Position numbers and translations under genes: made by a program | The notes under the pieces: model-generated | What the model was told of the DNA's origin: nothing | The model's database searches: none | The model's input: only the letters and a program-made list of their open reading frames with translations | In this document: positions 1-64,000 of the stretch, piece by piece | Layout: each line of letters opens with the position of its first letter | Position numbering within the stretch: position 1 is the first letter of the stretch | DNA from: Candidatus Dormiibacterota bacterium | GTDB taxonomy: Bacteria > Chloroflexota > Dormibacteria > Aeolococcales > Aeolococcaceae | Assembly: GCA_036495095.1 (NCBI GenBank) | Contig: DASXNK010000067.1 | Coordinates: 1-64,000 of the forward strand | Length of the DNA: 64,000 bases | Direction of reading: 5' to 3'

Positions 1-1
1 G

Positions 2-76
2 AGGTGCTTCAATCCGCTGCGCGGCGACCCCGCGTGCCTTCAGCAGGGTGAGAACCGACAGTGCAGGGCGTGGTGA
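2..76 (+). CDS. 3' end of an unidentified upstream gene (partial)
   Basis: A reading frame open from the window edge closes with TGA at 74-76. Its third codon positions are strongly G/C (about 20 of 24), unlike the competing frame that stops at 51. The tail is Cys-containing (for example CFNPLRGDPAC). It would overlap the start of tatC slightly, which fits the tight packing seen elsewhere. The product cannot be named from 24 residues, and the call rests only on codon bias. Confidence 0.3.
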   Translation, partial: RCFNPLRGDPACLQQGENRQCRAW

Positions 77-804
77 ACGACGACCGGCGGATGACCATCA
101 TCGAGCACCTCGAGGAGCTCCGGAAGGTGCTGATGATCTCCATGGGCGCATGGGTCGTCGCCACCTTCGGCGCCTTCTTCTTCCACGACCGGCTGCTCGC
201 GCTGCTGGAGAAGCCGCTCAAGGAAGTGCTCGGCAGGGGGAATCACCTCGTCCGCGCGCCGATCGTCACCACCCCCACCGAGCCGCTGACCATCCCCCTC
301 AAGGTCTCCGCGATCGCGGGGTTCGCGATCGCCCTGCCGATCATCCTCTGGCAGGTGTGGACCTTCGTCTCACCGGGGCTGCGCAAGGCGGAGCGGAAGT
401 TCGCCTGGCCGTTCATCGTCTCGGCCGTGCTCCTCTTCGCCGTGGGCGCCTGCTTCGCCTACCTCGTGATGCCGGTCGGGCTCAACTTCCTGGCCGGGTT
501 CCTCGGGTCCAATGCCGAGTTCCTCCCCGACCTCAACGCCTACCTCAGCTTCTTCACGATCCTCATCGTCATCTTCGGGGTGACCTTCGAGCTGCCCATC
601 GCCATCCTGCTCCTGGGCCTGCTCGGCATCGTCTCCTCACGCTTCCTGCGCAACCGGCGCAAGGGGATCTGGGTGGGGATCGTCTTCGTGGCCCTGGTGG
701 TGACCCCGGGTGCCGATCCCTTCACCCCGACCGCGCTCTTCCTGCCCCTGATCATCCTCTTCGAGGCCAGCATCGTGGTCCTCGACAAGGTGTTCAAGCG
801 CTGA
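61..804 (+). CDS. tatC: Sec-independent protein translocase TatC
   Basis: TatC is the multi-spanning core of the twin-arginine translocase, which recognises RR signal peptides and exports folded proteins. The 247-residue product has the family's usual length, about six hydrophobic segments, and the N-terminal cytoplasmic signature HLEELRKVLM near residues 16-25. Conserved stretches such as PLTIPLKVS and VTPGADPFTP match the family. The start may be GTG 61, GTG 70 or ATG 91; all keep the conserved HLEEL region. A possible substrate lies 1.4 kb away: the Rieske protein carries an SRRGFL motif. The 3' end overlaps the convergent lipoprotein gene by 11 nt. No tatA/tatB is visible here. Confidence 0.95.
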   Translation: MQGVVNDDRRMTIIEHLEELRKVLMISMGAWVVATFGAFFFHDRLLALLEKPLKEVLGRGNHLVRAPIVTTPTEPLTIPLKVSAIAGFAIALPIILWQVWTFVSPGLRKAERKFAWPFIVSAVLLFAVGACFAYLVMPVGLNFLAGFLGSNAEFLPDLNAYLSFFTILIVIFGVTFELPIAILLLGLLGIVSSRFLRNRRKGIWVGIVFVALVVTPGADPFTPTALFLPLIILFEASIVVLDKVFKR

Positions 805-1678
805 CCGGCCGCCCTCCCGACGAGCCGGCGGTGGAGTGGCCGCCGCTCGACACCCTGCTCCTCGGCGAGCCGCCGCCGGTCGGCGAGCCGCCGACGACGG
901 GATGGCGCACGGGGTGGCCGGTCCCGGGGCTGCCGGCGGTGCCGGAGCCGAGCGCGCAGCTCCAGGGGTAGGGCTGGCAGGCGGAGGTCTCCTGGGCCTC
1001 GGGATAGGCGCAGTGCGAGCTCGGGGTGCCGGTGAGGTGGTCGTCGGCGTCACCGTCGCCGTCGCACTGGCTGTTGTGGGCGCTGCCCGGCGCGGCCAGG
1101 CCGAAGTCGTGGAAGACGATCGGGTCCGAGGAGGTGCCGGCGTAGCTGCCCGTCGACGGCCAGGTCACGGTGGTGCCGTCGGGGTAGACGGCGGTGACGA
1201 TGGCGCTCACCGATCCGCCGGAGCCGACGGTGAGGGTGGCCTCCTCGGAGCGGCAGGCGCTGCCGCCCTCGCAGGGCGCGTAGCCCTCGGGGTTGGTCGC
1301 GTTGCCCGGCGGGGTGACCGTCTGCCGGATGGTGTACGTCCCCGGTCCGGGCGCCGCGAAGCTGGCGCAGCCCTTGCCGGCGGCGCCACAGCTGCCCTGC
1401 TGGAGCGGGCATCCGGCCGAGGGGCCGAGCGATCCGGTGCCGCCTGTCGGAGTGGTCACGGTGATCGACACGCCGCCACCGCCGACGGTGTAGGCGGCGC
1501 CGCCCAGCGCCTGCTTGCAGGAGTCCATGGTCTGGACCCAGACCCCGCCGCCGCCCCCGCCCGATCGGTGGGTGCTCGCCTGCACCGGGCCCGCCCCGGC
1601 GGCGAAGGCGCTGCCGCACGCGGCGACGAGCAGTGAGATCGAGGCGACAGCGAATCGCAGGCGCATCGAGCGCATCAT
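794..1678 (-). CDS. Putative secreted Gly/Ser-rich lipoprotein
   Basis: The 294-residue product starts with a basic N-terminus and a hydrophobic signal segment ending in a lipobox (LVAAC, Cys about 21), so it is probably lipid-anchored outside the membrane. The rest is rich in Gly, Ser, Thr and Pro with several Cys pairs, including a GCPLQQGSCG-type segment, and ends in a low-complexity Gly/Ser/Arg tail. I recognise no catalytic domain. The ATG is preceded by an excellent ribosome site (GGGAGG five nt upstream). The gene converges on and overlaps tatC by 11 nt. The C-terminal tail reads in compositionally simple DNA, so its exact end deserves caution; function unknown. Confidence 0.7.
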   Translation of the reverse strand: MMRSMRLRFAVASISLLVAACGSAFAAGAGPVQASTHRSGGGGGGVWVQTMDSCKQALGGAAYTVGGGGVSITVTTPTGGTGSLGPSAGCPLQQGSCGAAGKGCASFAAPGPGTYTIRQTVTPPGNATNPEGYAPCEGGSACRSEEATLTVGSGGSVSAIVTAVYPDGTTVTWPSTGSYAGTSSDPIVFHDFGLAAPGSAHNSQCDGDGDADDHLTGTPSSHCAYPEAQETSACQPYPWSCALGSGTAGSPGTGHPVRHPVVGGSPTGGGSPRSRVSSGGHSTAGSSGGRPVSA

Positions 1679-1775
1679 CCGTCCTCCCTTCCATCGCGGC
1701 CGCGTGCCTGGGCAGGCCGTCTTCCGCGTATCTACAACGTGCCCGGGACGCCGAACCTTGCGCGACGAGCGAGGG

Positions 1776-2165
1776 TCAGGAGCCGGGGGCCGGGGTGGGG
1801 GAGGGTCCGCGTGGCACCACCGTGATCGTCCCGGTCATCTGCGGGTGGTAGCGGCAGTGGAACGCGATCGTCCCCGAGTCCGGGGTGGTGAAGGGCGCGG
1901 TGTTGAGCTCGCCGGGGTCGGCGTCGGCGCTGGCGTGCACCGAGCCGGCGGTGAACGAGTGCTCCACCGCGCCCGCGTTGACCAGGGTCACGGTGACCAG
2001 GGATCCCGCCGGGACCACCGCGGTGGCCGGGTCGAAGCGGAGGTCGCGGGCGGTGATGCGGAGCTGCACGCCGCCGGGATTGGGGCCGGCGGTGGTCCCG
2101 CAGCCCGCGGCGGCGAGCCCCAGTCCGAGGCCGAGCAGCGCCGCGGCCGGGGCACGACCGGTCAC
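1776..2165 (-). CDS. Cupredoxin-domain lipoprotein
   Basis: A small blue-copper-like protein of 129 residues, probably membrane-anchored. The GTG start overlaps the Rieske stop by 4 nt (GTGA), which fixes the start. A lipoprotein signal (LAAAGC, Cys22) is followed by a beta-rich domain. Type I copper ligands are all visible: His69 in VEHSF, then Cys104, His107 and Met110 in FHCRYHPQM. The protein ends in a short Pro-rich tail. It is the last gene of the ECF sigma / Rieske / cupredoxin operon, so it may carry electrons to or from the Rieske centre or sense copper or oxygen stress; that role is inference. Confidence 0.85.
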   Translation of the reverse strand: MTGRAPAAALLGLGLGLAAAGCGTTAGPNPGGVQLRITARDLRFDPATAVVPAGSLVTVTLVNAGAVEHSFTAGSVHASADADPGELNTAPFTTPDSGTIAFHCRYHPQMTGTITVVPRGPSPTPAPGS

Positions 2166-2815
2166 ACCACCAGCACCTCGACCCGGTCTCCGACCACCCG
2201 CGAGCGCAGCCGGGGGAGCGGGGTGGTGAGGTACTCGCGGTCGACCGAGGCGCCCTGGAGGTCGAAGGAGGCGCCGTGGCAGGGGCAGCGCAGGCTGTCG
2301 GCCCGCGCCTCGAGCAGGCATCCCATGTGGGTGCAGACCGCCGAGAGCGCGTGGACGCCGCCGTCGGGATGGGGCACGAGCACCCCCTCCACCGAGCCCG
2401 CCCGGAAGCGCAGCGGCCGGCCGCCGGCGAGGTCCGCGAGGGTGGCGACCGGGTGCCAGCTGCCGGTGGCGGGCACCAGCTCGCCCTGGGCGCGGTCCTG
2501 GTCGGTGCGGCGCACGCCGAGGTCGACGGCCACCCCCGCGGCGGCGGCGGCGGCGATCCCGCCCCCGATCAGGAAGCCGCGGCGGCTCGGCTCCCGGCGG
2601 CGGCCGGGGGCGGGCTCGAGCTGCTCGCGGAGCTCGGCCTCGAGCCCGGAGACGAACTCGGCGGAGGGCAGGTCGGTGGCGGTGCGAGCGCCGCGCAGCG
2701 AGGCGGCGACCTGGAGCAGCCGGGCGTCCTCGGGGTCGGCCTCGAAACGCGGCGGCCGGCGATCGCGGAGCAGCGCGTCGACGAAGCGGCGGACCCGGCG
2801 GTCGCCGCGGCTCAC
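2162..2815 (-). CDS. Rieske [2Fe-2S] protein with cytoplasmic N-terminal extension
   Basis: A 217-residue Rieske protein. Residues 1-75 form a charged, probably cytoplasmic region (starts FVDALLRDRRPPRF near residue 11); then comes a twin-arginine signal-anchor (SRRGFLIGGG, residues 78-86) and an Ala-rich membrane segment. The Rieske domain follows, with box 1 CTHMGC (Cys161, His163) and box 2 CPCHG (Cys177, His180); Cys166 and Cys179 can form the usual disulfide. The GTG start overlaps the ECF sigma stop (GTGA). Coupling to a sigma factor suggests that the N-terminal region could act as an anti-sigma domain and make this a redox-responsive regulator. That is inference; a simple electron-transfer role is the alternative. 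Export would use TatC. Confidence 0.9.
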   Translation of the reverse strand: MSRGDRRVRRFVDALLRDRRPPRFEADPEDARLLQVAASLRGARTATDLPSAEFVSGLEAELREQLEPAPGRRREPSRRGFLIGGGIAAAAAAGVAVDLGVRRTDQDRAQGELVPATGSWHPVATLADLAGGRPLRFRAGSVEGVLVPHPDGGVHALSAVCTHMGCLLEARADSLRCPCHGASFDLQGASVDREYLTTPLPRLRSRVVGDRVEVLVV

Positions 2816-3348
2816 GGGGCCTCCTCCGCGACCCGGGCGGCGGCCCTCAGGCCCCGGTGGGTCAGCACCTTGGCGTTGCCCTCGCTCACGTCCATCTCCC
2901 GGGCGGTCTCGCGCACCGACAGCCCCCGCAGGAAGCGCAGCTCCAGCACCCTCCGGTAGTGGTCGGGGAGGCGGGCCAGCAGGGCGGCGACCCGCCGGCG
3001 GTTGGAGGCCCCCTCGTCGCCGCTCGCGGGGAGCGGCGACGGCACCAGGTCCTCGGCGTACTCGGCCATCACCACCCCGTAGTGGGTGGCCCAGTGCTCG
3101 GCGAGCAGGCTGCGGGCGGTGGCCCGCAGGTAGGCGCGCGCCTCGCCCTCGGAGGCGGTGGGGCGGAGCCGGGGGAGCGCCTTCAGGAACACCGTGGCGG
3201 TGAGGTCCTCGGCGTCGGCGCGGTTGCCGCAGCGGGCGAAGACGAAGCGGTACACCGGGACCACGTGGGCGCGGTACAGCGCCTCCCAGCCGGTGGTGTC
3301 CTCCCCACCGACCACGTGCAGTCGCGATGCCGGGCTGCCTGGCTCCAT
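2812..3348 (-). CDS. ECF-type RNA polymerase sigma factor
   Basis: The 178-residue product has the two-domain layout of extracytoplasmic-function sigma factors. Region 2 lies at about 20-95 (with the YRFVFARCGNRADAEDLT core that binds core enzyme and the -10), and region 4 at about 115-175, with the helix-turn-helix LSVRETAREMDVSEGNAKV. It would direct RNA polymerase to a small regulon in response to an external or redox cue. It is the first gene of a three-gene operon with the Rieske and cupredoxin proteins (two GTGA overlaps), so these are its likely regulators or targets. A purine-rich ribosome site (AAGGAGA) lies about 11 nt before ATG. Confidence 0.92.
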   Translation of the reverse strand: MEPGSPASRLHVVGGEDTTGWEALYRAHVVPVYRFVFARCGNRADAEDLTATVFLKALPRLRPTASEGEARAYLRATARSLLAEHWATHYGVVMAEYAEDLVPSPLPASGDEGASNRRRVAALLARLPDHYRRVLELRFLRGLSVRETAREMDVSEGNAKVLTHRGLRAAARVAEEAP

Positions 3349-3402
3349 CGACCTCGGGTCTCCTTCGCCACGGGACGTGTCGGAGTCTCCTACGCCCGGT
3401 GG

Positions 3403-4032
3403 TTACAGGTATCCCTGGGTGCCCCGCAGCACCCCGGACTCGGCGAGCCGGGCGACCGCGCGGCCCCGGTGGGAGACGGTGTCCTTCTCCTCGGCGCCGG
3501 CCTCGCCGAAGGTGCGGCCCAGGTCGGTGGAGAGGAAGGCCGGGTCGTAGCCGAAGCCGCCCGTTCCCCGCGGCTCGACGAGCACGCCGTCGCACGAGCC
3601 CCGGGCGATGATGACGTCGGCGCCGGGCCGGGCGAGGGCGAGCACGGCGACGTAGCGCACCCGGCGGTCGCCGGGGGTGCGCCGCTCCACCTCGTCGAGC
3701 AGGCCGCGGAGCCGGTCGGCGTCGCTCGCCGCCTCGCCGAGCCAGCGGCTCGACCGCGGCCCCGGCCAGCCCCGGAGCGCCTCCACCTCGATGCCGCTGT
3801 CGTCGCCGAGGGCGCACAGCCCGGTCGCCTGGGAGACCTCCACCGCCTTGGCGCGGGCGTTGTCCTCGTACCCGGGCCCGGGCTCGTCGACGTCACCGGC
3901 GAAGCCGGCGTCGTCGAGGCTGAGCAGGGTCCACGGGTGGTCGCGGAGCAGCCGCCGGAACTCCACCAGCTTGCCCGGGTTGCGGGTGGCCACCACCAGG
4001 GGCGTCCGGGGCATCAGCCGGGGTCCCGCCAT
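3403..4032 (-). CDS. rdgB: XTP/dITP diphosphatase (HAM1/RdgB family)
   Basis: This pyrophosphatase hydrolyses non-canonical purine nucleotides (dITP, XTP) to monophosphates and keeps them out of DNA and RNA. The 209-residue product shows the family's N-terminal VVATRNPGKLVEF (residues about 13-25), the acidic DDSGIEVEAL block near 77, and the C-terminal GFGYDPAF and KDTVSHRGRA blocks for substrate and metal binding. ATG 4032 overlaps the rph stop (ATGA), which supports it over the second Met seven codons in. The rph-rdgB pairing is a widespread bacterial arrangement. Nothing looks truncated. Confidence 0.95.
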   Translation of the reverse strand: MAGPRLMPRTPLVVATRNPGKLVEFRRLLRDHPWTLLSLDDAGFAGDVDEPGPGYEDNARAKAVEVSQATGLCALGDDSGIEVEALRGWPGPRSSRWLGEAASDADRLRGLLDEVERRTPGDRRVRYVAVLALARPGADVIIARGSCDGVLVEPRGTGGFGYDPAFLSTDLGRTFGEAGAEEKDTVSHRGRAVARLAESGVLRGTQGYL

Positions 4033-4757
4033 CAGCCGCGGCCCCGCTCCACCGCCTCGCGCTGGATCAGGAAGAGCTCGTCGAGGCCGATCCGGGCGAG
4101 CCCGAGCAGGGCGTCGGCCTGGTCGCGGTCGAAGGGCTCGCGCTCGGCGGTGCCCTGGATCTCGACGTAGCGCCCGTCCTCGGTGCCCACGCAGTTCATG
4201 TCGGTCTCGGCGGCGGAGTCCTCGAGGTAGTCGAGGTCGAGCCGCGGCGAGCCGCCGACGATGCCGACGCTGACCGCGGCCACCTGGTGGCGCAGCGGGT
4301 CGGTGACGAGCAGGCCGGCCTCACCCAGGCGCGCGGCGGCGAGGGCGAGGGCCACCCAGGCGCCGGTGATCGAGGCGGTGCGGGTGCCGCCGTCGGCGAC
4401 GAGCACGTCGCAGTCGAGGATGATGGTGCGCTCGCCGAGGGCGCGGAAGTCGACGGCGATGCGCAGGGCGCGGCCGATCAGCCGCTGGATCTCCTGGACC
4501 CGCCCGTCGATGCGTCCCTTCCGGGAGTCGCGGTCGCTGCGGGTGAGCGTGGCCCGGGGAAGCATCGCGTACTCGGCGGTCACCCAGCCCAGCCCGCCGC
4601 CCTTGCGGTACGGGGGCACCCGCTCCTCGATGCTGGCGGCGCAGAGCACCCTGGTCTCCCCGACGGTGATGAGCGCGCTGCCCTCGGCGTAGGGCACGGC
4701 CCCGGTCTCGATGGTGGTGGGGCGCAGCTGATCGGGACGCCGGCCGTCGGGACGCAC
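4032..4757 (-). CDS. rph: Ribonuclease PH
   Basis: RNase PH is the phosphorolytic exoribonuclease that trims tRNA 3' ends. The 241-residue product is the usual size, begins [12 protein letters not shown], and contains the RNase PH core ([51 protein letters not shown]). The GTG start at 4757 lies about 7 nt after a GAGGTGG ribosome site, and a TACACT -10-like hexamer lies at 4799-4794 on the minus strand. It is co-transcribed with rdgB and divergent from the protease gene. Confidence 0.95.
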
Positions 4758-4844
4758 AGGTTTCCACCTCAGGACGAAATTGGAGCCGCCGGGAGTGTAG
4801 TCAGGTGCGCTCCCGCACCGGGCTGCTGGCACAATGCCTAGCAC

Positions 4845-5822
4845 GTGCCGATCTGCCTCTGCGGAGAGCCGCTGCTCGCCGACCACCGCTTCTGCGCCGC
4901 CTGCGGGCGTGCGCAGCCGGTCGAGCGCGCCGCCCCGGAGCTGCCGGGGTGGCCGTCGGTCCAGCAGCGCGCCGCCTGGGGGCTTCCCCCGCCGGCCCTG
5001 CCGCGGCGCCGCCAGCGTTCCCTGGCCGCCACCGTCGGGGCCACGGCGCTGGCCCTGGTCGCCATCCTCGGGGTGGCCTTCGCGGTCGGCTACCGCTCCG
5101 CCAGCCTGGCCCCGCAGGCGGTCGCCCGCTTCATCCCGGGGCCCTTCGCCACCCCCGCGTCCTCGCTGGTCGCCCAGCCGCTCGCGGTGGTGGCCGACCG
5201 GGCGCTCAGCCGGGTGGTCACGGTGCAGGTGGTGACCAGCACCGGCGAGGAGTTCGGCACCGGCTGGGTCTTCGACGCCCGCGGCGACGTGGTCACCAAC
5301 AACCACGTCATCGAGGGCGGCTCGGTGATCCGGCTGGTCGACAGCACCAAGCACATCCATGCCGGCACCGTGATCGGCTTCGACCGTGCCCAGGACATCG
5401 CCGTGATCCGCTCCCTCGACCAGGCGGCCTCGCCGCTGCCCGGCGAGCCGCTGCCCCTGGCCACCGACGGCGACGCCCCCCACCCCGAGCAGGTGGTGGT
5501 GCTGGCGTCGACCAAGGCGACCAACCACCACCCCCTCACCGTGGAGACGCTGGCCCTGCTCCACCAGTCGATCCCGGTCCAGGGCGACGGCCAGCCGGGG
5601 ACGCCGGGTGCGGGAGGCACCACCTACGAGGACATGATGGTGCTCCACGGCGAGCAGATCTACCGGGGCAACAGCGGCGGCCCGGTGCTCGACGCCTACG
5701 GGAGGGTGGTCGGGATCATCACCCTCGCGAGCCAGTCGACCCCGCAGGCCTTCGCGATCCCGATCTCGCGGGTCGCCGGCCAGCTTCACGGCTACGCGGC
5801 CCGGAGCACCCCCGCCTCCTAG
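4845..5822 (+). CDS. Membrane-anchored trypsin-like serine protease with N-terminal zinc ribbon
   Basis: A 325-residue HtrA/Deg-like protease. An N-terminal zinc ribbon (Cys4, Cys6, Cys17, Cys20) in the cytoplasm is followed by a Pro-rich linker, one membrane helix (about 59-83) and an extracytoplasmic trypsin fold. The catalytic triad is clear: His154 (NNHVIEG), Asp184 (AQDIAV) and Ser277 (GNSGGP). No PDZ domain follows, so it is shorter than DegP/HtrA. The start is GTG 4845; a CACAAT sequence 9 nt upstream could be a weak -10. It probably cleaves or monitors envelope proteins. The ribbon-helix-outer-domain layout recurs in the protein at 38220. Confidence 0.88.
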
Positions 5823-5848
5823 GGCGCAACTGGAAGAATGGACCGGGT

Positions 5849-5877
5849 TTGGGACCCTGGGGCCCGGGCGATAGTCT
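5849..5877 (+). promoter_or_regulatory. Predicted promoter of the trxB operon
   Basis: A -35-like TTGGGA (5849-5854) and a -10-like TAGTCT (5872-5877) are separated by exactly 17 nt. Transcription would start near 5884, giving a leader of about 40 nt with a GGGAG ribosome site before GTG 5926. Confidence 0.5.
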
Positions 5878-5925
5878 GAGTACCGCCACCGACCCGCGCC
5901 CTCCGCGCACCATCCGGGAGCTCCC

Positions 5926-6942
5926 GTGGACGACCGCACCTTCGACATCGCCGTGATCGGCGCCGGCCCCGCCGGGCTCGCCGCGGCCCTGTACGCGGGC
6001 CGCAGCCTGGTCCGGACCGTGGTCATCGAGGGCAAGGCGCCCGGCGGCCAGCTGCTGAACACCGAGCTGATCGAGGACTACCCCGGCTTCGTCAGCATCC
6101 TCGGCCACGAGCTCGCCAGCCAGATGATCGAGCAGGCCACCCGCTTCGGCGCCGAGATGGTCTACTCGCCGGTGGAGCGGATCCGCGTCGAGGACGACGG
6201 CAGCAAGGTGGTCGAGACCCACGACGGCGAGTACCGCGCCGCGGCGGTGATCGTCACCTCGGGCGGCAATCCCCGCAAGCTCGAGGTGCCCGGCGAGGAG
6301 GAGTACGCCGGCCGCGGCGTCTCCTACTGCGCGGTCTGCGACGGCGCCTTCTTCAAGGGCGAGCACCTCGCGGTCATCGGCGGGGGTGACGCCGCCGTCG
6401 AGGAGGCGATGTTCCTCACCCGCTACGCCAGCAGGGTGACCCTCATCCACCGCCGCGACCAGCTCCGGGCCTCGCCGATCCTGGTCAACGAGGCGAGGGA
6501 GGACCCCAAGCTCGAGCTGCTCCTCGACACCGTGGTGGAGAGCATCGAGGGCACCCCGGTGCACACCGCCGACCACTCCGGCAAGGTGACCCACCTCCAC
6601 ATCCGGGACGTCAACACCGGCGAGAAGGGCACCCTGGACGTCGGCGGCGTCTTCATCTTCGTCGGGTTCCTGCCCAACACCGGCCTGGTCGACCGGCACG
6701 TCGCGCACGACGCCGGCGGCTACTACCTGACCGACCCCTACTCGATGATGACCAGCGTCCCGGGGATCTTCGCCGCCGGTGACGTGCGCGCCCAGCTGAC
6801 CCGCCAGATCACCACCGCGGTCGGCGACGCCACCACCGCCGCGCTCGCCGCGACCAAGTGGGTGGAGGAGCGGGCCAAGGGCAACCCCGACCCCTTCGGG
6901 ACCTTCATGAGCGCCTCGCGGGAGGGGGGCTGGGTCGGGTGA
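5926..6942 (+). CDS. trxB: Thioredoxin reductase
   Basis: This flavoprotein reduces thioredoxin with NADPH in the cytoplasm. The 338-residue product has the N-terminal FAD site GAGPAG (about 12-17), the redox pair CAVC (Cys134/Cys137), the NADPH site [10 protein letters not shown] and the C-terminal FAD contact FAAGDVR. It is slightly longer than the family at its C-terminus. The GTG start follows a GGGAG ribosome site. It heads a three-gene unit with a cobalamin adenosyltransferase and an aldo/keto reductase (two GTGA overlaps). No thioredoxin gene is adjacent. Confidence 0.95.
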
Positions 6943-7481
6943 GCAGCATCGTCACCCGCGGCGGGGACGGCGGTGAGACCAGCCTCCTCTACGGCGGGCG
7001 GGTGCCCAAGGACGACCTCCACACCGAGGCCTACGGCGCCCTCGACGAGGCCATCTCCGCGCTCGGGCTGGCCCGGGCCACCGAGACCGACCCGGCGCGG
7101 GCCGGGCGGCTGCTCGCCCTCCAGCGCCAGCTCTTCACCGTCGGTGCCGAGCTCGCCACCGGCAGGGGCGAACGTCACCTGCTCGAGAAGCACTTCCCCA
7201 CCGTCGATGCCGCGATGGTCGACGAGCTCGAGCGCGAGACCCACGCCCTCGAGGAGCGGGTGCCGCTGCCCCGCGCCTTCGTCATCCCCGGCGGCACCGC
7301 GGCGGCGGCGGCGGTGGACATGGCCCGCACCCTGGTGCGCCGCGCCGAGCGGCGTGCGGTGGCGCTCCACCGCGCCGGCGAGCTCGAGAACGCCGAGGTG
7401 CTCCGCTACCTCAACCGCTGCTCCGACCTGCTCTTCATGCTCGCCCGCGAGGCCGAGCAGGGGGCCATCACCCAGAAGTGA
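6939..7481 (+). CDS. ATP:cob(I)alamin adenosyltransferase, PduO type
   Basis: The enzyme transfers the adenosyl group of ATP to cob(I)alamin to make coenzyme B12. The 180-residue product carries the PduO N-terminal ATP site (TRGGDGGET near residue 6), the VPKDDLHTEAYGALDE block, and the C-terminal helix with YLNRCSDLLFMLAR. GTG 6939 overlaps the trxB stop by 4 nt. Placement after thioredoxin reductase is suggestive, since corrinoid reduction needs a flavoprotein reductant, but the link is inference. Confidence 0.93.
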   Translation: MSSIVTRGGDGGETSLLYGGRVPKDDLHTEAYGALDEAISALGLARATETDPARAGRLLALQRQLFTVGAELATGRGERHLLEKHFPTVDAAMVDELERETHALEERVPLPRAFVIPGGTAAAAAVDMARTLVRRAERRAVALHRAGELENAEVLRYLNRCSDLLFMLAREAEQGAITQK

Positions 7482-8578
7482 AGGCGCTCCCCGGCCGCGC
7501 CTCCGCCGAGGCCACCGCCGCACACGCGGCGGCCCGGCCCGCCGCCCCCGGCCACTGGCGTGAGATCGGCGGCCTCACCCTCTCGTCGGTGGGCCTGGGC
7601 ACCTACCTCGGAGGCGACGACGACGCCACCGACGCCGGCTACGCCGCCGCGATGACCCGGGCGCTGGAGCTCGGCTGCAACGTCGTCGACACCGCGGTGA
7701 ACTACCGGTACCAGCGCAGCGAGCGGATCGTCGGCGCCACCCTCGCCGCCCTGGTCGAGGCCGGCCGGGTCGAGCGCGGCGCCGTGGTCGTGGCCAGCAA
7801 GGGCGGCTTCCTCAGCGGCGAGAGCGGCCACCCCGGGGGGATGCGGGGGTGGGTCGTCGAGGCGCTCCTCGATCCCGGGGTGATCGCCGCCGAGGACATC
7901 GTCGCCGGCTGCCACTGCATGACCCCGGCGTACCTCCGCCACCAGCTGGCCACCAGCCGGCGCAACCTCAACGTCGAGTGCGTCGACATCCACTACCTCC
8001 ACAACCCCGAGACCCAGCTCGCCGAGGTGCCCCGTCCGGAGTTCCTCCGGCGCATCCGCGACGCCTTCGCCACCCTCGAGGCCGCGGTCGACGCCGGCGA
8101 GGTGGGCGTCTACGGGGTGGCCACCTGGGACGGCCTCCGCGCCGAGCCGGGCTCGCCCGGACATCTCTCCCTGGAGGAGCTGGTGGGCTGCGCCGTCGAG
8201 GTCGCCGGCGACGGCCACCACTTCCGCGCCCTCCAGCTGCCCCTGAACCTGGCCATGCCCGAGGCCGCGGCGAAGCCCACCCAGGCCACCGCCGCCGGCG
8301 CGGTCCCGCTGCTCGCCGCCGCCGCCGACCACCGCATGACCGTGATGGCGAGCGCGTCGCTGCTCCAGTCGCGGGTGATCGGCCGGCTCCCCGCGGCTCT
8401 CCGCGAGGTGCTCGGCGGCCCCACCGACGCCCAGAGCGCGATCCAGTTCACCCGTTCGGCGCCGGGGCTGACCACCGCGCTGGTGGGGATGAGCCGGGTC
8501 GAGCACGTCGAGGAGAACCTGGCGGTGGCGGCGCGGCCGCCGTTGAGCGCCGACGCCTTCGCCTCGATCCTCCGCTGA
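7478..8578 (+). CDS. Aldo/keto reductase family oxidoreductase
   Basis: A 366-residue NADPH-dependent oxidoreductase of the (alpha/beta)8 aldo/keto reductase fold. The catalytic residues appear in order: Asp and Tyr in VVDTAVNYRYQRSER, Lys in VVVASKGGF and His in DIHYLHNP. A C-terminal SAPGLTTALVGMSR segment matches the cofactor-binding end of the barrel. A 30-residue Ala-rich N-terminal extension precedes the barrel. GTG 7478 overlaps the upstream stop (GTGA). The substrate cannot be read from the sequence. Confidence 0.88.
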   Translation: MKALPGRASAEATAAHAAARPAAPGHWREIGGLTLSSVGLGTYLGGDDDATDAGYAAAMTRALELGCNVVDTAVNYRYQRSERIVGATLAALVEAGRVERGAVVVASKGGFLSGESGHPGGMRGWVVEALLDPGVIAAEDIVAGCHCMTPAYLRHQLATSRRNLNVECVDIHYLHNPETQLAEVPRPEFLRRIRDAFATLEAAVDAGEVGVYGVATWDGLRAEPGSPGHLSLEELVGCAVEVAGDGHHFRALQLPLNLAMPEAAAKPTQATAAGAVPLLAAAADHRMTVMASASLLQSRVIGRLPAALREVLGGPTDAQSAIQFTRSAPGLTTALVGMSRVEHVEENLAVAARPPLSADAFASILR

Positions 8579-8581
8579 GCC

Positions 8582-8601
8582 GGCGCCGCCGGAGCGGCGC
8601 C
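8582..8601. terminator. Hairpin between convergent genes (likely bidirectional terminator)
   Basis: A perfect 8-bp stem (GGCGCCGC / GCGGCGCC) with a CGGA loop fills the 27-nt gap between the convergent aldo/keto reductase and pucR-type genes. There is no T-run on either side, so termination would depend on the very GC-rich stem or on Rho. Confidence 0.6.
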
Positions 8602-8605
8602 CGGA

Positions 8606-9805
8606 TCAGGTGAGCAGCCGCTGCGCCTGGATCGCGAACCAGAGGCGGTGGCGGACCCCGGGGTCGTCGAGGTCGACCGCGAGGCGGGTGGCGATCCGCT
8701 CCAGCCGGTAGACGACGGTGTGCCGGTGGATGCCGAGCTGCGCCGCGGCGTCGCCGAGGCTGCGCGACTCCAGCACCGCCTCGAGGGTGCGGAGCTGCTC
8801 GGTGCTGCGGGCGCTGCGGTCGACCATGCCGCCGAGGAGGCGCTCGACGTGGGCGCGCAGGGCGTCGTGGTCGGCGTCGAGGGCGGCGAAGACGCCGAGC
8901 TCGACGTCCTCGTGGAGAAGCTCGCCGGGCCGCAGCCGGCGGCCCACGTCGAGGGCGCGGTGGGCGCGGCGCGCCGCGGCGGCCACCTCCTCCAGGGTCG
9001 CCGCCACCGGCCCCACCCCGATCACCAGGGCGGCGCCGACGCCGGGCGACATCGCCCGCATCCCGTCGCGGAGGAGGCGGTCGACCCCGGCCCCGCCGTC
9101 CACCAGGGCGGTCCACACCCCGCGGTCGCCGACCACCAGCAGGCCCCGGGCGGAGCGCCAGGCGGCGCCGAGCAGCCGGTCGGCGTCGACGCCGGGGGCG
9201 ACGGCGCAGGCGAGCAGCCGGTAGGGCGGCCGGAGCTCGAGGTCGCAGGCGGCCGCGAGCCGGCGCAGCTCGGGGGAGACGTCGCCGGCGAGGAGCCGGC
9301 CGAGGACCCGGTCGCGCTCCCGGTCGCGCTGGCGCACCAGCCGCTCGCGGGTCTCGAGGTAGGCGCTCCCGACCGCCCCACTGATCTCGTCCAGGTACTC
9401 CAGCACCTGCTCGCTGAGCGCCACCACCGTCTCCGGGGGCAGCCCGCCCATCCGGGTGGCGGCGTCGACGACCTCGCGCCACACCACCTTGGCGGCGAGC
9501 CGGTAGCCGCGCAGCAGCACCTCCAGGGGCACGCCGAGCTCGGCCTGCTGCGCGCCGGCCAGGCCCAGGGTGGCGAGCTCGTCGGGATGCGGCCGGCGGC
9601 CGTCGTGGAGCTGGCGGAGGAGGGCGTGGAGGCCGTCTCGGCAGGCGGCGACGATCGACCGGAGGTAGCGCATCCGGCTGAACTCGGGGGGCAGCTCCAG
9701 CTCCTCGCTGAGCCGGCGGGCGAGGCGGCGGGCGATCTCGTCGGACCCGGCGAGCAGGGTGGCGCTGACCTCGGCCGGCAGCCGGGGCGCCTCGGTGATC
9801 GTCAT
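8606..9805 (-). CDS. PucR/CdaR-family transcriptional regulator
   Basis: A 399-residue DNA-binding regulator. The N-terminal half is a helical sensor-like region, the middle (about 190-300) is a GGDEF-related ligand region typical of CdaR/PucR proteins, and the C-terminus holds the PucR helix-turn-helix (LGDAAAQLGIHRHTVVYRLE, about residues 352-371). Such proteins usually activate purine, sugar-diacid or amino-acid catabolism genes. The ATG at 9805 lies 6 nt after a TATGAT hexamer with no ribosome site, suggesting a leaderless mRNA. It is divergent from the di-iron protein gene, its most likely target. Confidence 0.9.
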   Translation of the reverse strand: MTITEAPRLPAEVSATLLAGSDEIARRLARRLSEELELPPEFSRMRYLRSIVAACRDGLHALLRQLHDGRRPHPDELATLGLAGAQQAELGVPLEVLLRGYRLAAKVVWREVVDAATRMGGLPPETVVALSEQVLEYLDEISGAVGSAYLETRERLVRQRDRERDRVLGRLLAGDVSPELRRLAAACDLELRPPYRLLACAVAPGVDADRLLGAAWRSARGLLVVGDRGVWTALVDGGAGVDRLLRDGMRAMSPGVGAALVIGVGPVAATLEEVAAAARRAHRALDVGRRLRPGELLHEDVELGVFAALDADHDALRAHVERLLGGMVDRSARSTEQLRTLEAVLESRSLGDAAAQLGIHRHTVVYRLERIATRLAVDLDDPGVRHRLWFAIQAQRLLT

Positions 9806-9811
9806 CCGGCA

Positions 9812-9817
9812 ATCATA
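9812..9817 (-). promoter_or_regulatory. -10 element for leaderless pucR-type gene
   Basis: TATGAT on the minus strand is followed by only 6 nt before ATG 9805, so transcription would begin at or next to the start codon. No clear -35 is seen 17 nt upstream. Confidence 0.55.
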
Positions 9818-9901
9818 TGGTCACGGTGGCCAAATTTCCGCCAGCGAGCGGTGGGGCCGGGCCGATGACTTGGCCGGGCTGTAGGAGCGAACATACTGAC
9901 A

Positions 9902-10696
9902 ATGCTGTATGGAGAACTCTTCGACCGCCTCGAGCGGGCCCGGTGGCAGCTGCGCACCGACATCCCGTTCCACGAGATCGATCGCTCCAAGGTGAGCGAT
10001 CAGTGGATCCACGACCTGCGCCAGGTCTGCCTCACCGAGTTGAGCGCGCTGTACGCGACCGAGATGTTCCTCCGGGACTTCTACGCGGACATCGACTTCT
10101 GCAGCTTCGTCTCCATCTGGTTCTACGAGGAGATGAAGCACTACCTCACGCTGCGGCGCTACCTCGAGCACTTCGGCCAGGAGTTCGACGACGAGGTCGA
10201 GCTGCCCCGGCTGCGCCTGACCTTCGCCGAGGGGCCCGCGATCGAGACCCTCACCATGCACTTCTGCGGCGAGCAGCGCCTCGCCCACTGGTACACGGCG
10301 TTCAGCCGCGAGGCTCCCGAGCCGGTGCTGGGGCTGATCTTCAAGACCCTCGCCGCCGACGAGCTGCGCCATGCCGCCTGCTACGCCAGCTACCTGCGCA
10401 AGGCCGTCAAGAACCGCCCCGAGGTCCTGCCCGACATCCTCCGGATGACCCTCTGGATGCTGCGCAGCACCAACGACGCCCCCAAGCACCCCACCGCCAT
10501 CACCGTGCCCTCGGTGGTCTCGAAGCTCGAGGACCCGGAGTACGTGCAGCGGATGCTCAACCTGTACCTGCCCGGCCGTGACCACGAGGCGCCGGTGCAG
10601 CGCCGGGTGCTGGCGGTGATGTCGGAGCTCGCCGGCGAGCGCATCGAGAAGGTCAAGGACCTGCTGCCGCTGATCCGCGGCGCCCAGGTCGCCTGA
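9902..10696 (+). CDS. Ferritin-like di-iron protein, acyl-ACP desaturase-like
   Basis: A 264-residue helical protein. Two metal-binding ExxH motifs are visible: EEMKH near residues 78-82 and DELRH near 156-160, each with further Glu residues in neighbouring helices (TEMFL, EQRLAHW). This is the pattern of di-iron ferritin-like enzymes such as acyl-ACP desaturases and related oxygenases. No signal peptide is present, so it acts in the cytoplasm. ATG 9902 has only a weak distant ribosome site (GGAG about 14 nt upstream). It is divergent from the PucR-type regulator. The substrate is unknown; desaturase is the best family guess. Confidence 0.75.
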   Translation: MLYGELFDRLERARWQLRTDIPFHEIDRSKVSDQWIHDLRQVCLTELSALYATEMFLRDFYADIDFCSFVSIWFYEEMKHYLTLRRYLEHFGQEFDDEVELPRLRLTFAEGPAIETLTMHFCGEQRLAHWYTAFSREAPEPVLGLIFKTLAADELRHAACYASYLRKAVKNRPEVLPDILRMTLWMLRSTNDAPKHPTAITVPSVVSKLEDPEYVQRMLNLYLPGRDHEAPVQRRVLAVMSELAGERIEKVKDLLPLIRGAQVA

Positions 10697-10702
10697 GCCT
10701 GA

Positions 10703-10726
10703 GCCGGGGCCCGCGAGGGCCTCGGC
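10703..10726 (+). terminator. Predicted intrinsic terminator after the di-iron gene
   Basis: A 10-bp GC-rich stem with one G-U pair and a GCGA tetraloop starts 7 nt after the stop codon at 10696. No T-run follows. It separates the di-iron gene from the aromatic operon. Confidence 0.5.
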
Positions 10727-10752
10727 CGGTCGGGGCAGATCCGGGCCGCTCC

Positions 10753-10758
10753 TATAAT
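10753..10758 (+). promoter_or_regulatory. -10 element of the aromatic operon (leaderless)
   Basis: A consensus TATAAT lies 6 nt before ATG 10765. The transcript would start at or beside the acylphosphatase start codon. No obvious -35 is present. This appears to be the promoter for the 12-gene run to 21577. Confidence 0.65.
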
Positions 10759-10764
10759 CGGCCC

Positions 10765-11049
10765 ATGACCGAGCCCCGCGTCCGCGTTCGCGCCCTGGTG
10801 CGCGGACGGGTCCAGGCGGTCGGCTTCCGCGCCTTCGTCCTCCACCACGCCCAGGCGCTGGGGCTCGGCGGCACCGTCGCCAACCGTCCCGACGGCACCG
10901 TCGAGTGCGTCGCCGAGGGCAGCCCGTCCGCGGTCGAGTCGCTGGTCGAGCGGCTCCGCCGGGGGCCGCTCGGCGCCCGGGTCGAGGCCCTCGAGGTGCG
11001 CCCCGAGGAGCCCCGGGGCGAGGGCGTGCCGATGCGGGTGACCGCGTGA
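10765..11049 (+). CDS. acyP: Acylphosphatase
   Basis: A 94-residue enzyme that hydrolyses acyl phosphates. The signature GRVQAVGFRAF (about 14-24, with the phosphate-binding Arg) and the catalytic Asn in VANRPDGTVE (about 39-48) are intact. It is the first gene of the aromatic amino-acid operon; its stop overlaps the aminotransferase GTG. The ATG sits 6 nt after TATAAT, so it is probably translated from a leaderless mRNA. Its role in this operon is unclear. Confidence 0.93.
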   Translation: MTEPRVRVRALVRGRVQAVGFRAFVLHHAQALGLGGTVANRPDGTVECVAEGSPSAVESLVERLRRGPLGARVEALEVRPEEPRGEGVPMRVTA

Positions 11050-12236
11050 CCCTCAGATTCGCCGAGCGGATGTCGCGGCTGGGCACCGAGGGGGCCTTCG
11101 AGGTGCTCGCCCAGGCCCGGGTGCTCGAGGCCCAGGGCCGCGACGTCATCCACCTGGAGATCGGCGAGCCCGACTTCGAGACCCCGCCCAACATCGTCGA
11201 CGCGGCGGTGGCGGCGATGCGCGGCGGCCACACCCACTACACCCCGGCGAGCGGGATCATGGAGGTCCGCGAGGCGGTGGCCCGCTCGGTGAGCGAGAGC
11301 ACCGGCGTCGAGACCTCGCCGCTCAACGTGGTGCTGACCCCGGGCAGCAAGAACATCATCCACTTCGCGCTGCTGAGCCTGGTGTCCCCGGGCGACGAGG
11401 TGCTCGTCCCCGACCCCGGGTACCCCAACTACGCGTCGCTGACCAACTTCGTCGGCGCGGTGCCGGTGTCGGTGCCGATGCGCGAGGAGCACGGCTTCCG
11501 GCTCGACGTCGACGAGTTGCGGCAACTGGTGACCGATCGCACCCGGATGATCATCATCAACACCCCGGCGAACCCCACCGGGGGCTGCCTCGAGCCCGCC
11601 GACGTCGTCGCCATCGCCGAGCTGGCGATGGAGCGCGACCTGGTGGTGCTGAGCGACGAGCTCTACTGGCGGCTGATCTACGAGGGCGAGCACGTCTCGC
11701 CCTACGCCATCCCCGGCATGGCCGAGCGCACCGTGCTCATCGACGGTCTCAGCAAGGCCTGGGCGATGTGCGGCTGGCGGCTGGGGATGGGGGTGATGCC
11801 GGTCGAGCTGGCCCGGCGGATGGACACGCTGATGATCAACACCTCGTCGTGCGCCGCCTCCTTCACCCAGCTGGCCGCGGTGGAGGCGCTCCACTCGCCC
11901 CACTCCGACGCCGCCGTCGACGCGATGCGCGAGGAGTTCCGCACCCGGCGCGACCTCCTCGTCGAGGGCCTGAACCGCATCCCGGGGGTTCGCTGCCACC
12001 GTCCCGCCGGCGCCTTCTACGTCTTCCCCAACATCACCGGCACCGGCTGGGGCGAGCGCCAGCTGGCTCACTCCCTGCTCCACGAGGCGGGGGTCGCCCT
12101 GCTCCCCGGCACCGCCTTCGGGGCCCACGGCGCCGGCTTCCTGCGGCTCTCCTACGCCAACTCGGTGGCCAACCTGGAGTGCGCCCTCGAGCGCATCGCC
12201 GTCCACCTGGCCACCGCCCAGCCCGCGGCGTCGTAG
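11046..12236 (+). CDS. PLP-dependent aminotransferase, class I/II (aspartate aminotransferase-like)
   Basis: A 396-residue fold-type I aminotransferase. Visible features are the substrate/PLP region (DPGYPNYAS near 126-134), the NPTGG motif near 177 with the PLP-contacting Asn, DELYWRLIY near 205, the PLP lysine in LSKAWAMCGWRLG near 235, and the carboxylate-binding Arg in RLSYANS near the C-terminus. GTG 11046 overlaps the acylphosphatase stop. Placed just before trpE in an operon ending with tyrA and aroA, it may transaminate aromatic oxo acids, but aspartate or other substrates fit equally by sequence. Confidence 0.92.
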   Translation: MTLRFAERMSRLGTEGAFEVLAQARVLEAQGRDVIHLEIGEPDFETPPNIVDAAVAAMRGGHTHYTPASGIMEVREAVARSVSESTGVETSPLNVVLTPGSKNIIHFALLSLVSPGDEVLVPDPGYPNYASLTNFVGAVPVSVPMREEHGFRLDVDELRQLVTDRTRMIIINTPANPTGGCLEPADVVAIAELAMERDLVVLSDELYWRLIYEGEHVSPYAIPGMAERTVLIDGLSKAWAMCGWRLGMGVMPVELARRMDTLMINTSSCAASFTQLAAVEALHSPHSDAAVDAMREEFRTRRDLLVEGLNRIPGVRCHRPAGAFYVFPNITGTGWGERQLAHSLLHEAGVALLPGTAFGAHGAGFLRLSYANSVANLECALERIAVHLATAQPAAS

Positions 12237-12246
12237 GCGGCCGGCC

Positions 12247-13770
12247 GTGTGCTCGCCTCCGGCGGTGACCACCGCGCCCAGCTGCCGGCCCTCGCTCGAC
12301 GGGGTGCGCGCGCTCGCCGCCGACCACGACCTGGTGCCCGTGGTCAGCGAGCTGCTCGCCGATCTCGACACCCCGGTGAGCGCCTTCCTGCGGCTGGAGG
12401 AGGAGGGGGCATTCCTGCTCGAGTCGGTGGAGGGCGGCGAGCGCCTGGCCCGCTACTCCTTCCTCGCCGCCACGCCGCTGTCGACGATCGCCCTGCACGA
12501 GGGCACCGCGACGGTCACCGGCCCCGGGGGGATCCGCACCGAGTCCTACACCGACCCCCTGGAGGTGGTCGAGCGCGCGGTCTCGCGGCTGCGGGTGGCC
12601 CCGCTCGAGGGCCTCGACGTCCCCTTCCGCGGCGGCGCCGTCGGCTTCCTCTCCTACGAGGCGGCGACCCGATTCGAGCGGGTGCCGGTGGCCGCCCACG
12701 ACCGGCTCGGCATCCCCCACGGGTGGTTCGCGGTGGTCGACACCGTGATCGTCTTCGACCACGCCCTCCACCGCATGCTGCTCATCACCCATGCGCACAC
12801 CGGGGAGGGGGCCGACGTCGACGCCGCCTACGCCGACGCGGTGCGCCGGCTCGGCGAGCTGCGCGACCGCCTGCGGCGACCGCTGCCACCGCCCGCGCCG
12901 ATGCCCGCCGAGCCGGCGGTGGTCCCCGATCGCGAGGAGCTGGCCAACCTCAGCCGCGACGACTTCGTCCGCAGCGTCCGCCGCTGCAGCGAGTACATCC
13001 TCGCCGGCGACATCTTCCAGGTGCAGATCGGCCGCCGCTTCGCGCTGCCGCTGCGGGTGGCGCCGTTCGACCTCTACCGGGCGCTCCGCTCGATCAACCC
13101 CAGCCCGTACATGTTCTTCCTGCCCACGCCGTCGTGCGCGGTGGTGGGAGCGTCGCCGGAGATGCTGGTGCGGGTCACCGGCCGCGACGTCGAGTACCAC
13201 CCGATCGCCGGCACCCGCCGCCGCGGCTCCACCCCGGAGCGCGACCTCGAGCTCGAGCGCCAGCTGCGCGAGAGCGAGAAGGAGCGCGCCGAGCACCTGA
13301 TGCTCGTCGACCTCGGGCGCAACGACCTCGGGCGGGTGTGCGCCACCGGCAGCGTGCAGGTGACCGAGTACATGGAGGTGGAGCGCTACTCCCACGTCAT
13401 GCACCTGGTCAGCACCATCACCGGGACGCTGCGCGAGGGGACCACCGCGCTCGACGCGCTGCGCGCCTGCTTCCCAGCGGGCACGGTCACCGGCGCCCCC
13501 AAGCTCCGGGCGATGGAGATCATCGCCGAGCAGGAGCCCGAGACCCGTGGCGTCTACGCCGGGGCGGTGGGCTACCTCGCCTTCGGGGGCAATCTCGACA
13601 CCGCGATCGCGCTGCGCACCCTGGTGGTGCGCGACGGCGTCGCCTACGCCCAGGCCTCGGCGGGCATCGTCGCCGACTCCGAGCCCCACGAGGAGGCGCT
13701 GGAGATCGACAACAAGGTGGCGGCGCTGCTGGCGGCGGTCGAGCGCGCCAACCAGGGGCTGGGCCGGTGA
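12247..13770 (+). CDS. trpE: Anthranilate synthase component I
   Basis: TrpE makes anthranilate from chorismate with ammonia supplied by TrpG, the first committed step to tryptophan. The 507-residue product has the N-terminal Anth_synt_I domain with the feedback-site-like LLESVEGGERLARYSF and the C-terminal chorismate-binding domain (PSPYMFFLP, HPIAGTRRRG, DLGRNDLGRV, GTVTGAPKLRAMEIIAEQE). GTG 12247 starts 10 nt after the aminotransferase stop; the gene overlaps trpG (GTGA). No attenuator leader precedes it. Confidence 0.96.
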   Translation: MCSPPAVTTAPSCRPSLDGVRALAADHDLVPVVSELLADLDTPVSAFLRLEEEGAFLLESVEGGERLARYSFLAATPLSTIALHEGTATVTGPGGIRTESYTDPLEVVERAVSRLRVAPLEGLDVPFRGGAVGFLSYEAATRFERVPVAAHDRLGIPHGWFAVVDTVIVFDHALHRMLLITHAHTGEGADVDAAYADAVRRLGELRDRLRRPLPPPAPMPAEPAVVPDREELANLSRDDFVRSVRRCSEYILAGDIFQVQIGRRFALPLRVAPFDLYRALRSINPSPYMFFLPTPSCAVVGASPEMLVRVTGRDVEYHPIAGTRRRGSTPERDLELERQLRESEKERAEHLMLVDLGRNDLGRVCATGSVQVTEYMEVERYSHVMHLVSTITGTLREGTTALDALRACFPAGTVTGAPKLRAMEIIAEQEPETRGVYAGAVGYLAFGGNLDTAIALRTLVVRDGVAYAQASAGIVADSEPHEEALEIDNKVAALLAAVERANQGLGR

Positions 13771-14387
13771 GCGCGGGTTCGCTGCGCGGGGTTGTGGCCG
13801 TGGTCGACAACTACGACTCCTTCACCTACAACCTGGTGCAGTACCTGGGCGAGCTGGGCGCCCCCACCGCGGTGTTCCGCAACGACGCCGTGGCCGTCGA
13901 GGCCCTGGCCGCGATGGAGCCGGCCGCGGTGGTGATCTCCCCCGGGCCCTGCGACCCCGACCAGGCGGGGATCTCGCTCGAGGTGGTGGCCAGGATGGGC
14001 GCGACCACGCCGCTGCTCGGCGTCTGCCTCGGCCACCAGGCGGTGGGGCAGGCGTATGGTGGGCGGGTGGTGCGCGCCCCCCAGGTGATGCACGGGAAGG
14101 TGAGCGAGATCCATCACGACGGTGCCGGAATCCTCGAGGGCCTGCCCCGGCCCTTCGCCGCCACCCGCTATCACTCCCTGGTGGTGGAGCGGGCATCCCT
14201 GCCCGCCTGCCTCGAGGTCACCGCCTGGACCGCCGACGGCCTGGTGATGGGGCTCCGCCACCGTGAGCACCCGGTCGAGGGGGTGCAGTTCCACCCCGAG
14301 TCCATCGCCACCCGCTGCGGCCACGAGCTGCTCCGCGGCTTCCTGCGCCGCGCCGGGATGCCCGGCCTCGCCGGGGCGCCGGCATGA
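13767..14387 (+). CDS. trpG: Anthranilate synthase component II (glutamine amidotransferase)
   Basis: TrpG releases ammonia from glutamine for TrpE. The 206-residue class I amidotransferase has the N-terminal VVDNYDSFTYNLVQYLG, the oxyanion motif SPGPCDPDQAG, the nucleophile Cys in GVCLGHQAVG and the His-Glu pair in VQFHPESIATRCG. It is not fused to trpD, which is absent from the operon. GTG 13767 and its ATGA junction with trpC fix both ends. It could also serve p-aminobenzoate synthesis, as single amidotransferases do in some bacteria. Confidence 0.95.
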   Translation: MSAGSLRGVVAVVDNYDSFTYNLVQYLGELGAPTAVFRNDAVAVEALAAMEPAAVVISPGPCDPDQAGISLEVVARMGATTPLLGVCLGHQAVGQAYGGRVVRAPQVMHGKVSEIHHDGAGILEGLPRPFAATRYHSLVVERASLPACLEVTAWTADGLVMGLRHREHPVEGVQFHPESIATRCGHELLRGFLRRAGMPGLAGAPA

Positions 14388-15190
14388 GCCGGCTCGGCGC
14401 GCTCGAGGAGATCGTGGCCCGCAAGCACGCCGAGGTGGCGGCGCTGCGCCCTCGCGCCGCCGAGCTCTGGGCGCTCGCCGAGGCGGCCCCGCCGGTTCGC
14501 CCGCTGGAGGCGGCGCTGCGCGGCGGCAGGATCGTCGCGGAGATGAAGCGCCGATCCCCGAGCGGGGGGTCGCTCCGCCCCGAGCTCGACTGCGCCGCGA
14601 CCGCCCGCGCCTACGAGGCCGCCGGCGCCGCCGCGCTCTCGGTGTTGACCGACGGCCCCGGCTTCGGCGGCTCGCTCGACGACCTGGTCGCCGCCCGCGG
14701 GGCCACCGCGCTGCCGGTGCTGCGCAAGGACTTCGTCGTCGACCCGCTCCAGGTCGTCGAGGCCCGGGTGGTCGGCGCCGACGCGGTGCTGCTGATCGTC
14801 GCCGTGCTCGGCCCCGCGGGCGTCGACGAGTGCCTCGAGGCGGCGGCGCGCTGCCGGATCGCCGCCCTGGTCGAGGCCCACGAGGCCGAGGAGGTTGCGA
14901 TCGCCGTCGCCGCCGACGCCGCCCTGGTGGGCATCAACAACCGCGACCTCCGCACCCTGCGCACCGACCTGGCCACCTTCGCGCGGCTGCGCGCGCTGGT
15001 GCCGCCGGGCACCCTCTGCGTCGCCGAGTCGGGGGTGAGGGACGCCGCCGACGCCGCCCGGCTGGTGGCCGACGGAGCCGACGCGGTGCTCTGCGGCGAG
15101 GCGCTGATGCGCGCCGGCGAGCCCGGCGGGCGCTGCTCCGAGTTCGCCGCCGCCGCCCGCGCCGCGGCGTTGGAGCGTGCACCCCTGTGA
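14384..15190 (+). CDS. trpC: Indole-3-glycerol-phosphate synthase
   Basis: TrpC closes the indole ring from CdRP. The 268-residue TIM barrel has the N-terminal [12 protein letters not shown], the catalytic [13 protein letters not shown] (variant of KxSPSKG), [12 protein letters not shown], and the C-terminal VAESGV and [11 protein letters not shown] phosphate-binding loops. ATG 14384 overlaps the trpG stop and its own stop overlaps trpF GTG. In many genomes trpD lies between trpG and trpC; here there is no room for it. Confidence 0.96.
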
Positions 15191-15845
15191 TCGTGAAGGT
15201 GTGCGGGGTCCGCACCGCCGAGGTCGCCGAGGCCGCCGTCGAGGCCGGCGCCGGCCTGGTCGGGCTGGTGTTCGTCGAGCGCAGCCCGCGGCACGTCGAC
15301 GACCGCGCCGCCGACGCCGTCCGCGAGGCGGTGGCGGGGCGCGCCGACCTCGTCGGGGTGCTGGTCGAGCCCACCGCGGCGCTCTGCGACCACCTCGCCG
15401 CCCGCCACCGGCTCGCCGCGGTGCAGGTCCACGGCGAGGTCGATCCCGGGCTGGTCGCCGAGACCGCGGTGCCGGTGATCCGCGCCCTCAACGTCCGCAG
15501 CGCCGCCCACGCCTACACCGACCCGTGGTGGCCGGCCTCCCTGCTCCTCCTCGACTCCGCGCCCGAGGACGCCACCGCGCTGCCCGGGGGCACCGGCCGC
15601 CGCCTCCCCGCCGAGTGGGCCGCCGAGGTCGCCCGCCACCGCCCGGTGATCCTGGCCGGCGGGCTGCGTCCGGACACCGTCGCCGACGCCATCGCCGCGG
15701 TCAGACCCCGCGGGGTCGACGCCTCCAGCGGCCTGGAGAGCGCCCCGGGGGTGAAGGACCCGGCGCTGGTCCGCGCCTTCGTGCGCACCGCCCGGGCGGC
15801 GTTCGACCTGCTCGCGGCGGCGCCGGCGGCGGCGGGGGAGAGGCG

Positions 15846-15849
<4 letters not shown>
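15187..15849 (+). CDS. trpF: Phosphoribosylanthranilate isomerase
   Basis: TrpF converts N-(5-phosphoribosyl)anthranilate to CdRP. The 220-residue barrel starts with the signature VKVCGVR (catalytic Cys), has [19 protein letters not shown] and the phosphate-binding [12 protein letters not shown] and [15 protein letters not shown] (acid catalyst Asp followed by SSG). It overlaps trpC and trpB by GTGA junctions. Confidence 0.95.
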
Positions 15850-17041
<1,192 letters not shown>

Positions 17042-17045
<4 letters not shown>

Positions 17046-17851
17046 GCGTGGCCACCCCCGCCTCCCGGCTCGCCGCGGCCTTCGCCCGGCGCGAGCCCGA
17101 CAGCCTCCCCGGGCTGATCCCGTTCGTCACCGCGGGGTTCCCCAACCGAGACGACACCCCTGCGCTGCTCGCCGCCATCGAGGCCGCCGGCTGCCTCGCC
17201 GCCGAGGTCGGCATCCCCTTCAGCGATCCCCTGGCCGACGGGCCCACGATCCAGCGCGCCTCGCAGCAGGCGCTCGCCAACGGCGTCACCGTGTCCCGGG
17301 CGCTGGCGGCGGTCGCCGAGGCCCGCGACCGGGGGCTGACCATCCCGGTGGCGTTCATGACCTACGTCAACCCGGTGCTCGCCTACGGCCTGGAGCGCTT
17401 CTGCGCCGCGGCGGCGGAGGTGGGCGCGGAGGCGGTGATCGTCCCCGATCTCCCCGACGACGAGGCGGCGCAGCTGCGCGACGCGGCGGACGCGGCCGGG
17501 CTTGCCCTAATCTTGCTGGTCGCGCCCACCACGACCGCGGCCAGGCTCGAGGCCGCCTGTCGCCGGGCGACCGGCTTCGTCTACTGCGTCAGCGTCACCG
17601 GCGTCACCGGGGCGCGGGCGCACATCTCCCAGGAGGCGATCGACCTGCTCGCGCGCGTCCGGACCGTCACCACCCTGCCCCGTGCCCTCGGCTTCGGCCT
17701 CTCCCGGCACGAGCACGTGCGGGCCCTGCGCGGCCGCGCCGAGGCCGCGGTGGTGGCCTCGGCGCTGATCGATCGGATCGGCCAGACGCCCAACGCCCCG
17801 GTGGCCGCCACCGAGCGCTTCCTCGCCGAGATGCTGGGGGAGAGCCGATGA
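17042..17851 (+). CDS. trpA: Tryptophan synthase alpha chain
   Basis: TrpA cleaves indole-3-glycerol phosphate and channels indole to TrpB. The 269-residue barrel includes [11 protein letters not shown], the catalytic Glu and Asp in [15 protein letters not shown], and the phosphate loop [12 protein letters not shown]. The start is GTG 17042 (GTGA overlap); GTG two codons on is possible. An ATGA overlap joins it to aroH. Confidence 0.96.
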
Positions 17852-18294
17852 CGGCGGTGCGCGGCCTCCGCGGGGCCACCACGGTGGAGGCGGACGATCC
17901 GGCGGCGATCGTCGAGGCCACCCGGGAGATGCTCGCCGAGCTCATCGAGGCCAACCGCATCGACCCGGAGCAGGTGGCCGGCGCCTGGTTCACCACCTCG
18001 CCCGACCTGCACAGCGAGTTCCCTGCGGTCGCCGCGCGCCAGCTCGGCTGGGTCGACGTCCCCCTGATCTGCGGACAGGAGATGGACGTCCCCTACGCGA
18101 ACTCGCGCAGCATCCCCCGCTGCGTGCGGGTCCTCATCCTCGTCAACACCGAGCGCGGCCAGCGCGAGGTGCGCCACGTCTACCTGCGCGGCGCGCGCGC
18201 CATCAAAGAGGAGCTGGAGCGCGCCCGCACCGGTCAGCTGCCCGAGCCCGCCACCGCCAGCCACGGTCAGCGGCCCTCCGAGGTCCATCGATGA
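17848..18294 (+). CDS. aroH: Chorismate mutase, AroH (monofunctional) type
   Basis: The enzyme rearranges chorismate to prephenate for Phe and Tyr. The 148-residue product matches the trimeric Bacillus-type Aro[14 protein letters not shown] at the start, [12 protein letters not shown], the active-site [11 protein letters not shown] (catalytic Arg and Glu region) and [10 protein letters not shown], ending HVYLRGAR. An extra tail of about 30 residues follows. Both ends use ATGA overlaps (trpA before, aroF after). Confidence 0.95.
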
Positions 18295-19349
18295 TCATCG
18301 TCATGAAGTCCGGCGCCAGCCGATCCGACATCGACCGCATCTGCGGAAAGGTCGAGGCGCGGGGCCTCAAGACCCACCTCAGCGAGGGCGAGGACCGCAC
18401 CGTGATCGGCGTGATCGGCCACGACCCGTTCTCGGTGAAGGACGCCTTCACCCACGATCCCTCGGTCGAGGACGTGGTCCGCATCACCAAGCCGTACAAG
18501 CTGAGCGGCCGCGAGTTCCGCCGCGCCGACACCGTGATCACCCTGCCCAACGGGCTCACCATCGGCGGCGACGAGGTCGTGCTCATGGCCGGCCCGTGCA
18601 GCGTCGAGAGCGAGGAGATGCTGCTGGAGACCGCCCGCGCGGTTCGCGACGGCGGCGGCCACATCCTCCGCGGCGGCGCCTTCAAACCGCGGACCTCCCC
18701 CTACGCCTTCCAGGGCCTGGGACGGGCCGGGCTGCAGCACCTCGCCGAGGCGCGACGCCAGACCGGGCTGCCGGTGGTCACCGAGGTGATGACCCCGAGC
18801 GAGGTGGAGTGGGTCGCCGAGATCGCCGACATCGTCCAGATCGGCGCCCGCAACATGCAGAACTTCGACCTGCTCCGCGAGGTCGGCCGCCACACCCGCC
18901 CGGTGCTGCTCAAGCGCGGCCTCAGCAACACCATCGAGGAGTGGCTGCTCAGCGCCGAGTACGTGCTCTCCCAGGGGAACTACAACGTCATCCTCTGCGA
19001 GCGGGGCATCCGCACCTTCGAGACCATGACCCGCAACACCCTGGACATCGCCTGCGTGCCGCTGCTCGAGGAGCTCAGCCACCTGCCGGTGATCATCGAC
19101 CCCTCCCACGGCACCGGCCGCTGGTCGATGGTGGCCGCCTGCGCCCGCGCCGCGGTCGCCGCCGGCGCCGACGGGGTGATGATCGAGGTCCACCCGCGTC
19201 CCGACGAGGCGCTCTCCGACGGCCCCCAGTCGCTCACCCCGCAGAACTTCGCCGCGCTGGTGCCGCAGCTGCGCCGGGTGGCGGCGGCGGTGGGGAAGCG
19301 GCTCGCCGAGCCGGTGCGGACCGGCGCCGACACCGCCGTTGCCGGGTAG
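18291..19349 (+). CDS. aroF: 3-Deoxy-7-phosphoheptulonate synthase (DAHP synthase, type I beta)
   Basis: This first shikimate-pathway enzyme joins PEP and erythrose 4-phosphate. Residues 1-75 form the ferredoxin-like regulatory domain of the Thermotoga/Bacillus-type enzymes (starts [15 protein letters not shown]). The barrel has [33 protein letters not shown] and the metal ligands in DPSHGTGR and [13 protein letters not shown]. Size (352 aa) is normal. The regulatory domain may sense an aromatic end product; which one is not visible. Confidence 0.95.
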
Positions 19350-19376
19350 GCCCGGGCGGTGGGGGAGGGCCCCACG

Positions 19377-20267
19377 GTGACCGCGGACGCGGCTCCGCCG
19401 CCGGGCAGCGTCGCGGTGGTGGGGCTGGGGCTGATCGGCGGCTCGCTGCTCGCCGCGCTCCGCGAGCGGCTGCCCGGGGTGCGCCGCATCGGCGTGGCCC
19501 GGCGCGCCGAGACCGCCCGCCGCGCCCTCGACGACGGCCTCTGCGACGCCGCCGGCATCGGGGCCGAACTGCTCGGCGGCGCCGAGGTGGTGGTGCTCTG
19601 CACCCCCGTCGACGCCATGGACGGCTGGCTGCGACGCTGCGCCGACATCGCGCCGGAGGCCCTGGTCACCGACTGCGGCAGCACCAAGGCGTGGGTGTGC
19701 GAGCGGGGTGCGGCGCTTCTCGGCGAGGGCCGGTTCCTCGGCGGCCACCCCATGGCGGGGCGGGAGAGCAGCGGCTACGAGGCCGCCGAGGCCGGGCTCT
19801 TCGCCGGCTGCACCTGGGTGGTGACCCCTCGCCGCGAGGCCGACCTCGACGGGTTCGCCCCCTGGCTGGCGGTCGTGGAGGCGCTCGGCGCCCACCTCGA
19901 GGTGCTCGACGCCGCCACCCACGACGCCGCCGTCGCCGCCATCTCCCACCTGCCCCTCGCCCTCAGCGCCGCCCTGGTCCACGCCGCCGCCACCGGCCCG
20001 GCGTGGCCCGCGGCGCAGCGGCTGGCGGCGAGCGGCTTCCGCGACATGGCCCGGCTGGCGGGCGGCGACCCGGCGATGTACGCGGCGATCGCCCGCACCA
20101 ACCCGGCGGCGATGCTCGGGGTCCTCGACCTGCTCCTCGCCGAGCTGGGAACGCTCCGGGGGGTGCTGGAGAGCGGCGAGGGCGGCCAGGAGTGGTTCGC
20201 CGCCGCTCGCGAGCTCCGCGCCGGATGGCTCGCCGGGCGGGCGGCCGCGGGCAGGCCGGTCCGGTGA
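19377..20267 (+). CDS. tyrA: Prephenate dehydrogenase
   Basis: TyrA oxidatively decarboxylates prephenate to 4-hydroxyphenylpyruvate. A Rossmann domain ([12 protein letters not shown], then DCGSTKAWV) is followed by the substrate block [12 protein letters not shown] and a helical C-terminal domain with [13 protein letters not shown] 19377 is chosen because GGGGGAGGG ends about 8 nt upstream; GTG 19359 would add six residues. The product is about 296 residues. No C-terminal ACT domain is seen, so tyrosine inhibition by that route is unlikely. It follows aroF by 27 nt and overlaps aroA. Confidence 0.94.
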
Positions 20268-21577
20268 CCGTGGTGCGCCTGGAGCCGGCCCGGCACGTCG
20301 GCGGCGAGATCACCGTGCCCGGCGACAAGTCGATCAGCCATCGGGTCCTGCTGCTCGGGGCCGTCGCCTCGGGCCGCAGCTTCCTCGGCAACCTCTCCCC
20401 GGCGGCCGACGTGGCCAGCACCGCGAGCTGCCTCGCCGCCTGCGGCGCCTGGCTGCGCCTCTTCGACGACGGGAAGTGGGTGCTCGACGGCGCCGGGGTG
20501 GGCCGCACCCTCCGCACCCCCGAGGCCGACCTCGACTGCGGCAACTCCGGCACCACGATGCGGCTGCTCAGCGGGCTGCTCGCCGGGCACCCCCTGGAGG
20601 CGGTGCTCGACGGCGACGCCTCGCTGCGGCGGCGGCCGATGCGCCGGGTGGCGGTGCCCCTGGAGCTGATGGGCGCGGCGGTCGAGCCCTCCGCCGGGGG
20701 CACCGCCCCGCTGCGGGTGCGCGGTCGCTTCCCGCTGCGCCCGGTCGTCTACGAGCTGCCGGTGGCGAGCGCCCAGCTGAAGTCGGCGGTGCTGCTGGCC
20801 GGCCTCGCCGCCGACGGGCCCACCACCGTGGTCGAGCCGGCGCCGAGCCGCGACCACACCGAGCGGCTGCTCCGGCTCTGCGAGGTGCCGGTGGCGGTCG
20901 AGGGCGGGCGGGTGACGGTCACCCCCGCACCGCTCCAGCCCTTCGGCCTGCGCGTGCCCGGCGACCTCAGCTCCGCCGCCTTCCTGCTGGCGCTGGCGGC
21001 GGCCCGCCCCGGCTGGCGGGTGCGCTGTCCCGGGGTCACCCTCAACCCCGGCCGCACCGGTGTGCTCGAGGTGCTGCGGGCGATGGGCGCGGAGGTGGGC
21101 GTCGAGCCCGGGCCCGACGCCGGCGGGGTCGAGCCGGTGGGCGACGTCGAGGTGCGCGGGGCGCCGCTGCGGGCGGTGACCATCGCCGGCGACCTCGTCC
21201 CCCGGCTCATCGACGAGCTGCCGGTGCTCGCGGTGCTCGCCACCCAGGCGGAGGGCACCACGGTGATCCGCGACGCGGCGGAGCTGCGCGCCAAGGAGAG
21301 CGACCGCATCGCGCTGGTCGCCGCCGGCCTGCGCGCCCTCGGCGCCGGGTGCGAGGAGGCGCCCGACGGACTCGCCGTCCAGGGCCCGGTGCGGCTGCGC
21401 GCCGCCGCCCTCGACGCCCACGGCGACCACCGCCTCGCCATGGCCTGGGCGGTCGCCGCCTGCCTCGCCGGCGAGGGCGGGGTCACCACCATCGCCGGCG
21501 CCGAGTGCGTCGCCGTCTCCTATCCGCGCTTCTTCGAGGACCTCGGCCGGCTGACCGGAGGCTGTGGCGAGGGGTGA
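20264..21577 (+). CDS. aroA: 3-Phosphoshikimate 1-carboxyvinyltransferase (EPSP synthase)
   Basis: AroA adds enolpyruvate to shikimate 3-phosphate, the sixth shikimate step. The 437-residue product shows PGDKSISHRVLLLG, GNSGTTMRLLSGLL, LKSAVLLAGL, DLSSAAFLLALAAA, AELRAKESDRIA and DHRLAMAWAV, all in family order. GTG 20264 overlaps the tyrA stop. It is the last gene of the operon and converges on the flavin-binding gene three nt away. Confidence 0.96.
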   Translation: MTVVRLEPARHVGGEITVPGDKSISHRVLLLGAVASGRSFLGNLSPAADVASTASCLAACGAWLRLFDDGKWVLDGAGVGRTLRTPEADLDCGNSGTTMRLLSGLLAGHPLEAVLDGDASLRRRPMRRVAVPLELMGAAVEPSAGGTAPLRVRGRFPLRPVVYELPVASAQLKSAVLLAGLAADGPTTVVEPAPSRDHTERLLRLCEVPVAVEGGRVTVTPAPLQPFGLRVPGDLSSAAFLLALAAARPGWRVRCPGVTLNPGRTGVLEVLRAMGAEVGVEPGPDAGGVEPVGDVEVRGAPLRAVTIAGDLVPRLIDELPVLAVLATQAEGTTVIRDAAELRAKESDRIALVAAGLRALGAGCEEAPDGLAVQGPVRLRAAALDAHGDHRLAMAWAVAACLAGEGGVTTIAGAECVAVSYPRFFEDLGRLTGGCGEG

Positions 21578-21580
21578 CCC

Positions 21581-22039
21581 TCAGGCCGCGGCCGCGGGTG
21601 GCCCCAGGTGGAGGAGCAGCGCCGGGGAGGCGAGGTCCTCGACGATCTTGAGCTCGACCACGTCGAGCAGCACCGGCACCGAGCCGGCCGCCTCGACGAA
21701 GGTCCTGGCCGCCGGGGCGTGGAGGGCGATGCGGTCGATCAGCTCGGTGCGGCGCTCGGGATCCTCGACCACGTGGGCCAGGCCGGTGCCCTGGATCCAG
21801 CGCGAGGGGTTGCCCGGCGAGCACATGAACGCGACCCTGGGGTCGGCGGTGATCCCCCGGTGGAGGCGGGTCTCCCGGAAGAGGGTGAGCACCAGGCGGA
21901 TGCGGTCGCCGTCGAGGAGGGTGGCGAAGAAGACCCCGGCGGCGTGGGGCCCGCCCGGAAGCGTCGTCGCCAGGGTGGCGATGTTGTACCCACGCAGCGC
22001 CCACAGGGCACGGTCGAGGTCGGCCCGCGAGGCGGTCAT
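21581..22039 (-). CDS. Pyridoxamine 5'-phosphate oxidase-like FMN-binding protein
   Basis: A 152-residue split-barrel flavin- or F420-binding protein. The N-terminus YNIATLATTLPGGPHAAGVFFA is the family's first strands, with DGDRIRLVL and PRVAFMCSPGNPSRWIQ marking the later strands. It is short like the heme/flavin-binding family members, not PdxH itself. A TAAGAT hexamer lies 8 nt before ATG, suggesting a leaderless transcript. It is divergent from a histidine kinase; the substrate is unknown. Confidence 0.83.
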   Translation of the reverse strand: MTASRADLDRALWALRGYNIATLATTLPGGPHAAGVFFATLLDGDRIRLVLTLFRETRLHRGITADPRVAFMCSPGNPSRWIQGTGLAHVVEDPERRTELIDRIALHAPAARTFVEAAGSVPVLLDVVELKIVEDLASPALLLHLGPPAAAA

Positions 22040-22047
22040 CGCTGGTG

Positions 22048-22053
22048 ATCTTA
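22048..22053 (-). promoter_or_regulatory. -10 element for the FMN-binding gene (leaderless)
   Basis: TAAGAT on the minus strand stands 8 nt before ATG 22039, and there is no purine-rich ribosome site between them. Confidence 0.45.
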
Positions 22054-22162
22054 ACCGGCGAGGCAGGCGTGCCCTGTCTCCCGACACGAACGATGACAGC
22101 CCTCCTCCTTCGCTGTAACGGCGGGCGTGGCACCCGGCGGGGGGGAATACGATGCCCTCGAG

Positions 22163-23506
22163 ATGGCCATCCTCCCGCCCCGACGCGCCGAGAGCGACAG
22201 CGATCATCTGGAGCTGCTCCATCGGGTCAGCAGCGTCCTCGGCGCCTCGCCCGACATGGACGCGACCATGGACGCCGTCCTCCGCGCCATGGTGCTGGTG
22301 CTGCCCTTCGACACCGCCAGCCTCTTCCTCCTCGACCGCGACGGCCACCTGCGGATCTGCGCCGCGCTCGGCTACGAGCTCGACGGCCAGGACCCGCGGG
22401 TGTTCCCGGTGGGGTCGGGCGTGGTCGGCTGGGTGGTCGCCAACCGCACCCCGGCGCTGGTGCGCGACTCCGAGCGCGACGGCCGCTTCGAGGCCTTCGA
22501 CGGGCGCACCCCGCGCTCGCTGCTCGCCGTCCCGCTGGCCGTGGGCGAGCGCGTGCTCGGCTCCCTCTGCCTGGTCCGCCGGCAGCCGGTGGCCCCCTTC
22601 GCCGAGACCGACACGACCCTGGTGGCGACGATCGCGAACAGCGCCGCGCTGGCCCTCGAGAACGCCCGGCTCCACGAGCAGGAGCGGGCGCTGCGGCTGC
22701 GCCTCGAGGAGCTCAACCAGCTCTACGCCCAGGAGCGTCGCCTGGTCGAGCAGCTGGAGCGGCACGACCGGGTGTACAGCTCGGTGGTGAGCACCGTCTC
22801 CCACGAGCTGCGCACCCCGCTGATGGGCATCCAGGGCTTCGCACGGATGATCCGCGACGGCGACGTCGACGGCGACGAGGTGCGCGACTTCGCCTCCGAG
22901 ATCCACGACAACGCGGTGCGGCTGGGCCGCTACGTCTGCGGCATCCTCTCCGAGGACGCGGTGGAGCGCGGCAGCGTCAACCTCGAGCTCCGCGAGGTCC
23001 GGCTGCGGCCGCTCGCCGACCGGGTGCTCCGCTCCTTCGCGCCGATGACCCGGGGCACCCACCAGCTGGTCAACGACGTCCCCGCCGACCTGCCGTCGGT
23101 GCGCGGCGACGCCGACCGGCTGACCCAGATCGCGTTCAACCTGGTCAGCAACGCGGTGAAGTACAGCCCCATGGGCGGACGCGTCCGGGTGTGGGCCCGC
23201 CCCGCCGAGGGCGGGAGGGTCGAGGTCGGCGTCGACGACGAGGGCATCGGCATCCCCGTCGACTCGCAGTCGCGGGTGTTCGAGCGCTTCTACCGGGTGG
23301 CCACGCCCGAGACCCGGGGCATCACCGGCGCCGGCGTCGGCCTGTCCATCGTCAAGGGCCTGGTCGACCTCCACGGCGGCAGCATCACCTTCGAGTCCGA
23401 GCCGGGTCGGGGCAGCAGCTTCCGGGTCCGGCTGCCCCAGTGGGTCTACTTCCCGCCGGCGGCCGACTACGGCGAGCTCCCCGCCCTCTCCCGCCCCTCT
23501 CGCTGA
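22163..23506 (+). CDS. GAF-domain sensor histidine kinase
   Basis: A soluble kinase of 447 residues with no membrane segment. A GAF domain (about 20-175) is followed by a coiled coil, the HisKA helix with the phospho-acceptor His in VSHELRTPLMG, and a HATPase_c domain (N box NLVSNAVKYSP, G1 DEGIGIP, G2 GAGVGLSIVKGL, then ESEPGRGSSF). ATG 22163 is preferred because TACGAT lies 9 nt upstream; GTG 22127 would add 12 residues. It would sense an intracellular signal and phosphorylate an unknown response regulator; none is adjacent. Confidence 0.92.
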   Translation: MAILPPRRAESDSDHLELLHRVSSVLGASPDMDATMDAVLRAMVLVLPFDTASLFLLDRDGHLRICAALGYELDGQDPRVFPVGSGVVGWVVANRTPALVRDSERDGRFEAFDGRTPRSLLAVPLAVGERVLGSLCLVRRQPVAPFAETDTTLVATIANSAALALENARLHEQERALRLRLEELNQLYAQERRLVEQLERHDRVYSSVVSTVSHELRTPLMGIQGFARMIRDGDVDGDEVRDFASEIHDNAVRLGRYVCGILSEDAVERGSVNLELREVRLRPLADRVLRSFAPMTRGTHQLVNDVPADLPSVRGDADRLTQIAFNLVSNAVKYSPMGGRVRVWARPAEGGRVEVGVDDEGIGIPVDSQSRVFERFYRVATPETRGITGAGVGLSIVKGLVDLHGGSITFESEPGRGSSFRVRLPQWVYFPPAADYGELPALSRPSR

Positions 23507-23537
23507 GGGCGGCCTGACCCCGGCGCCCGTGCGACGC

Positions 23538-23543
23538 TACATT
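23538..23543 (+). promoter_or_regulatory. -10 element for the coiled-coil gene (leaderless)
   Basis: TACATT is followed by 8 pyrimidine-rich nt and ATG 23552. No ribosome site fits in the gap. Confidence 0.5.
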
Positions 23544-23551
23544 CTCCTTTC

Positions 23552-24340
23552 ATGAACACGCCGGGACCGCGCCGCCTGGGCCGCCGTGAGGTGGGCCCTG
23601 CGATCGTCGAGGAGCGCGCCCCCGCCGCCGATGCCGAGCAGCGCCGGCTCGCCGCCACGGTGGCGCGGCTGCGGCTCGAGCTGGCCCGGCTGCGCGGCGA
23701 GCTCGACGACGACGCCGGCGCGGCGCTTCCGACCCGCGAGCTCGTCGGCGTCCCCGAGACCGGGGATGGGGAGCGCGACCCGGTCGCCGACGCGGAGACC
23801 CGCGCCGCCGAGGCCGAGCTCCGGGTGGGCCTGCTCGCCGAGGAGCTGAGCGCCGAGCGGCGCGAGCTCGACCAGCTCCGCGCCCGCCTCGCCGAGCTGG
23901 AGGCCGCCGACGTGCGCGGCGACACCCTCGCCACCGCCCTCGCCGAGGAGCGCGAGGCGCGGATCATGCTCGCGACCCTCCGCGACGGCCTCGAGGCCGC
24001 GATGGAGGAGCAGCGCAAGCGCCACGAGCGCGAGGTCGCCGACGTCGTCGAGGCGGCGGAGGAGCGCCGCGCCGAGCTGAGCCGGGGCCACCTCCTCGAG
24101 CGGGAGCGGCTCGGCGCCGAGCGCGACACCGCCGCCGCGGAGCGTGCGGCGCTGGTCGAGCGCATCCAGGGCGAGGCCGCCGCCCGGAGCCGCGCCGAGG
24201 CGCGCGCCGCCGACCTCGATCGCGAGGTGGACGAGCTGCGCAACTGGGTCAGCGCCGCCCGGAGCCGGCGCCGCAGCCTCCTCGGCCGTTCGTCGCTGCC
24301 GCCTCCACCGGGGCGGATTCCGCCCTCGACCGTAGAATGA
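23552..24340 (+). CDS. Coiled-coil protein of unknown function
   Basis: A 262-residue protein dominated by Ala, Glu, Arg and Leu heptads from about 28 to 230 (for example RLRLELARLRGEL and EELSAERRELDQLR), so a long alpha-helical coiled coil. It ends with a basic patch (RSRRRSLLGRS) and a Pro-rich tail. It has no signal peptide or membrane helix. The TGA stop overlaps a TAGAAT hexamer that probably serves leuC. It could be structural or a cell-division or chromosome accessory, but nothing in the sequence decides this. Confidence 0.8.
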   Translation: MNTPGPRRLGRREVGPAIVEERAPAADAEQRRLAATVARLRLELARLRGELDDDAGAALPTRELVGVPETGDGERDPVADAETRAAEAELRVGLLAEELSAERRELDQLRARLAELEAADVRGDTLATALAEEREARIMLATLRDGLEAAMEEQRKRHEREVADVVEAAEERRAELSRGHLLERERLGAERDTAAAERAALVERIQGEAAARSRAEARAADLDREVDELRNWVSAARSRRRSLLGRSSLPPPPGRIPPSTVE

Positions 24341-24369
24341 CGCCTCCGCACGCCCAGTAGGAAACACCC

Positions 24370-25791
24370 ATGGCAACCACCCTCTTCGACAGGATCTGGA
24401 GCCGCCACCTGGTTCACGAGGACCGGGGCACCGCCCTCCTCTACGTCGACCTCCACCTCGTCCACGAGGTCACCTCCCCGCAGGCCTTCGAGTCGCTGCG
24501 GATGGCCGGCCGGCGGGTGCGGCGCCCCGACCTGACGGTGGCGACCATGGACCACAACGTCCCCACCACGGACCCGTCGCTTCCGGTGGCGGACCTCACC
24601 GCGAAGCGCCAGATGGACACGCTGCTGGCCAACTGCCGCGAGTTCGGCATCCCCTGCTTCGGGATGGGCGACCCGCGCCAGGGGATCGTGCACATCATCG
24701 GCCCCGAGCTCGGCCTCACCCAGCCGGGCATGACCATCGTCTGCGGCGACTCCCACACCGCCACCCACGGCGCCTTCGGTGCCCTCGCCTTCGGGATCGG
24801 CACCAGCGAGGTCGAGCACGTGCTCGCCACCCAGACCCTGGTCCAGCGCCGGCCCCAGACCATGGAGGTGCGGATCGACGGTGAGCGCGGCTTCGGGGTG
24901 ACCGCCAAGGACCTGATCCTCGGAGTGATCGGCGCCATCGGAGTCGACGGCGCGGTCGGCCACGTCATCGAGTACACCGGCGAGGCGATCCGCGCCCTCT
25001 CCATGGAGGGGCGGATGACGGTCTGCAACATGTCGATCGAGGGCGGTGCCCGGGCCGGGATGATCGCCCCCGACGACACCACCGTGGCCTACCTGGCCGA
25101 GCGGCCCGCGGTGCCCCGGGGCGCCGCCTGGGACGAGGCGGTCGCCGCCTGGCGCGAGCTCCGCAGCGACGAGGGCGCCGCCTTCGACCGCAGCATCCGC
25201 ATCGACGCCGCGACGGTGGCGCCACACGCCACCTGGGGCACCAACCCGGCGCAGGTGGCGCCGATCTCCGGCGCCGTCCCCGACCCCGACCAGTGGGAGA
25301 ACCCCAGCGACCGGGCCGCGGTGCGCCGCTCGCTCGAGTACATGGGGCTGGTGGCCGGGACGCCCCTCCAGGAGATCGCCATCGACCGGGTCTTCATCGG
25401 CTCCTGCACCAACGGGCGCATCGAGGACCTGCGCGCCGCCGCCGCGGTGGTGCGCGGTCGCCGGGTCGCGTCCACGGTGCGCGCCATGGTGGTGCCCGGG
25501 TCGATGAAGGTGAAGCGGCAGGCCGAGGCCGAGGGGCTCGACCAGCTCTTCCGCGACGCCGGCTTCGAGTGGCGCCAGCCGGGCTGCTCGATGTGCCTGG
25601 GGATGAACCCGGACGTGCTCGCCGAGGGCGAGCGCTGCGCCTCGACCTCCAACCGCAACTTCGAGGGTCGCCAGGGCAAGGGCGGTCGCACCCACCTGCT
25701 CAGCCCGGAGATGGCCGCCGCCGCCGCCGTCGCCGGGCACCTCGCCGACGTCCGCGAGCTCGGTCCGGTCAGCCCCGCGGAGGTCGCGTAG
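24370..25791 (+). CDS. leuC: 3-Isopropylmalate dehydratase large subunit
   Basis: LeuC with LeuD isomerises 2- to 3-isopropylmalate using a [4Fe-4S] cluster. The 473-residue product has [16 protein letters not shown], the TMDHNVPT motif, [13 protein letters not shown], and the three cluster cysteines in [11 protein letters not shown] and [14 protein letters not shown] 24370 follows AGGAAAC; a TAGAAT -10 lies at 24333-24338, giving a leader of about 25 nt. leuD follows after 2 nt. Confidence 0.96.
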
Positions 25792-25793
25792 CC

Positions 25794-26414
25794 GTGCAGC
25801 CGTTCACCCGCGTCCGCGGCGTCGCCGCCCCGCTCGACCGTCCCAACGTCGACACCGACCAGATCATCCCCAAGCAGTTCCTGAAGCGGATCGAGCGCAG
25901 CGGCTACGGCCCCTTCCTCTTCTACGACTGGCGCTACCAGGGCGACGGGGTCACCGAGAACCCCGAGTTCGAGCTCAACCGCGAGCCCTGGAGGCACGCC
26001 CCGGTGCTGCTCGCCGGCCGCAACTTCGGCTGCGGCTCGTCGCGCGAGCACGCCGCCTGGGCGCTCGAGGACTACGGGGTGCGGGTGGTGATCGCCCCGT
26101 CGTTCAGCGACATCTTCCGCAGCAACGCGCTGAAGATCGGGCTGCTGCCGGTCCAGCTCCCCGAGGAGGTGGTGACCCGCTGGATGGACCTGGCCCGCGA
26201 GGAGCCGGGGCTGGAGGCCACCGCCGACCTCGAGAAGGGCTACGTCGAGTTCAACGGCGAGCGGCTGCCGATCGAGCTCGACGAGGACGCCCGCGAGCGC
26301 ATGATCGGCGGCCTCGACGACATCGCCCTCAGCCTGCGCCTCTCCGACACCATCGCCGGGTTCGAGGCGCAGCGGCCGGGCCGGCTGCCCACCACCGCCG
26401 GTCTCGGCGGCTGA
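25794..26414 (+). CDS. leuD: 3-Isopropylmalate dehydratase small subunit
   Basis: LeuD is the swivel subunit that completes the active site. The 206-residue product shows NVDTDQIIPKQFLK (about 19-32), the substrate loop NFGCGSSREHAAWAL near 79-93 and a normal C-terminal region. The start is GTG 25794, 2 nt after the leuC stop. leuCD stand 5.4 kb from the T-box-controlled leuAB, so they form a separate transcription unit. Confidence 0.95.
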   Translation: MQPFTRVRGVAAPLDRPNVDTDQIIPKQFLKRIERSGYGPFLFYDWRYQGDGVTENPEFELNREPWRHAPVLLAGRNFGCGSSREHAAWALEDYGVRVVIAPSFSDIFRSNALKIGLLPVQLPEEVVTRWMDLAREEPGLEATADLEKGYVEFNGERLPIELDEDARERMIGGLDDIALSLRLSDTIAGFEAQRPGRLPTTAGLGG

Positions 26415-26435
26415 GGGGCGGCCCGGCGCCGCGGC

Positions 26436-26852
26436 TCAGGCCGCGGTGCGGGGCTTGGTGGTGCGGCGGGCGCGGCGCAGCATCGCGCCGGCGGCGACCC
26501 GGTCCTCCTCCGCCTCGGCGGCCTCGAGGGCGTGGGCGAAGTCGTCGTGGTGGCGCAGCCAGTAGTAGAGGGTCTGGCGGGAGACCCCGCAGCGCTCCGC
26601 CGCCGCGGTGCGTGAGTAGCCCTCGCGGAGCAGCCGGCAGAGGGCGGCGCGCACCGCCGGGGTCATCTTCTTGGGGTGCTGGTGTCCCAGGCGACCCCGG
26701 CGGCGGGCCTCGTCGCCCACCAGGGACGCCATCACCTCGCCCACCCCGCACCCCTGGTCGGAGGCCAGGGTTCGGAGGAAGTCGGCGAGGTCATGGGGAA
26801 GGGCAACCCGCAGTGTCTCCGTCCGAACCGGTTCGGCGATGGTCATCGGCAT
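26436..26852 (-). CDS. Small helix-turn-helix DNA-binding protein
   Basis: A 138-residue basic protein. The first part (VRTETLRVALPHDLADFLRT) resembles a ribbon-helix-helix strand and helix; the middle holds a homeodomain-like helix-turn-helix (SRTAAAERCGVSRQTLYYWL), followed by a charged helix. I chose ATG 26852 because AGGAGGT ends 10 nt upstream; ATG codons at 26876 and 26939 would give longer forms. No transposase catalytic domain or inverted repeats are present. It lies beside a pair of near-identical promoters and could regulate them; this is inference. Confidence 0.75.
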   Translation of the reverse strand: MPMTIAEPVRTETLRVALPHDLADFLRTLASDQGCGVGEVMASLVGDEARRRGRLGHQHPKKMTPAVRAALCRLLREGYSRTAAAERCGVSRQTLYYWLRHHDDFAHALEAAEAEEDRVAAGAMLRRARRTTKPRTAA

Positions 26853-26945
26853 CTCTCGACTGACCTCCTGCTCCATGCCCGCCAGACCGAATCGTCGCAC
26901 ACCGCACGCCCCTCTTGGAGCGTTTGGGCTGGTTCGCAACTATTA

Positions 26946-26974
26946 TTGACAGTTGTTGACGTCGGCCGTACCCT
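26946..26974 (+). promoter_or_regulatory. Promoter copy 1 (TTGACA / TACCCT) with repeated TTGAC box
   Basis: TTGACA (26946-26951) and TACCCT (26969-26974) are spaced by 17 nt. The spacer begins GTTGTTGACG, so TTGAC occurs twice 10 bp apart, one helical turn. The same -35 plus spacer start recurs at 28373. It would serve the secreted protein at 27076 with a leader of about 95 nt. Confidence 0.65.
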
Positions 26975-27075
26975 GCTCTCACCCTGTCGAACGTCACAGC
27001 GTCGCTGGGGTTTCGCACCGGGCCCGACTCGCCCGGTCGGATCCGGCGGCCCCGGTCACGCGGAAGGGATGGGCG

Positions 27076-28335
27076 ATGAGGCGGGAGACCTGGAGCATCG
27101 TCGCCGTGGCGGCGTTCGCCGTTCTCGCCGTCCCCGGTCAGATGCTGCTCGGCGCCGCCTCCGGACCGTCCCGGGCGGCCCCGGCCGGCCTCGACACCGC
27201 CGCGGTCCGCCGCGTCTACGCCGCCCTCCCGCTCGCCTTCGAGGCCGACCGCGGCCAGGTCGGACCCGACGCCGGCTTCGTCGCCCGGGGCAGCGGCTAC
27301 GCCTTCCTGGTCGGCGCCCGCGGGGCCACCCTGGCGTTCACCCCGGGGGCTCGCCGGGGCCGGTCGGGACCGCGGCCGGCGGCGGCGACCGACCCCGCCC
27401 TCGAGGTGATGCGGATCGAGCTGATCGGCGCCGACGTCCGCGCCCCGGTCCGGCTGGGTGCGCCCGCGGGCACCACCGGCTCCTTCCTCGGCAGCGACAC
27501 CAGCCACTGGCGCGCCGCCGTCCCCGACTACACGCGGATCGAGTACCACGGCGTCTACCCGGGCATCGACCTCGTCTACCACGGCCTCCAGGGCAGCCTC
27601 GAGTACGACTTCGTGGTCGCCCCCGGCGCCGACCCGCAGCAGATCCGGATCCGCGTCGACGGCGCGCCCCCGGCGCTCGGCAGCGCCGGCGAGGTGGCGC
27701 TCGCCCTCCCCGGCGGCACCGCGGTGCAGCATCCGCCGGTCGCGTTCCAGGCTCCGCCGGCAACACCCCCGGCGCGGCCGCGCCCGGCCGTCACCGCCCG
27801 ACCGGCGCCGCCCCAGCCGGCGGGGCACCGCCGCAGCGGCGCGCCGTCGACGCCGGCGCCGGTGCCGGTGGGCGGCGGCTACGTGCTCGGCCGCAACGGC
27901 GAGCTGCACCTCACCCTCGGCGCCTACGACCGCGCCCGGCCGCTGGTCATCGACCCGGTGGTGACCTGGTCGCCGGCGATCGGCGGCGGCCTCGACGACA
28001 GCTTCGTCTCCACCGTGGACGAGGCCGGCGCCGCCTACGTGGTGACCGGCACGCCGTCGCCCCCGGCCGCCGCCGGCGGCCCGGTCACCACCGACGTCGC
28101 CGTGCTCAAGCTCGACCGCGCCGGCCGGGTCGCCTACCGCACCTTCCTCGGCGGCGAGGGCACCGCGGGACCCGGGGAGGTCACCGTCGACGACACCGGG
28201 GCGGTCGAGATCTCCGGGACCGCCCTGCCCGCGACCGGGGCCGCGCTGCTCTCCGACGCCTCCAGCCGCCGCTTCACGATGCGGCTCGACCCCCGCGGGC
28301 TGCCGCTGCCCCGGACCGGCGCCGCGGCGGGCTGA
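27076..28335 (+). CDS. Secreted DUF7948/SBBP-type surface protein
   Basis: A 419-residue exported protein. A basic start and hydrophobic signal (about 6-28) precede a beta-rich domain with LPLAFEADRGQVGPDAGF (about 51-68) and YHGVYPGIDLVYHGLQGSLE (near 160-180). These are hallmarks of the N-terminal domain that precedes SBBP beta-propeller repeats. A Pro/Ala-rich linker and one or two propeller-like strands (DVAVLKLDRAGRVAYRTFLG) follow, but the multi-repeat propeller is missing. ATG 27076 follows GGAAGGG by about 7 nt. Its function is unknown, probably cell-surface adhesion or sensing. Confidence 0.78.
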   Translation: MRRETWSIVAVAAFAVLAVPGQMLLGAASGPSRAAPAGLDTAAVRRVYAALPLAFEADRGQVGPDAGFVARGSGYAFLVGARGATLAFTPGARRGRSGPRPAAATDPALEVMRIELIGADVRAPVRLGAPAGTTGSFLGSDTSHWRAAVPDYTRIEYHGVYPGIDLVYHGLQGSLEYDFVVAPGADPQQIRIRVDGAPPALGSAGEVALALPGGTAVQHPPVAFQAPPATPPARPRPAVTARPAPPQPAGHRRSGAPSTPAPVPVGGGYVLGRNGELHLTLGAYDRARPLVIDPVVTWSPAIGGGLDDSFVSTVDEAGAAYVVTGTPSPPAAAGGPVTTDVAVLKLDRAGRVAYRTFLGGEGTAGPGEVTVDDTGAVEISGTALPATGAALLSDASSRRFTMRLDPRGLPLPRTGAAAG

Positions 28336-28345
28336 GCGCCGACCG

Positions 28346-28366
28346 GCCCGGCCGCGCCGGCCGGGC
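28346..28366 (+). terminator. Predicted terminator hairpin
   Basis: A perfect 8-bp stem (GCCCGGCC / GGCCGGGC) with a 5-nt loop stands 10 nt after the upstream stop and 6 nt before the next -35. No T-run follows. Confidence 0.5.
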
Positions 28367-28372
28367 GAGATA

Positions 28373-28401
28373 TTGACGGTTGTTGACGACACGTCTATCC
28401 T
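28373..28401 (+). promoter_or_regulatory. Promoter copy 2 (TTGACG / TATCCT) with repeated TTGAC box
   Basis: TTGACG (28373-28378) and TATCCT (28396-28401) are spaced by 17 nt. The first 10 nt of the spacer, GTTGTTGACG, are identical to copy 1 at 26946. It drives the secreted protein at 28493. Confidence 0.7.
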
Positions 28402-28408
28402 CAACCTG

Positions 28409-28430
28409 CTGGCGGGTGTCAACCCGCCAG
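28409..28430 (+). other. 5' leader hairpin
   Basis: A perfect 9-bp stem (CTGGCGGGT / ACCCGCCAG) with a GTCA loop lies right after the predicted transcription start. Flanking CAAC (28402-28405) and GTTG (28431-28434) can extend it across a 3-nt bulge. It may protect the 5' end of the mRNA or bind a regulator. Confidence 0.45.
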
Positions 28431-28492
28431 GTTGGACTGGGCGCGGGCGGGCCGCCGGGGCGGCCCCGTCCGCGAATTGGCGGAGTGCATGC

Positions 28493-28981
28493 ATGCGACG
28501 ACGTGTGGTCATGGCCAGAGGCGGCGTGGTGGTGGTGGCGGTCGGGGTTCTCGGTCTCGGGAGCACCAGGGCCCTCGCCCACACCGGGAAGCCGGCGATC
28601 GAGGGGCTCACCGTCAAGGCCGCCGCAGGCCCGGTGGTCTCCGTCGACTGGACCGAGACCGGGTTGACAGCCGACACCACCTCCAAGGGCAGGGTGACCT
28701 ACGCCGTGAACGCCGTCCTCACCTGGACGTTCAGCTGTGCCGGCAAGGAGGGGGAGACGGAGAAGGTGGTGCGTTCCGAGCGCCTCGCCGCTCCGTTCGA
28801 CAGCAAGACGGCGATGGTCGCCGGCACCATCACGGGGTCGCTGAGCAAGATGGCGTTCTCGCCGCCGCTCATGCCCAGGGGGTGCGATCCGGCGTCGTCG
28901 CTGACGGTCAGGGCGGTCACCCTCACCGACGTGACCAACGGCGTGTCCGCGAAGGCCGACCCGGTGACGCTGGCGCTCTGA
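28493..28981 (+). CDS. Small secreted protein of unknown function
   Basis: A 162-residue exported protein. A basic N-terminus (MRRRVV) and hydrophobic core end near ALAHTG, a plausible signal-peptidase site around residue 29. The mature part is Thr/Ser/Val-rich and beta-like, with two Cys residues (TFSCAGKEG and MPRGCDP) that could form one disulfide. No known domain is recognised. ATG 28493 has a weak GGAG site; the leader is about 85 nt and contains a strong hairpin. It shares its promoter type with the DUF7948-type gene upstream. Confidence 0.7.
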   Translation: MRRRVVMARGGVVVVAVGVLGLGSTRALAHTGKPAIEGLTVKAAAGPVVSVDWTETGLTADTTSKGRVTYAVNAVLTWTFSCAGKEGETEKVVRSERLAAPFDSKTAMVAGTITGSLSKMAFSPPLMPRGCDPASSLTVRAVTLTDVTNGVSAKADPVTLAL

Positions 28982-29000
28982 CCCTGGACGGGTACCCCCC

Positions 29001-29037
29001 GGCGCAGCTCGGGCAGAAGCATTGCCCGGGCTGCGCC
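29001..29037 (+). terminator. Strong intrinsic-type terminator hairpin
   Basis: Two 15-nt arms (29001-29015 and 29023-29037) pair throughout with a single G-U and enclose a 7-nt loop. It begins 20 nt after the upstream stop codon. The T-run is poor (GTTCCC), so stem strength or Rho must finish termination. Confidence 0.65.
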
Positions 29038-29114
29038 GTTCCCGGTGACGACGTCGCTCCGGGACGGGACGCTATGGTGGGTGGCTCCCACCCGATCCCA
29101 GAGCGGAGCCCATC

Positions 29115-30782
29115 ATGGATCCCCGTCACCACAGCCATGTCCTCCTCGACGGTCCCGCCCGCGCCGCCGCACGGGCGATGCTCAAGGGCACCGGCTACAG
29201 CGACGCGGAGCTGCGCCAGCCCCTGGTGGGCATCGCCAACACCTGGGTCGAGACCATGCCCTGCAACCTCGACCTGCGCCGCCTCGCCGAGCACGTCAAG
29301 CGCGGGGTGCGCGCCGCCGGGGGCACGCCGATGGAGTTCAACACCATCGCGGTGAGCGATGGCGTGACCATGGGCACCGAGGGGATGAAGGCCTCGCTGG
29401 TCAGCCGCGAGGTCATCGCCGACTCGGTCGAGCTGCTCGGCCGCGGCCACTTCTTCGACGCGATGATCTGCCTGGTCGGCTGCGACAAGACCATCCCCGG
29501 CGCCGCCATGGGGCTGCTGCGGCTGGACGTCCCCGGGCTGATGCTCTATGGCGGCTCGATCGCCCAGGGCCGCTTCCGCGGCCGCGACGTCGATGTCAAG
29601 GACGTCTTCGAGGCCATCGGCGCGCTCGAGGCGGGGAAGATCACCGAGGCCGACCTGCGCGAGCTCGAGGACGTCGCCTGCCCCGGGGCCGGTGCCTGTG
29701 GCAGCCAGTACACCGCCAACACGATGGCGCTGGTGATGGAGTTCATCGGCCTCTCGCCGATGGGCTCGGCGAGCGTCGCCGCCCTCGACCCCGCCAAGCC
29801 GGCGGTGGGTGAGGCCGCAGGCCGCCTGGTGATGGAGATGCTCCACGCCGGGAGGAGCGCCCGCGGCGTGGTCACCCGCACGTCGCTCGAGAACGGCATC
29901 GCCGGGGTCGCCGCCACCGGCGGCTCCACCAACGGCGTGCTGCACCTGCTCGCCATCGCCCACGAGCTCGACATCCCGCTGGAGATCGACGACTTCGACC
30001 GGGTCAGCGCCCGCACCCCGATCATCGCCGACCTCAAGCCCGGTGGCCGCTTCAGCGCGGTCGACCTCGGCCGCGCCGGCGGGGTGCAGCTGGTGGCGCG
30101 CCGGCTGATCGAGGCCGGGCTGCTCGACGGGTCGGCCGCGACGGTGACCGGTCGCAGCCTCGCCGACGAGGCCGCCGCCGCCGAGGAGACCCCCGGCCAG
30201 GAGGTGGTGACCTCGGTGGAGCAGCCGCTCAAGGCCACCGGTGGACTGGTCATCCTCCGCGGCAACCTCGCCCCCGAGGGCTGCGTGGTCAAGGTGGCGG
30301 GCGAGGAGCGCACCCTCCATCGCGGACCCGCGCGGGTCTTCGACCGCGAGGAGGACGCCATGGAGGCGGTGTCGGCGCGGCGGATCCAGCCCGGCGACGT
30401 GGTGGTGATCCGCTACGAGGGCCCTCGCGGGGGGCCGGGGATGCGCGAGATGCTCGGCGTCACCGCGGCGCTCGTCGGCCAGGGGCTGGGGTCGGAGGTG
30501 GCGCTGCTCACCGACGGGCGCTTCAGCGGCGCCACCCACGGGCTGATGGCCGGGCACGTCGCCCCCGAGGCGGCGGCCGGCGGCCCGATCGCGGCGCTGC
30601 GCGAGGGTGACGAGATCACCGTCGACATCGACGGCCGCCGCCTCGACGTCGCCCTCTCCGCCGACGAGATCGCCGAGCGCCTCGCCGGCTGGGCGCCGCC
30701 CGCGCCGCGCTATGCTCGGGGCGTCTTCGGGAAGTACGCGGCGACGGTGGGCTCCGCCTCGCAGGGTGCGGTCACCTCGTAA
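29115..30782 (+). CDS. ilvD: Dihydroxy-acid dehydratase
   Basis: IlvD dehydrates dihydroxy acids to the oxo acids of valine and isoleucine using an Fe-S cluster. The 555-residue product shows cluster cysteines in [28 protein letters not shown] and [17 protein letters not shown], plus [13 protein letters not shown] near the C-terminus. ATG 29115 has a GGAG site. A TATGGT -10-like hexamer lies at 29073-29078, followed by a 6-bp hairpin at 29079-29093 in the leader. It is upstream of, but separate from, the T-box operon. Confidence 0.96.
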
Positions 30783-30820
30783 CACCGGGTCACGCCATCG
30801 CGACATCGGGGTCGCGCCGG

Positions 30821-30849
30821 TTGCGAGCGGGGCCGGGGACTGGTAGTCT
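30821..30849 (+). promoter_or_regulatory. Promoter of the ilv-leu T-box operon
   Basis: TTGCGA (30821-30826) and TAGTCT (30844-30849) are separated by 17 nt. Transcription would begin near 30856, leaving a leader of about 370 nt before ilvB. Confidence 0.6.
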
Positions 30850-30856
30850 CGGGAAC

Positions 30857-31209
30857 AATTACAACTGAATATGGCTCCGACGGGGAGTAGTAGGGTTCGT
30901 CCGACAGGCGAACCAGCGAGCCGGAGATGGTGAGAGCCGGCCGCCAGCGCGATCCCGAACTCGCCCCCGAGCCGTCCGACCCGTGCCGTGACCCGGTGCG
31001 GGGAGCGTCGAACCACCCGCGTGGCCTACCCACCACGGGGTCAGTAGACCGGGCCGGAGTGGCGTCCGATATCAACGCCGACGAGTGGGTCGCTCGTTGA
31101 CTGTCCCTCCCTCCGTCGAGGTAGGCGGTACGCGAGCCGGCCAAGCCGGGTGGTACCGCGGGGGAAATCCCTCGTCCCAGCGCAGAAGCTGTGGACGCAG
31201 GGATTTTTT
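30857..31209 (+). ncRNA. T-box leader, leucine class (specifier CUC)
   Basis: This leader senses uncharged tRNA-Leu and controls read-through into ilvB. The T-box itself, GGGTGGTACCGCGG, is at 31148-31161. Stem I elements are visible: a GGGGAGTAGTAGGG start (30882-30894) and an AG-bulge / GGTGAGAGCCGG arm (about 30918-30940). A GAA then CTC occurs at 30957-30962 on the 3' side of Stem I, where the specifier codon sits. CUC is a leucine codon and matches the leu genes downstream; the Bacillus subtilis ilv-leu leader uses the same codon. The region ends in a terminator with a six-T run. Exact 5' boundaries are estimated. Confidence 0.9.
31165..31209 (+). terminator. Regulated terminator of the T-box leader
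   Basis: Arms 31165-31177 and 31193-31206 form about 13 bp with one bulged C, followed by TTTTTT (31204-31209). The 5' arm starts just 3' of the T-box core, so pairing in the alternative antiterminator would exclude this stem when uncharged tRNA is bound. Confidence 0.88.
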
Positions 31210-31228
31210 GTTGCGGAGGAGGACAGGC

Positions 31229-32997
<1,769 letters not shown>

Positions 32998-33001
<4 letters not shown>

Positions 33002-33591
33002 GCTCGCGCCACCGACTGCTCTCGCTGCTCGTCGAGAACCATCCCGGCGTCCTGAACAAGGTCTCGAGCATGATCCGCCGGCGGGGGATGAACATCACCT
33101 CGCTGACCGTGGGCGAGACCGACGACGACTCGGTGTCGCGGATGACGATCGCCGTCGACGTCGGCCGGGCCACCGCCGACCAGGCGGTGAAGCAGCTCTA
33201 CAAGCTGATCGAGGTGGTGAAGATCAGCGACATCACCGAGGACCCGATCGTCGACCGCGAGCTGGTGCTGGTCAAGGTCGCCGCCTCGCGCGGCGATCGC
33301 AGCGAGCTGCTCCAGATCGTCGACATCTTCAAGGGCAAGATCGCCGACGTCGGCGTCGAGTCGATGGTGCTCGAGATGAGCGGCTCCGAGGACCAGGTCG
33401 ACACCTTCCTCGAGCTGGTGCGCCCCTTCGGCATCCGTGAGATCGCCCGCAGCGGCACGGTGGCGATGGCCCGCGGCCGCGACGGCCTGCGGCTCAGCAG
33501 CAAGCACCAGGCGCGCAACGCCGCCGCCCAGCCCGACCTCGAGGCCGCCGAGCGCAAGCGCCGCTCCGCCGGCGTGCTGGTGGGGGACTGA
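32998..33591 (+). CDS. ilvN: Acetolactate synthase small (regulatory) subunit
   Basis: IlvN activates IlvB and confers valine feedback. The 197-residue product begins with an ACT domain (LLSLLVENHPGVLNKVSSMI, residues about 7-26; RRGMNITSLTVGETD) and has the usual C-terminal domain (VESMVLEMSGSEDQVD, then LVRPFGIREIARSG). The last 30 residues are a charged Ala-rich tail. GTG 32998 overlaps the ilvB stop. A tiny ORF follows after 2 nt. Confidence 0.95.
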
Positions 33592-33593
33592 CG

Positions 33594-33793
33594 ATGTCGC
33601 CCACCGCGCCGCCGCGCTACGACGCCCCGATCGAGACCCCCGAGGAGCTCGCCGAGCACACCCCGGCGTCCCCGCCCTCCGAGACCGCGCCGCCGTCCCC
33701 GCCGCAGGGCGAGGTCGAGCTGGTCGGCCGAGTGGACCACTCCCTCCTCGACGCTCTCGTCGAGATGCACAACCCCACGATGGAGAATCCGTG

Positions 33794-33794
<1 letters not shown>
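33594..33794 (+). CDS. 66-residue protein between ilvN and leuA
   Basis: An acidic, Pro- and Glu-rich small protein with no signal or helix prediction by eye. It starts with ATG 2 nt after the ilvN stop and its TGA overlaps the leuA ATG (TGATG), so it is tightly built into the operon. The C-terminal part (VELVGRVDHSLLDALVEMHN) looks helical. No family is recognised. Position suggests either a real operon protein or a translational coupler; ilvC is often found at this place but is absent. Confidence 0.6.
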
Positions 33795-35364
<1,570 letters not shown>

Positions 35365-35368
<4 letters not shown>

Positions 35369-36501
35369 GCGGCGAGGACACCGAGGCCGGCGCGGTCCAC
35401 CGCGTCGCCGTCCTCGGCGGCGACGGCGTCGGCCCCGAGGTGACCGCCGCGGCGCTCACCGTGCTCGAGGAGGCGGGGCTCCGCTACGGATTCCGGGTCG
35501 AGACCACCGAGGCGCTGATCGGCGGCGCCGCCATCGACGCCACCGGCACCGCCCTCCCCGACGGGGTGCTCGAGGCCTGCCGCGCCGCCGACGCGGTGCT
35601 GCTCGGCGCCGTGGGCGGCCCGCGCTGGGACGACCCCCGGGCCGCGGTGCGTCCCGAGCAGGGCCTGCTGGGACTGCGCAAGGGCCTCGGCCTCTACGCC
35701 AACCTCCGCCCGGTGCGGGTCTACGACGCCCTCGCGCAGTTCTCGACGCTGCGCGAGGAGGTCATCCTCGGCACCGACTTCATCACCGTCCGCGAGCTCA
35801 CCGGCGGCCTCTACTTCGGGCAGCCGCAGGGTCGCGAGGGCGAGCCCCCCGACCGCCGCGCGGTCGACACCTGCGTCTACACCGAGGCCGAGGTCGAGCG
35901 GGTCGCCCGGGTCGCCTTCGAGCTCGCCCGCGGCCGCCGCCGGCGGGTCTGCAGCGTCGACAAGCAGAACGTGCTCGCCACCAGCCGGCTCTGGCGCGAG
36001 GTGGTCACCGAGATCGGCCGCGACTACCCGGACGTGGTGCTCACCCACCAGCTGGTCGACACCGCGGCGATGCAGCTGGTGCGCGACCCCCGCCAGTTCG
36101 ACGTGCTGCTCACCGAGAACCTCTTCGGCGACATCCTCAGCGACGAGGCGGCGATGATCGCCGGGTCGATGGGGATGCTGCCGTCGGCGTCGCTGGGCGA
36201 GGGCGAGGCGGGCGGCGGCGGCCGGCGCTTCGGGCTCTACGAGCCGGTGCACGGCAGCGCCCCGGACATCGCCGGCAGGGGGGTGGTGAACCCGCTCGCG
36301 GCGATCCTCAGCGCCGCCCTGATGCTGCGGGTCTCGCTCGGCGAGTCCGAGGCCGCCGAGGCGGTGGAGCACGCCGTCGACCAGGCCATCGGCCTGGGGG
36401 CGCGCACCCGCGACCTCGGCGCCGACGACGACCGCGCCCTGGGCACCGCGGAGATGACCGAACGGGTCCTGGACCTGCTGCCCTACCCCGCGCACCGATG
36501 A
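35365..36501 (+). CDS. leuB: 3-Isopropylmalate dehydrogenase
   Basis: LeuB oxidises 3-isopropylmalate with NAD. The 378-residue product starts its fold with VAVLGGDGVGPEV and contains GAVGGPRWDD, the substrate-binding arginines in KGLGLYANLRPVR, DKQNVLATSRLWR, the metal aspartates in ENLFGDILSDEAAMI, and EPVHGSAPDIAG. GTG 35365 overlaps the leuA stop; the ATGA junction with cimA closes the unit. Confidence 0.96.
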
Positions 36502-38123
36502 ACGGCAACGGGAAGGGAGATCCGCGTCGCCGGGTGGTGGTCTACGACACCACCCTCCGTGACGGCGCCCAGGGCCCGGGCATCGCCTTCAGCGCCTCCG
36601 ACAAGCTGAAGATCGCCCGGCGCCTCGACGCCCTCGGGGTCGACGTCGTCGAGGGCGGCTGGCCGGGGAGCAACCCCAAGGACACCGAGCTCTTCGCCGC
36701 GCTCCGCGAGGCGCCGCTGCAGCGGGCCCGGCTGGCCGCCTTCGGCGCCACCCGCCGGGCCCACATCGCCGCCGCCGAGGACGAGAACCTCCGCGAGCTG
36801 CTCGCCAGCGGCGCCCCGGTGTGCACCCTGGTGGGCAAGTCGAGCGCCTGGCAGGTGCGCGAGGTGCTGCGCTGCAGCCGCGACGAGAACCTGGCGATGA
36901 TCCGCGACTCGGTCCGGTTCCTCCGCGAGCACGGGCGCGAGGTGGTCTTCGACGCCGAGCACTTCTTCGACGGCTTCGACGCCGACGGCGCCTACGCGCT
37001 CGCCACCTGCGCCGCCGCCGCCGATGCGGGGGCGAGCTGGGTCGTCGCCTGCGACACCAACGGGGGGCGGATGCCCCACGAGGTGGTGCGCGGCGTCGAC
37101 GCCCTGCTCGAGCGGCTCGGCGACCTGGGCGAGGGCGGCGGTGGCGTCCGGGTCGGCATCCACTGCCACAACGACTGCGACCTCGCCGTGGCCAACACCC
37201 TGGCGGCGGTCGAGGCCGGCGCCGACATGGTGCAGGGCACGATCAACGGCATCGGCGAGCGCTGCGGCAACGCCAACCTGTGCAGCGTGGTGCCCAACCT
37301 CCGCATCAAGCTGGCGATGGACACGATGAGCGACGACGGGCTGCGCCACCTCACCGAGACCTCGCAGTTCGTCGCCGAGATCTCGAACCGCACCCCCTCG
37401 CCGCAGCAGCCGTTCGTGGGCGAGGGCGCCTTCGCCCACAAGGGCGGGCAGCACGTGGCCGCGGTGATGCGCAACCAGGACGCCTACCAGCACATCGACC
37501 CGAGCCTGGTGGGCAATCACGCCCGGGTTCTGGTCAGCGACCTCGGCGGCCGCGGCAACGTCCTGTACAAGGCGCGCGAGTTCGGCGTCGATGTCGATCG
37601 CGACGACCCCATGACCAGGAGGCTGGTCCGCCAGCTCAAGGACCTGGAGCACCACGGCTACTCGTTCGAGGGCGCCGACGCGTCCTTCGAGATGGTGATC
37701 CGGCGGATGCGCGAGGGCTACGCCGCGCCCTTCACCCTCCTCGACTTCATCGCCCTGACCGAGCGCCGCCACGGCAACGGGGCGGTGATCAGCGAGGGCA
37801 CCATCAAGGTCCGCATCGGCGACGAGGTGCACCACACCGCCGCCGAGGGCAACGGCCCCGTGAACGCCCTCGACCTGGCGCTGCGCAAGGCCCTGGTGCC
37901 CAGCTTCCCGCAGATCGCCCACGTCCGCCTCCACGACTACAAGGTGCGCATCCTCGACGAGGCGGCCGGCACCCACGCGGTGACCCGGGTGCTCATCGAG
38001 TCCGGCGACATCCGGGACGGGCGGCGCTGGAGCACGGTCGGCTGCTCGCCGAACATCATCGAGGCCTCCTGGGCCGCGCTCGCCGACTCGATGGAGTACG
38101 CCCTGCTCAAGCTCGCGGTGTAG
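36498..38123 (+). CDS. cimA: Citramalate synthase
   Basis: CimA joins pyruvate and acetyl-CoA to (R)-citramalate, giving 2-oxobutyrate for isoleucine without threonine deaminase. The 541-residue product resembles LeuA but has the CimA-type start VYDTTLRDGAQGPGIAFS and DVVEGGWPGSNPKD, the metal site GIHCHNDCDLAVAN, and NGIGERCGNANL. A C-terminal regulatory domain (about 400-541) is present. It is the last gene of the T-box operon. LeuCD and LeuB would process citramalate downstream, which fits its placement here. Confidence 0.93.
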   Translation: MNGNGKGDPRRRVVVYDTTLRDGAQGPGIAFSASDKLKIARRLDALGVDVVEGGWPGSNPKDTELFAALREAPLQRARLAAFGATRRAHIAAAEDENLRELLASGAPVCTLVGKSSAWQVREVLRCSRDENLAMIRDSVRFLREHGREVVFDAEHFFDGFDADGAYALATCAAAADAGASWVVACDTNGGRMPHEVVRGVDALLERLGDLGEGGGGVRVGIHCHNDCDLAVANTLAAVEAGADMVQGTINGIGERCGNANLCSVVPNLRIKLAMDTMSDDGLRHLTETSQFVAEISNRTPSPQQPFVGEGAFAHKGGQHVAAVMRNQDAYQHIDPSLVGNHARVLVSDLGGRGNVLYKAREFGVDVDRDDPMTRRLVRQLKDLEHHGYSFEGADASFEMVIRRMREGYAAPFTLLDFIALTERRHGNGAVISEGTIKVRIGDEVHHTAAEGNGPVNALDLALRKALVPSFPQIAHVRLHDYKVRILDEAAGTHAVTRVLIESGDIRDGRRWSTVGCSPNIIEASWAALADSMEYALLKLAV

Positions 38124-38219
38124 CGCTCACCGAGCCCCCACAGCGTGGAGTAGCCTTGCGCGGCACGGGGGCCAGGACGCGGCCGGGCGGGCCGGCGGCC
38201 AGCCGGGGAGAATTCACGC

Positions 38220-39251
38220 ATGGAGCTGTGGACCTGCGAGAGCTGTGGCTCGAAGAACGCCGCCGTGGCCTGCTGGAAGTGCGGGTCCGCCGGTCCCGGC
38301 AGCGCCGCGCCGCCCGCGGCGCCGGCGCCCCCGGCGACGGCGGCCGGGCCCTCCGCGGCGGCGCAGGCCCCCGGCGGGGCGGGAGCCTGGGACCCGGCGG
38401 GCGCGGTGCCCGCCAAGCCCACGGCGCCCTCGTGGTCGGAGCCGATCGCCCCGTGGACCGCCCCGCCCTCGGACTGGCAGGCCCCGGCACCCGCCGCCGC
38501 CGCCCCGGCGCCGTCCCTGCCCGCACCCTCCGCCTCCTCGCCGCCGGCGATCCCGGCGACACCGCCGCCGGCGCCCACCCCGGCTGCCTACTCGCCGCCC
38601 GCGGTCGGCGCCGGCTCGGCCGCCTGGTCGACCCCGTCGACCGGCGCCTCCCAGCCGGCGCAGCCACCGCCGTCGAGACCGGCGCCCCCGCCCGGCCCGG
38701 CCCCGTCGGCGTCGAAGCCGCTGCCCACCACCCGGATCCTGGTGGTGGCGGTGGTCGTTCTCATCGTCCTGGTGGCGGTGCTGATCCTCGTCCTCCGGGG
38801 GCGTGACTCCCAGGCGCTGACCACCCCGGCCTCGGTCGAAGGGCTGCCCCAGATCCACGGCGCCACCGTCGACGCCCTCGCCCAGCAGGCGCGCCGCAAC
38901 GCCGGCGCCGACGGCGAGGGCATGCTCGTGGGGGTCTACGGGCGCGACCAGGTCCCCGCCTTCATCTTCGTGGTGGTGAGGTCGCGCGGCAACGGCCTCG
39001 GCAACTTCGAGAAGGGCTTCATCAAGGGAGCCTCGCAGGTCGGCTTCAACACCGGCGACTTCCAGCACCGCAGCCGCAACGGCGTCCAGTACGACTGCGG
39101 CATCGTCCAGATCGCCGCCGGCGTGCCCCTCTCCTTCTGCTTCTTCGACGACGGCAGCGCCACCGGGGCGGGGCTGGTGCCCGACGAGCCGGGCATCGAC
39201 CGGGCGCTCCAGCTGACCAGCTCCGGCCGGGGGGCGGCGGAGAGCAGCTGA
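38220..39251 (+). CDS. Zinc-ribbon membrane protein with extracytoplasmic domain
   Basis: A 343-residue hypothetical protein. An N-terminal zinc ribbon (CESCGSKNAAVACWKCG, Cys 6, 9, 18, 21) is followed by a Pro/Ala-rich linker of about 140 residues, one membrane helix (about 178-198, VVAVVVLIVLVAVLILV) and an outer alpha/beta domain of about 140 residues. That domain contains two Cys residues (YDCGIVQ and SFCFFDD). No catalytic motif is visible. ATG 38220 follows GGGGAGAA by 8 nt, and a TAGCCT -10-like hexamer lies at 38151-38156. Its layout parallels the protease at 4845. Confidence 0.78.
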   Translation: MELWTCESCGSKNAAVACWKCGSAGPGSAAPPAAPAPPATAAGPSAAAQAPGGAGAWDPAGAVPAKPTAPSWSEPIAPWTAPPSDWQAPAPAAAAPAPSLPAPSASSPPAIPATPPPAPTPAAYSPPAVGAGSAAWSTPSTGASQPAQPPPSRPAPPPGPAPSASKPLPTTRILVVAVVVLIVLVAVLILVLRGRDSQALTTPASVEGLPQIHGATVDALAQQARRNAGADGEGMLVGVYGRDQVPAFIFVVVRSRGNGLGNFEKGFIKGASQVGFNTGDFQHRSRNGVQYDCGIVQIAAGVPLSFCFFDDGSATGAGLVPDEPGIDRALQLTSSGRGAAESS

Positions 39252-39308
39252 GGGATGATCGCTCCGCTCGGTAGACTTGGGGTCGACGCCAGCGCTCAGA
39301 GGTGACAG

Positions 39309-40007
39309 GTGGCCACCACATCGGTCCGCACCGGCACCCGCGCCACCGGCGCCGCCGGCGGGCGCCACGGCGAGGAGGTGCTCTGCATCCCCCGCCGCAC
39401 CATCTTCCCCGACGGCGCCTGGCACGGTCTGGTGACCACCGGGCTGGAGCGGGTGCTGCGCACGATCCGGGCCGCCGCCCAGTACCGGCCCCGTGGTCTG
39501 GTCGAGGACGATCCCACCCAGCAGCAGGTGATCCCCTACTGCATCGTCCGCCACGACGACGGCACCTACCTGCTCACCCGCCGGCTGCGCAGCTCCACCG
39601 AGAGCCGGCTGCACCACCTCTACTCGCTCGGCGCCGGCGGCCATATCAACCCGGGTGACGGCGTCGCCGGCGACCCGGTGATCGGCGGCCTGCGACGCGA
39701 GTGGCGCGAGGAGGTGTGCTGCCCCAGCCCCGCCACCGCGCGGCTGGTGGCCCTGCTCAACGACGACACCACCCCGGTGTCGCAGGTGCACCTCGGCCTG
39801 GTCTTCCTGGTCGAGCCCCGCGCCGGGAGGGTGACCGTGCGCGAGACCGAGAAGCTCGAGGGCGAGGTGCTCGGCCTCGAGGCGATGCGCCGCCATTACC
39901 TGAACATGGAGTCGTGGTCGCAGCTCGCCTACGACGACCTCGTCGCCGGCGCGCCCGACCGTGCCGAGCGCAGCCCGCTGGTGGTGGAGCTGGAGGCGGC
40001 CCCCTAG
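39309..40007 (+). CDS. NUDIX-family hydrolase-like protein
   Basis: A 232-residue protein with a NUDIX fold. The NUDIX box is recognisable but modified: GAGGHINPGDGV (about 111-122), then GGLRREWREEV (about 127-137), keeping the REWREE metal-binding Glu residues. The region before it (YCIVRHDDGTYLLTRRL) is the usual first strand. It matches the predicted NUDIX phosphoesterase group rather than MutT. GTG 39309 follows AGAGGTGA; TAGACT at 39272 may be its -10. The substrate is unknown. Confidence 0.8.
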   Translation: MATTSVRTGTRATGAAGGRHGEEVLCIPRRTIFPDGAWHGLVTTGLERVLRTIRAAAQYRPRGLVEDDPTQQQVIPYCIVRHDDGTYLLTRRLRSSTESRLHHLYSLGAGGHINPGDGVAGDPVIGGLRREWREEVCCPSPATARLVALLNDDTTPVSQVHLGLVFLVEPRAGRVTVRETEKLEGEVLGLEAMRRHYLNMESWSQLAYDDLVAGAPDRAERSPLVVELEAAP

Positions 40008-40010
40008 GGA

Positions 40011-40034
40011 CGGGGGCCGAGAATGGGGCCCCTG
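40011..40034 (+). terminator. Predicted terminator hairpin before thrC
   Basis: An 8-bp stem (CGGGGGCC with GGCCCCTG, one G-U) with an 8-nt loop starts 4 nt after the NUDIX gene stop. It overlaps the region just upstream of the thrC -10. Confidence 0.4.
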
Positions 40035-40050
40035 CTAGACTGATCGAGCC

Positions 40051-41349
40051 TTGTCCCGCATCCTGTCACTGCAATGCCGCGAGTGCGGCACCGAGATCCC
40101 GGTGTCGCCGACGCACGTCTGCGACCTGTGCTTCGGGCCGCTCGACGTCCGCTACGACTACGCCGAGGTGGCCCGCCGGGTCTCGCGGGAGTCGATCAGC
40201 GCCGGGCCGCCGAGCATCTGGCGGTACCGGGACCTGCTCCCCGTCGAGCTCGACGACGACGAGCCGGTCACCCTCGGCGAGGGCTTCACCCCCCTGGTCC
40301 ACGCCCCCAACCTCGGCGAGGTGCTGGGGCTGAAGAACCTCTACATCAAGAACGACACCATGAACCCCACCAACTCCTTCAAGGACAGGGTGGTCAGCGT
40401 CGCGGTGTCGTGGGCGCGCCGGCAGGGCTTCGAGACCATCGCCTGCGCCAGCACCGGCAACCTCGCCAACGCGGTCGCCGCCTACGCCGCCCGCGCCGGG
40501 CTGCGCGGCTACGTCTTCATCCCCGCCAACCTCGAGGAGGCGAAGGTCGCCACCACGGCGGTGTTCAAGCCGACGATGGTGCGCATCGACGGAAACTACG
40601 ACGAGGTCAACCGGCTCTGCACCGAGCTGGTCGACCTCCTCGACTGGGCCTTCTGCAACATCAACATCCGGCCGTTCTACAGCGAGGGGAGCAAGACCCT
40701 CACCTACGAGACCGCCGAGCAGCTGGGCTGGCGGCTGCCCGACGAGATCATCATCCCGATCGCCTCCGGCTGCCAGTTCGTCAAGCACAACCGCGCCGCG
40801 CGCGAGCTCATCGATCTCGGCCTCGTGACCGGCTCCGGCGCCGCGATGCCACGGCTCACCGGCGCCCAGGCGCTGGGCTGCTCGCCGGTCGCCGCCGCCT
40901 TCCAGCGCGCCGACGGGCACGTGGTTCCGGTCAGGCCTGACACCATCGCCAAGTCCATCGCCATCGGCAACCCCTCCGACGGCGGCTACGTGGTCCAGAT
41001 CGCCCGCCGCACCGGTGGGGTGGTCGACACCGTCACCGAGGAGGAGATACTCGAGGGGATGGAGCTGCTCGCCCGCACCGAGGGGATCTTCACCGAGACC
41101 GCCGGCGGCGTCACCGTCGGGGTGCTCGCCAAGCTCGCCCGCGCCGGGCGCTGGCGCGGCGACGAGACCGTGGTCGCGTACATCACGGGGCACGGGCTGA
41201 AGACCGCCGAGGTGCTGAACGGTCGCTCCGTTCTCGAGGACGCGATCCCGCCCTCGGTGCGGGCCTTCCGGGACCGGTTCGGGGCGGCCGCCGACGACCC
41301 CGCGCTCGCCGGCCGGCGGGTCACCACCGCCACCGCCGCCCCCGCCTGA
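40051..41349 (+). CDS. thrC: Threonine synthase
   Basis: ThrC converts O-phosphohomoserine to threonine with PLP. An N-terminal zinc ribbon (Cys 9, 12, 24, 27) is typical of one threonine-synthase subfamily. The PLP lysine is Lys111 in NPTNSFKDR, followed by ASTGNLANAVAAYAA and the phosphate-binding IASGCQFVKHN. The 432-residue size is normal. The start is a TTG at 40051, the only start codon before the zinc ribbon; TAGACT (40036-40041) lies 9 nt upstream, so this may be a leaderless or near-leaderless TTG start. Confidence 0.94.
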   Translation: MSRILSLQCRECGTEIPVSPTHVCDLCFGPLDVRYDYAEVARRVSRESISAGPPSIWRYRDLLPVELDDDEPVTLGEGFTPLVHAPNLGEVLGLKNLYIKNDTMNPTNSFKDRVVSVAVSWARRQGFETIACASTGNLANAVAAYAARAGLRGYVFIPANLEEAKVATTAVFKPTMVRIDGNYDEVNRLCTELVDLLDWAFCNINIRPFYSEGSKTLTYETAEQLGWRLPDEIIIPIASGCQFVKHNRAARELIDLGLVTGSGAAMPRLTGAQALGCSPVAAAFQRADGHVVPVRPDTIAKSIAIGNPSDGGYVVQIARRTGGVVDTVTEEEILEGMELLARTEGIFTETAGGVTVGVLAKLARAGRWRGDETVVAYITGHGLKTAEVLNGRSVLEDAIPPSVRAFRDRFGAAADDPALAGRRVTTATAAPA

Positions 41350-41354
41350 GCGGA

Positions 41355-41372
41355 CGCCCGGGCAAACGGGCG
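41355..41372 (+). terminator. Predicted terminator hairpin after thrC
   Basis: A 6-bp stem (CGCCCG / CGGGCG) with loop GGCAAA lies 5 nt after the thrC stop and 4 nt before a TATACT -10 (41377-41382) that probably serves the sulfur-carrier gene. Confidence 0.45.
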
Positions 41373-41424
41373 CCGGTATACTCAGAGGCGGTCCGGCATC
41401 CGCCGCAGGAGGTCAGCACGACAC

Positions 41425-41715
41425 ATGGCAGTCACCATCCGCGTCCCCGGGCCGCTTCGCCGGCTCACCGACGGCAAGCCCGAGGTCGAGGTCGACGGCG
41501 GCACCGTGTCCGAGGTGCTGCGCGACCTCGACGCGCGCTACCCGGGGTTCAACGACCGCCTCTACGGCCCCGAGGGCCAGCTGCGGCAGTTCATCAACAT
41601 CTACCTCAACGACGCCGACATCCGCTTCGGGCAGGGCCTCGACACCCCGGTCGGCGAGAACGACGACCTCTCGATCGTTCCCGCGGTCGCCGGGGGGCTC
41701 TCCAGCGCCGGCTAG
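41425..41715 (+). CDS. MoaD/ThiS-family sulfur carrier, CysO-like
   Basis: A 96-residue ubiquitin-fold sulfur carrier. The stretch RQFINIYLNDADIRFGQGLD (about 54-73) and SIVPAVAGG resemble mycobacterial CysO rather than MoaD proper. The functional diglycine is Gly90-Gly91, but the protein continues with LSSAG, so these five residues must be removed before thiocarboxylate formation. ATG 41425 follows AGGAGGT; TATACT lies at 41377. It heads a short operon with a NIL-domain protein and mnmA. The JAMM-type protease or cysteine synthase that CysO needs is not in this window. Confidence 0.88.
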   Translation: MAVTIRVPGPLRRLTDGKPEVEVDGGTVSEVLRDLDARYPGFNDRLYGPEGQLRQFINIYLNDADIRFGQGLDTPVGENDDLSIVPAVAGGLSSAG

Positions 41716-41722
41716 CGGCGAG

Positions 41723-41962
41723 GTGGCGCGTCGACGGGTCCGGCTCACCTTCAGCCCTCGGCTGGTGACCGAGCCCGTGATCCATCAGCTGGGCAGCCGG
41801 TTCGCCGTGGTCACCAACATCCGCCGTGCCGACGTCACCCGTGACGAGGGCTGGGTGGTGCTCGAGGTCGAGGGCGAGCCCGACGACGTCGAGCGCGGCC
41901 TCGCCTGGTGCTCCGGCCTCGGCGTGCGGGTCGACCCGGTGGAGGGCGAGCTGGCCACATGA
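41723..41962 (+). CDS. NIL-domain protein
   Basis: A 79-residue stand-alone NIL domain, the ferredoxin-like ligand domain also found at the C-terminus of MetN. The pattern [20 protein letters not shown] with [10 protein letters not shown] and [15 protein letters not shown] is characteristic. The start is GTG 41723. It lies between a sulfur carrier and mnmA and overlaps mnmA by ATGA. NIL proteins are known in methionine import and in homocysteine synthesis linked to sulfide, so a sulfur-transfer role is plausible. Confidence 0.88.
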
Positions 41963-43101
41963 GGCCGGCGCCGGCGGCCGCGCCCCTGGTCCCGGACGAC
42001 CCGCTCGACCTGGTCCCCCACGGCGCCACCGTCGCGGTGGCGATGTCCGGCGGGGTCGACTCCGGGGTCGCCGCCGCCCGCTGCGTGGCCCGCGGCCTCG
42101 ACGTGGTCGGCATCACCCTGGCGATGTGGCCGCGGCGGCCCGAGGTCACCCGCGACCGCGGCTGCTGCGGCGTCGACGCCGTGACCGACGCCCGCCGCAC
42201 CGCCGCCCGCCTCGGCATCCCCCACTACGTCTGGAACCTCGAGGAGGAGTTCGAGGCCGCGGTGATCGCCGACTTCGAGGCGGAGTACGCCGCCGGGCGC
42301 ACCCCCAACCCCTGCGTGCGCTGCAACCAGCGGGTGAAGTTCGGGGTGCTCCTCGAGCGCGCCCTCGCTCTCGGCGCCGGGCACCTCGCCACCGGGCACT
42401 ACGCCCGGGTCGGCCGCCGCGGGGGCTCCTGGACCCTGCACCGGGGCGCCGATCCCCGCAAGGACCAGGCCTACACCCTGTACCAGCTCGGCCAGGACCG
42501 GCTGGGGCAGGCGGTGTTCCCGGTGGGCGCGAGCGCCAGCAAGCAGGCGGTGCGCGAGCAGGCGGGCCACCTCGGGCTGGGGGTCGCCGCCAAGCCCGAC
42601 TCCCAGGAGCTGTGCTTCGTCGACGAGGGCATCCGCGAGGAGCTGGAGCGGCGGCTGGCCGGCCGCTTCCAGCCCGGGCCGATCGTCGACCTCGACGGCG
42701 GCACCCTCGGCGAGCACCGCGGCCTGCCCTTCTACACCGTGGGCCAGCGCTCCGGGCTCGGGATCGCGCCCCGCCGCGCCGATGCCACCCCGCTGCACGT
42801 GATCGCCCTCGACGCAGCCAGCAACACCGTGGTGGTGGGCCCCCGGCGGGCACTCCTTCGCCATGCCGTGGTGGCCACCGCCTGCTCCTGGGTGGGCGAT
42901 CCCCCGGCGGTGGGGGAGGGGTGCACCGCCCAGCTGCGCGCCCACGGCGAGGCCCATCCGGCGCGGGTGGAGGAGGCCGGCGCCTCCAGCCTGCGGATCC
43001 GCCTCGACCCCCCCGCCTCCCAGGTCGCGTCCGGCCAGCCGGTGGTGCTCTACCGCGGCGACGAGGTGCTCGGCGGAGGGACGATCTCAGGCTCCGCCTA
43101 G
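41959..43101 (+). CDS. mnmA: tRNA-specific 2-thiouridylase MnmA
   Basis: MnmA installs sulfur at U34 of certain tRNAs. The 380-residue product has the ATP-pyrophosphatase P-loop [14 protein letters not shown] (about 28-41), the catalytic Cys region [10 protein letters not shown] and [23 protein letters not shown], and the C-terminal [10 protein letters not shown] and beta-barrel domain. ATG 41959 overlaps the NIL gene stop. The nearby CysO-like carrier could supply sulfur, although IscS is the usual donor. Confidence 0.93.
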
Positions 43102-43105
43102 TCTG

Positions 43106-43111
43106 TAGGCT
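43106..43111 (+). promoter_or_regulatory. -10-like element for the small membrane protein
   Basis: TAGGCT stands 8 nt before ATG 43120; a second hexamer, TAGTCT, is at 43099-43104. There is no ribosome site in the gap. Confidence 0.4.
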
Positions 43112-43119
43112 TCCGCGCC

Positions 43120-43530
43120 ATGCAGCCGAGCGCCGCCGAGATCCTGATCGGCACCGCCACCGTGGTCCTCGCCTGCGCCGCCGGGGCCTACGCCCTGCGC
43201 GCCGGGCTCCGCCGCGGCGGCCGGCTCTGGCTGATCTGCGCCACCGGCTGCCTGCTGGTGGTCCTCGGCGTGGTCGGGCAGCGGAGCTTTCCCACCGCCG
43301 ACGCGGTCAGCCGGGTGGGGAGGGACGAGGCCGCCCGCCAGGTGCCCGGCCCCTGGGACGCCGGGGTGGGCATCCCGGTGCTCGGGCTCCACGTCACCCC
43401 GGTCACCCTGGCCGGGCTCCTGCTCTCGGTCGCGGGCACCTCGCTGGTGCTCTTCTTCGAGGCCCCTCCCGCCGCCCCGGGGTCGCGAGCCCAGCCCCTG
43501 CCCCGCCTCGAGGACGACGACGCGGTCTGA
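43120..43530 (+). CDS. Small multi-spanning membrane protein, unknown function
   Basis: A 136-residue protein with about three hydrophobic segments (near 7-27, 35-53 and 93-113), a polar loop with the charged VSRVGRDEAARQV, and an acidic tail (EDDDAV). No family is recognised. ATG 43120 is probably read from a leaderless message. It lies between mnmA and the complex I-type cluster and could belong to either. It is not a known Nuo subunit by eye. Confidence 0.65.
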   Translation: MQPSAAEILIGTATVVLACAAGAYALRAGLRRGGRLWLICATGCLLVVLGVVGQRSFPTADAVSRVGRDEAARQVPGPWDAGVGIPVLGLHVTPVTLAGLLLSVAGTSLVLFFEAPPAAPGSRAQPLPRLEDDDAV

Positions 43531-43566
43531 TCGCCGGTCCACCGAGTGGGCCACCGCGGTGCTCTC

Positions 43567-43572
43567 TATACT
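43567..43572 (+). promoter_or_regulatory. -10 element of the nuo-type cluster (leaderless)
   Basis: TATACT is followed by 8 nt and GTG 43581. A CACCGCGGTG palindrome (43552-43561) stands just upstream and could be an operator. Confidence 0.55.
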
Positions 43573-43580
43573 GGCGCGCC

Positions 43581-43883
43581 GTGCCGTCCCTCTCCGCCGT
43601 GGCCATCTCCATCGTCGTGGGGATCGTCCTGCCGCTCGGCCTCCTGGCGGGTGCGCGTGCCCTCGGGGGGGTGGCGTCCGAGGCGCGCGGAGCCGTCCCG
43701 GAGCTGCCCCGGCTCCTCCAGCTGACCCTCGGAGCCGTGCTCCTCTTCTGCCTCGTGCCCTTCGTGGTCGCGCTGGGAGGGCTGGACCACGGCTACGCGG
43801 TGGCGGAGATGCTCCTGTTCGCCGCGCTGCTCGGCGCCGCCGCCCTCTACGTGGCCCGCGCCGGCTCCCGCGGCTGGGGATGA
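43581..43883 (+). CDS. NuoA-like membrane protein (divergent)
   Basis: A 100-residue protein with about three membrane helices in the place where nuoA would precede nuoJ. Its last segment (AEMLLFAALLGAAALYVARAG, then GW) resembles the NuoA C-terminus in spacing. However, the conserved acidic residues of NuoA (the loop Glu/Asp and the FDVE motif of helix 2) are replaced by neutral residues such as LVPFVV. The assignment as subunit A is therefore tentative and rests on gene order and topology. The start is GTG 43581 behind a TATACT. Confidence 0.55.
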   Translation: MPSLSAVAISIVVGIVLPLGLLAGARALGGVASEARGAVPELPRLLQLTLGAVLLFCLVPFVVALGGLDHGYAVAEMLLFAALLGAAALYVARAGSRGWG

Positions 43884-43887
43884 GCCG

Positions 43888-44580
43888 GTGAGCGTGAACG
43901 GCCCCCTGTTCTACCTCGGCGCCGCCGCGGCCCTGGCCGGTGCGATCGCCGTGGTGACGGTCAAGGACCTGCGCACCGCCGTGCTCGCCTTCGCCGGCTT
44001 CGGCCTCGGGCTGGGCCTGCTGCTCCTGGTGGTCGGCGCCGACCTGGTGGCGGGGCTGGCCGTGCTGGTCTGCACCGGGGTGGTGCCCGCGGTGGTGCTC
44101 ACCGGGATGGTGCTCACCACCGACCCGCCCGGGCCCGGCGACGACGCCGAGTCACCTCGCCGGCCGATGCTCAGCGCGGTGCTCAAGCGCTGGCCGATCG
44201 CCCTCGGCCTCGGCGCCGGGTTCTCCGCCCTGATCATCGCCGCCGCCGCCGCCAGCCGCGGCGACTGGGTCACCGGGGCCTATCCCTCCGAGCTGATCGA
44301 CCACGGCACCACCGCCACCCTGGGGCGGGTGCTGCTGAACAGCTACGCGCTCCCCTTCGAGGGGATCGGCGTCCTCCTCCTCGCCGCCGCCGTCGGCGCC
44401 ACCGTGATCGCCCGCCGCGACCGGATGGAGCGGGACATGGACCGTGCCGAGCGCGAGCGCGCCGAGCGCGAGGAACGGGTGCGCCGCCGCCGCGAGGACC
44501 GCATCCGCGCCCGCGAGGGCCGCCGCCCCGGCGACCCCGGCGTGGCCGCGGCGCTGCCCGCCGAGGGGGACGGCGGGTGA
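43888..44580 (+). CDS. nuoJ: NADH-quinone oxidoreductase subunit J-like
   Basis: NuoJ is a membrane-arm subunit of complex I. The 230-residue product has about five membrane segments with family-like starts (FYLGAAAALAGAIAVVTVKDLRTAVLAF). The conserved Tyr-containing motif of helix 3 is changed (LVCTGVVPAVVLTGM). The last 55 residues form a highly charged Arg/Glu helix (MDRAERERAEREER) that canonical NuoJ lacks. GTG 43888 starts 4 nt after the A-like gene; nuoK overlaps by GTGA. Confidence 0.85.
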   Translation: MSVNGPLFYLGAAAALAGAIAVVTVKDLRTAVLAFAGFGLGLGLLLLVVGADLVAGLAVLVCTGVVPAVVLTGMVLTTDPPGPGDDAESPRRPMLSAVLKRWPIALGLGAGFSALIIAAAAASRGDWVTGAYPSELIDHGTTATLGRVLLNSYALPFEGIGVLLLAAAVGATVIARRDRMERDMDRAERERAEREERVRRRREDRIRAREGRRPGDPGVAAALPAEGDGG

Positions 44581-44894
44581 CCATCGGCATCACCCACCTG
44601 GTGGTGGTGAGCGCGCTCGTCTTCGGCGCCGGCGTCTACGGGGTGCTGGCGCGGCGCAGCCTGTTCGGGGTGCTGCTGGCGCTGCAGCTGATGCTCGCCG
44701 GGGCCGAGATCGCCATGGTCGGCTTCGCCCGCTTCGGCGACGCCTCGGCCCAGCCCCTCGACGGCATGGCCCTCGCCTTCCTCGCCATCCTCGGCGGCGC
44801 CGCCGAGGTGGTGGTGGCCGTCGCCCTGGTGCTGCTCGCCTACCGCCGGCACCGCACCGTCCAGGTCGACGAGCTCGACGAGCTCTCCGGATAG
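44577..44894 (+). CDS. nuoK: NADH-quinone oxidoreductase subunit K-like
   Basis: The 105-residue protein has three helices and the NuoK layout. The second conserved glutamate (E. coli E72) is kept in GGAAEVVVAVALVLL. The first (E. coli E36) is replaced: the motif reads ALQLMLAGAEIAMV, with Gln at E36 and a Glu seven residues later on the same helix. GTG 44577 overlaps nuoJ. A GGAG site in the 9-nt gap serves nuoL. Confidence 0.88.
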   Translation: MTIGITHLVVVSALVFGAGVYGVLARRSLFGVLLALQLMLAGAEIAMVGFARFGDASAQPLDGMALAFLAILGGAAEVVVAVALVLLAYRRHRTVQVDELDELSG

Positions 44895-44903
44895 GAGTCG
44901 CGC

Positions 44904-46931
44904 ATGTACAACCTGGCGTGGGCGGTGGTGCTGGTGCCCCTCGCGGCCTGCATCCTGAGCTACCTGCCCGAGGTGCCACGGCGCGCCGCCCTGTTCTGCA
45001 TCGCCGGCACCGGGGTGACCCTGCTCCTCTCCCTGGTGCTGCTCGTCTACCGGCTCGGGCACAACAACGCCGCGCCCTACCAGTCGGTGATCACGTTCAT
45101 CACCTTCGCCCCCAACCAGGACCTCGGCGGCGGGGTGGTGGGCGACTTCCATCCCCAGCTGGGCATCCGCGTCGACGGGCTGAGCGCGGTGATGATGCCG
45201 GTGGTGGCGCTGATCAGCCTGCTGGTGCAGATCCACTCGGTGGTGTCGATGCGGGGCGACGCCGGGCTGCGCCGCTACTTCGCGCTCCTCACCCTCAGCA
45301 CCTTCGCGATGCTGGCCTTCGTCTCCAGCCCCAACTACTTCCACCTCTACGTGATGTGGGAGCTGGTGGCGGTCTGCTCCTGGCTGCTGATCGGCCACTG
45401 GTGGGACCGGCCGGAGGTGCTGCGCGCCGCCCGGCGGGCCTTCCTCGTCACCCGCGTGGGCGACGTCGCGCTGCTGCTCGCGCTCGTGGTCACCTACGTC
45501 AAGTTCGCCTCCAACGTCGCCCTGCTGCCGAACCCCCCCGGCCAGGACCTCAACGACCCGCTGAGCTTCACCGTGCTCGGCCAGGAGTGGCACCGGGGAC
45601 ACCTCGGCGCCGTCGCCGGCGTGGGCCCGCGCACCCTGGTGATCACCGCCCTGCTGCTGCTGCTCGCGGCCGCGGTCACGTCGGCCCAGCTGCCGGTGCA
45701 GAGCTGGCTCGCCGGCACCGCCGAGGCCCCCCCGCCGGCGGCGGCGCTGATCCAGTCCGCGACCGTCGCCACCATGGGGGTGTTCCTGGTGGCGCGCGCC
45801 TACCCGCTGTTCCTCGAGGTGCCGCAGGTGCTGGCCGGCCTCGCGGTGCTGGGCGCGCTCAGCGCGGTGGCCGGCGCGGTGATGGCGCTGGGCCACACCG
45901 ACATGCAGCGGATCATCGCCTACGCCACCTCCAGCCACCTCGGCCTCGCGTTCGTGGGGCTGGGGGTGGGCGCGCTGAGCGCCGGGGTGTTCCACCTGTT
46001 CACCCAGGCGTGGGCGGTGGCGCTGCTGGTGCTCGCCGCCGCCAACGTCGCCCGCGCCTACGGCACCCGCGACATCCGCCAGCTGGGCGGGGTCTGGGAG
46101 CGGATGCCCTGGACCTCCCGCGCCATGCTCGCCGGCTGCGCCAGCTCGGCGGGGGTGGTGCTGCTCTCCGGCTTCTGGTCGCTCGACGGCGTGGTCGGCG
46201 GGGTGCTCCGCAACCGGCTGCCCAACGGCGCCTCCGCCCCCGGGGTGATCCAGGCGCTCCTGCTGATCGCCGTCCTCGCCGCGATGGGGCTGGGCGCGCT
46301 CGCCCTGGTCCGCATGTTCGGCGTCGCCATGCTCGGCGCGCCGGCACGGCGCCGGGGCTTCCAGCCGGAGAAGGTCCGGGAGGCGCCCCGGGGCATGCGG
46401 ACGCCCCTGATCGTCCTCGGCGGGATCAGCGTGGTGGTCGGCCTCGCCGGCATCCCCGGGATCCGCGCCACCTTCGGGAACGTGGTCTTCGCCGGGGCGA
46501 CGCCCCAGCACGAGCCCTTCTCGGTGGTGGCGCTGCTGCTCACCGCGCTGCTGGGCACGGGTGGCGCCGCCGTCGGCTGGCAGATCTGGGCGCGGCGCGA
46601 CCAGGCCGCCGCCGGGCTGGCGGCGCGGGTGGCCGCCGCGGTGCCGCTCGGTGCCGCCGCCGCCGCCCTCGAGCCGCTGCGGGCGCGGGCCGCCGAGCTG
46701 CTGATCACCCGCCCGGCCGCGCTGCCGCCGCTGCTGGAGCGCAGGGTCGTCGACCCGGTCACCGACGCCGTCGCCGACGGCCTGGAGGTCGCCGCCGGCG
46801 GCGCCCGCCGGCTGCAGACCGGCAGGCTCAGCAGCTACCTGCTGACCGCGGTCGCCGCCACCGCGCTGCTCGCCCTCGGGGTGACCCTCGCCGCCACCGG
46901 GCACCTCCCCGGCGTGGGGGCGTCCCGGTGA
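44904..46931 (+). CDS. nuoL: NADH-quinone oxidoreductase subunit L-like
   Basis: A 675-residue antiporter-like subunit with more than 14 hydrophobic segments. E. coli residues E144 (WELVAVCSWLLIG) and D178 (TRVGDVALLL) are conserved. The three channel lysines are not: K229 is Thr in VTSAQLPVQSW, K342 is Val in FHLFTQAWAVALL, and K399 is Leu in SGFWSLDGV; H338 is Gln. The whole protein has only two lysines. The long C-terminal helix region is present but Ala/Arg-rich. ATG 44904 has an AGGAG site. It overlaps nuoM by GTGA. Confidence 0.9.
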   Translation: MYNLAWAVVLVPLAACILSYLPEVPRRAALFCIAGTGVTLLLSLVLLVYRLGHNNAAPYQSVITFITFAPNQDLGGGVVGDFHPQLGIRVDGLSAVMMPVVALISLLVQIHSVVSMRGDAGLRRYFALLTLSTFAMLAFVSSPNYFHLYVMWELVAVCSWLLIGHWWDRPEVLRAARRAFLVTRVGDVALLLALVVTYVKFASNVALLPNPPGQDLNDPLSFTVLGQEWHRGHLGAVAGVGPRTLVITALLLLLAAAVTSAQLPVQSWLAGTAEAPPPAAALIQSATVATMGVFLVARAYPLFLEVPQVLAGLAVLGALSAVAGAVMALGHTDMQRIIAYATSSHLGLAFVGLGVGALSAGVFHLFTQAWAVALLVLAAANVARAYGTRDIRQLGGVWERMPWTSRAMLAGCASSAGVVLLSGFWSLDGVVGGVLRNRLPNGASAPGVIQALLLIAVLAAMGLGALALVRMFGVAMLGAPARRRGFQPEKVREAPRGMRTPLIVLGGISVVVGLAGIPGIRATFGNVVFAGATPQHEPFSVVALLLTALLGTGGAAVGWQIWARRDQAAAGLAARVAAAVPLGAAAAALEPLRARAAELLITRPAALPPLLERRVVDPVTDAVADGLEVAAGGARRLQTGRLSSYLLTAVAATALLALGVTLAATGHLPGVGASR

Positions 46932-48523
46932 ACGCGCTCCACCTGGTGCTCGCCGCCACCGGCGCCACCGGGGCGACCGGCACCGGCACCGGGACGGGCA
47001 CCGGCACCGCCACCACCGCCGGCGAGTTCCCCACCGTCCTGCTCAGCGCGCTGATCTGGACCACCGCGGCCACGATGCTCGTGCTCCTGTTCCTGCCCGA
47101 ACGCACCGACGAGCAGCGCGGCCGCCTCCGCCTCGTCGCCCTGGCGGGCGCGGCCATCCCCCTGCTTCTGGCCACCTTCGGCCTCAACTATCAGATCGGG
47201 CAGGACTTCATCGGCGGCACCACCTCGTTCGAGGAGCAGCGCCCCTGGCTGACCGCGCTGCCGGTGGTGAGCAACTACCACCTCGGCGTCGACGGCATCT
47301 CGCTGCCCCTGCTGCTGCTCAGCACCCTGCTCTTCGTGATCGCGATGATCGCCTCCTGGCGGGTGGTCGCCCAGCTGCGTCTCTACCTCGTCCTCATGCT
47401 GCTGATGGAGACCGGCGTCAACGGCGTGCTCTGCTCGATGGACTACCTCGTGCTGGTGCTCTTCTGGGGGATGCAGGTGCTCCCCGCCTTCCTGCTCGTC
47501 GCCATGGGCGGGGGAGCGCAGCGGACCCGCGCCGCCTGGCGCCAGCTCGGCTTCGCCACCGTGGGGCTGGCGCTGCTGGCGGCCACCGCGCTGCTGCTCG
47601 CCGCCAAGGTGAACGCCAGCCCGCCCAGCTTCGACTTCGTCCGTGACAACACCGTGAAGCTGAGCGCGGGCATCGGCTCCCTGGGGTTCTGGCTCAGCTT
47701 CCTCGGCTTCGCCCTGGTGCTGCCGGTGGTGCCGTTCCACACCTGGGCGCGCGACGCCCTCGCCGAGGCCACCACCCCGGTGGCGGTGCTGCTGCGGGGC
47801 ACGGTGATGACCCTCGGCGGCTACGGTCTGATGCGCGTCACCCTCACCGCCTTCCCCGACGCCTCCCACCGCTTCGGCCTGGTGATGGTCGTGGTGGCGG
47901 TGATCACCGCGCTCTGGGGGGCGGTCGCCGCCCTCGGCCAGGACGACCTGCGCCGGCTGCTCGCATACGGGGCGGTGGGTCAGATGGGGATGGTGCTCCT
48001 CGCCATCGCCAGCGCCTCGGCGATCGCCCTCAACGGCGCCGTGCTCATGCTGGTCGCCGACGGCCTCGCCGGCGCGCTCCTGCTGCTGCTCGCCGGTGCG
48101 GTGCAGGAGCGCACCCGCACCCGGAGCATCGCCCGCCTGGGCGGGCTCGCCGGGCAGATGCCGAAGCTCGCCGCCCTCTGGGTGCTGGGCGGCCTCACCG
48201 TGATCGGGCTGCCCTTCCTCGCCGGCTTCGTCGCCGAGCTGATGATCTTCACCGGCAGCTTCCCGGTGCACCGCGCGGCCACGGTCATCGTGATGGCGGG
48301 CACGCTGGTCACCACCGGCTGGGTGCTCTGGACGATGCAGCGGGTCTTCTTCGGCCCCAGCCGCGAGGCGTTCACCCGGCTGCGGGACGCCAGCACCCTG
48401 GAGCTGACCTACCTGCTGCCCCTGGCCATCGCGGTGGTCATCCTCGGCCTGCTGCCGGGGCGCGTCCTCCCGGTGATCAACAACGGCGTGCAGTCGGTCG
48501 TCGCACGCTTCACCGGAGGCTGA
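46928..48523 (+). CDS. nuoM: NADH-quinone oxidoreductase subunit M-like
   Basis: A 531-residue antiporter-like subunit. Conserved scaffolds remain (VVPFHTWARDAL, AGFVAELMIF with the E. coli E407 position). But E144 is Gly (LFWGMQVLPAF), K234 is Val (FALVLPVVP) and K265 is Thr (VMTLGGYGL). The N-terminus carries an Ala-Thr-Gly dipeptide run (TGTGTGTGT, residues about 16-24) from a 6-bp tandem repeat. GTG 46928 overlaps the nuoL stop. Confidence 0.9.
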   Translation: MNALHLVLAATGATGATGTGTGTGTGTATTAGEFPTVLLSALIWTTAATMLVLLFLPERTDEQRGRLRLVALAGAAIPLLLATFGLNYQIGQDFIGGTTSFEEQRPWLTALPVVSNYHLGVDGISLPLLLLSTLLFVIAMIASWRVVAQLRLYLVLMLLMETGVNGVLCSMDYLVLVLFWGMQVLPAFLLVAMGGGAQRTRAAWRQLGFATVGLALLAATALLLAAKVNASPPSFDFVRDNTVKLSAGIGSLGFWLSFLGFALVLPVVPFHTWARDALAEATTPVAVLLRGTVMTLGGYGLMRVTLTAFPDASHRFGLVMVVVAVITALWGAVAALGQDDLRRLLAYGAVGQMGMVLLAIASASAIALNGAVLMLVADGLAGALLLLLAGAVQERTRTRSIARLGGLAGQMPKLAALWVLGGLTVIGLPFLAGFVAELMIFTGSFPVHRAATVIVMAGTLVTTGWVLWTMQRVFFGPSREAFTRLRDASTLELTYLLPLAIAVVILGLLPGRVLPVINNGVQSVVARFTGG

Positions 48524-48526
48524 GGG

Positions 48527-49978
48527 ATGCACGGATCGTCGCTCCGCCTCGCCGTCGACCTCATCCCCGAGGGCATCCTGCTGCTCGGCGCGCTGCTCCT
48601 CGGCTCCCTCGCGCTGCGCCGCGCGGCGCGGCCGCGGCCGGTGCGGCTGATCACCGTCGTGGCCCTGCTGGCCGCGGGGGCGATCCAGCTCACCTACCTT
48701 CGGGGCATGCCCGACGCCGGCTACCGCGCCTACTCCGACGGGCTGGTCGTCGACCGCTACACCACCTTCCTGGTGCCGGTGATGTGCTTCCTCGCGCTCC
48801 TCGCGGTGGCCACCTCGGGGCCGCTGCTGTCGCGCATCGCCACCCACGTCGCCGAGTACCACGCGCTGATCCTTCTCGCGGTCCTCGGCGGCTCCCTGCT
48901 GGTGGCGGCGCGCGAGATGGCGGCGCTCTGGGTGGCCCTGGAGCTGCTCTCGGTCTGCCTCGCGGTGCTGGTGGCGATGGTCAAGACCGACCGCCGCGGC
49001 AGCGAGGCGGCGGTCAAGCAGCTGGTGATCGGCGCCGCCGCCAGCGCCGTCCTCCTCTACGGCTTCGCGCTCCTCTACGGCGTCGGCGGGAGCACGGTGC
49101 TCGTCGACGTGGCCAGCGGCATCCGCCACGCCTCGCCGGCGGCGGCGCTGGGGATGGGGCTGGTGGTCTGCGCCCTGCTCACCAAGCTCGGCGCCGTCCC
49201 CTTCCATCAGTGGCTGCCCGACGGCCTCCGGGGAGCGCCCGCCCCGGTGGCCGCGCTCACCCTGGGGGTGGGCGGCACCGCGGTCGCGGGGTCGCTGGCG
49301 CGGGTGGTGACCGCCACCTTCGTCGACCTCACCTCGACCTGGACGGCGCTGGTGGCGCTGGTGGCGGCGGTCAGCCTCCTCTACGGCAACCTCGCCGCGC
49401 TCACCCAGGGCAGCCTGCGCCGGCTGATCGGCCTGCTGGCCGCGGGACAGACCGGGTTCCTGCTGCTCGGGCTGCTCGGCTCCGCCCCCGACCAGAAGGG
49501 GGTCGCCGCGCTGATCTTCGCGCTCGCCACCGGCGGCCTCACCGTCGCCGGGATGTTCGCCGTGCTCGCCGTGCTCGAGGGGGTCGTCGACGACGACCTG
49601 GGCAGCCTCCGCGGCCTCGGCCGTCGCAGCCCGCTGGCCGCCGCCATGCTCGCCCTCGGAGTGGTGTCGCTGGTCGGCGCGCCGCCGATGATCGGCTTCT
49701 TCGCCAAGCTCTTCCTGCTCGAGTCGGCGGTCCTCGCCGGCTACGCCTGGCTGGTGCTGATCGCCCTCGTGGCCTCGGTGATCGGCGCGGTCTCGGCGGC
49801 GCGGCTGCTGCGGCTGATGTTCGTGGACCAGCCCGCGGAGGGGGCCGCTCCGCTGCCCTCGGCCGGCGGGATGGTGCGTGCCGTCATCGGCCTCTGCGCG
49901 CTCGGCACGGTGCTCCTCGGGGCCGCCGCCCAGCCGCTCTTCAGCCTCGCCTCAGGTGGCGCCGGGTCGATCCACTGA
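48527..49978 (+). CDS. nuoN: NADH-quinone oxidoreductase subunit N-like
   Basis: A 483-residue antiporter-like subunit and the most canonical of the set. The E. coli E133 position is kept (WVALELLSVCLAV), as are K217 (LTKLGAVPFHQWLPD) and K395 (GFFAKLFLLESA). The K247 position is Thr in VGGTAVAGS. ATG 48527 is 3 nt after the nuoM stop. Its own stop overlaps a CTG codon that starts the acyltransferase frame. Confidence 0.93.
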   Translation: MHGSSLRLAVDLIPEGILLLGALLLGSLALRRAARPRPVRLITVVALLAAGAIQLTYLRGMPDAGYRAYSDGLVVDRYTTFLVPVMCFLALLAVATSGPLLSRIATHVAEYHALILLAVLGGSLLVAAREMAALWVALELLSVCLAVLVAMVKTDRRGSEAAVKQLVIGAAASAVLLYGFALLYGVGGSTVLVDVASGIRHASPAAALGMGLVVCALLTKLGAVPFHQWLPDGLRGAPAPVAALTLGVGGTAVAGSLARVVTATFVDLTSTWTALVALVAAVSLLYGNLAALTQGSLRRLIGLLAAGQTGFLLLGLLGSAPDQKGVAALIFALATGGLTVAGMFAVLAVLEGVVDDDLGSLRGLGRRSPLAAAMLALGVVSLVGAPPMIGFFAKLFLLESAVLAGYAWLVLIALVASVIGAVSAARLLRLMFVDQPAEGAAPLPSAGGMVRAVIGLCALGTVLLGAAAQPLFSLASGGAGSIH

Positions 49979-50841
49979 GCAGGGCTCTTCCCCATCCGCT
50001 GCTGCGCGGTGGCCTGCGGCTCACCACCTCGCTGGCGCGTGCGCTCGGTCCCGCCCGGTACGCCGTCGCCGACGCCGTCGGGCTCTGCGCCTGGGCCTCG
50101 GCGCGCGGACAGCGCCGGCAGGTCGCGGCCAACCACCGCCGCAACGACCCCGGCATCGACGAGCGCGAGGCCAGGCGCCGCGCCCGCCGGTCCTATCGCG
50201 AGTATGGACGCACCATCGCCGACTTTCTCTGGGCCCTCCAGCTCGACAGTGCGAGGGTGTCGCGCCACACCCGGATCGTGGGCGCCTCGAACGTCCTCTC
50301 GCTGCACGAGCAGGGTCGCGGAGGCATCCTCGTTCTCGGCCACTACGGCAGCTGGGACATGGCCGCCAACGTGGCGGTGGCCTACGGGGTCGGGCTGACC
50401 ACGGTGATGGCGCCGGTCGGCCCGCCGGCGATCACCGACCTGGTGCTCTGGGCCCGCGAGGGCAACCAGCTCGAGGTGTTCACCCCCGAGAGCGCCGCCC
50501 GCGGGCTGCTCCGGGCGCTGCGCCGCGGGCGCTTCCTCTGCCTGCTGTGCGACATCCCCGGCGGCGGGCCCACGGTGGTGGTCGACTACTGCGGCGGCCC
50601 GGTGGAATTCACCGCCGCCCCCGCCCGGCTGGCCCGGGTGTCCGGGGCTCCGCTCCTGCCCGCCGTCTGCCGGAGGGCGGAGGGGGGATACGAGCTCGAG
50701 ATCCACCCCCCGATGGCGGTGGGGCGAGGGGATGACGACGCCGAGGTGATGCAGCGGGTGGCGTCCACGCTCGAGGTCGCGGTGCGCCGCCATCCCGAGC
50801 AGTGGTACCCGTTCGGCGAGGTCTACGCTGATCCGGCGTGA
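49975..50841 (+). CDS. LpxL/PatA-type lysophospholipid acyltransferase (CTG start)
   Basis: A 288-residue acyltransferase of the LpxL/HtrB/PatA family. The catalytic HX4D is His123-Asp128 (HYGSWD), followed by LLCDIPGGGPTVVVDYCGG and an APARLARVSGAPLLP strand. Conserved N-terminal helices start right at the frame's beginning. No ATG, GTG or TTG exists in frame before GTG 50257, which lies 94 codons in and would delete them. The frame opens with CTG at 49975, in a CTGA overlap with the nuoN stop, matching the GTGA/ATGA junctions elsewhere. It acylates a lipid or glycolipid at the membrane; the substrate is not known. Confidence 0.85.
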   Translation: MSRALPHPLLRGGLRLTTSLARALGPARYAVADAVGLCAWASARGQRRQVAANHRRNDPGIDEREARRRARRSYREYGRTIADFLWALQLDSARVSRHTRIVGASNVLSLHEQGRGGILVLGHYGSWDMAANVAVAYGVGLTTVMAPVGPPAITDLVLWAREGNQLEVFTPESAARGLLRALRRGRFLCLLCDIPGGGPTVVVDYCGGPVEFTAAPARLARVSGAPLLPAVCRRAEGGYELEIHPPMAVGRGDDDAEVMQRVASTLEVAVRRHPEQWYPFGEVYADPA

Positions 50842-50902
50842 GCGCCGGCCCGGGCCGGCGGCACCGTTTGGCGCGTCCGGACCTGCCCATGGGACGCTGG
50901 AG

Positions 50903-50908
50903 TATCCT
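50903..50908 (+). promoter_or_regulatory. -10-like element before the leader ORF
   Basis: TATCCT lies 9 nt before ATG 50918 of a 20-codon ORF and 68 nt before the glycosyltransferase GTG. Confidence 0.45.
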
Positions 50909-50917
50909 CGTCGGGGG

Positions 50918-50980
50918 ATGGTCGTCGCCCTCTCGTCCCCGACTCACGGCGCCGCATCGCGTCCGGACCGCGCCGGGTGA
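50918..50980 (+). CDS. Possible 20-codon leader ORF coupled to the glycosyltransferase
   Basis: ATG 50918 opens a 20-codon frame (MVVALSSPTHGAASRPDRAG) whose TGA at 50978-50980 overlaps the glycosyltransferase GTG as GTGA, the same junction used by real gene pairs here. TATCCT lies 9 nt upstream. There is no stronger ribosome site for the glycosyltransferase, so translation of this ORF may feed ribosomes to it. It may equally be chance; no family is recognised. Confidence 0.4.
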   Translation: MVVALSSPTHGAASRPDRAG

Positions 50981-52110
50981 GCGCCGCGGGGCTGCGGGTG
51001 GCGTGGTTCGGGCACGCCGAGGGGCGCCGCGCCGACGGTCTGTCGACGTACAGCCGCGAGCAGGTCGGGGCGCTCGCCGCCCGCGGGCTCGAGGTCCGCT
51101 TCATCTCCCACGACGTCGACGGCGACGTGGTCCCGGCCCCGTCGGTGCGGCTCCGCGCGGTGCGGGTGAAGACCCTCACGGTGTCGCTCCCCGGGTCGCG
51201 GGAGCGGATCGAAAGGGTGCTCGCGGAGCTGCGCCCCGACATCGTCCACTGCTCCTGGAGCTTCTCCCACCTCGACGGCGAGATCGCCCGGATGGCGCGG
51301 GCCGCCGGGGCGGCCACCGTGGCCACCTTCCACCTGCCCTACGCCGAGCCCCGGAGCGCCCGGGGGCGGGTGCTCCGCGGCCTCTACCGCTGGCACGTGC
51401 GCAACCTCTCCGCCTACGACCACTGCGTCGCCCTCAGCGAGGACCAGCGCCAGCTCATCACCACCGCCGGCTACCCCGCCGACCGGGTCACGGTCGTCCA
51501 CAACGCCGTCGACACCGCAGCGATCAGCCCCGGCGAGTCCGACCTCAGGCGGCGGCTCGGCGCCGCGTTCGTGGTCGCCTACATGGGCCGCCTCGATCCC
51601 GAGAAGCGCATCCCCGCGCTGGTCCGCAGCTTCCTCGACCTCGGCTGGCCCGACGACCACGTGCTGGTGATCGCCGGTGGCGGCGTCCACCTCCGGCGGC
51701 TGCGCCGGCTGGTCGGCGACCGTCCCAACGTGCGCATCCTCGGGGTGGTCACCGACCCGGCGCTGCGCCTCGAGCTGCTCCGCGCCGCCGACGTCTACGT
51801 GCTCCCGTCGACCGCCGAGGGGCTGGCCCTGAGCATGCTCGAGGCGATGGCGGCGGGCTGCGCGGTGGTCGCCACCGAGGCGGGGGAGGACGGTCCCGCC
51901 CTCGGCGACGCCGGCATCCGCCTCCCGGTGACCCCGCTCGAGCCCCATCTCGGCAACGCGCTGTGCCGGCTGCGCGACGATCCCGGGCTGCGCGCCGAGC
52001 TGGGGGCCCGGGCTCGCGCCCGGGTGCTGGACCACTACGCGCTCAGCACCGGTGTCGACCGGCTCGTCGACCTCTACACCCGGCTGCGCGCCGCCCGGGC
52101 GGCAGCGTGA
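50977..52110 (+). CDS. Glycosyltransferase family 4 (GT-B)
   Basis: A 377-residue retaining-type glycosyltransferase. The N-terminal Rossmann domain includes DGLSTYSREQ and VATFHLPYAEP; the C-terminal domain has YMGRLDPEKR near 190, VHNAVDTAAISP, and the nucleotide-sugar site with the EX7E pair STAEGLALSMLEAMAAG. Members glycosylate lipids, including diacylglycerol and phosphatidylinositol mannosides. GTG 50977 overlaps a 20-codon upstream ORF; the downstream degV overlaps by GTGA. It follows an acyltransferase gene as pimA follows patA in mycobacteria; the parallel is suggestive only. Confidence 0.9.
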   Translation: MSAAGLRVAWFGHAEGRRADGLSTYSREQVGALAARGLEVRFISHDVDGDVVPAPSVRLRAVRVKTLTVSLPGSRERIERVLAELRPDIVHCSWSFSHLDGEIARMARAAGAATVATFHLPYAEPRSARGRVLRGLYRWHVRNLSAYDHCVALSEDQRQLITTAGYPADRVTVVHNAVDTAAISPGESDLRRRLGAAFVVAYMGRLDPEKRIPALVRSFLDLGWPDDHVLVIAGGGVHLRRLRRLVGDRPNVRILGVVTDPALRLELLRAADVYVLPSTAEGLALSMLEAMAAGCAVVATEAGEDGPALGDAGIRLPVTPLEPHLGNALCRLRDDPGLRAELGARARARVLDHYALSTGVDRLVDLYTRLRAARAAA

Positions 52111-52991
52111 CATCCCCGCGCCGCCGCTGCGCCCTGGTGGTGGACAGCGGCGCGGTGATCCCGGCGATGCCGGCCCAGGGGGTCCACGTGGTGCCGCTGC
52201 GCATCGTCTTCGGCGATCGGGCCTTCCACGACGGCGTCGACATGACCTCCGAGGAGTTCTACGCCCGCCTCGCCGGGGGCGAGACCCCGACCACCTCGAC
52301 GCCCAGCCCCGGTGAGTACCTCGAGGCCTTCCGGGCGGCGGAGGCCGACCACGTCGTCTGCCTGACCATCCCGGCCTCGCTGAGCGCGATGCACGACTCG
52401 GCCAGCCTCGCCGCCCGCCTGCTCGCCGACGAGCAGAGGGGCTGCAGCGTCGAGGTCATCGACACCGGCAACGCCGCCGCCGGTCACGGGCTGGTGGCCC
52501 GGGCGGCGGCCCTCCTCTGCGCCGCCGGGGCGTCCTCGGAGGCGGTGCGCGAGCGGGTGCTCCAGGCGGGGCGGGAGGTGCGGATGTACGGCACCCTCAG
52601 CACCCTCCAGCATCTCGCCCGCAGCGGCCGGGTCCCGTCGATCGCGGCGGGGATCTCCGACCTCATCGGGGTGCGGCCGATCTTCGAGCTCCGTGACGGC
52701 CAGGCACGCCGTGCCGCCCTGGTCCGGGGCCAGCGGATGATGCTGCGCACCTTCCAGCGGCTCGCCCTCGAGCAGCACGGCGAGAGCACCGCGCCGGTGT
52801 GGCTGCTCGTGGTCCACGCCGCCGCCGCCGAGGCGGCCGCCCTGCTCCGCGACGCCCTCCACCAGGTGCTGCCGGTGGGCCGCAGCGAGGTGGCGTCGCT
52901 CACCCCGGTGATGGGCGCCTACACCGGGCCGGGGATGACCGGGTTCGCGGCGATGCCGTTGCGGGGCCTCGAGGCCGAGGGCGTCCCCTGA
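52107..52991 (+). CDS. DegV-family fatty-acid-binding protein
   Basis: A 294-residue DegV protein. It begins with ALVVDSGAVIPA, has VVPLRIVFGDRAFHDGVD and the ligand-binding TSTPSPGEYLEAF, with LTIPASLSAMHDSA in the fold core and HTGPG-like TPVMGAYTGPGMTGFAA at the end. DegV proteins (FakB family) bind fatty acids for phosphorylation by FakA; no fakA is adjacent. GTG 52107 overlaps the glycosyltransferase stop and its stop overlaps the plsY ATG. Confidence 0.92.
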   Translation: MTSPRRRCALVVDSGAVIPAMPAQGVHVVPLRIVFGDRAFHDGVDMTSEEFYARLAGGETPTTSTPSPGEYLEAFRAAEADHVVCLTIPASLSAMHDSASLAARLLADEQRGCSVEVIDTGNAAAGHGLVARAAALLCAAGASSEAVRERVLQAGREVRMYGTLSTLQHLARSGRVPSIAAGISDLIGVRPIFELRDGQARRAALVRGQRMMLRTFQRLALEQHGESTAPVWLLVVHAAAAEAAALLRDALHQVLPVGRSEVASLTPVMGAYTGPGMTGFAAMPLRGLEAEGVP

Positions 52992-53659
52992 TGCATGCGC
53001 CGGTGACGACCTGGACGGTGGCGGCGATGGGGTTGCTCGCCTACCTGGTCGGGGGCATCCCCGTCGGTCTGCTGCTGGTGCGGATCACCCGTCCCGGGGT
53101 GGACGTCCGCACCCTCGGCAGCGGGAACATCGGCACCTCCAACATCTACCGCAACGTCGACGCGGGGCTGGCGATCGCGGTGGGGCCGCTGCAGTTCCTC
53201 CAGGGGCTGCTGCCGGTGTGGCTCGCCACCCGCGCCGGCTTTCCCCTCGCGGTGGTCGGCCTCACCGCGGTGTGCTCGGTGATCGGCAACGGCTGGCCGG
53301 TCTACGCCCACTTCCACGGGGGTCGGGGCATCGCCGTCGCCACCGGCGCGGTGGCGGCGATGAGCCTCGCCGGGCTGGCCGCGCTGCTCGCCTGCTTCGC
53401 CCTCGGCGCGCTCAGCCGCCAGATCGCCGTCGGGGTGCTCGCCGGGTTCCTGCTGCTCCCGCCGGTGGGGGCGCTGCTGGCGGGCCGGGCGCAGGCGACC
53501 GCCTTCGCCGCGCTGCTGGTGCTGGTGCTGCTCCGGCGCCTCGAGGGGGCGCTCACCGACGCCCGCCGCGAGGGCGACCCCTGGCGGATGCTGGCGCTGC
53601 GGCTCACTCGCGACCAGCGCCCGGGGCGGCCGCTGGTGGGCCGGAGGACGGACGGGTAG
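52991..53659 (+). CDS. plsY: Glycerol-3-phosphate acyltransferase PlsY (copy 1)
   Basis: PlsY transfers acyl groups from acyl phosphate to glycerol 3-phosphate, the first step of phospholipid synthesis. The 222-residue protein has several membrane helices and conserved motifs GGIPVGLLLVR, LGSGNIGTSNIYR (motif 1), and a glycine-rich FHGGRGIAVATG (motif 2). A longer basic C-terminal tail is present. ATG 52991 overlaps degV (TGATG). With DegV it may draw on exogenous fatty acids. A second plsY lies at 60037. Confidence 0.9.
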   Translation: MHAPVTTWTVAAMGLLAYLVGGIPVGLLLVRITRPGVDVRTLGSGNIGTSNIYRNVDAGLAIAVGPLQFLQGLLPVWLATRAGFPLAVVGLTAVCSVIGNGWPVYAHFHGGRGIAVATGAVAAMSLAGLAALLACFALGALSRQIAVGVLAGFLLLPPVGALLAGRAQATAFAALLVLVLLRRLEGALTDARREGDPWRMLALRLTRDQRPGRPLVGRRTDG

Positions 53660-53712
53660 CCGCCCGGCCCCGGCCGCCGCGGTGGCGCCGGCCGCAGTCG
53701 CTGATCCCGGCG

Positions 53713-54645
53713 GTGCTCGGCGTGGCGGCGATCGTCACCCTGATCGTGGCCCTCAACCCGGCCCAGCTGGCGCGGTCGGTGGCCGGGTTCCGGCTCTGGT
53801 CGATCCCCGGGATCATCGGCCTGTCGATGCTCTACTACCTGCTCCAGGGGCTGCGCTGGCAGCCGCTGCTGCGGGCGGTCGGGGTGCGGCTTCCCCTCGG
53901 CCGGACCCTGCTGCTCAACCTGGCGGGCCAGTCGACCGGCCTGCTCCCCCTCGGCGAGCTCACCCGGGCGGTGCTGGTGAGCGAGGCGACCGGGGGCGAG
54001 TTCGGGGCGGTGGTCGCGACCATCACCGTGCAGGAGCTGGTCTACACCCTGATCATCGTCGCCGCGGCGGTGCCCGGCGCGCTCGGCCATCGCGCCGCCG
54101 CCGGGGGCATCATCGCCGCCCTGGTGGGGACGGTCGTGGTGCTCCTCATCCTCACCAACCGCGCCCTCTTCCGGAGGGTGATCGGCCTGGTCCGCCGCAT
54201 CCCCGTGGTGCGCGGGATCGTCCCCCAGGCCGAGGAGCTGCAGCGCGACACCGTGGTGCTGCTGCGGCGCTGGGACACCTGGGTGTGGTCGCTGCTCAGC
54301 CTCGCCGGCGCGATCGTGGCGATCACCCTCTTCTGGCTGGTGGTCGACAGCCTCCGGCCGGGGTTCCTCAGCTGGCAGGACGCCGCCTTCGTCTACGCGG
54401 TCTCCCACATCGTCGGGGCGATCACCCTGAGCCCGGGCGGGCTCGGCGGGTTCGAGGCGAGCGTCGCCGGCCTGCTCATCGCCGTGGGCGCCGACCCGGG
54501 CACCGCCGCGGCGGCCGCACTGGTGCAGCGCGCCGCCGACAAGGGGCTGGCGACGCTCGCCGGGCTGATCGCCTTCGTCTTCGCCCGGCGCCGCTACTCG
54601 TTCGGGGGTCGCGACCTGTTCCGCCACCCGGCGGCGTCGGGGTAG
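53713..54645 (+). CDS. Lysylphosphatidylglycerol-synthase-type transmembrane protein (flippase-like, copy 1)
   Basis: A membrane protein of about 310 residues with eight or so helices in the UPF0104 family, related to the flippase part of MprF. Family-typical blocks are YYLLQGLRWQPLLRAVG, GQSTGLLPLGELTRAVLV and HIVGAITLSPGGLGGFEAS. GTG 53713 is the first normal start in frame after the plsY stop, but the helix before it (RRPQSLIPAVLGV) also looks genuine, so the true start may be upstream. The C-terminus overlaps the convergent paralogue by 52 nt. Confidence 0.8.
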   Translation: MLGVAAIVTLIVALNPAQLARSVAGFRLWSIPGIIGLSMLYYLLQGLRWQPLLRAVGVRLPLGRTLLLNLAGQSTGLLPLGELTRAVLVSEATGGEFGAVVATITVQELVYTLIIVAAAVPGALGHRAAAGGIIAALVGTVVVLLILTNRALFRRVIGLVRRIPVVRGIVPQAEELQRDTVVLLRRWDTWVWSLLSLAGAIVAITLFWLVVDSLRPGFLSWQDAAFVYAVSHIVGAITLSPGGLGGFEASVAGLLIAVGADPGTAAAAALVQRAADKGLATLAGLIAFVFARRRYSFGGRDLFRHPAASG

Positions 54646-55652
54646 GCCGGGACCGGCACCAGGTCGAGCCGCCCCATCAGCCGCGCCGGCCGGGCCGGCA
54701 GGCGGTGCTCGAGCAGGAGGACGAGGCCGCCGAGGACGGCGAAGGGGATCATCTGCAGGTCGACGAACAGGCTGAGCGCGGCCGCCATCGCCGGGCTCAC
54801 ATGGGCGTGGACCAGGAGCGCGAAGACCATCCCCTCGCGCACCCCGAGGCCGTTGGCGGAGATCGGCACGAAGGTGGCGAGCAGCGAGATCGGCAGGGCG
54901 ACGGCGAACACCGACCAGGCCACGTCGCGCCCCAGCGCGATGGCGAAGGCCTCCATCGAGAAGAGGTTCAGCCCCCAGCCGACGGCGCCGGCCGCGATGC
55001 TCTGGGCGAGCACCCGGGGGCGGTTGCGATAGCTCGCGAAGGTGCGGGTGAAGGGGCCGAGGAAGCGGCCCACGGCGTGGGCGACCCGCCGGTTCTCGGG
55101 GATCCGGCAGCGGACGTGCTCGGCGAGCAGGGCCAGCACCCAGGCCACCAGCATGAAGGCGGCGAAGGCGATGAAGCCGGCGAACACCGGCACGTGGAGG
55201 AGATCGCGGAGGAGCACCGCCGCGGCGAGCGCCCAGAGCGACATCCCCAGGGTCCCGGCCATCCGGCCGCCGATCAGCGAGGCGACCATCGGCCCGTGGC
55301 CGGTGATCCGGCCGATGCGCAGCGCCCGCATCGCGTCGCCGCCCACCCCGGCGGGCAGCACCTGGCTCACGAACAGGCCCTTGAGGTACCAGGAGCCGAG
55401 GAACGGCCAGTCGAGCCCGTGGCCGGTGCCGCGCAGCAGCACCCCCCACTCGAGCACGCTCGAGATCACCGACATGGCGGCGAGGGCCACCGCGAGCAGC
55501 GTCCACCAGGGCGAGACGTGGCTCATCAGCCGGCCGGCGGCGCCGAGGTCGACGGCGTGGAGGAAGAGCAGGGCGCCCACCCCGGTGCCGGCGAGGCGCA
55601 CCCACGGAGAGCCGAGGAGACGGGGGCAGGCGCGACCCAGACGCCGGAGCAT
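54594..55652 (-). CDS. Lysylphosphatidylglycerol-synthase-type transmembrane protein (flippase-like, copy 2)
   Basis: A 352-residue membrane protein of the same family as its convergent neighbour. It has about eight helices, with FLGSWYLKGLFVSQVLPAGVG (near 87) and a later VPISANGLGVREGMVFALL block. The C-terminus is a basic Pro-rich tail. ATG 55652 is taken as the start. The pair of convergent genes shares 52 nt at their 3' ends. A role in moving a lipid or glycolipid across the membrane is inferred from the family and from the lipid genes around it. Confidence 0.82.
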   Translation of the reverse strand: MLRRLGRACPRLLGSPWVRLAGTGVGALLFLHAVDLGAAGRLMSHVSPWWTLLAVALAAMSVISSVLEWGVLLRGTGHGLDWPFLGSWYLKGLFVSQVLPAGVGGDAMRALRIGRITGHGPMVASLIGGRMAGTLGMSLWALAAAVLLRDLLHVPVFAGFIAFAAFMLVAWVLALLAEHVRCRIPENRRVAHAVGRFLGPFTRTFASYRNRPRVLAQSIAAGAVGWGLNLFSMEAFAIALGRDVAWSVFAVALPISLLATFVPISANGLGVREGMVFALLVHAHVSPAMAAALSLFVDLQMIPFAVLGGLVLLLEHRLPARPARLMGRLDLVPVPAYPDAAGWRNRSRPPNE

Positions 55653-55746
55653 GGCGGCACAGCCTACTCGGGCCCGGCCGGCGCCGTGGGCGCGCGTTGC
55701 AGGTCCGTGCCGTGTCCGGCGCCGGGGATGGCGGCGGTGGCACCCG

Positions 55747-55752
55747 TATGAT
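55747..55752 (+). promoter_or_regulatory. -10 element for the DUF1802 gene (leaderless)
   Basis: TATGAT is followed by 7 nt and GTG 55760. An ATG at 55748 lies inside the hexamer and is a less likely start. Confidence 0.5.
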
Positions 55753-55759
55753 CCATCTC

Positions 55760-56419
55760 GTGACGCCCCCGCCCCGGCTCGCCCTCGCGCTGAAGGAGTG
55801 GGACGTGGTGGTGGCGGCGCTCGAGCAGGGGCGCCAGGCGCTGCTGGTGCGCCGCGGCGGCCTCGACGACCCCGGTCACCGCTTCGACGCGCCCCGCTCC
55901 GGGCCCTTCTGGCTCTATCCGACCCTGTTCCACGAGCGCGGGGTCTTCCTCAAGCCGGAGTACCGCGAGCTGCTCGTCCCCGGGATGCACCGGGCGCCCC
56001 GCCCGGTGGCGGTCGCCGCCGGCCGCCCCGAGGGGCACGCCCGGCCGGTCCGCCCGGGGATGGTCTCGCTCCGGGCCCTCGCCGAGGTGGTGGAGGTCGT
56101 CGAGGCGCCCTCGCTGGAGCGGCTGCACGCCCTCGAGGAGCGCACCGTGTGGACCGCCCGCTACCTCACCCTCCGCTTCCGCCAGCGGCAGCTGTCCGAG
56201 GCCGCCTCGATGCGGCCGGTGGTGGCGGTGCTGCGGATCAGCGTCCTTCCCGCCGCGGTCGAGGTGCCCGACCTGCCCGAGTACGGCGGCTGCCGCTCCT
56301 GGGTCGAGCTCCGCGATCCCCCCGAGGCCTCGACCGCGGTGCCGGTGTGGGACGACCGGAGGCTGGAGGAGGAGGTGCGCGCGGTGCGCCGCATCCTCGC
56401 CGCGGAGCCGCCGGGATGA
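55760..56419 (+). CDS. DUF1802 family protein
   Basis: A 219-residue cytoplasmic protein of the DUF1802 family. The N-terminus LALKEWDVVVAALEQGRQALLVRRGGL and the later FWLYPTLFHERGVFLKPEY block are characteristic. The C-terminal half is mixed alpha/beta with no catalytic motif that I know. GTG 55760 fits a leaderless start; ATG 55748 would add four residues. Its stop overlaps the ABC ATPase ATG, linking it to the exporter operon. Function unknown. Confidence 0.85.
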   Translation: MTPPPRLALALKEWDVVVAALEQGRQALLVRRGGLDDPGHRFDAPRSGPFWLYPTLFHERGVFLKPEYRELLVPGMHRAPRPVAVAAGRPEGHARPVRPGMVSLRALAEVVEVVEAPSLERLHALEERTVWTARYLTLRFRQRQLSEAASMRPVVAVLRISVLPAAVEVPDLPEYGGCRSWVELRDPPEASTAVPVWDDRRLEEEVRAVRRILAAEPPG

Positions 56420-57213
56420 GCGCCGCGATGCCGGTGCCGCTTCGGCCCGAGCCGGCGATCCGGCTGCGCGGCCTCTCCAAGCTCTTCGCCGACCGGGTGG
56501 CGGTCGACGCGATGAGCCTGGAGGTCGCCGCCGGCGAGCTCTTCGGCTTCCTCGGACCCAACGGCGCGGGCAAGACCACCACCATCCGGCTGCTCACCGG
56601 CCTGCTCCGGCCCACCTCGGGGAGCGCCGAGCTCTGCGGCCACGACGTGGTCGCAGACCCGCTCCGCGCCCGGGCGGTGACCGGCTACGTCCCCGACCAG
56701 CCGGCCCTGTACGACAGGCTCACCGGGCGGGAGATGCTCGCCTTCGCCGCCGACCTCTACGGGGTGCCCCGGCGGGTGCAGGCGGCGCGCATCGACCCTC
56801 TGCTCGGCGGCTTCGGCCTCGACGGCCACGCCGAGCGCCTGGTCCAGTCGTACTCGCGGGGGATGCGCCAGAAGCTCGCCCTGGGGGCGGCGCTGCTCCA
56901 CGACCCGCAGGTGCTCTTCCTCGACGAGCCCACCGTCGGCCTCGACCCCGCTGGCGCTCGGCAGCTGAAGGACATCCTCCGCGGTCTCTGCGCCGAGGGG
57001 CGCACCGTCTTCCTCAGCACCCACGTGCTCGAGGTCGCGGAGCTGCTCTGCGACCGGGTCGGGGTCGTCCACCACGGCCGGCTGGTGGCGGTCGAGACCC
57101 CCGCCGAGCTGCGCACCACCCTCGGCGCCGGCACCCTCGAGGAGGCCTTCCTCCGGCTCACCGGGGCCGACGGCGACTCCGACCTGCGGCCGCTGCTCCG
57201 CGCGCTCGAGTGA
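56416..57213 (+). CDS. ABC transporter ATP-binding protein
   Basis: A 265-residue ABC-2-type exporter ATPase. Walker A GPNGAGKTT (about 49-57), signature SYSRGMRQKLALG, Walker B VLFLDEPTVGLD and the switch His in LSTHVLE are all intact. ATG 56416 overlaps the DUF1802 stop; GTGA overlap with the permease. It would drive export by the permease at 57210. The substrate is unknown. Confidence 0.95.
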   Translation: MSAAMPVPLRPEPAIRLRGLSKLFADRVAVDAMSLEVAAGELFGFLGPNGAGKTTTIRLLTGLLRPTSGSAELCGHDVVADPLRARAVTGYVPDQPALYDRLTGREMLAFAADLYGVPRRVQAARIDPLLGGFGLDGHAERLVQSYSRGMRQKLALGAALLHDPQVLFLDEPTVGLDPAGARQLKDILRGLCAEGRTVFLSTHVLEVAELLCDRVGVVHHGRLVAVETPAELRTTLGAGTLEEAFLRLTGADGDSDLRPLLRALE

Positions 57214-58865
57214 CCGACGCCTGGGCCGGCTACCGGCCGGTGCCGCGGCTGCTCGGGGTGCGGGCGAGGATGGCGGTCAACGCCTGCCTGCGCGCCGGTC
57301 CCGAGCAGCGGGGCCGCACCCTCATCCTCGCCACCGTGGCGGTCGCCTGGTGGCTCGGCAGCCACCACCTCGCCGCCGCCATCCTCGGCGCCGGGGCGCC
57401 GTCGCCGGGCAGCCTCGAGCTCTCCGTGGCGGCGGCCCTGGCCACGCTGTGCGGGGTGGTGGCGGTGACCTCGGTCAGCTTCGCGATCAGCGGCCTGTAC
57501 TTCGCCCGCGACCTCGAGATGCTCCTGGTCGCCCCGCTGGCGCCGCGGGCGGTGCTGCTCGCCAAGCTCTGCGTCCAGCTGGTCACCGGGGTCGGGGTGG
57601 CGGCGCTGCTCGCCGGCCCCTGGCTGGTGGCGTACCTGTCGGCGGTGGGGGCCCTCGCCGCCCTCCCGGTGGTGGCGCTCGCCGCCGTCGCCCTCGCCGC
57701 GCTGCCGCTGGCGGCGGGCACCGCGGTGACCATCGCCACGGTGCGGGTGATGCCGGCGCGGCGGGTGCGCGAGGCCGCCGCGCTCCTGGTCACCGGCACC
57801 GTGTTCACCGTCACCGCGGTCAACGTGGTGCTGCGCACCCCCGACGGGATGCGCTCCACCACCCCGCTGGCCCTCGACGCCCCCGGTCGGGGCCGGGTGG
57901 CCGACCTCGCCTGGCTGCCCACCGGCTGGGCGGCGCGGGCGGTGGTGGCGGCGGCGCGCGGCGAGCTCGCCACCGCCGCCCTGCTGACCCTGCTGCTCGC
58001 CGCCGCCGGCGCAGGCGCGCTGCTGCTGGTCTCGCGCCTGGGCGAGGCCGCGTTCGTCTCCGGCCACCAGCGCAGCACCGAGGCGGGGGAGGGGAGGCGC
58101 CGCCGTCCCAGCCGCACCCGGCTGCTCCGGCCGGGCGCCGAGGGCGGCCCCCGCACCGTCTGGGTCTCCATCGCCCGAAAGGACCTGCGCGAGCTGCGCC
58201 GCGACGCCTCGCAGCTGGGCCAGCTGGTGCTGCCCGTCGCCCTCTTCGCCCTCTACATCGCGGTGCCCGGCCAGGCGCCGGCGGCGGGCGCCGCCACCGC
58301 CCGGCTTCCCGCCTGGTTCGCGGTGGCGCTCACCGCCGGGTTCGCATCGCTCTTCGCCGCCTCCGGGGTGGCGCTGCGCGGGGTCGGGGCCGAGGGCCGG
58401 CGGCTCTGGCTGCTGCGCACCGCGCCGGTCCGGGCCGGCCAGGTGCTGCTCGCCAAGTTCTCGGTCGGGCTGTTCGTCGCCGCCGGGCTCGGCCTCGGAC
58501 TGCTCGTGGTCGGGGGCCTCCGCGAGCACCTCCCCGCCGCCGAGGTCGGCCTCGCCGGCCTCCGGCTGCTGGTGATCATCGCCGGGCTCGTCGCCCTCGC
58601 CACCGGCCTGGGGGCGGTGCGGCCGCGGCTCGACTGGACCGATCCCCGGCGCAGCGTCGGCATCGGCCAGAGCCTCGGGTTCCTCGCCCTCGGCTCCGCC
58701 TACCTGGCGGTCTGCTTCACCGTGCTCGCGCTCCCGTACGCGCACGCCCCCCTCGGCTCCGGCGCACTCACCCCCGGCGACGCCGCTGTGGTCGCGATCG
58801 CCGCGGGCACCGCCGGGCTGGCGCTCCGGACCGGCGTCGCCCGGCTGCGGTCGATCGAGCTCTGA
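57210..58865 (+). CDS. ABC-2-type exporter permease
   Basis: A 551-residue integral membrane protein with about 12 hydrophobic segments in two halves, joined by a charged cytoplasmic region near 290-320 (STEAGEGRRRRPSRTR). ARKDLRELRRDASQLGQL is a typical start of the second half. It is bigger than single-half ABC-2 permeases and resembles the putative ABC exporter family. GTG 57210 overlaps the ATPase; its stop overlaps the galactokinase CTG. Confidence 0.83.
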   Translation: MTDAWAGYRPVPRLLGVRARMAVNACLRAGPEQRGRTLILATVAVAWWLGSHHLAAAILGAGAPSPGSLELSVAAALATLCGVVAVTSVSFAISGLYFARDLEMLLVAPLAPRAVLLAKLCVQLVTGVGVAALLAGPWLVAYLSAVGALAALPVVALAAVALAALPLAAGTAVTIATVRVMPARRVREAAALLVTGTVFTVTAVNVVLRTPDGMRSTTPLALDAPGRGRVADLAWLPTGWAARAVVAAARGELATAALLTLLLAAAGAGALLLVSRLGEAAFVSGHQRSTEAGEGRRRRPSRTRLLRPGAEGGPRTVWVSIARKDLRELRRDASQLGQLVLPVALFALYIAVPGQAPAAGAATARLPAWFAVALTAGFASLFAASGVALRGVGAEGRRLWLLRTAPVRAGQVLLAKFSVGLFVAAGLGLGLLVVGGLREHLPAAEVGLAGLRLLVIIAGLVALATGLGAVRPRLDWTDPRRSVGIGQSLGFLALGSAYLAVCFTVLALPYAHAPLGSGALTPGDAAVVAIAAGTAGLALRTGVARLRSIEL

Positions 58866-59995
58866 ACCGGCTGGAGGCCGCCGCGGCCGGGCTGCTGGAG
58901 GGCGGCCTCGGGGCCGGCCCGCCGCCCTCCACCGCCCGGGCACCGGGGCGCTGCACCCTGGTGGGCGAGCACGTCGACTACGCCGGGGGACGGGTGCTCT
59001 GCTGCCCCGTCGATCGCGCTGTCGGGGTGGCGCTGCGACCGTCGGCCGACCGCGTCTGGCGGCTGCTGAGCGGCGAGCGCCGGGTCGAGCGCGCCGCCGC
59101 CGAGCCGGCGGGCGACCTCGGCGACCGCGCCTTCGCCCCCGCGGTGGTGCTCGCCGCCACCGGGATCGCCGTGCCCGCCCTCGAGGTCGCGGTCGCCGCC
59201 GACCTCCCCGAGGCGGCGGGGCTGGCCTCCTCGGCGGCGCTCTGCTGCGCCGTGACCGTGGCGCTGCTCCGGCTGCTGGGCGAGCGTCTGACCCCCCGGC
59301 GCCTCGCCGAGGTGGCGCTGGCCGCCGAGCGGGACGTGGTCGGGGTGCCCTGCGGCCCCCTCGACCAGCGTGCCGTGGTCGGCCTTCCCGAGGGCGGGGC
59401 GCTGCTCCTCGACTGTGCCGACGGCTCGGCCGCGGCGGTGCCCTGGGGCCTGGAGGGGGCGGTGCTGGTGGCCTGCGACAGCGGCGAGACCCACGACGTC
59501 GGCGGCGCCGGGTACCGCCGCCGCCGCGCCGAGGCCGAGGCGGCGCTCCGCGCCCTCGGGGTCCCGGGGGTGCGCGGGCTGGACCCCGCCGCGGTCGAGG
59601 CGGCGGGGCTGGCGCCGCCGCTCGACCGCCGCGCCCGCCACCTGGTCGGCGAGACCGGACGCGCCGCCGCCGCCGCCGCCGCCCTCGCCGCCGGCGACGC
59701 CGCCGCCCTGGGGGCGCTGATGTCGGCGAGCCACGCCTCGCTGCGCGACGACTACGAGGTGAGCACCGCGGCGCTCGACGCGGTCGTCGCCGCCGCCCTG
59801 GACGTCCCCGGGTGCCACGGCGCCCGCATCGTCGGCGCCGGCTTCGGGGGCACCGCCGTGGCCCTGGTCGCCGAGGCCGCCGCCGGGCGGTGCCAGGCGG
59901 CGATGGAGGCGGCGGTGCCGGGCTCGAGGGGGGGCTGGCGGCTGGCCCACGCCCCCGGCCTGGCGGTCACCGCCGTCGACGTGCTGGCTGGCTGA
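58862..59995 (+). CDS. galK: Galactokinase (GHMP family), apparent CTG start
   Basis: GalK phosphorylates galactose in the Leloir pathway. The 377-residue product has the signature APGRCTLVGEHVDYAGG (about 27-43) with the galactose-binding GEHVDY, the GHMP phosphate loop EAAGLASSAALCCA, and the C-terminal GARIVGAGFGGTAVAL. The only possible start before the signature is CTG 58862, in a CTGA overlap with the permease stop. The first GTG in frame (58961) is inside the signature itself. No galT or galE is adjacent, so a different sugar is possible. Confidence 0.88.
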   Translation: MNRLEAAAAGLLEGGLGAGPPPSTARAPGRCTLVGEHVDYAGGRVLCCPVDRAVGVALRPSADRVWRLLSGERRVERAAAEPAGDLGDRAFAPAVVLAATGIAVPALEVAVAADLPEAAGLASSAALCCAVTVALLRLLGERLTPRRLAEVALAAERDVVGVPCGPLDQRAVVGLPEGGALLLDCADGSAAAVPWGLEGAVLVACDSGETHDVGGAGYRRRRAEAEAALRALGVPGVRGLDPAAVEAAGLAPPLDRRARHLVGETGRAAAAAAALAAGDAAALGALMSASHASLRDDYEVSTAALDAVVAAALDVPGCHGARIVGAGFGGTAVALVAEAAAGRCQAAMEAAVPGSRGGWRLAHAPGLAVTAVDVLAG

Positions 59996-60008
59996 CGTAT
60001 CCGTCAGC
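59991..60008. other. Inverted repeat spanning the galK stop and plsY upstream region
   Basis: A perfect 7-bp inverted repeat (GCTGACG / CGTCAGC) with a TATC loop includes the galK stop codon and reaches to 16 nt before the plsY -10. It could terminate galK or act as an operator for plsY. Confidence 0.4.
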
Positions 60009-60023
60009 GAACCGGCGGAACCC

Positions 60024-60029
60024 TATACT
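60024..60029 (+). promoter_or_regulatory. -10 element of plsY copy 2 (leaderless)
   Basis: TATACT lies 7 nt before ATG 60037 with no ribosome site between them. Confidence 0.6.
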
Positions 60030-60036
60030 CGCGGCG

Positions 60037-60717
60037 ATGGTCGGCACCCTCAGGGGCCTCGCCGGCTGCGCGCTGGGATACTCGGTGGGCTCGGTCCCCG
60101 TCGGGCTCTGGCTGGGGCGCGCGGCACGAGGTCTCGACGTCCGTGAGCACGGCAGCGGCAGCACCGGTGCCACCAACGTCTCGCGCGTGCTCGGCCCCGC
60201 CGCCGGGGCAGCGGTCTTCCTCCTCGACGTCGGCAAGGGCGCGGTGGCGGTCGGGGCGGCGCGGGCGCTGGGCACCGGCTCGGCCGGCCAGGCGGCGGCG
60301 GGGCTGGCCGCGGTGGTCGGTCACTCCTGGCCCGCGCTCGCGCACTTCCGCGGGGGGAAGTCGGTGGCGACCGCGTTCGGCGGCCTGATCGTGCTCTCCC
60401 CGCCGGGTGCCGGGGCCGCGGTGGCGGGCGGGATGACGGCGCTTCTGACAACCCGGATCGTCTCGGTGGGCTCGCTCGCCGCCGCCGGCTCGGCCACCGC
60501 CGGCACCGCCGCCGCCTGGGCGCTGTCGGGCCCGAGGACCGGGGGAGCGCAGCGCCGCTGCTCGCGCGCCGCCGCCTTCGGGTTCACCGCGGCGGCCACC
60601 GGGATCATCGTCCTGCGGCACTCGCCGAACCTCCGCCGGCTGCTCCGGGGCGAGGAGCCCAGGATGGTCCTGGCGGGCCGGTCGCGCGCCGATGCGCGAT
60701 CGGTGACGAACGCGTGA
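60037..60717 (+). CDS. plsY: Glycerol-3-phosphate acyltransferase PlsY (copy 2)
   Basis: A 226-residue PlsY-type acyltransferase. It has GYSVGSVPVGLWLGR, HGSGSTGATNVSRVLG (motif 1) and AHFRGGKSVATAFG (motif 2), closer to the family consensus than copy 1 in the second motif. Four to five membrane helices are visible, with a basic C-terminus. ATG 60037 lies 7 nt behind TATACT. Two copies 7 kb apart with different promoters may answer to different fatty-acid supplies. Confidence 0.9.
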   Translation: MVGTLRGLAGCALGYSVGSVPVGLWLGRAARGLDVREHGSGSTGATNVSRVLGPAAGAAVFLLDVGKGAVAVGAARALGTGSAGQAAAGLAAVVGHSWPALAHFRGGKSVATAFGGLIVLSPPGAGAAVAGGMTALLTTRIVSVGSLAAAGSATAGTAAAWALSGPRTGGAQRRCSRAAAFGFTAAATGIIVLRHSPNLRRLLRGEEPRMVLAGRSRADARSVTNA

Positions 60718-60755
60718 CGGTTGTCCAGCCGCCGTTCGGGCGCCGTCCGCCACCC

Positions 60756-60761
60756 TATGAT
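60756..60761 (+). promoter_or_regulatory. -10 element of the Cys-rich surface protein (leaderless)
   Basis: TATGAT is followed by 7 nt and ATG 60769. No ribosome site fits, so a leaderless start is likely. Confidence 0.55.
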
Positions 60762-60768
60762 TTCGGCC

Positions 60769-61986
60769 ATGCGGAGATTGGGACGGGCCTTCCTGCGTGC
60801 GTCGTGGACGCGCCGGGTGGCGGCGCTGACGGTGACGCTCGGCCTGCTCGGCGGCAACAGCATGCTGGTCGCCACCACCGTCTTCGCCGCGGTTCCGACC
60901 ACGCCGGTGACGTCCGGTGGGCTCGGCGGCCTGCTCGGTCTCGGCTCCGCTCCGGCGGCCACCGAGGGCATCCGGATCACCATCCCGCAGCAGGTCTGCC
61001 AGATGCTGCCGACACTCTGCCAGCCGGGGACGAGGGTCTTCGAGATCCCCGCCGGGGTGGGCACCCTGGGCGCCGCGCCCCCGCAGCTGCCGGGGCACCC
61101 CCGGGGCCACGTGACCATCCCCTCCACGGGATGCCTGCTGGGGCTCATCGGCTGCGGCCAGTCGACCCCGACGCCGAAGCCGAAGGCCACCGCGGCTCCC
61201 ACGGTGAGGCCGAGCGCGCAGGCCGCCACCGCCGCGACGCCGGCGGCGCCGGCCTCCACCCCGGCAGCGCCCACCCCGACGGCCGCCGCGGGCGGCTGCG
61301 TGCTGGGGATCCTCGGAGCCTGCTCCCCGACCGGCGTGACCAACACCTGCGCCAGCGGCTGCCAGGCCACCCCGTCCCCCGCCCCGAGCAGCAACGCCCT
61401 CTGCGTTCTCCTCTGCAGCGTGCTGCAGATCGGCGGCAACTCCTGCGTCGCCACCCTGCTCTCGACCTGCGTGGTCGGCCCGACCGCCCCGGCCGGCTCC
61501 AGCGGCGCGGGCTCGAGCCCGGGCGCCTGCGTCGGCAACCTGCTCTGCCTGCTGGGCTCAAGCTGCACCGCGTCGGTGGGCTCCACCTGCCTGCTGGGGG
61601 CGCTGCTCCCCGGTCTCCCCGGTGTCGGCAGCGGATCTCCGCAGCCACCCGCGCCCGGCGCCTCCTCCGGCTCCGGCTCCGGATCCGGCACCACCCCGGG
61701 ATCGGGCACGGCGCAGCTGCCGGTCAGCGTGCCCGCAGGGACCGGCTCGGGCGGCGTGTCTCCGATCACCCTCCCGATCGGGTCGGCCCAGAGCGCGGGC
61801 GGCGGCTCCGGGCGGTCGGACGTCTCCGGCCCGCAGGCTCGGCGGGACGAGACCGTCGGCCTGGTCTCGGGGCTGAGCTTCGGACACGGCCTCATCCTCT
61901 GGCCTCTCTTCGGCCTTCTCGACCTCGCCGCCCTGGCCGGCCTTGTGGTCGTGGTGCGGCGCCGGTGGACGGCGACCACGAACTGA
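60769..61986 (+). CDS. Cys-rich, Pro/Ser/Gly-rich surface protein with C-terminal anchor
   Basis: A 405-residue exported protein. A signal peptide (about 1-42, ending VFAAVPTT) is followed by a middle region with short Cys repeats: GCLLGLIGCG, GCVLGILGACS, CVLLCSVLQ, ACVGNLLCLLG and TCLLGALLPG. Pro/Ala/Thr- and Gly/Ser-rich linkers separate them. A C-terminal hydrophobic helix with a basic end (LAGLVVVVRRRW) would anchor it. ATG 60769 is chosen because TATGAT lies 7 nt upstream; an in-frame ATG 48 nt earlier lacks this. The Cys repeats may form disulfide or hydrophobic contacts; function unknown. Confidence 0.78.
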   Translation: MRRLGRAFLRASWTRRVAALTVTLGLLGGNSMLVATTVFAAVPTTPVTSGGLGGLLGLGSAPAATEGIRITIPQQVCQMLPTLCQPGTRVFEIPAGVGTLGAAPPQLPGHPRGHVTIPSTGCLLGLIGCGQSTPTPKPKATAAPTVRPSAQAATAATPAAPASTPAAPTPTAAAGGCVLGILGACSPTGVTNTCASGCQATPSPAPSSNALCVLLCSVLQIGGNSCVATLLSTCVVGPTAPAGSSGAGSSPGACVGNLLCLLGSSCTASVGSTCLLGALLPGLPGVGSGSPQPPAPGASSGSGSGSGTTPGSGTAQLPVSVPAGTGSGGVSPITLPIGSAQSAGGGSGRSDVSGPQARRDETVGLVSGLSFGHGLILWPLFGLLDLAALAGLVVVVRRRWTATTN

Positions 61987-62017
61987 CGCTGCCCTGCCGG
62001 GCGGCGGAGGCCTGCGG

Positions 62018-64000
62018 GTGAGGAGTCGCTTCCGCTCCTCCTTCGCCCTGCGCCTGCTCGCCGCCGGGGTCGCGCTCTCGCTGATCCTGGTCGTCGGCAT
62101 CGGCGCGTTCCTGCTGGTGAGCCGCAACCAGCAGACCCAGAAGGCCGCGATCACCAACTCGGGCAATCGCGCCACCGTCATCGCCCAGCTCTTCAAGCAG
62201 ATCACCCAGCCCACGCTCCAGGTCGATGCCCGGGCGGTCGCATCGGAGCTGAACGGCGTGAGCGCCAAGCCGACCGGCCCCAAGGAAACCGAGAACGACC
62301 TGGCCATCCAGTTCCAGAGCTCGCTGGCCATCGTGAGGAACGCGATCCGGGGTTCGGGCTCCGGAGCCTTCGGCGAGTACTCGGTGCTCGTCGACGCCTC
62401 CGGGGCGACGTACGCGCCGAAGGACAAGCTGACCCCCACCTTCGGCGAGTCGGCGACCCTGCAGCGGGCGCTCGCTCTGACCCGGGAGGAGGCGCTGGCG
62501 AGCACCGACCGGCCCTACGGGGTCGAGCTGTTCCGGGACGCCAAGGGTCTCCACGCCGTGTCCGACGCGGGCGACACCGTCTTCGACCGCGCCGGCAGGC
62601 CGGTCGCCGCGGTGATCGAGGTCCTTCCCCTGAACGACGCGCTCGGGCACTTCCAGGGGGTCATCGGCTACCCGACGTCCTTCATCCCCGCCCAGTCGCT
62701 CACCGTCCTCGCCCGCCTCTCGCTGGACGGCAGGACGTCGTCGGCGGGCACCACCCCGCAGGTCATCGTCGACGCGGTGCGGTCCGGGAACCACACGCCG
62801 CAGGGCGTCTACGACGCACCCGGCGTCGGCTCGGTGGCGGGGAGCTTCGTCCCCCTGCTGGCGCCCGACGGGAAGACGGTGGCGGGCTACGTCGGGGTGG
62901 AGGTCCCGCTCGCCGACTTCGTGGGCGACCAGCGTGGTGACGAGTTCACCCTCGGGCTGATCGCGATCTTCGCCATCCTCGGCACCGCGCTGCTCGTCTT
63001 CTTCTTCGTCGAGCGCTTCGTGCGCCGCCCGGTCAACCGGCTGGAGCGCGGCGTCGCCCGGATCGCCGGCGGCGACTACTCCGTCGACATCCCGGTGACC
63101 TCCTCCGACGAGCTCGGCCGTCTCGCCCACGGCGTCAACCGGATGCGCGCCGAGATCGCCCAGTACGTCACCCAGATCGAGCAGGCCCGGGCCCGCCTCG
63201 ACGGCGCCGTCGACGAGCTCGGCGGCGTCTCCCGCGCGCTGACCACCACCACCCGCGGCGTCGAGGGCCTCCAGGAGGCGGTGGTCGGGGCCGCCGCCGC
63301 CATCGTCGGCCACGGCTCGGCGGCGCTGCTGCTGATCCGGGAGGGCGACAACCTGGCGCTCCGCGCCGCCCACGGGGTCGACGGCCATCCCCCCGACATC
63401 TCCAGCTGGAGGGTGGTGGGCGACCTGCTCGAGGGACGCTCGGTCCGCATCGACACGCCGCCGCCGGGCTGGCAGGCGGGGGGCATGCTGGCGGTGCCGA
63501 TGTTCTACCAGGACGCCGTGGTGGGCGCCCTCGCGGTCATCACCCGCGCCGGTGAGCCCCCGGCCGAGGGCCAGGACCAGAGCCTGGCGGTGCTCGCCAA
63601 CAACGCCGCCATCGCCCTGGAGAACACCCGCCTGTTCGAGCAGGAGCGCGAGACGGTGCGCCGGCTGCGCGAGCTGGACGCCCTGAAGTCCGACTTCCTC
63701 GGCACCGTCCAGCACGAGCTGCGCACCCCCCTGACCGCGATCATGGGCATGGGCGACCTGCTGGAGATGTGCTGGGAGACCTGGGACGACGCCCACAAGA
63801 CCGAGGCGCTCCACGACATCCAGGTGGCCGCGAAGAGGCTCTACGACATCGTCGAGACCATCCTCGACTTCTCCCTCCTCGAGTCCGACACGCTGAGCCT
63901 CAAGCCGCTGCCCACCCAGGTGCGCAGCGCCGTCGAGGAGGCGGTGGCCGCGGTCCAGTCCCGCCTCAAGGAGGGGCTGCAGGTCTCGCTCAGCGTCGAC
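62018..64000 (+). CDS. Transmembrane sensor histidine kinase (HAMP-GAF-HisKA), truncated by window end
   Basis: An open frame runs from GTG 62018 to the last base, 661 codons without a stop. A first membrane helix (about 10-34) and a second (about 310-332) bracket a large outer sensor domain, which looks like a Cache-type fold. A HAMP domain (about 333-385), a GAF domain (about 400-540) and a HisKA region with the phospho-acceptor His566 in QHELRTPLTA follow. The ATPase domain lies beyond the window. GTG follows GGAGG by 7 nt and 31 nt after the surface protein stop, so the two may be linked. Confidence 0.9.
   Translation, partial: MRSRFRSSFALRLLAAGVALSLILVVGIGAFLLVSRNQQTQKAAITNSGNRATVIAQLFKQITQPTLQVDARAVASELNGVSAKPTGPKETENDLAIQFQSSLAIVRNAIRGSGSGAFGEYSVLVDASGATYAPKDKLTPTFGESATLQRALALTREEALASTDRPYGVELFRDAKGLHAVSDAGDTVFDRAGRPVAAVIEVLPLNDALGHFQGVIGYPTSFIPAQSLTVLARLSLDGRTSSAGTTPQVIVDAVRSGNHTPQGVYDAPGVGSVAGSFVPLLAPDGKTVAGYVGVEVPLADFVGDQRGDEFTLGLIAIFAILGTALLVFFFVERFVRRPVNRLERGVARIAGGDYSVDIPVTSSDELGRLAHGVNRMRAEIAQYVTQIEQARARLDGAVDELGGVSRALTTTTRGVEGLQEAVVGAAAAIVGHGSAALLLIREGDNLALRAAHGVDGHPPDISSWRVVGDLLEGRSVRIDTPPPGWQAGGMLAVPMFYQDAVVGALAVITRAGEPPAEGQDQSLAVLANNAAIALENTRLFEQERETVRRLRELDALKSDFLGTVQHELRTPLTAIMGMGDLLEMCWETWDDAHKTEALHDIQVAAKRLYDIVETILDFSLLESDTLSLKPLPTQVRSAVEEAVAAVQSRLKEGLQVSLSVD

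Follow-up and report, generated by a model that had tools for sequence, protein, structure and literature searches.

Genetic organization of the locus

The window, by which we mean the whole stretch of 64,000 nucleotides of Candidatus Dormiibacterota DNA analysed here, carries on its minus strand, in this order, rph, rdgB and the genes for an ECF sigma factor, a Rieske protein and a cupredoxin lipoprotein. The sigma gene (2812..3348) encodes 178 amino acids. The Rieske gene (2162..2815) has a GTG start, overlaps the sigma stop by 4 nt and encodes 217 amino acids, and the cupredoxin gene (1776..2165) encodes 129 amino acids and overlaps the Rieske stop. At both junctions, the sequence itself shows a 4-nt GTGA overlap, and these overlaps, together with the Pfam matches of each product, confirm the three overlapping genes described in the initial annotation. 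The Rieske protein comprises a cytoplasmic N-domain (residues 1-75; 2591..2815), which is a candidate anti-sigma domain, a twin-arginine motif (RR, residues 78-79) with a hydrophobic signal anchor (2515..2584), and an extracytoplasmic Rieske [2Fe-2S] domain (2165..2461), all on the minus strand. On the same strand, a candidate promoter, TGTAACCACCGGGCGTA, lies at 3391..3407, 42 nt ahead of the sigma ATG, and overlaps the stop codon of rdgB.

At the beginning of the window, tatC (61-804, plus strand; PF00902, 2e-63) lies near the Tat-dependent Rieske gene, an association not seen adjoining other sigma-Rieske pairs. It is followed by a gene for a secreted 294-aa protein without Pfam match (794-1678, minus strand), which is kept at the same position in the sister species. 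We rejected rph, rdgB and the secreted protein as conserved flanking genes, as they are shared with the sister species only; clustering of the genes neighbouring the pairs was swamped by shadow ORFs.

The sigma factor belongs to a discrete ECF family

The sigma factor matched Sigma70_r2 (4e-08) and Sigma70_r4_2 (4.5e-13) above the cut-offs, and scored 66.8 bits against the sigma70-ECF superfamily model TIGR02937, for which the cut-off is 42.9. It contains sigma2 and sigma4 and neither sigma3 nor sigma1.1, as expected of an ECF sigma factor. Its nearest solved relative, found with the family profile, is BldN (chain 6dxo_A, E 1.3e-26), and Streptomyces BldN was also the best match in two Streptomyces genomes (E 3e-30). 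The family constitutes a discrete clade, with about 98 matches at E <=7e-48, followed by a fragment and then by matches at 1e-26.

The Rieske domain is distinct from that of cytochrome bc subunits

The Rieske protein matched PF00355 (9.6e-14), carries the ligand boxes CTHMGC and CPCHG, with the CxH and CxxH patterns of a Rieske [2Fe-2S] protein, and shows the corresponding fold, its top Foldseek matches being PetC3 (5cxm) and 8hn2. The TAT_signal model PF10518 scored 14.7 bits, below its curated cut-off; the two arginines are conserved in 75 of 75 aligned members. All 75 members retain the four cysteines, and the first and second ligand histidines are present in 90% and 98%, respectively. The first histidine is replaced by aspartate in about 7% of members, giving CxDxxC with the four cysteines kept (L128, L137, L140, L177, L180, L190, L193, L300), and this replacement seems to have multiple origins.

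The bc1/b6f Rieske subunits share with this protein the Rieske fold, an uncleaved Tat-type anchor (PMC5449189) and four conserved cysteines, two of them ligands and two forming a disulfide. However, the protein studied here differs from them by the added N-domain, the sigma partner and the loss of the bc1 hydrogen-bond donors: the bc1-type tyrosine is a phenylalanine in 110 of 115 members and is itself found in only one, and the bc1-type serine is present in 2 of 115. In bc1 Rieske proteins, this serine and tyrosine donate hydrogen bonds, and work on bc1 mutants ties them to the redox potential. Because both are mostly lost, the potential of the cluster is predicted to lie below that of bc1 Rieske centres. 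Moreover, the window Rieske gene is not encoded with a cytochrome b; since a cytochrome b gene of the genome (C27:11097-11666) adjoins a different Rieske gene (C27:12043), the window protein is unlikely to be the bc subunit that goes with this cytochrome b.

The sigma-Rieske pair is conserved

A total of 133 distinct sigma-Rieske pairs were found in the window's class, in the rest of its phylum and in some Actinobacteria. Close, full-length relatives of the Rieske protein are encoded by 15 MAGs labelled Chloroflexi, in each case directly downstream of the same sigma, and the full-length protein is present in 66 of the 110 genomes of the class. The sigma gene lies immediately upstream in 76-77 of the 79 class loci read; of the exceptions, L194 lies at a contig end and L154 is a second, degenerate copy carried by the sister genome. 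The sigma stop and the Rieske start overlap in 73 of the 77 class loci measured, a number favoured by our picking of the start nearest an overlap. A profile built from the N-domain alone found matches in 76/110 genomes of the class, 85/400 of the phylum and 9/396 of the phylum to which an actinobacterial genome belongs, where two matches were weak. Of the loci first read outside the class, all 41 combine sigma, N-domain, anchor and Rieske domain, and so do the actinobacterial loci L323-L327. No such sigma gene adjoins the more distantly related Rieske proteins that lack the N-domain (L016 onward). Given this recurrence, the pairing is not a chance or local accident. In L321 (G648:C70), one sigma gene is followed by two tandem Rieske genes, each with an N-domain, and in L154 (G008:C305) a cupredoxin gene that has a motif of its own (see below) comes after the degenerate Rieske copy without sigma.

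All three genes together, the cupredoxin gene directly following the Rieske gene, were seen in the window, in the sister species (L117), in L132 and L263, and in the actinobacterial loci L302, L303 and L305. This trio is rarer than the sigma-Rieske pair, and most pairs have no adjoining cupredoxin. Conservation of the trio, named as a check in the initial annotation, is thus upheld for its first two genes, which are widely kept together, whereas the third is in this position in few loci.

Nine sigma paralogues (L312-L320) have neither a Rieske gene nor an N-domain next door; the genomes carrying these orphans also carry paired copies. Most of the orphans belong to one clade. In addition, a 48-nt in-frame deletion in the sister species (L117/L001) has removed 16 residues of the N-domain, and L117 keeps, along with its shortened N-domain, the sigma factor and a variant motif, TGTAACCCGGAGGGGTA. 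Loss of the Rieske N-terminus from a locus that keeps the sigma factor had been named beforehand as evidence against regulation by the Rieske protein. The nine orphans and the L117 deletion fit that description in part, a mixed outcome, but they are a minority and look derived.

The Rieske protein resembles membrane anti-sigma factors in predicted layout

About 75 charged residues precede the twin arginine. Folded alone with AlphaFold2, the N-domain is predicted to form three helices (residues 3-16, 28-45 and 52-66; pLDDT mostly 65-80); in the model of the whole protein, the Rieske domain reached a pLDDT >90 and the anchor was not resolved. The topology predicted from the sequence and AlphaFold2, a cytoplasmic helical N-domain, a membrane helix and an outside domain, is that of membrane anti-sigma factors, as was first proposed from the charged 75-residue segment before the Tat anchor. 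Such an arrangement is found in RseA and RskA, single-pass class I anti-sigmas with a cytoplasmic helical domain, one membrane helix and an outside sensor domain. Their general layout is like that of the Rieske protein, which is the only one of the three with a Tat-type anchor and an iron-sulfur domain.

Among the closest known systems is BldN-RsbN of Streptomyces (6dxo), in which the nearest solved relative of our sigma is paired with an ASDIII membrane anti-sigma. RsbN crosses the membrane once, has a three-helix cytoplasmic domain (PMC7406223) and is encoded downstream of its sigma, much like the predicted layout of the Rieske protein. However, RsbN has no Rieske domain, the regulons differ and the N-domain shows no significant sequence similarity to RsbN (hhalign probability 0.1 on a per cent scale; shuffle z 1.4, -0.8 and 0.0). 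No Pfam, NCBIfam or PDB family matched the N-domain, the fold search gave no Foldseek match below E 1.9, VIA-align reached a Z of at most 5.8, to unrelated helical proteins, and the N-domain has no Hx3Cx2C zinc motif, an optional element of class I anti-sigma domains (ASDI).

In three genomes (L155, L157, L163), a divergent sigma-like protein (sigma profile E 2.6e-12 to 2.4e-22) is encoded just ahead of the pair; it ends in a copy of the N-domain (E about 1e-8 to 2e-11) and has neither anchor nor Rieske domain. Because these natural fusions join the N-domain to a sigma-like partner, contact between the N-domain and the sigma factor is suggested. A stand-alone copy of the N-domain is inserted between the sigma and Rieske genes in L120. 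Coevolution analysis of the 133 pairs by mean-field DCA (Neff 70) gave an output dominated by noise. In L238 (G030:C59), a different ECF sigma is followed by an 802-aa membrane protein with an Ig-like domain (Big_5) and a weak N-domain match (E 3.5e-4 in a small set), which might possibly reflect a wider anti-sigma domain family. The N-domain looks as though it acts like the anti-sigma RsbN, and is a candidate anti-sigma domain.

A short-spacer motif precedes the sigma gene

A motif, tGTAACc-N6/7-CGTA, is present upstream of the sigma gene and is conserved in the relatives. Of 129 regions upstream of sigma, 83 contain GTAACC, compared with 4 expected, and 55 contain GTAACN6-7CGTA, compared with 0.08 in shuffles. 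The offset between GTAACC and CGTA was 7 in 49 regions and 6 in 6, with at most 2 regions at any other value (including 2 at 17). The 4.4-Mb genome has no exact TGTAACN7CGTA besides the window site (3407-3391), and the window contains this one match for 0.01 expected. Genome-wide counts of the motif were no higher than those of the reversed control; it is the placement of the motif, rather than its genome-wide number, that is non-random. Together, the 133 pairs, the sigma-N-domain fusions and the common promoter motif strongly support the view that the sigma factor and the Rieske protein form a conserved functional pair.

The canonical ECF promoter GGAAC-N14-19-CGT was searched upstream of sigma and rejected, as its occurrence was near chance. 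The two halves of the motif resemble ECF -35 and -10 elements, yet the conserved spacer is 7 or 6 instead of the canonical 14-17 nt or so. TGTAAC is the -35 element of ECF16 promoters (PMC8315932). The ECF16 systems (EcfF-OsrA, BcrS-AbcS and Caulobacter SigF-NrsF) share with the present one this -35 sequence and an autoregulated promoter, which is presumed here, and we also count as a likeness their response to oxidants in the envelope (PMC3420878, PMC8315932). However, their promoters have a spacer of 14-17 (PMC3420878, PMC8315932) compared with 7 here, and their anti-sigma is a six-helix membrane DUF1109 protein that senses by cysteines instead of a Rieske protein.

This spacing, unlike that of known -35/-10 pairs, and the lack of any other conserved block 16-17 nt from the motif in the regions upstream of sigma would suit the operator of a separate transcription factor, which would be uninformative about the sigma and compatible with a Rieske anti-sigma or with none. 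However, the resemblance of both halves to ECF elements, including the ECF16 -35 (PMC8315932), and the position of the motif, which sits close to start codons and follows the sigma gene across two phyla, make an operator rather unlikely, and the sigma factor itself probably reads the motif.

Cupredoxins and lipoproteins as putative targets

The cupredoxin of the window matched PF13473 (8.2e-14) and contains a lipobox (LAAAGC) and a C-x2-H-x2-M sequence. The 4.4-Mb genome of the window has six GTAACN6-7CGTA sites, of which four precede the window sigma gene, a sigma paralogue and two cupredoxin genes and two are unassigned; two of the three sites of the sister genome precede cupredoxins. In other genomes, the motif is found before PF03640 lipoprotein genes (L334, L335, L343, L345, L346); about ten loci have it between the Rieske gene and the next lipoprotein gene, and L132 has it in front of the cupredoxin. 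The few genes under sigma control thus seem to include copper proteins. The copper protein had initially been taken as a possible part of the sensor; because motif sites also lie ahead of other cupredoxin genes of this genome, it is better read as a member of the regulon and, most simply, looks like a target.

The Rieske protein could likewise be a product of the regulon, an electron-transfer partner of the cupredoxin that the N-domain anchors or docks, with the sigma factor controlled otherwise. Both proteins are electron carriers, a position downstream of an autoregulated sigma suits a target gene, and orphan sigmas without Rieske do occur. However, it is the N-domain, beyond the Rieske domain alone, that tracks the sigma gene, and copies of it occur in sigma-like fusion proteins that have no Rieske domain; moreover, most pairs have no adjoining cupredoxin. 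We therefore hold a purely electron-transferring Rieske protein to be improbable, though worth keeping in mind.

A proposed Rieske-type anti-sigma factor

The best explanation, to which we give a probability of about 0.65, is that the ECF sigma drives its own expression, is held by a Rieske-type anti-sigma and controls copper/redox lipoproteins outside the cytoplasm. The three-helix cytoplasmic N-domain would bind and hold the sigma factor, the Tat signal anchor would span the membrane and the outside Rieske [2Fe-2S] domain would be the sensor. A redox change of the cluster or its damage, by an oxidant, copper or loss of reductant, would cause a conformational change or cleavage of the regulator and free the sigma, which would then transcribe, from the tGTAACc-N6/7-CGTA promoters, the operon that encodes it and very few other genes, those of extracytoplasmic cupredoxins and PF03640 lipoproteins. 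We infer binding, inhibition, redox sensing and release by the Rieske protein from gene context and predicted architecture; the signal itself, whether redox state, cluster damage or copper, is suggested by the type of domain and the regulon.

The conservation of the pair, the fusions, the discrete sigma clade, the placement of the motif and the separate Rieske gene linked to cytochrome b argue for this explanation, as do the concurrent absence of sigma beside the degenerate Rieske copy of L154 and beside Rieske proteins lacking the N-domain. The DCA noise, the absence of an RsbN or fold match, the orphan sigmas, the L117 deletion, the His to Asp replacements, the 7-nt spacer and the control-level motif counts argue against it. 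A positive role of the N-domain, tethering or remodelling the sigma for short-spacer promoters while the Rieske domain reports permissive conditions, would account for a 7-bp spacer that is hard to square with a lone ECF sigma and fits the natural fusions as well as inhibition does, but it is very unlikely, since ECF partners encoded directly downstream are mostly inhibitors and nine orphan sigmas persist without the N-domain. Class I anti-sigmas are linked to about a third of all ECFs (PMC7406223).

The Rieske-type anti-sigma has a stronger form, in which the cluster reads the redox state outside the cell directly and, through a new kind of cytoplasmic sigma-binding domain, gates a sigma that recognises promoters with a 7-bp spacer, roughly a helical turn less than in the promoters known for ECF sigmas; as a whole, we regard this form as speculative and doubtful. 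The anti-sigma factors known so far rely for sensing on proteolysis, cysteines, zinc or ligands. A full-text literature search for Rieske proteins with anti-sigma or ECF factors, with the main 2021 ECF classification paper outside its scope, found nothing relevant. The pair, present in well over a hundred soil bacteria, may represent a widespread and apparently undescribed bacterial way to sense redox outside the cell. Envelope signalling in the Chloroflexota is little known; if our explanation is true, these bacteria would gain a switch from redox state to transcription that acts at a defined promoter on a handful of targets, and the PF03640 lipoproteins, whose function is unknown, would gain a regulatory context. 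Finally, if the sigma factor does read a promoter with a 7-bp spacer, the fixed -35/-10 geometry of ECF promoters would be challenged.
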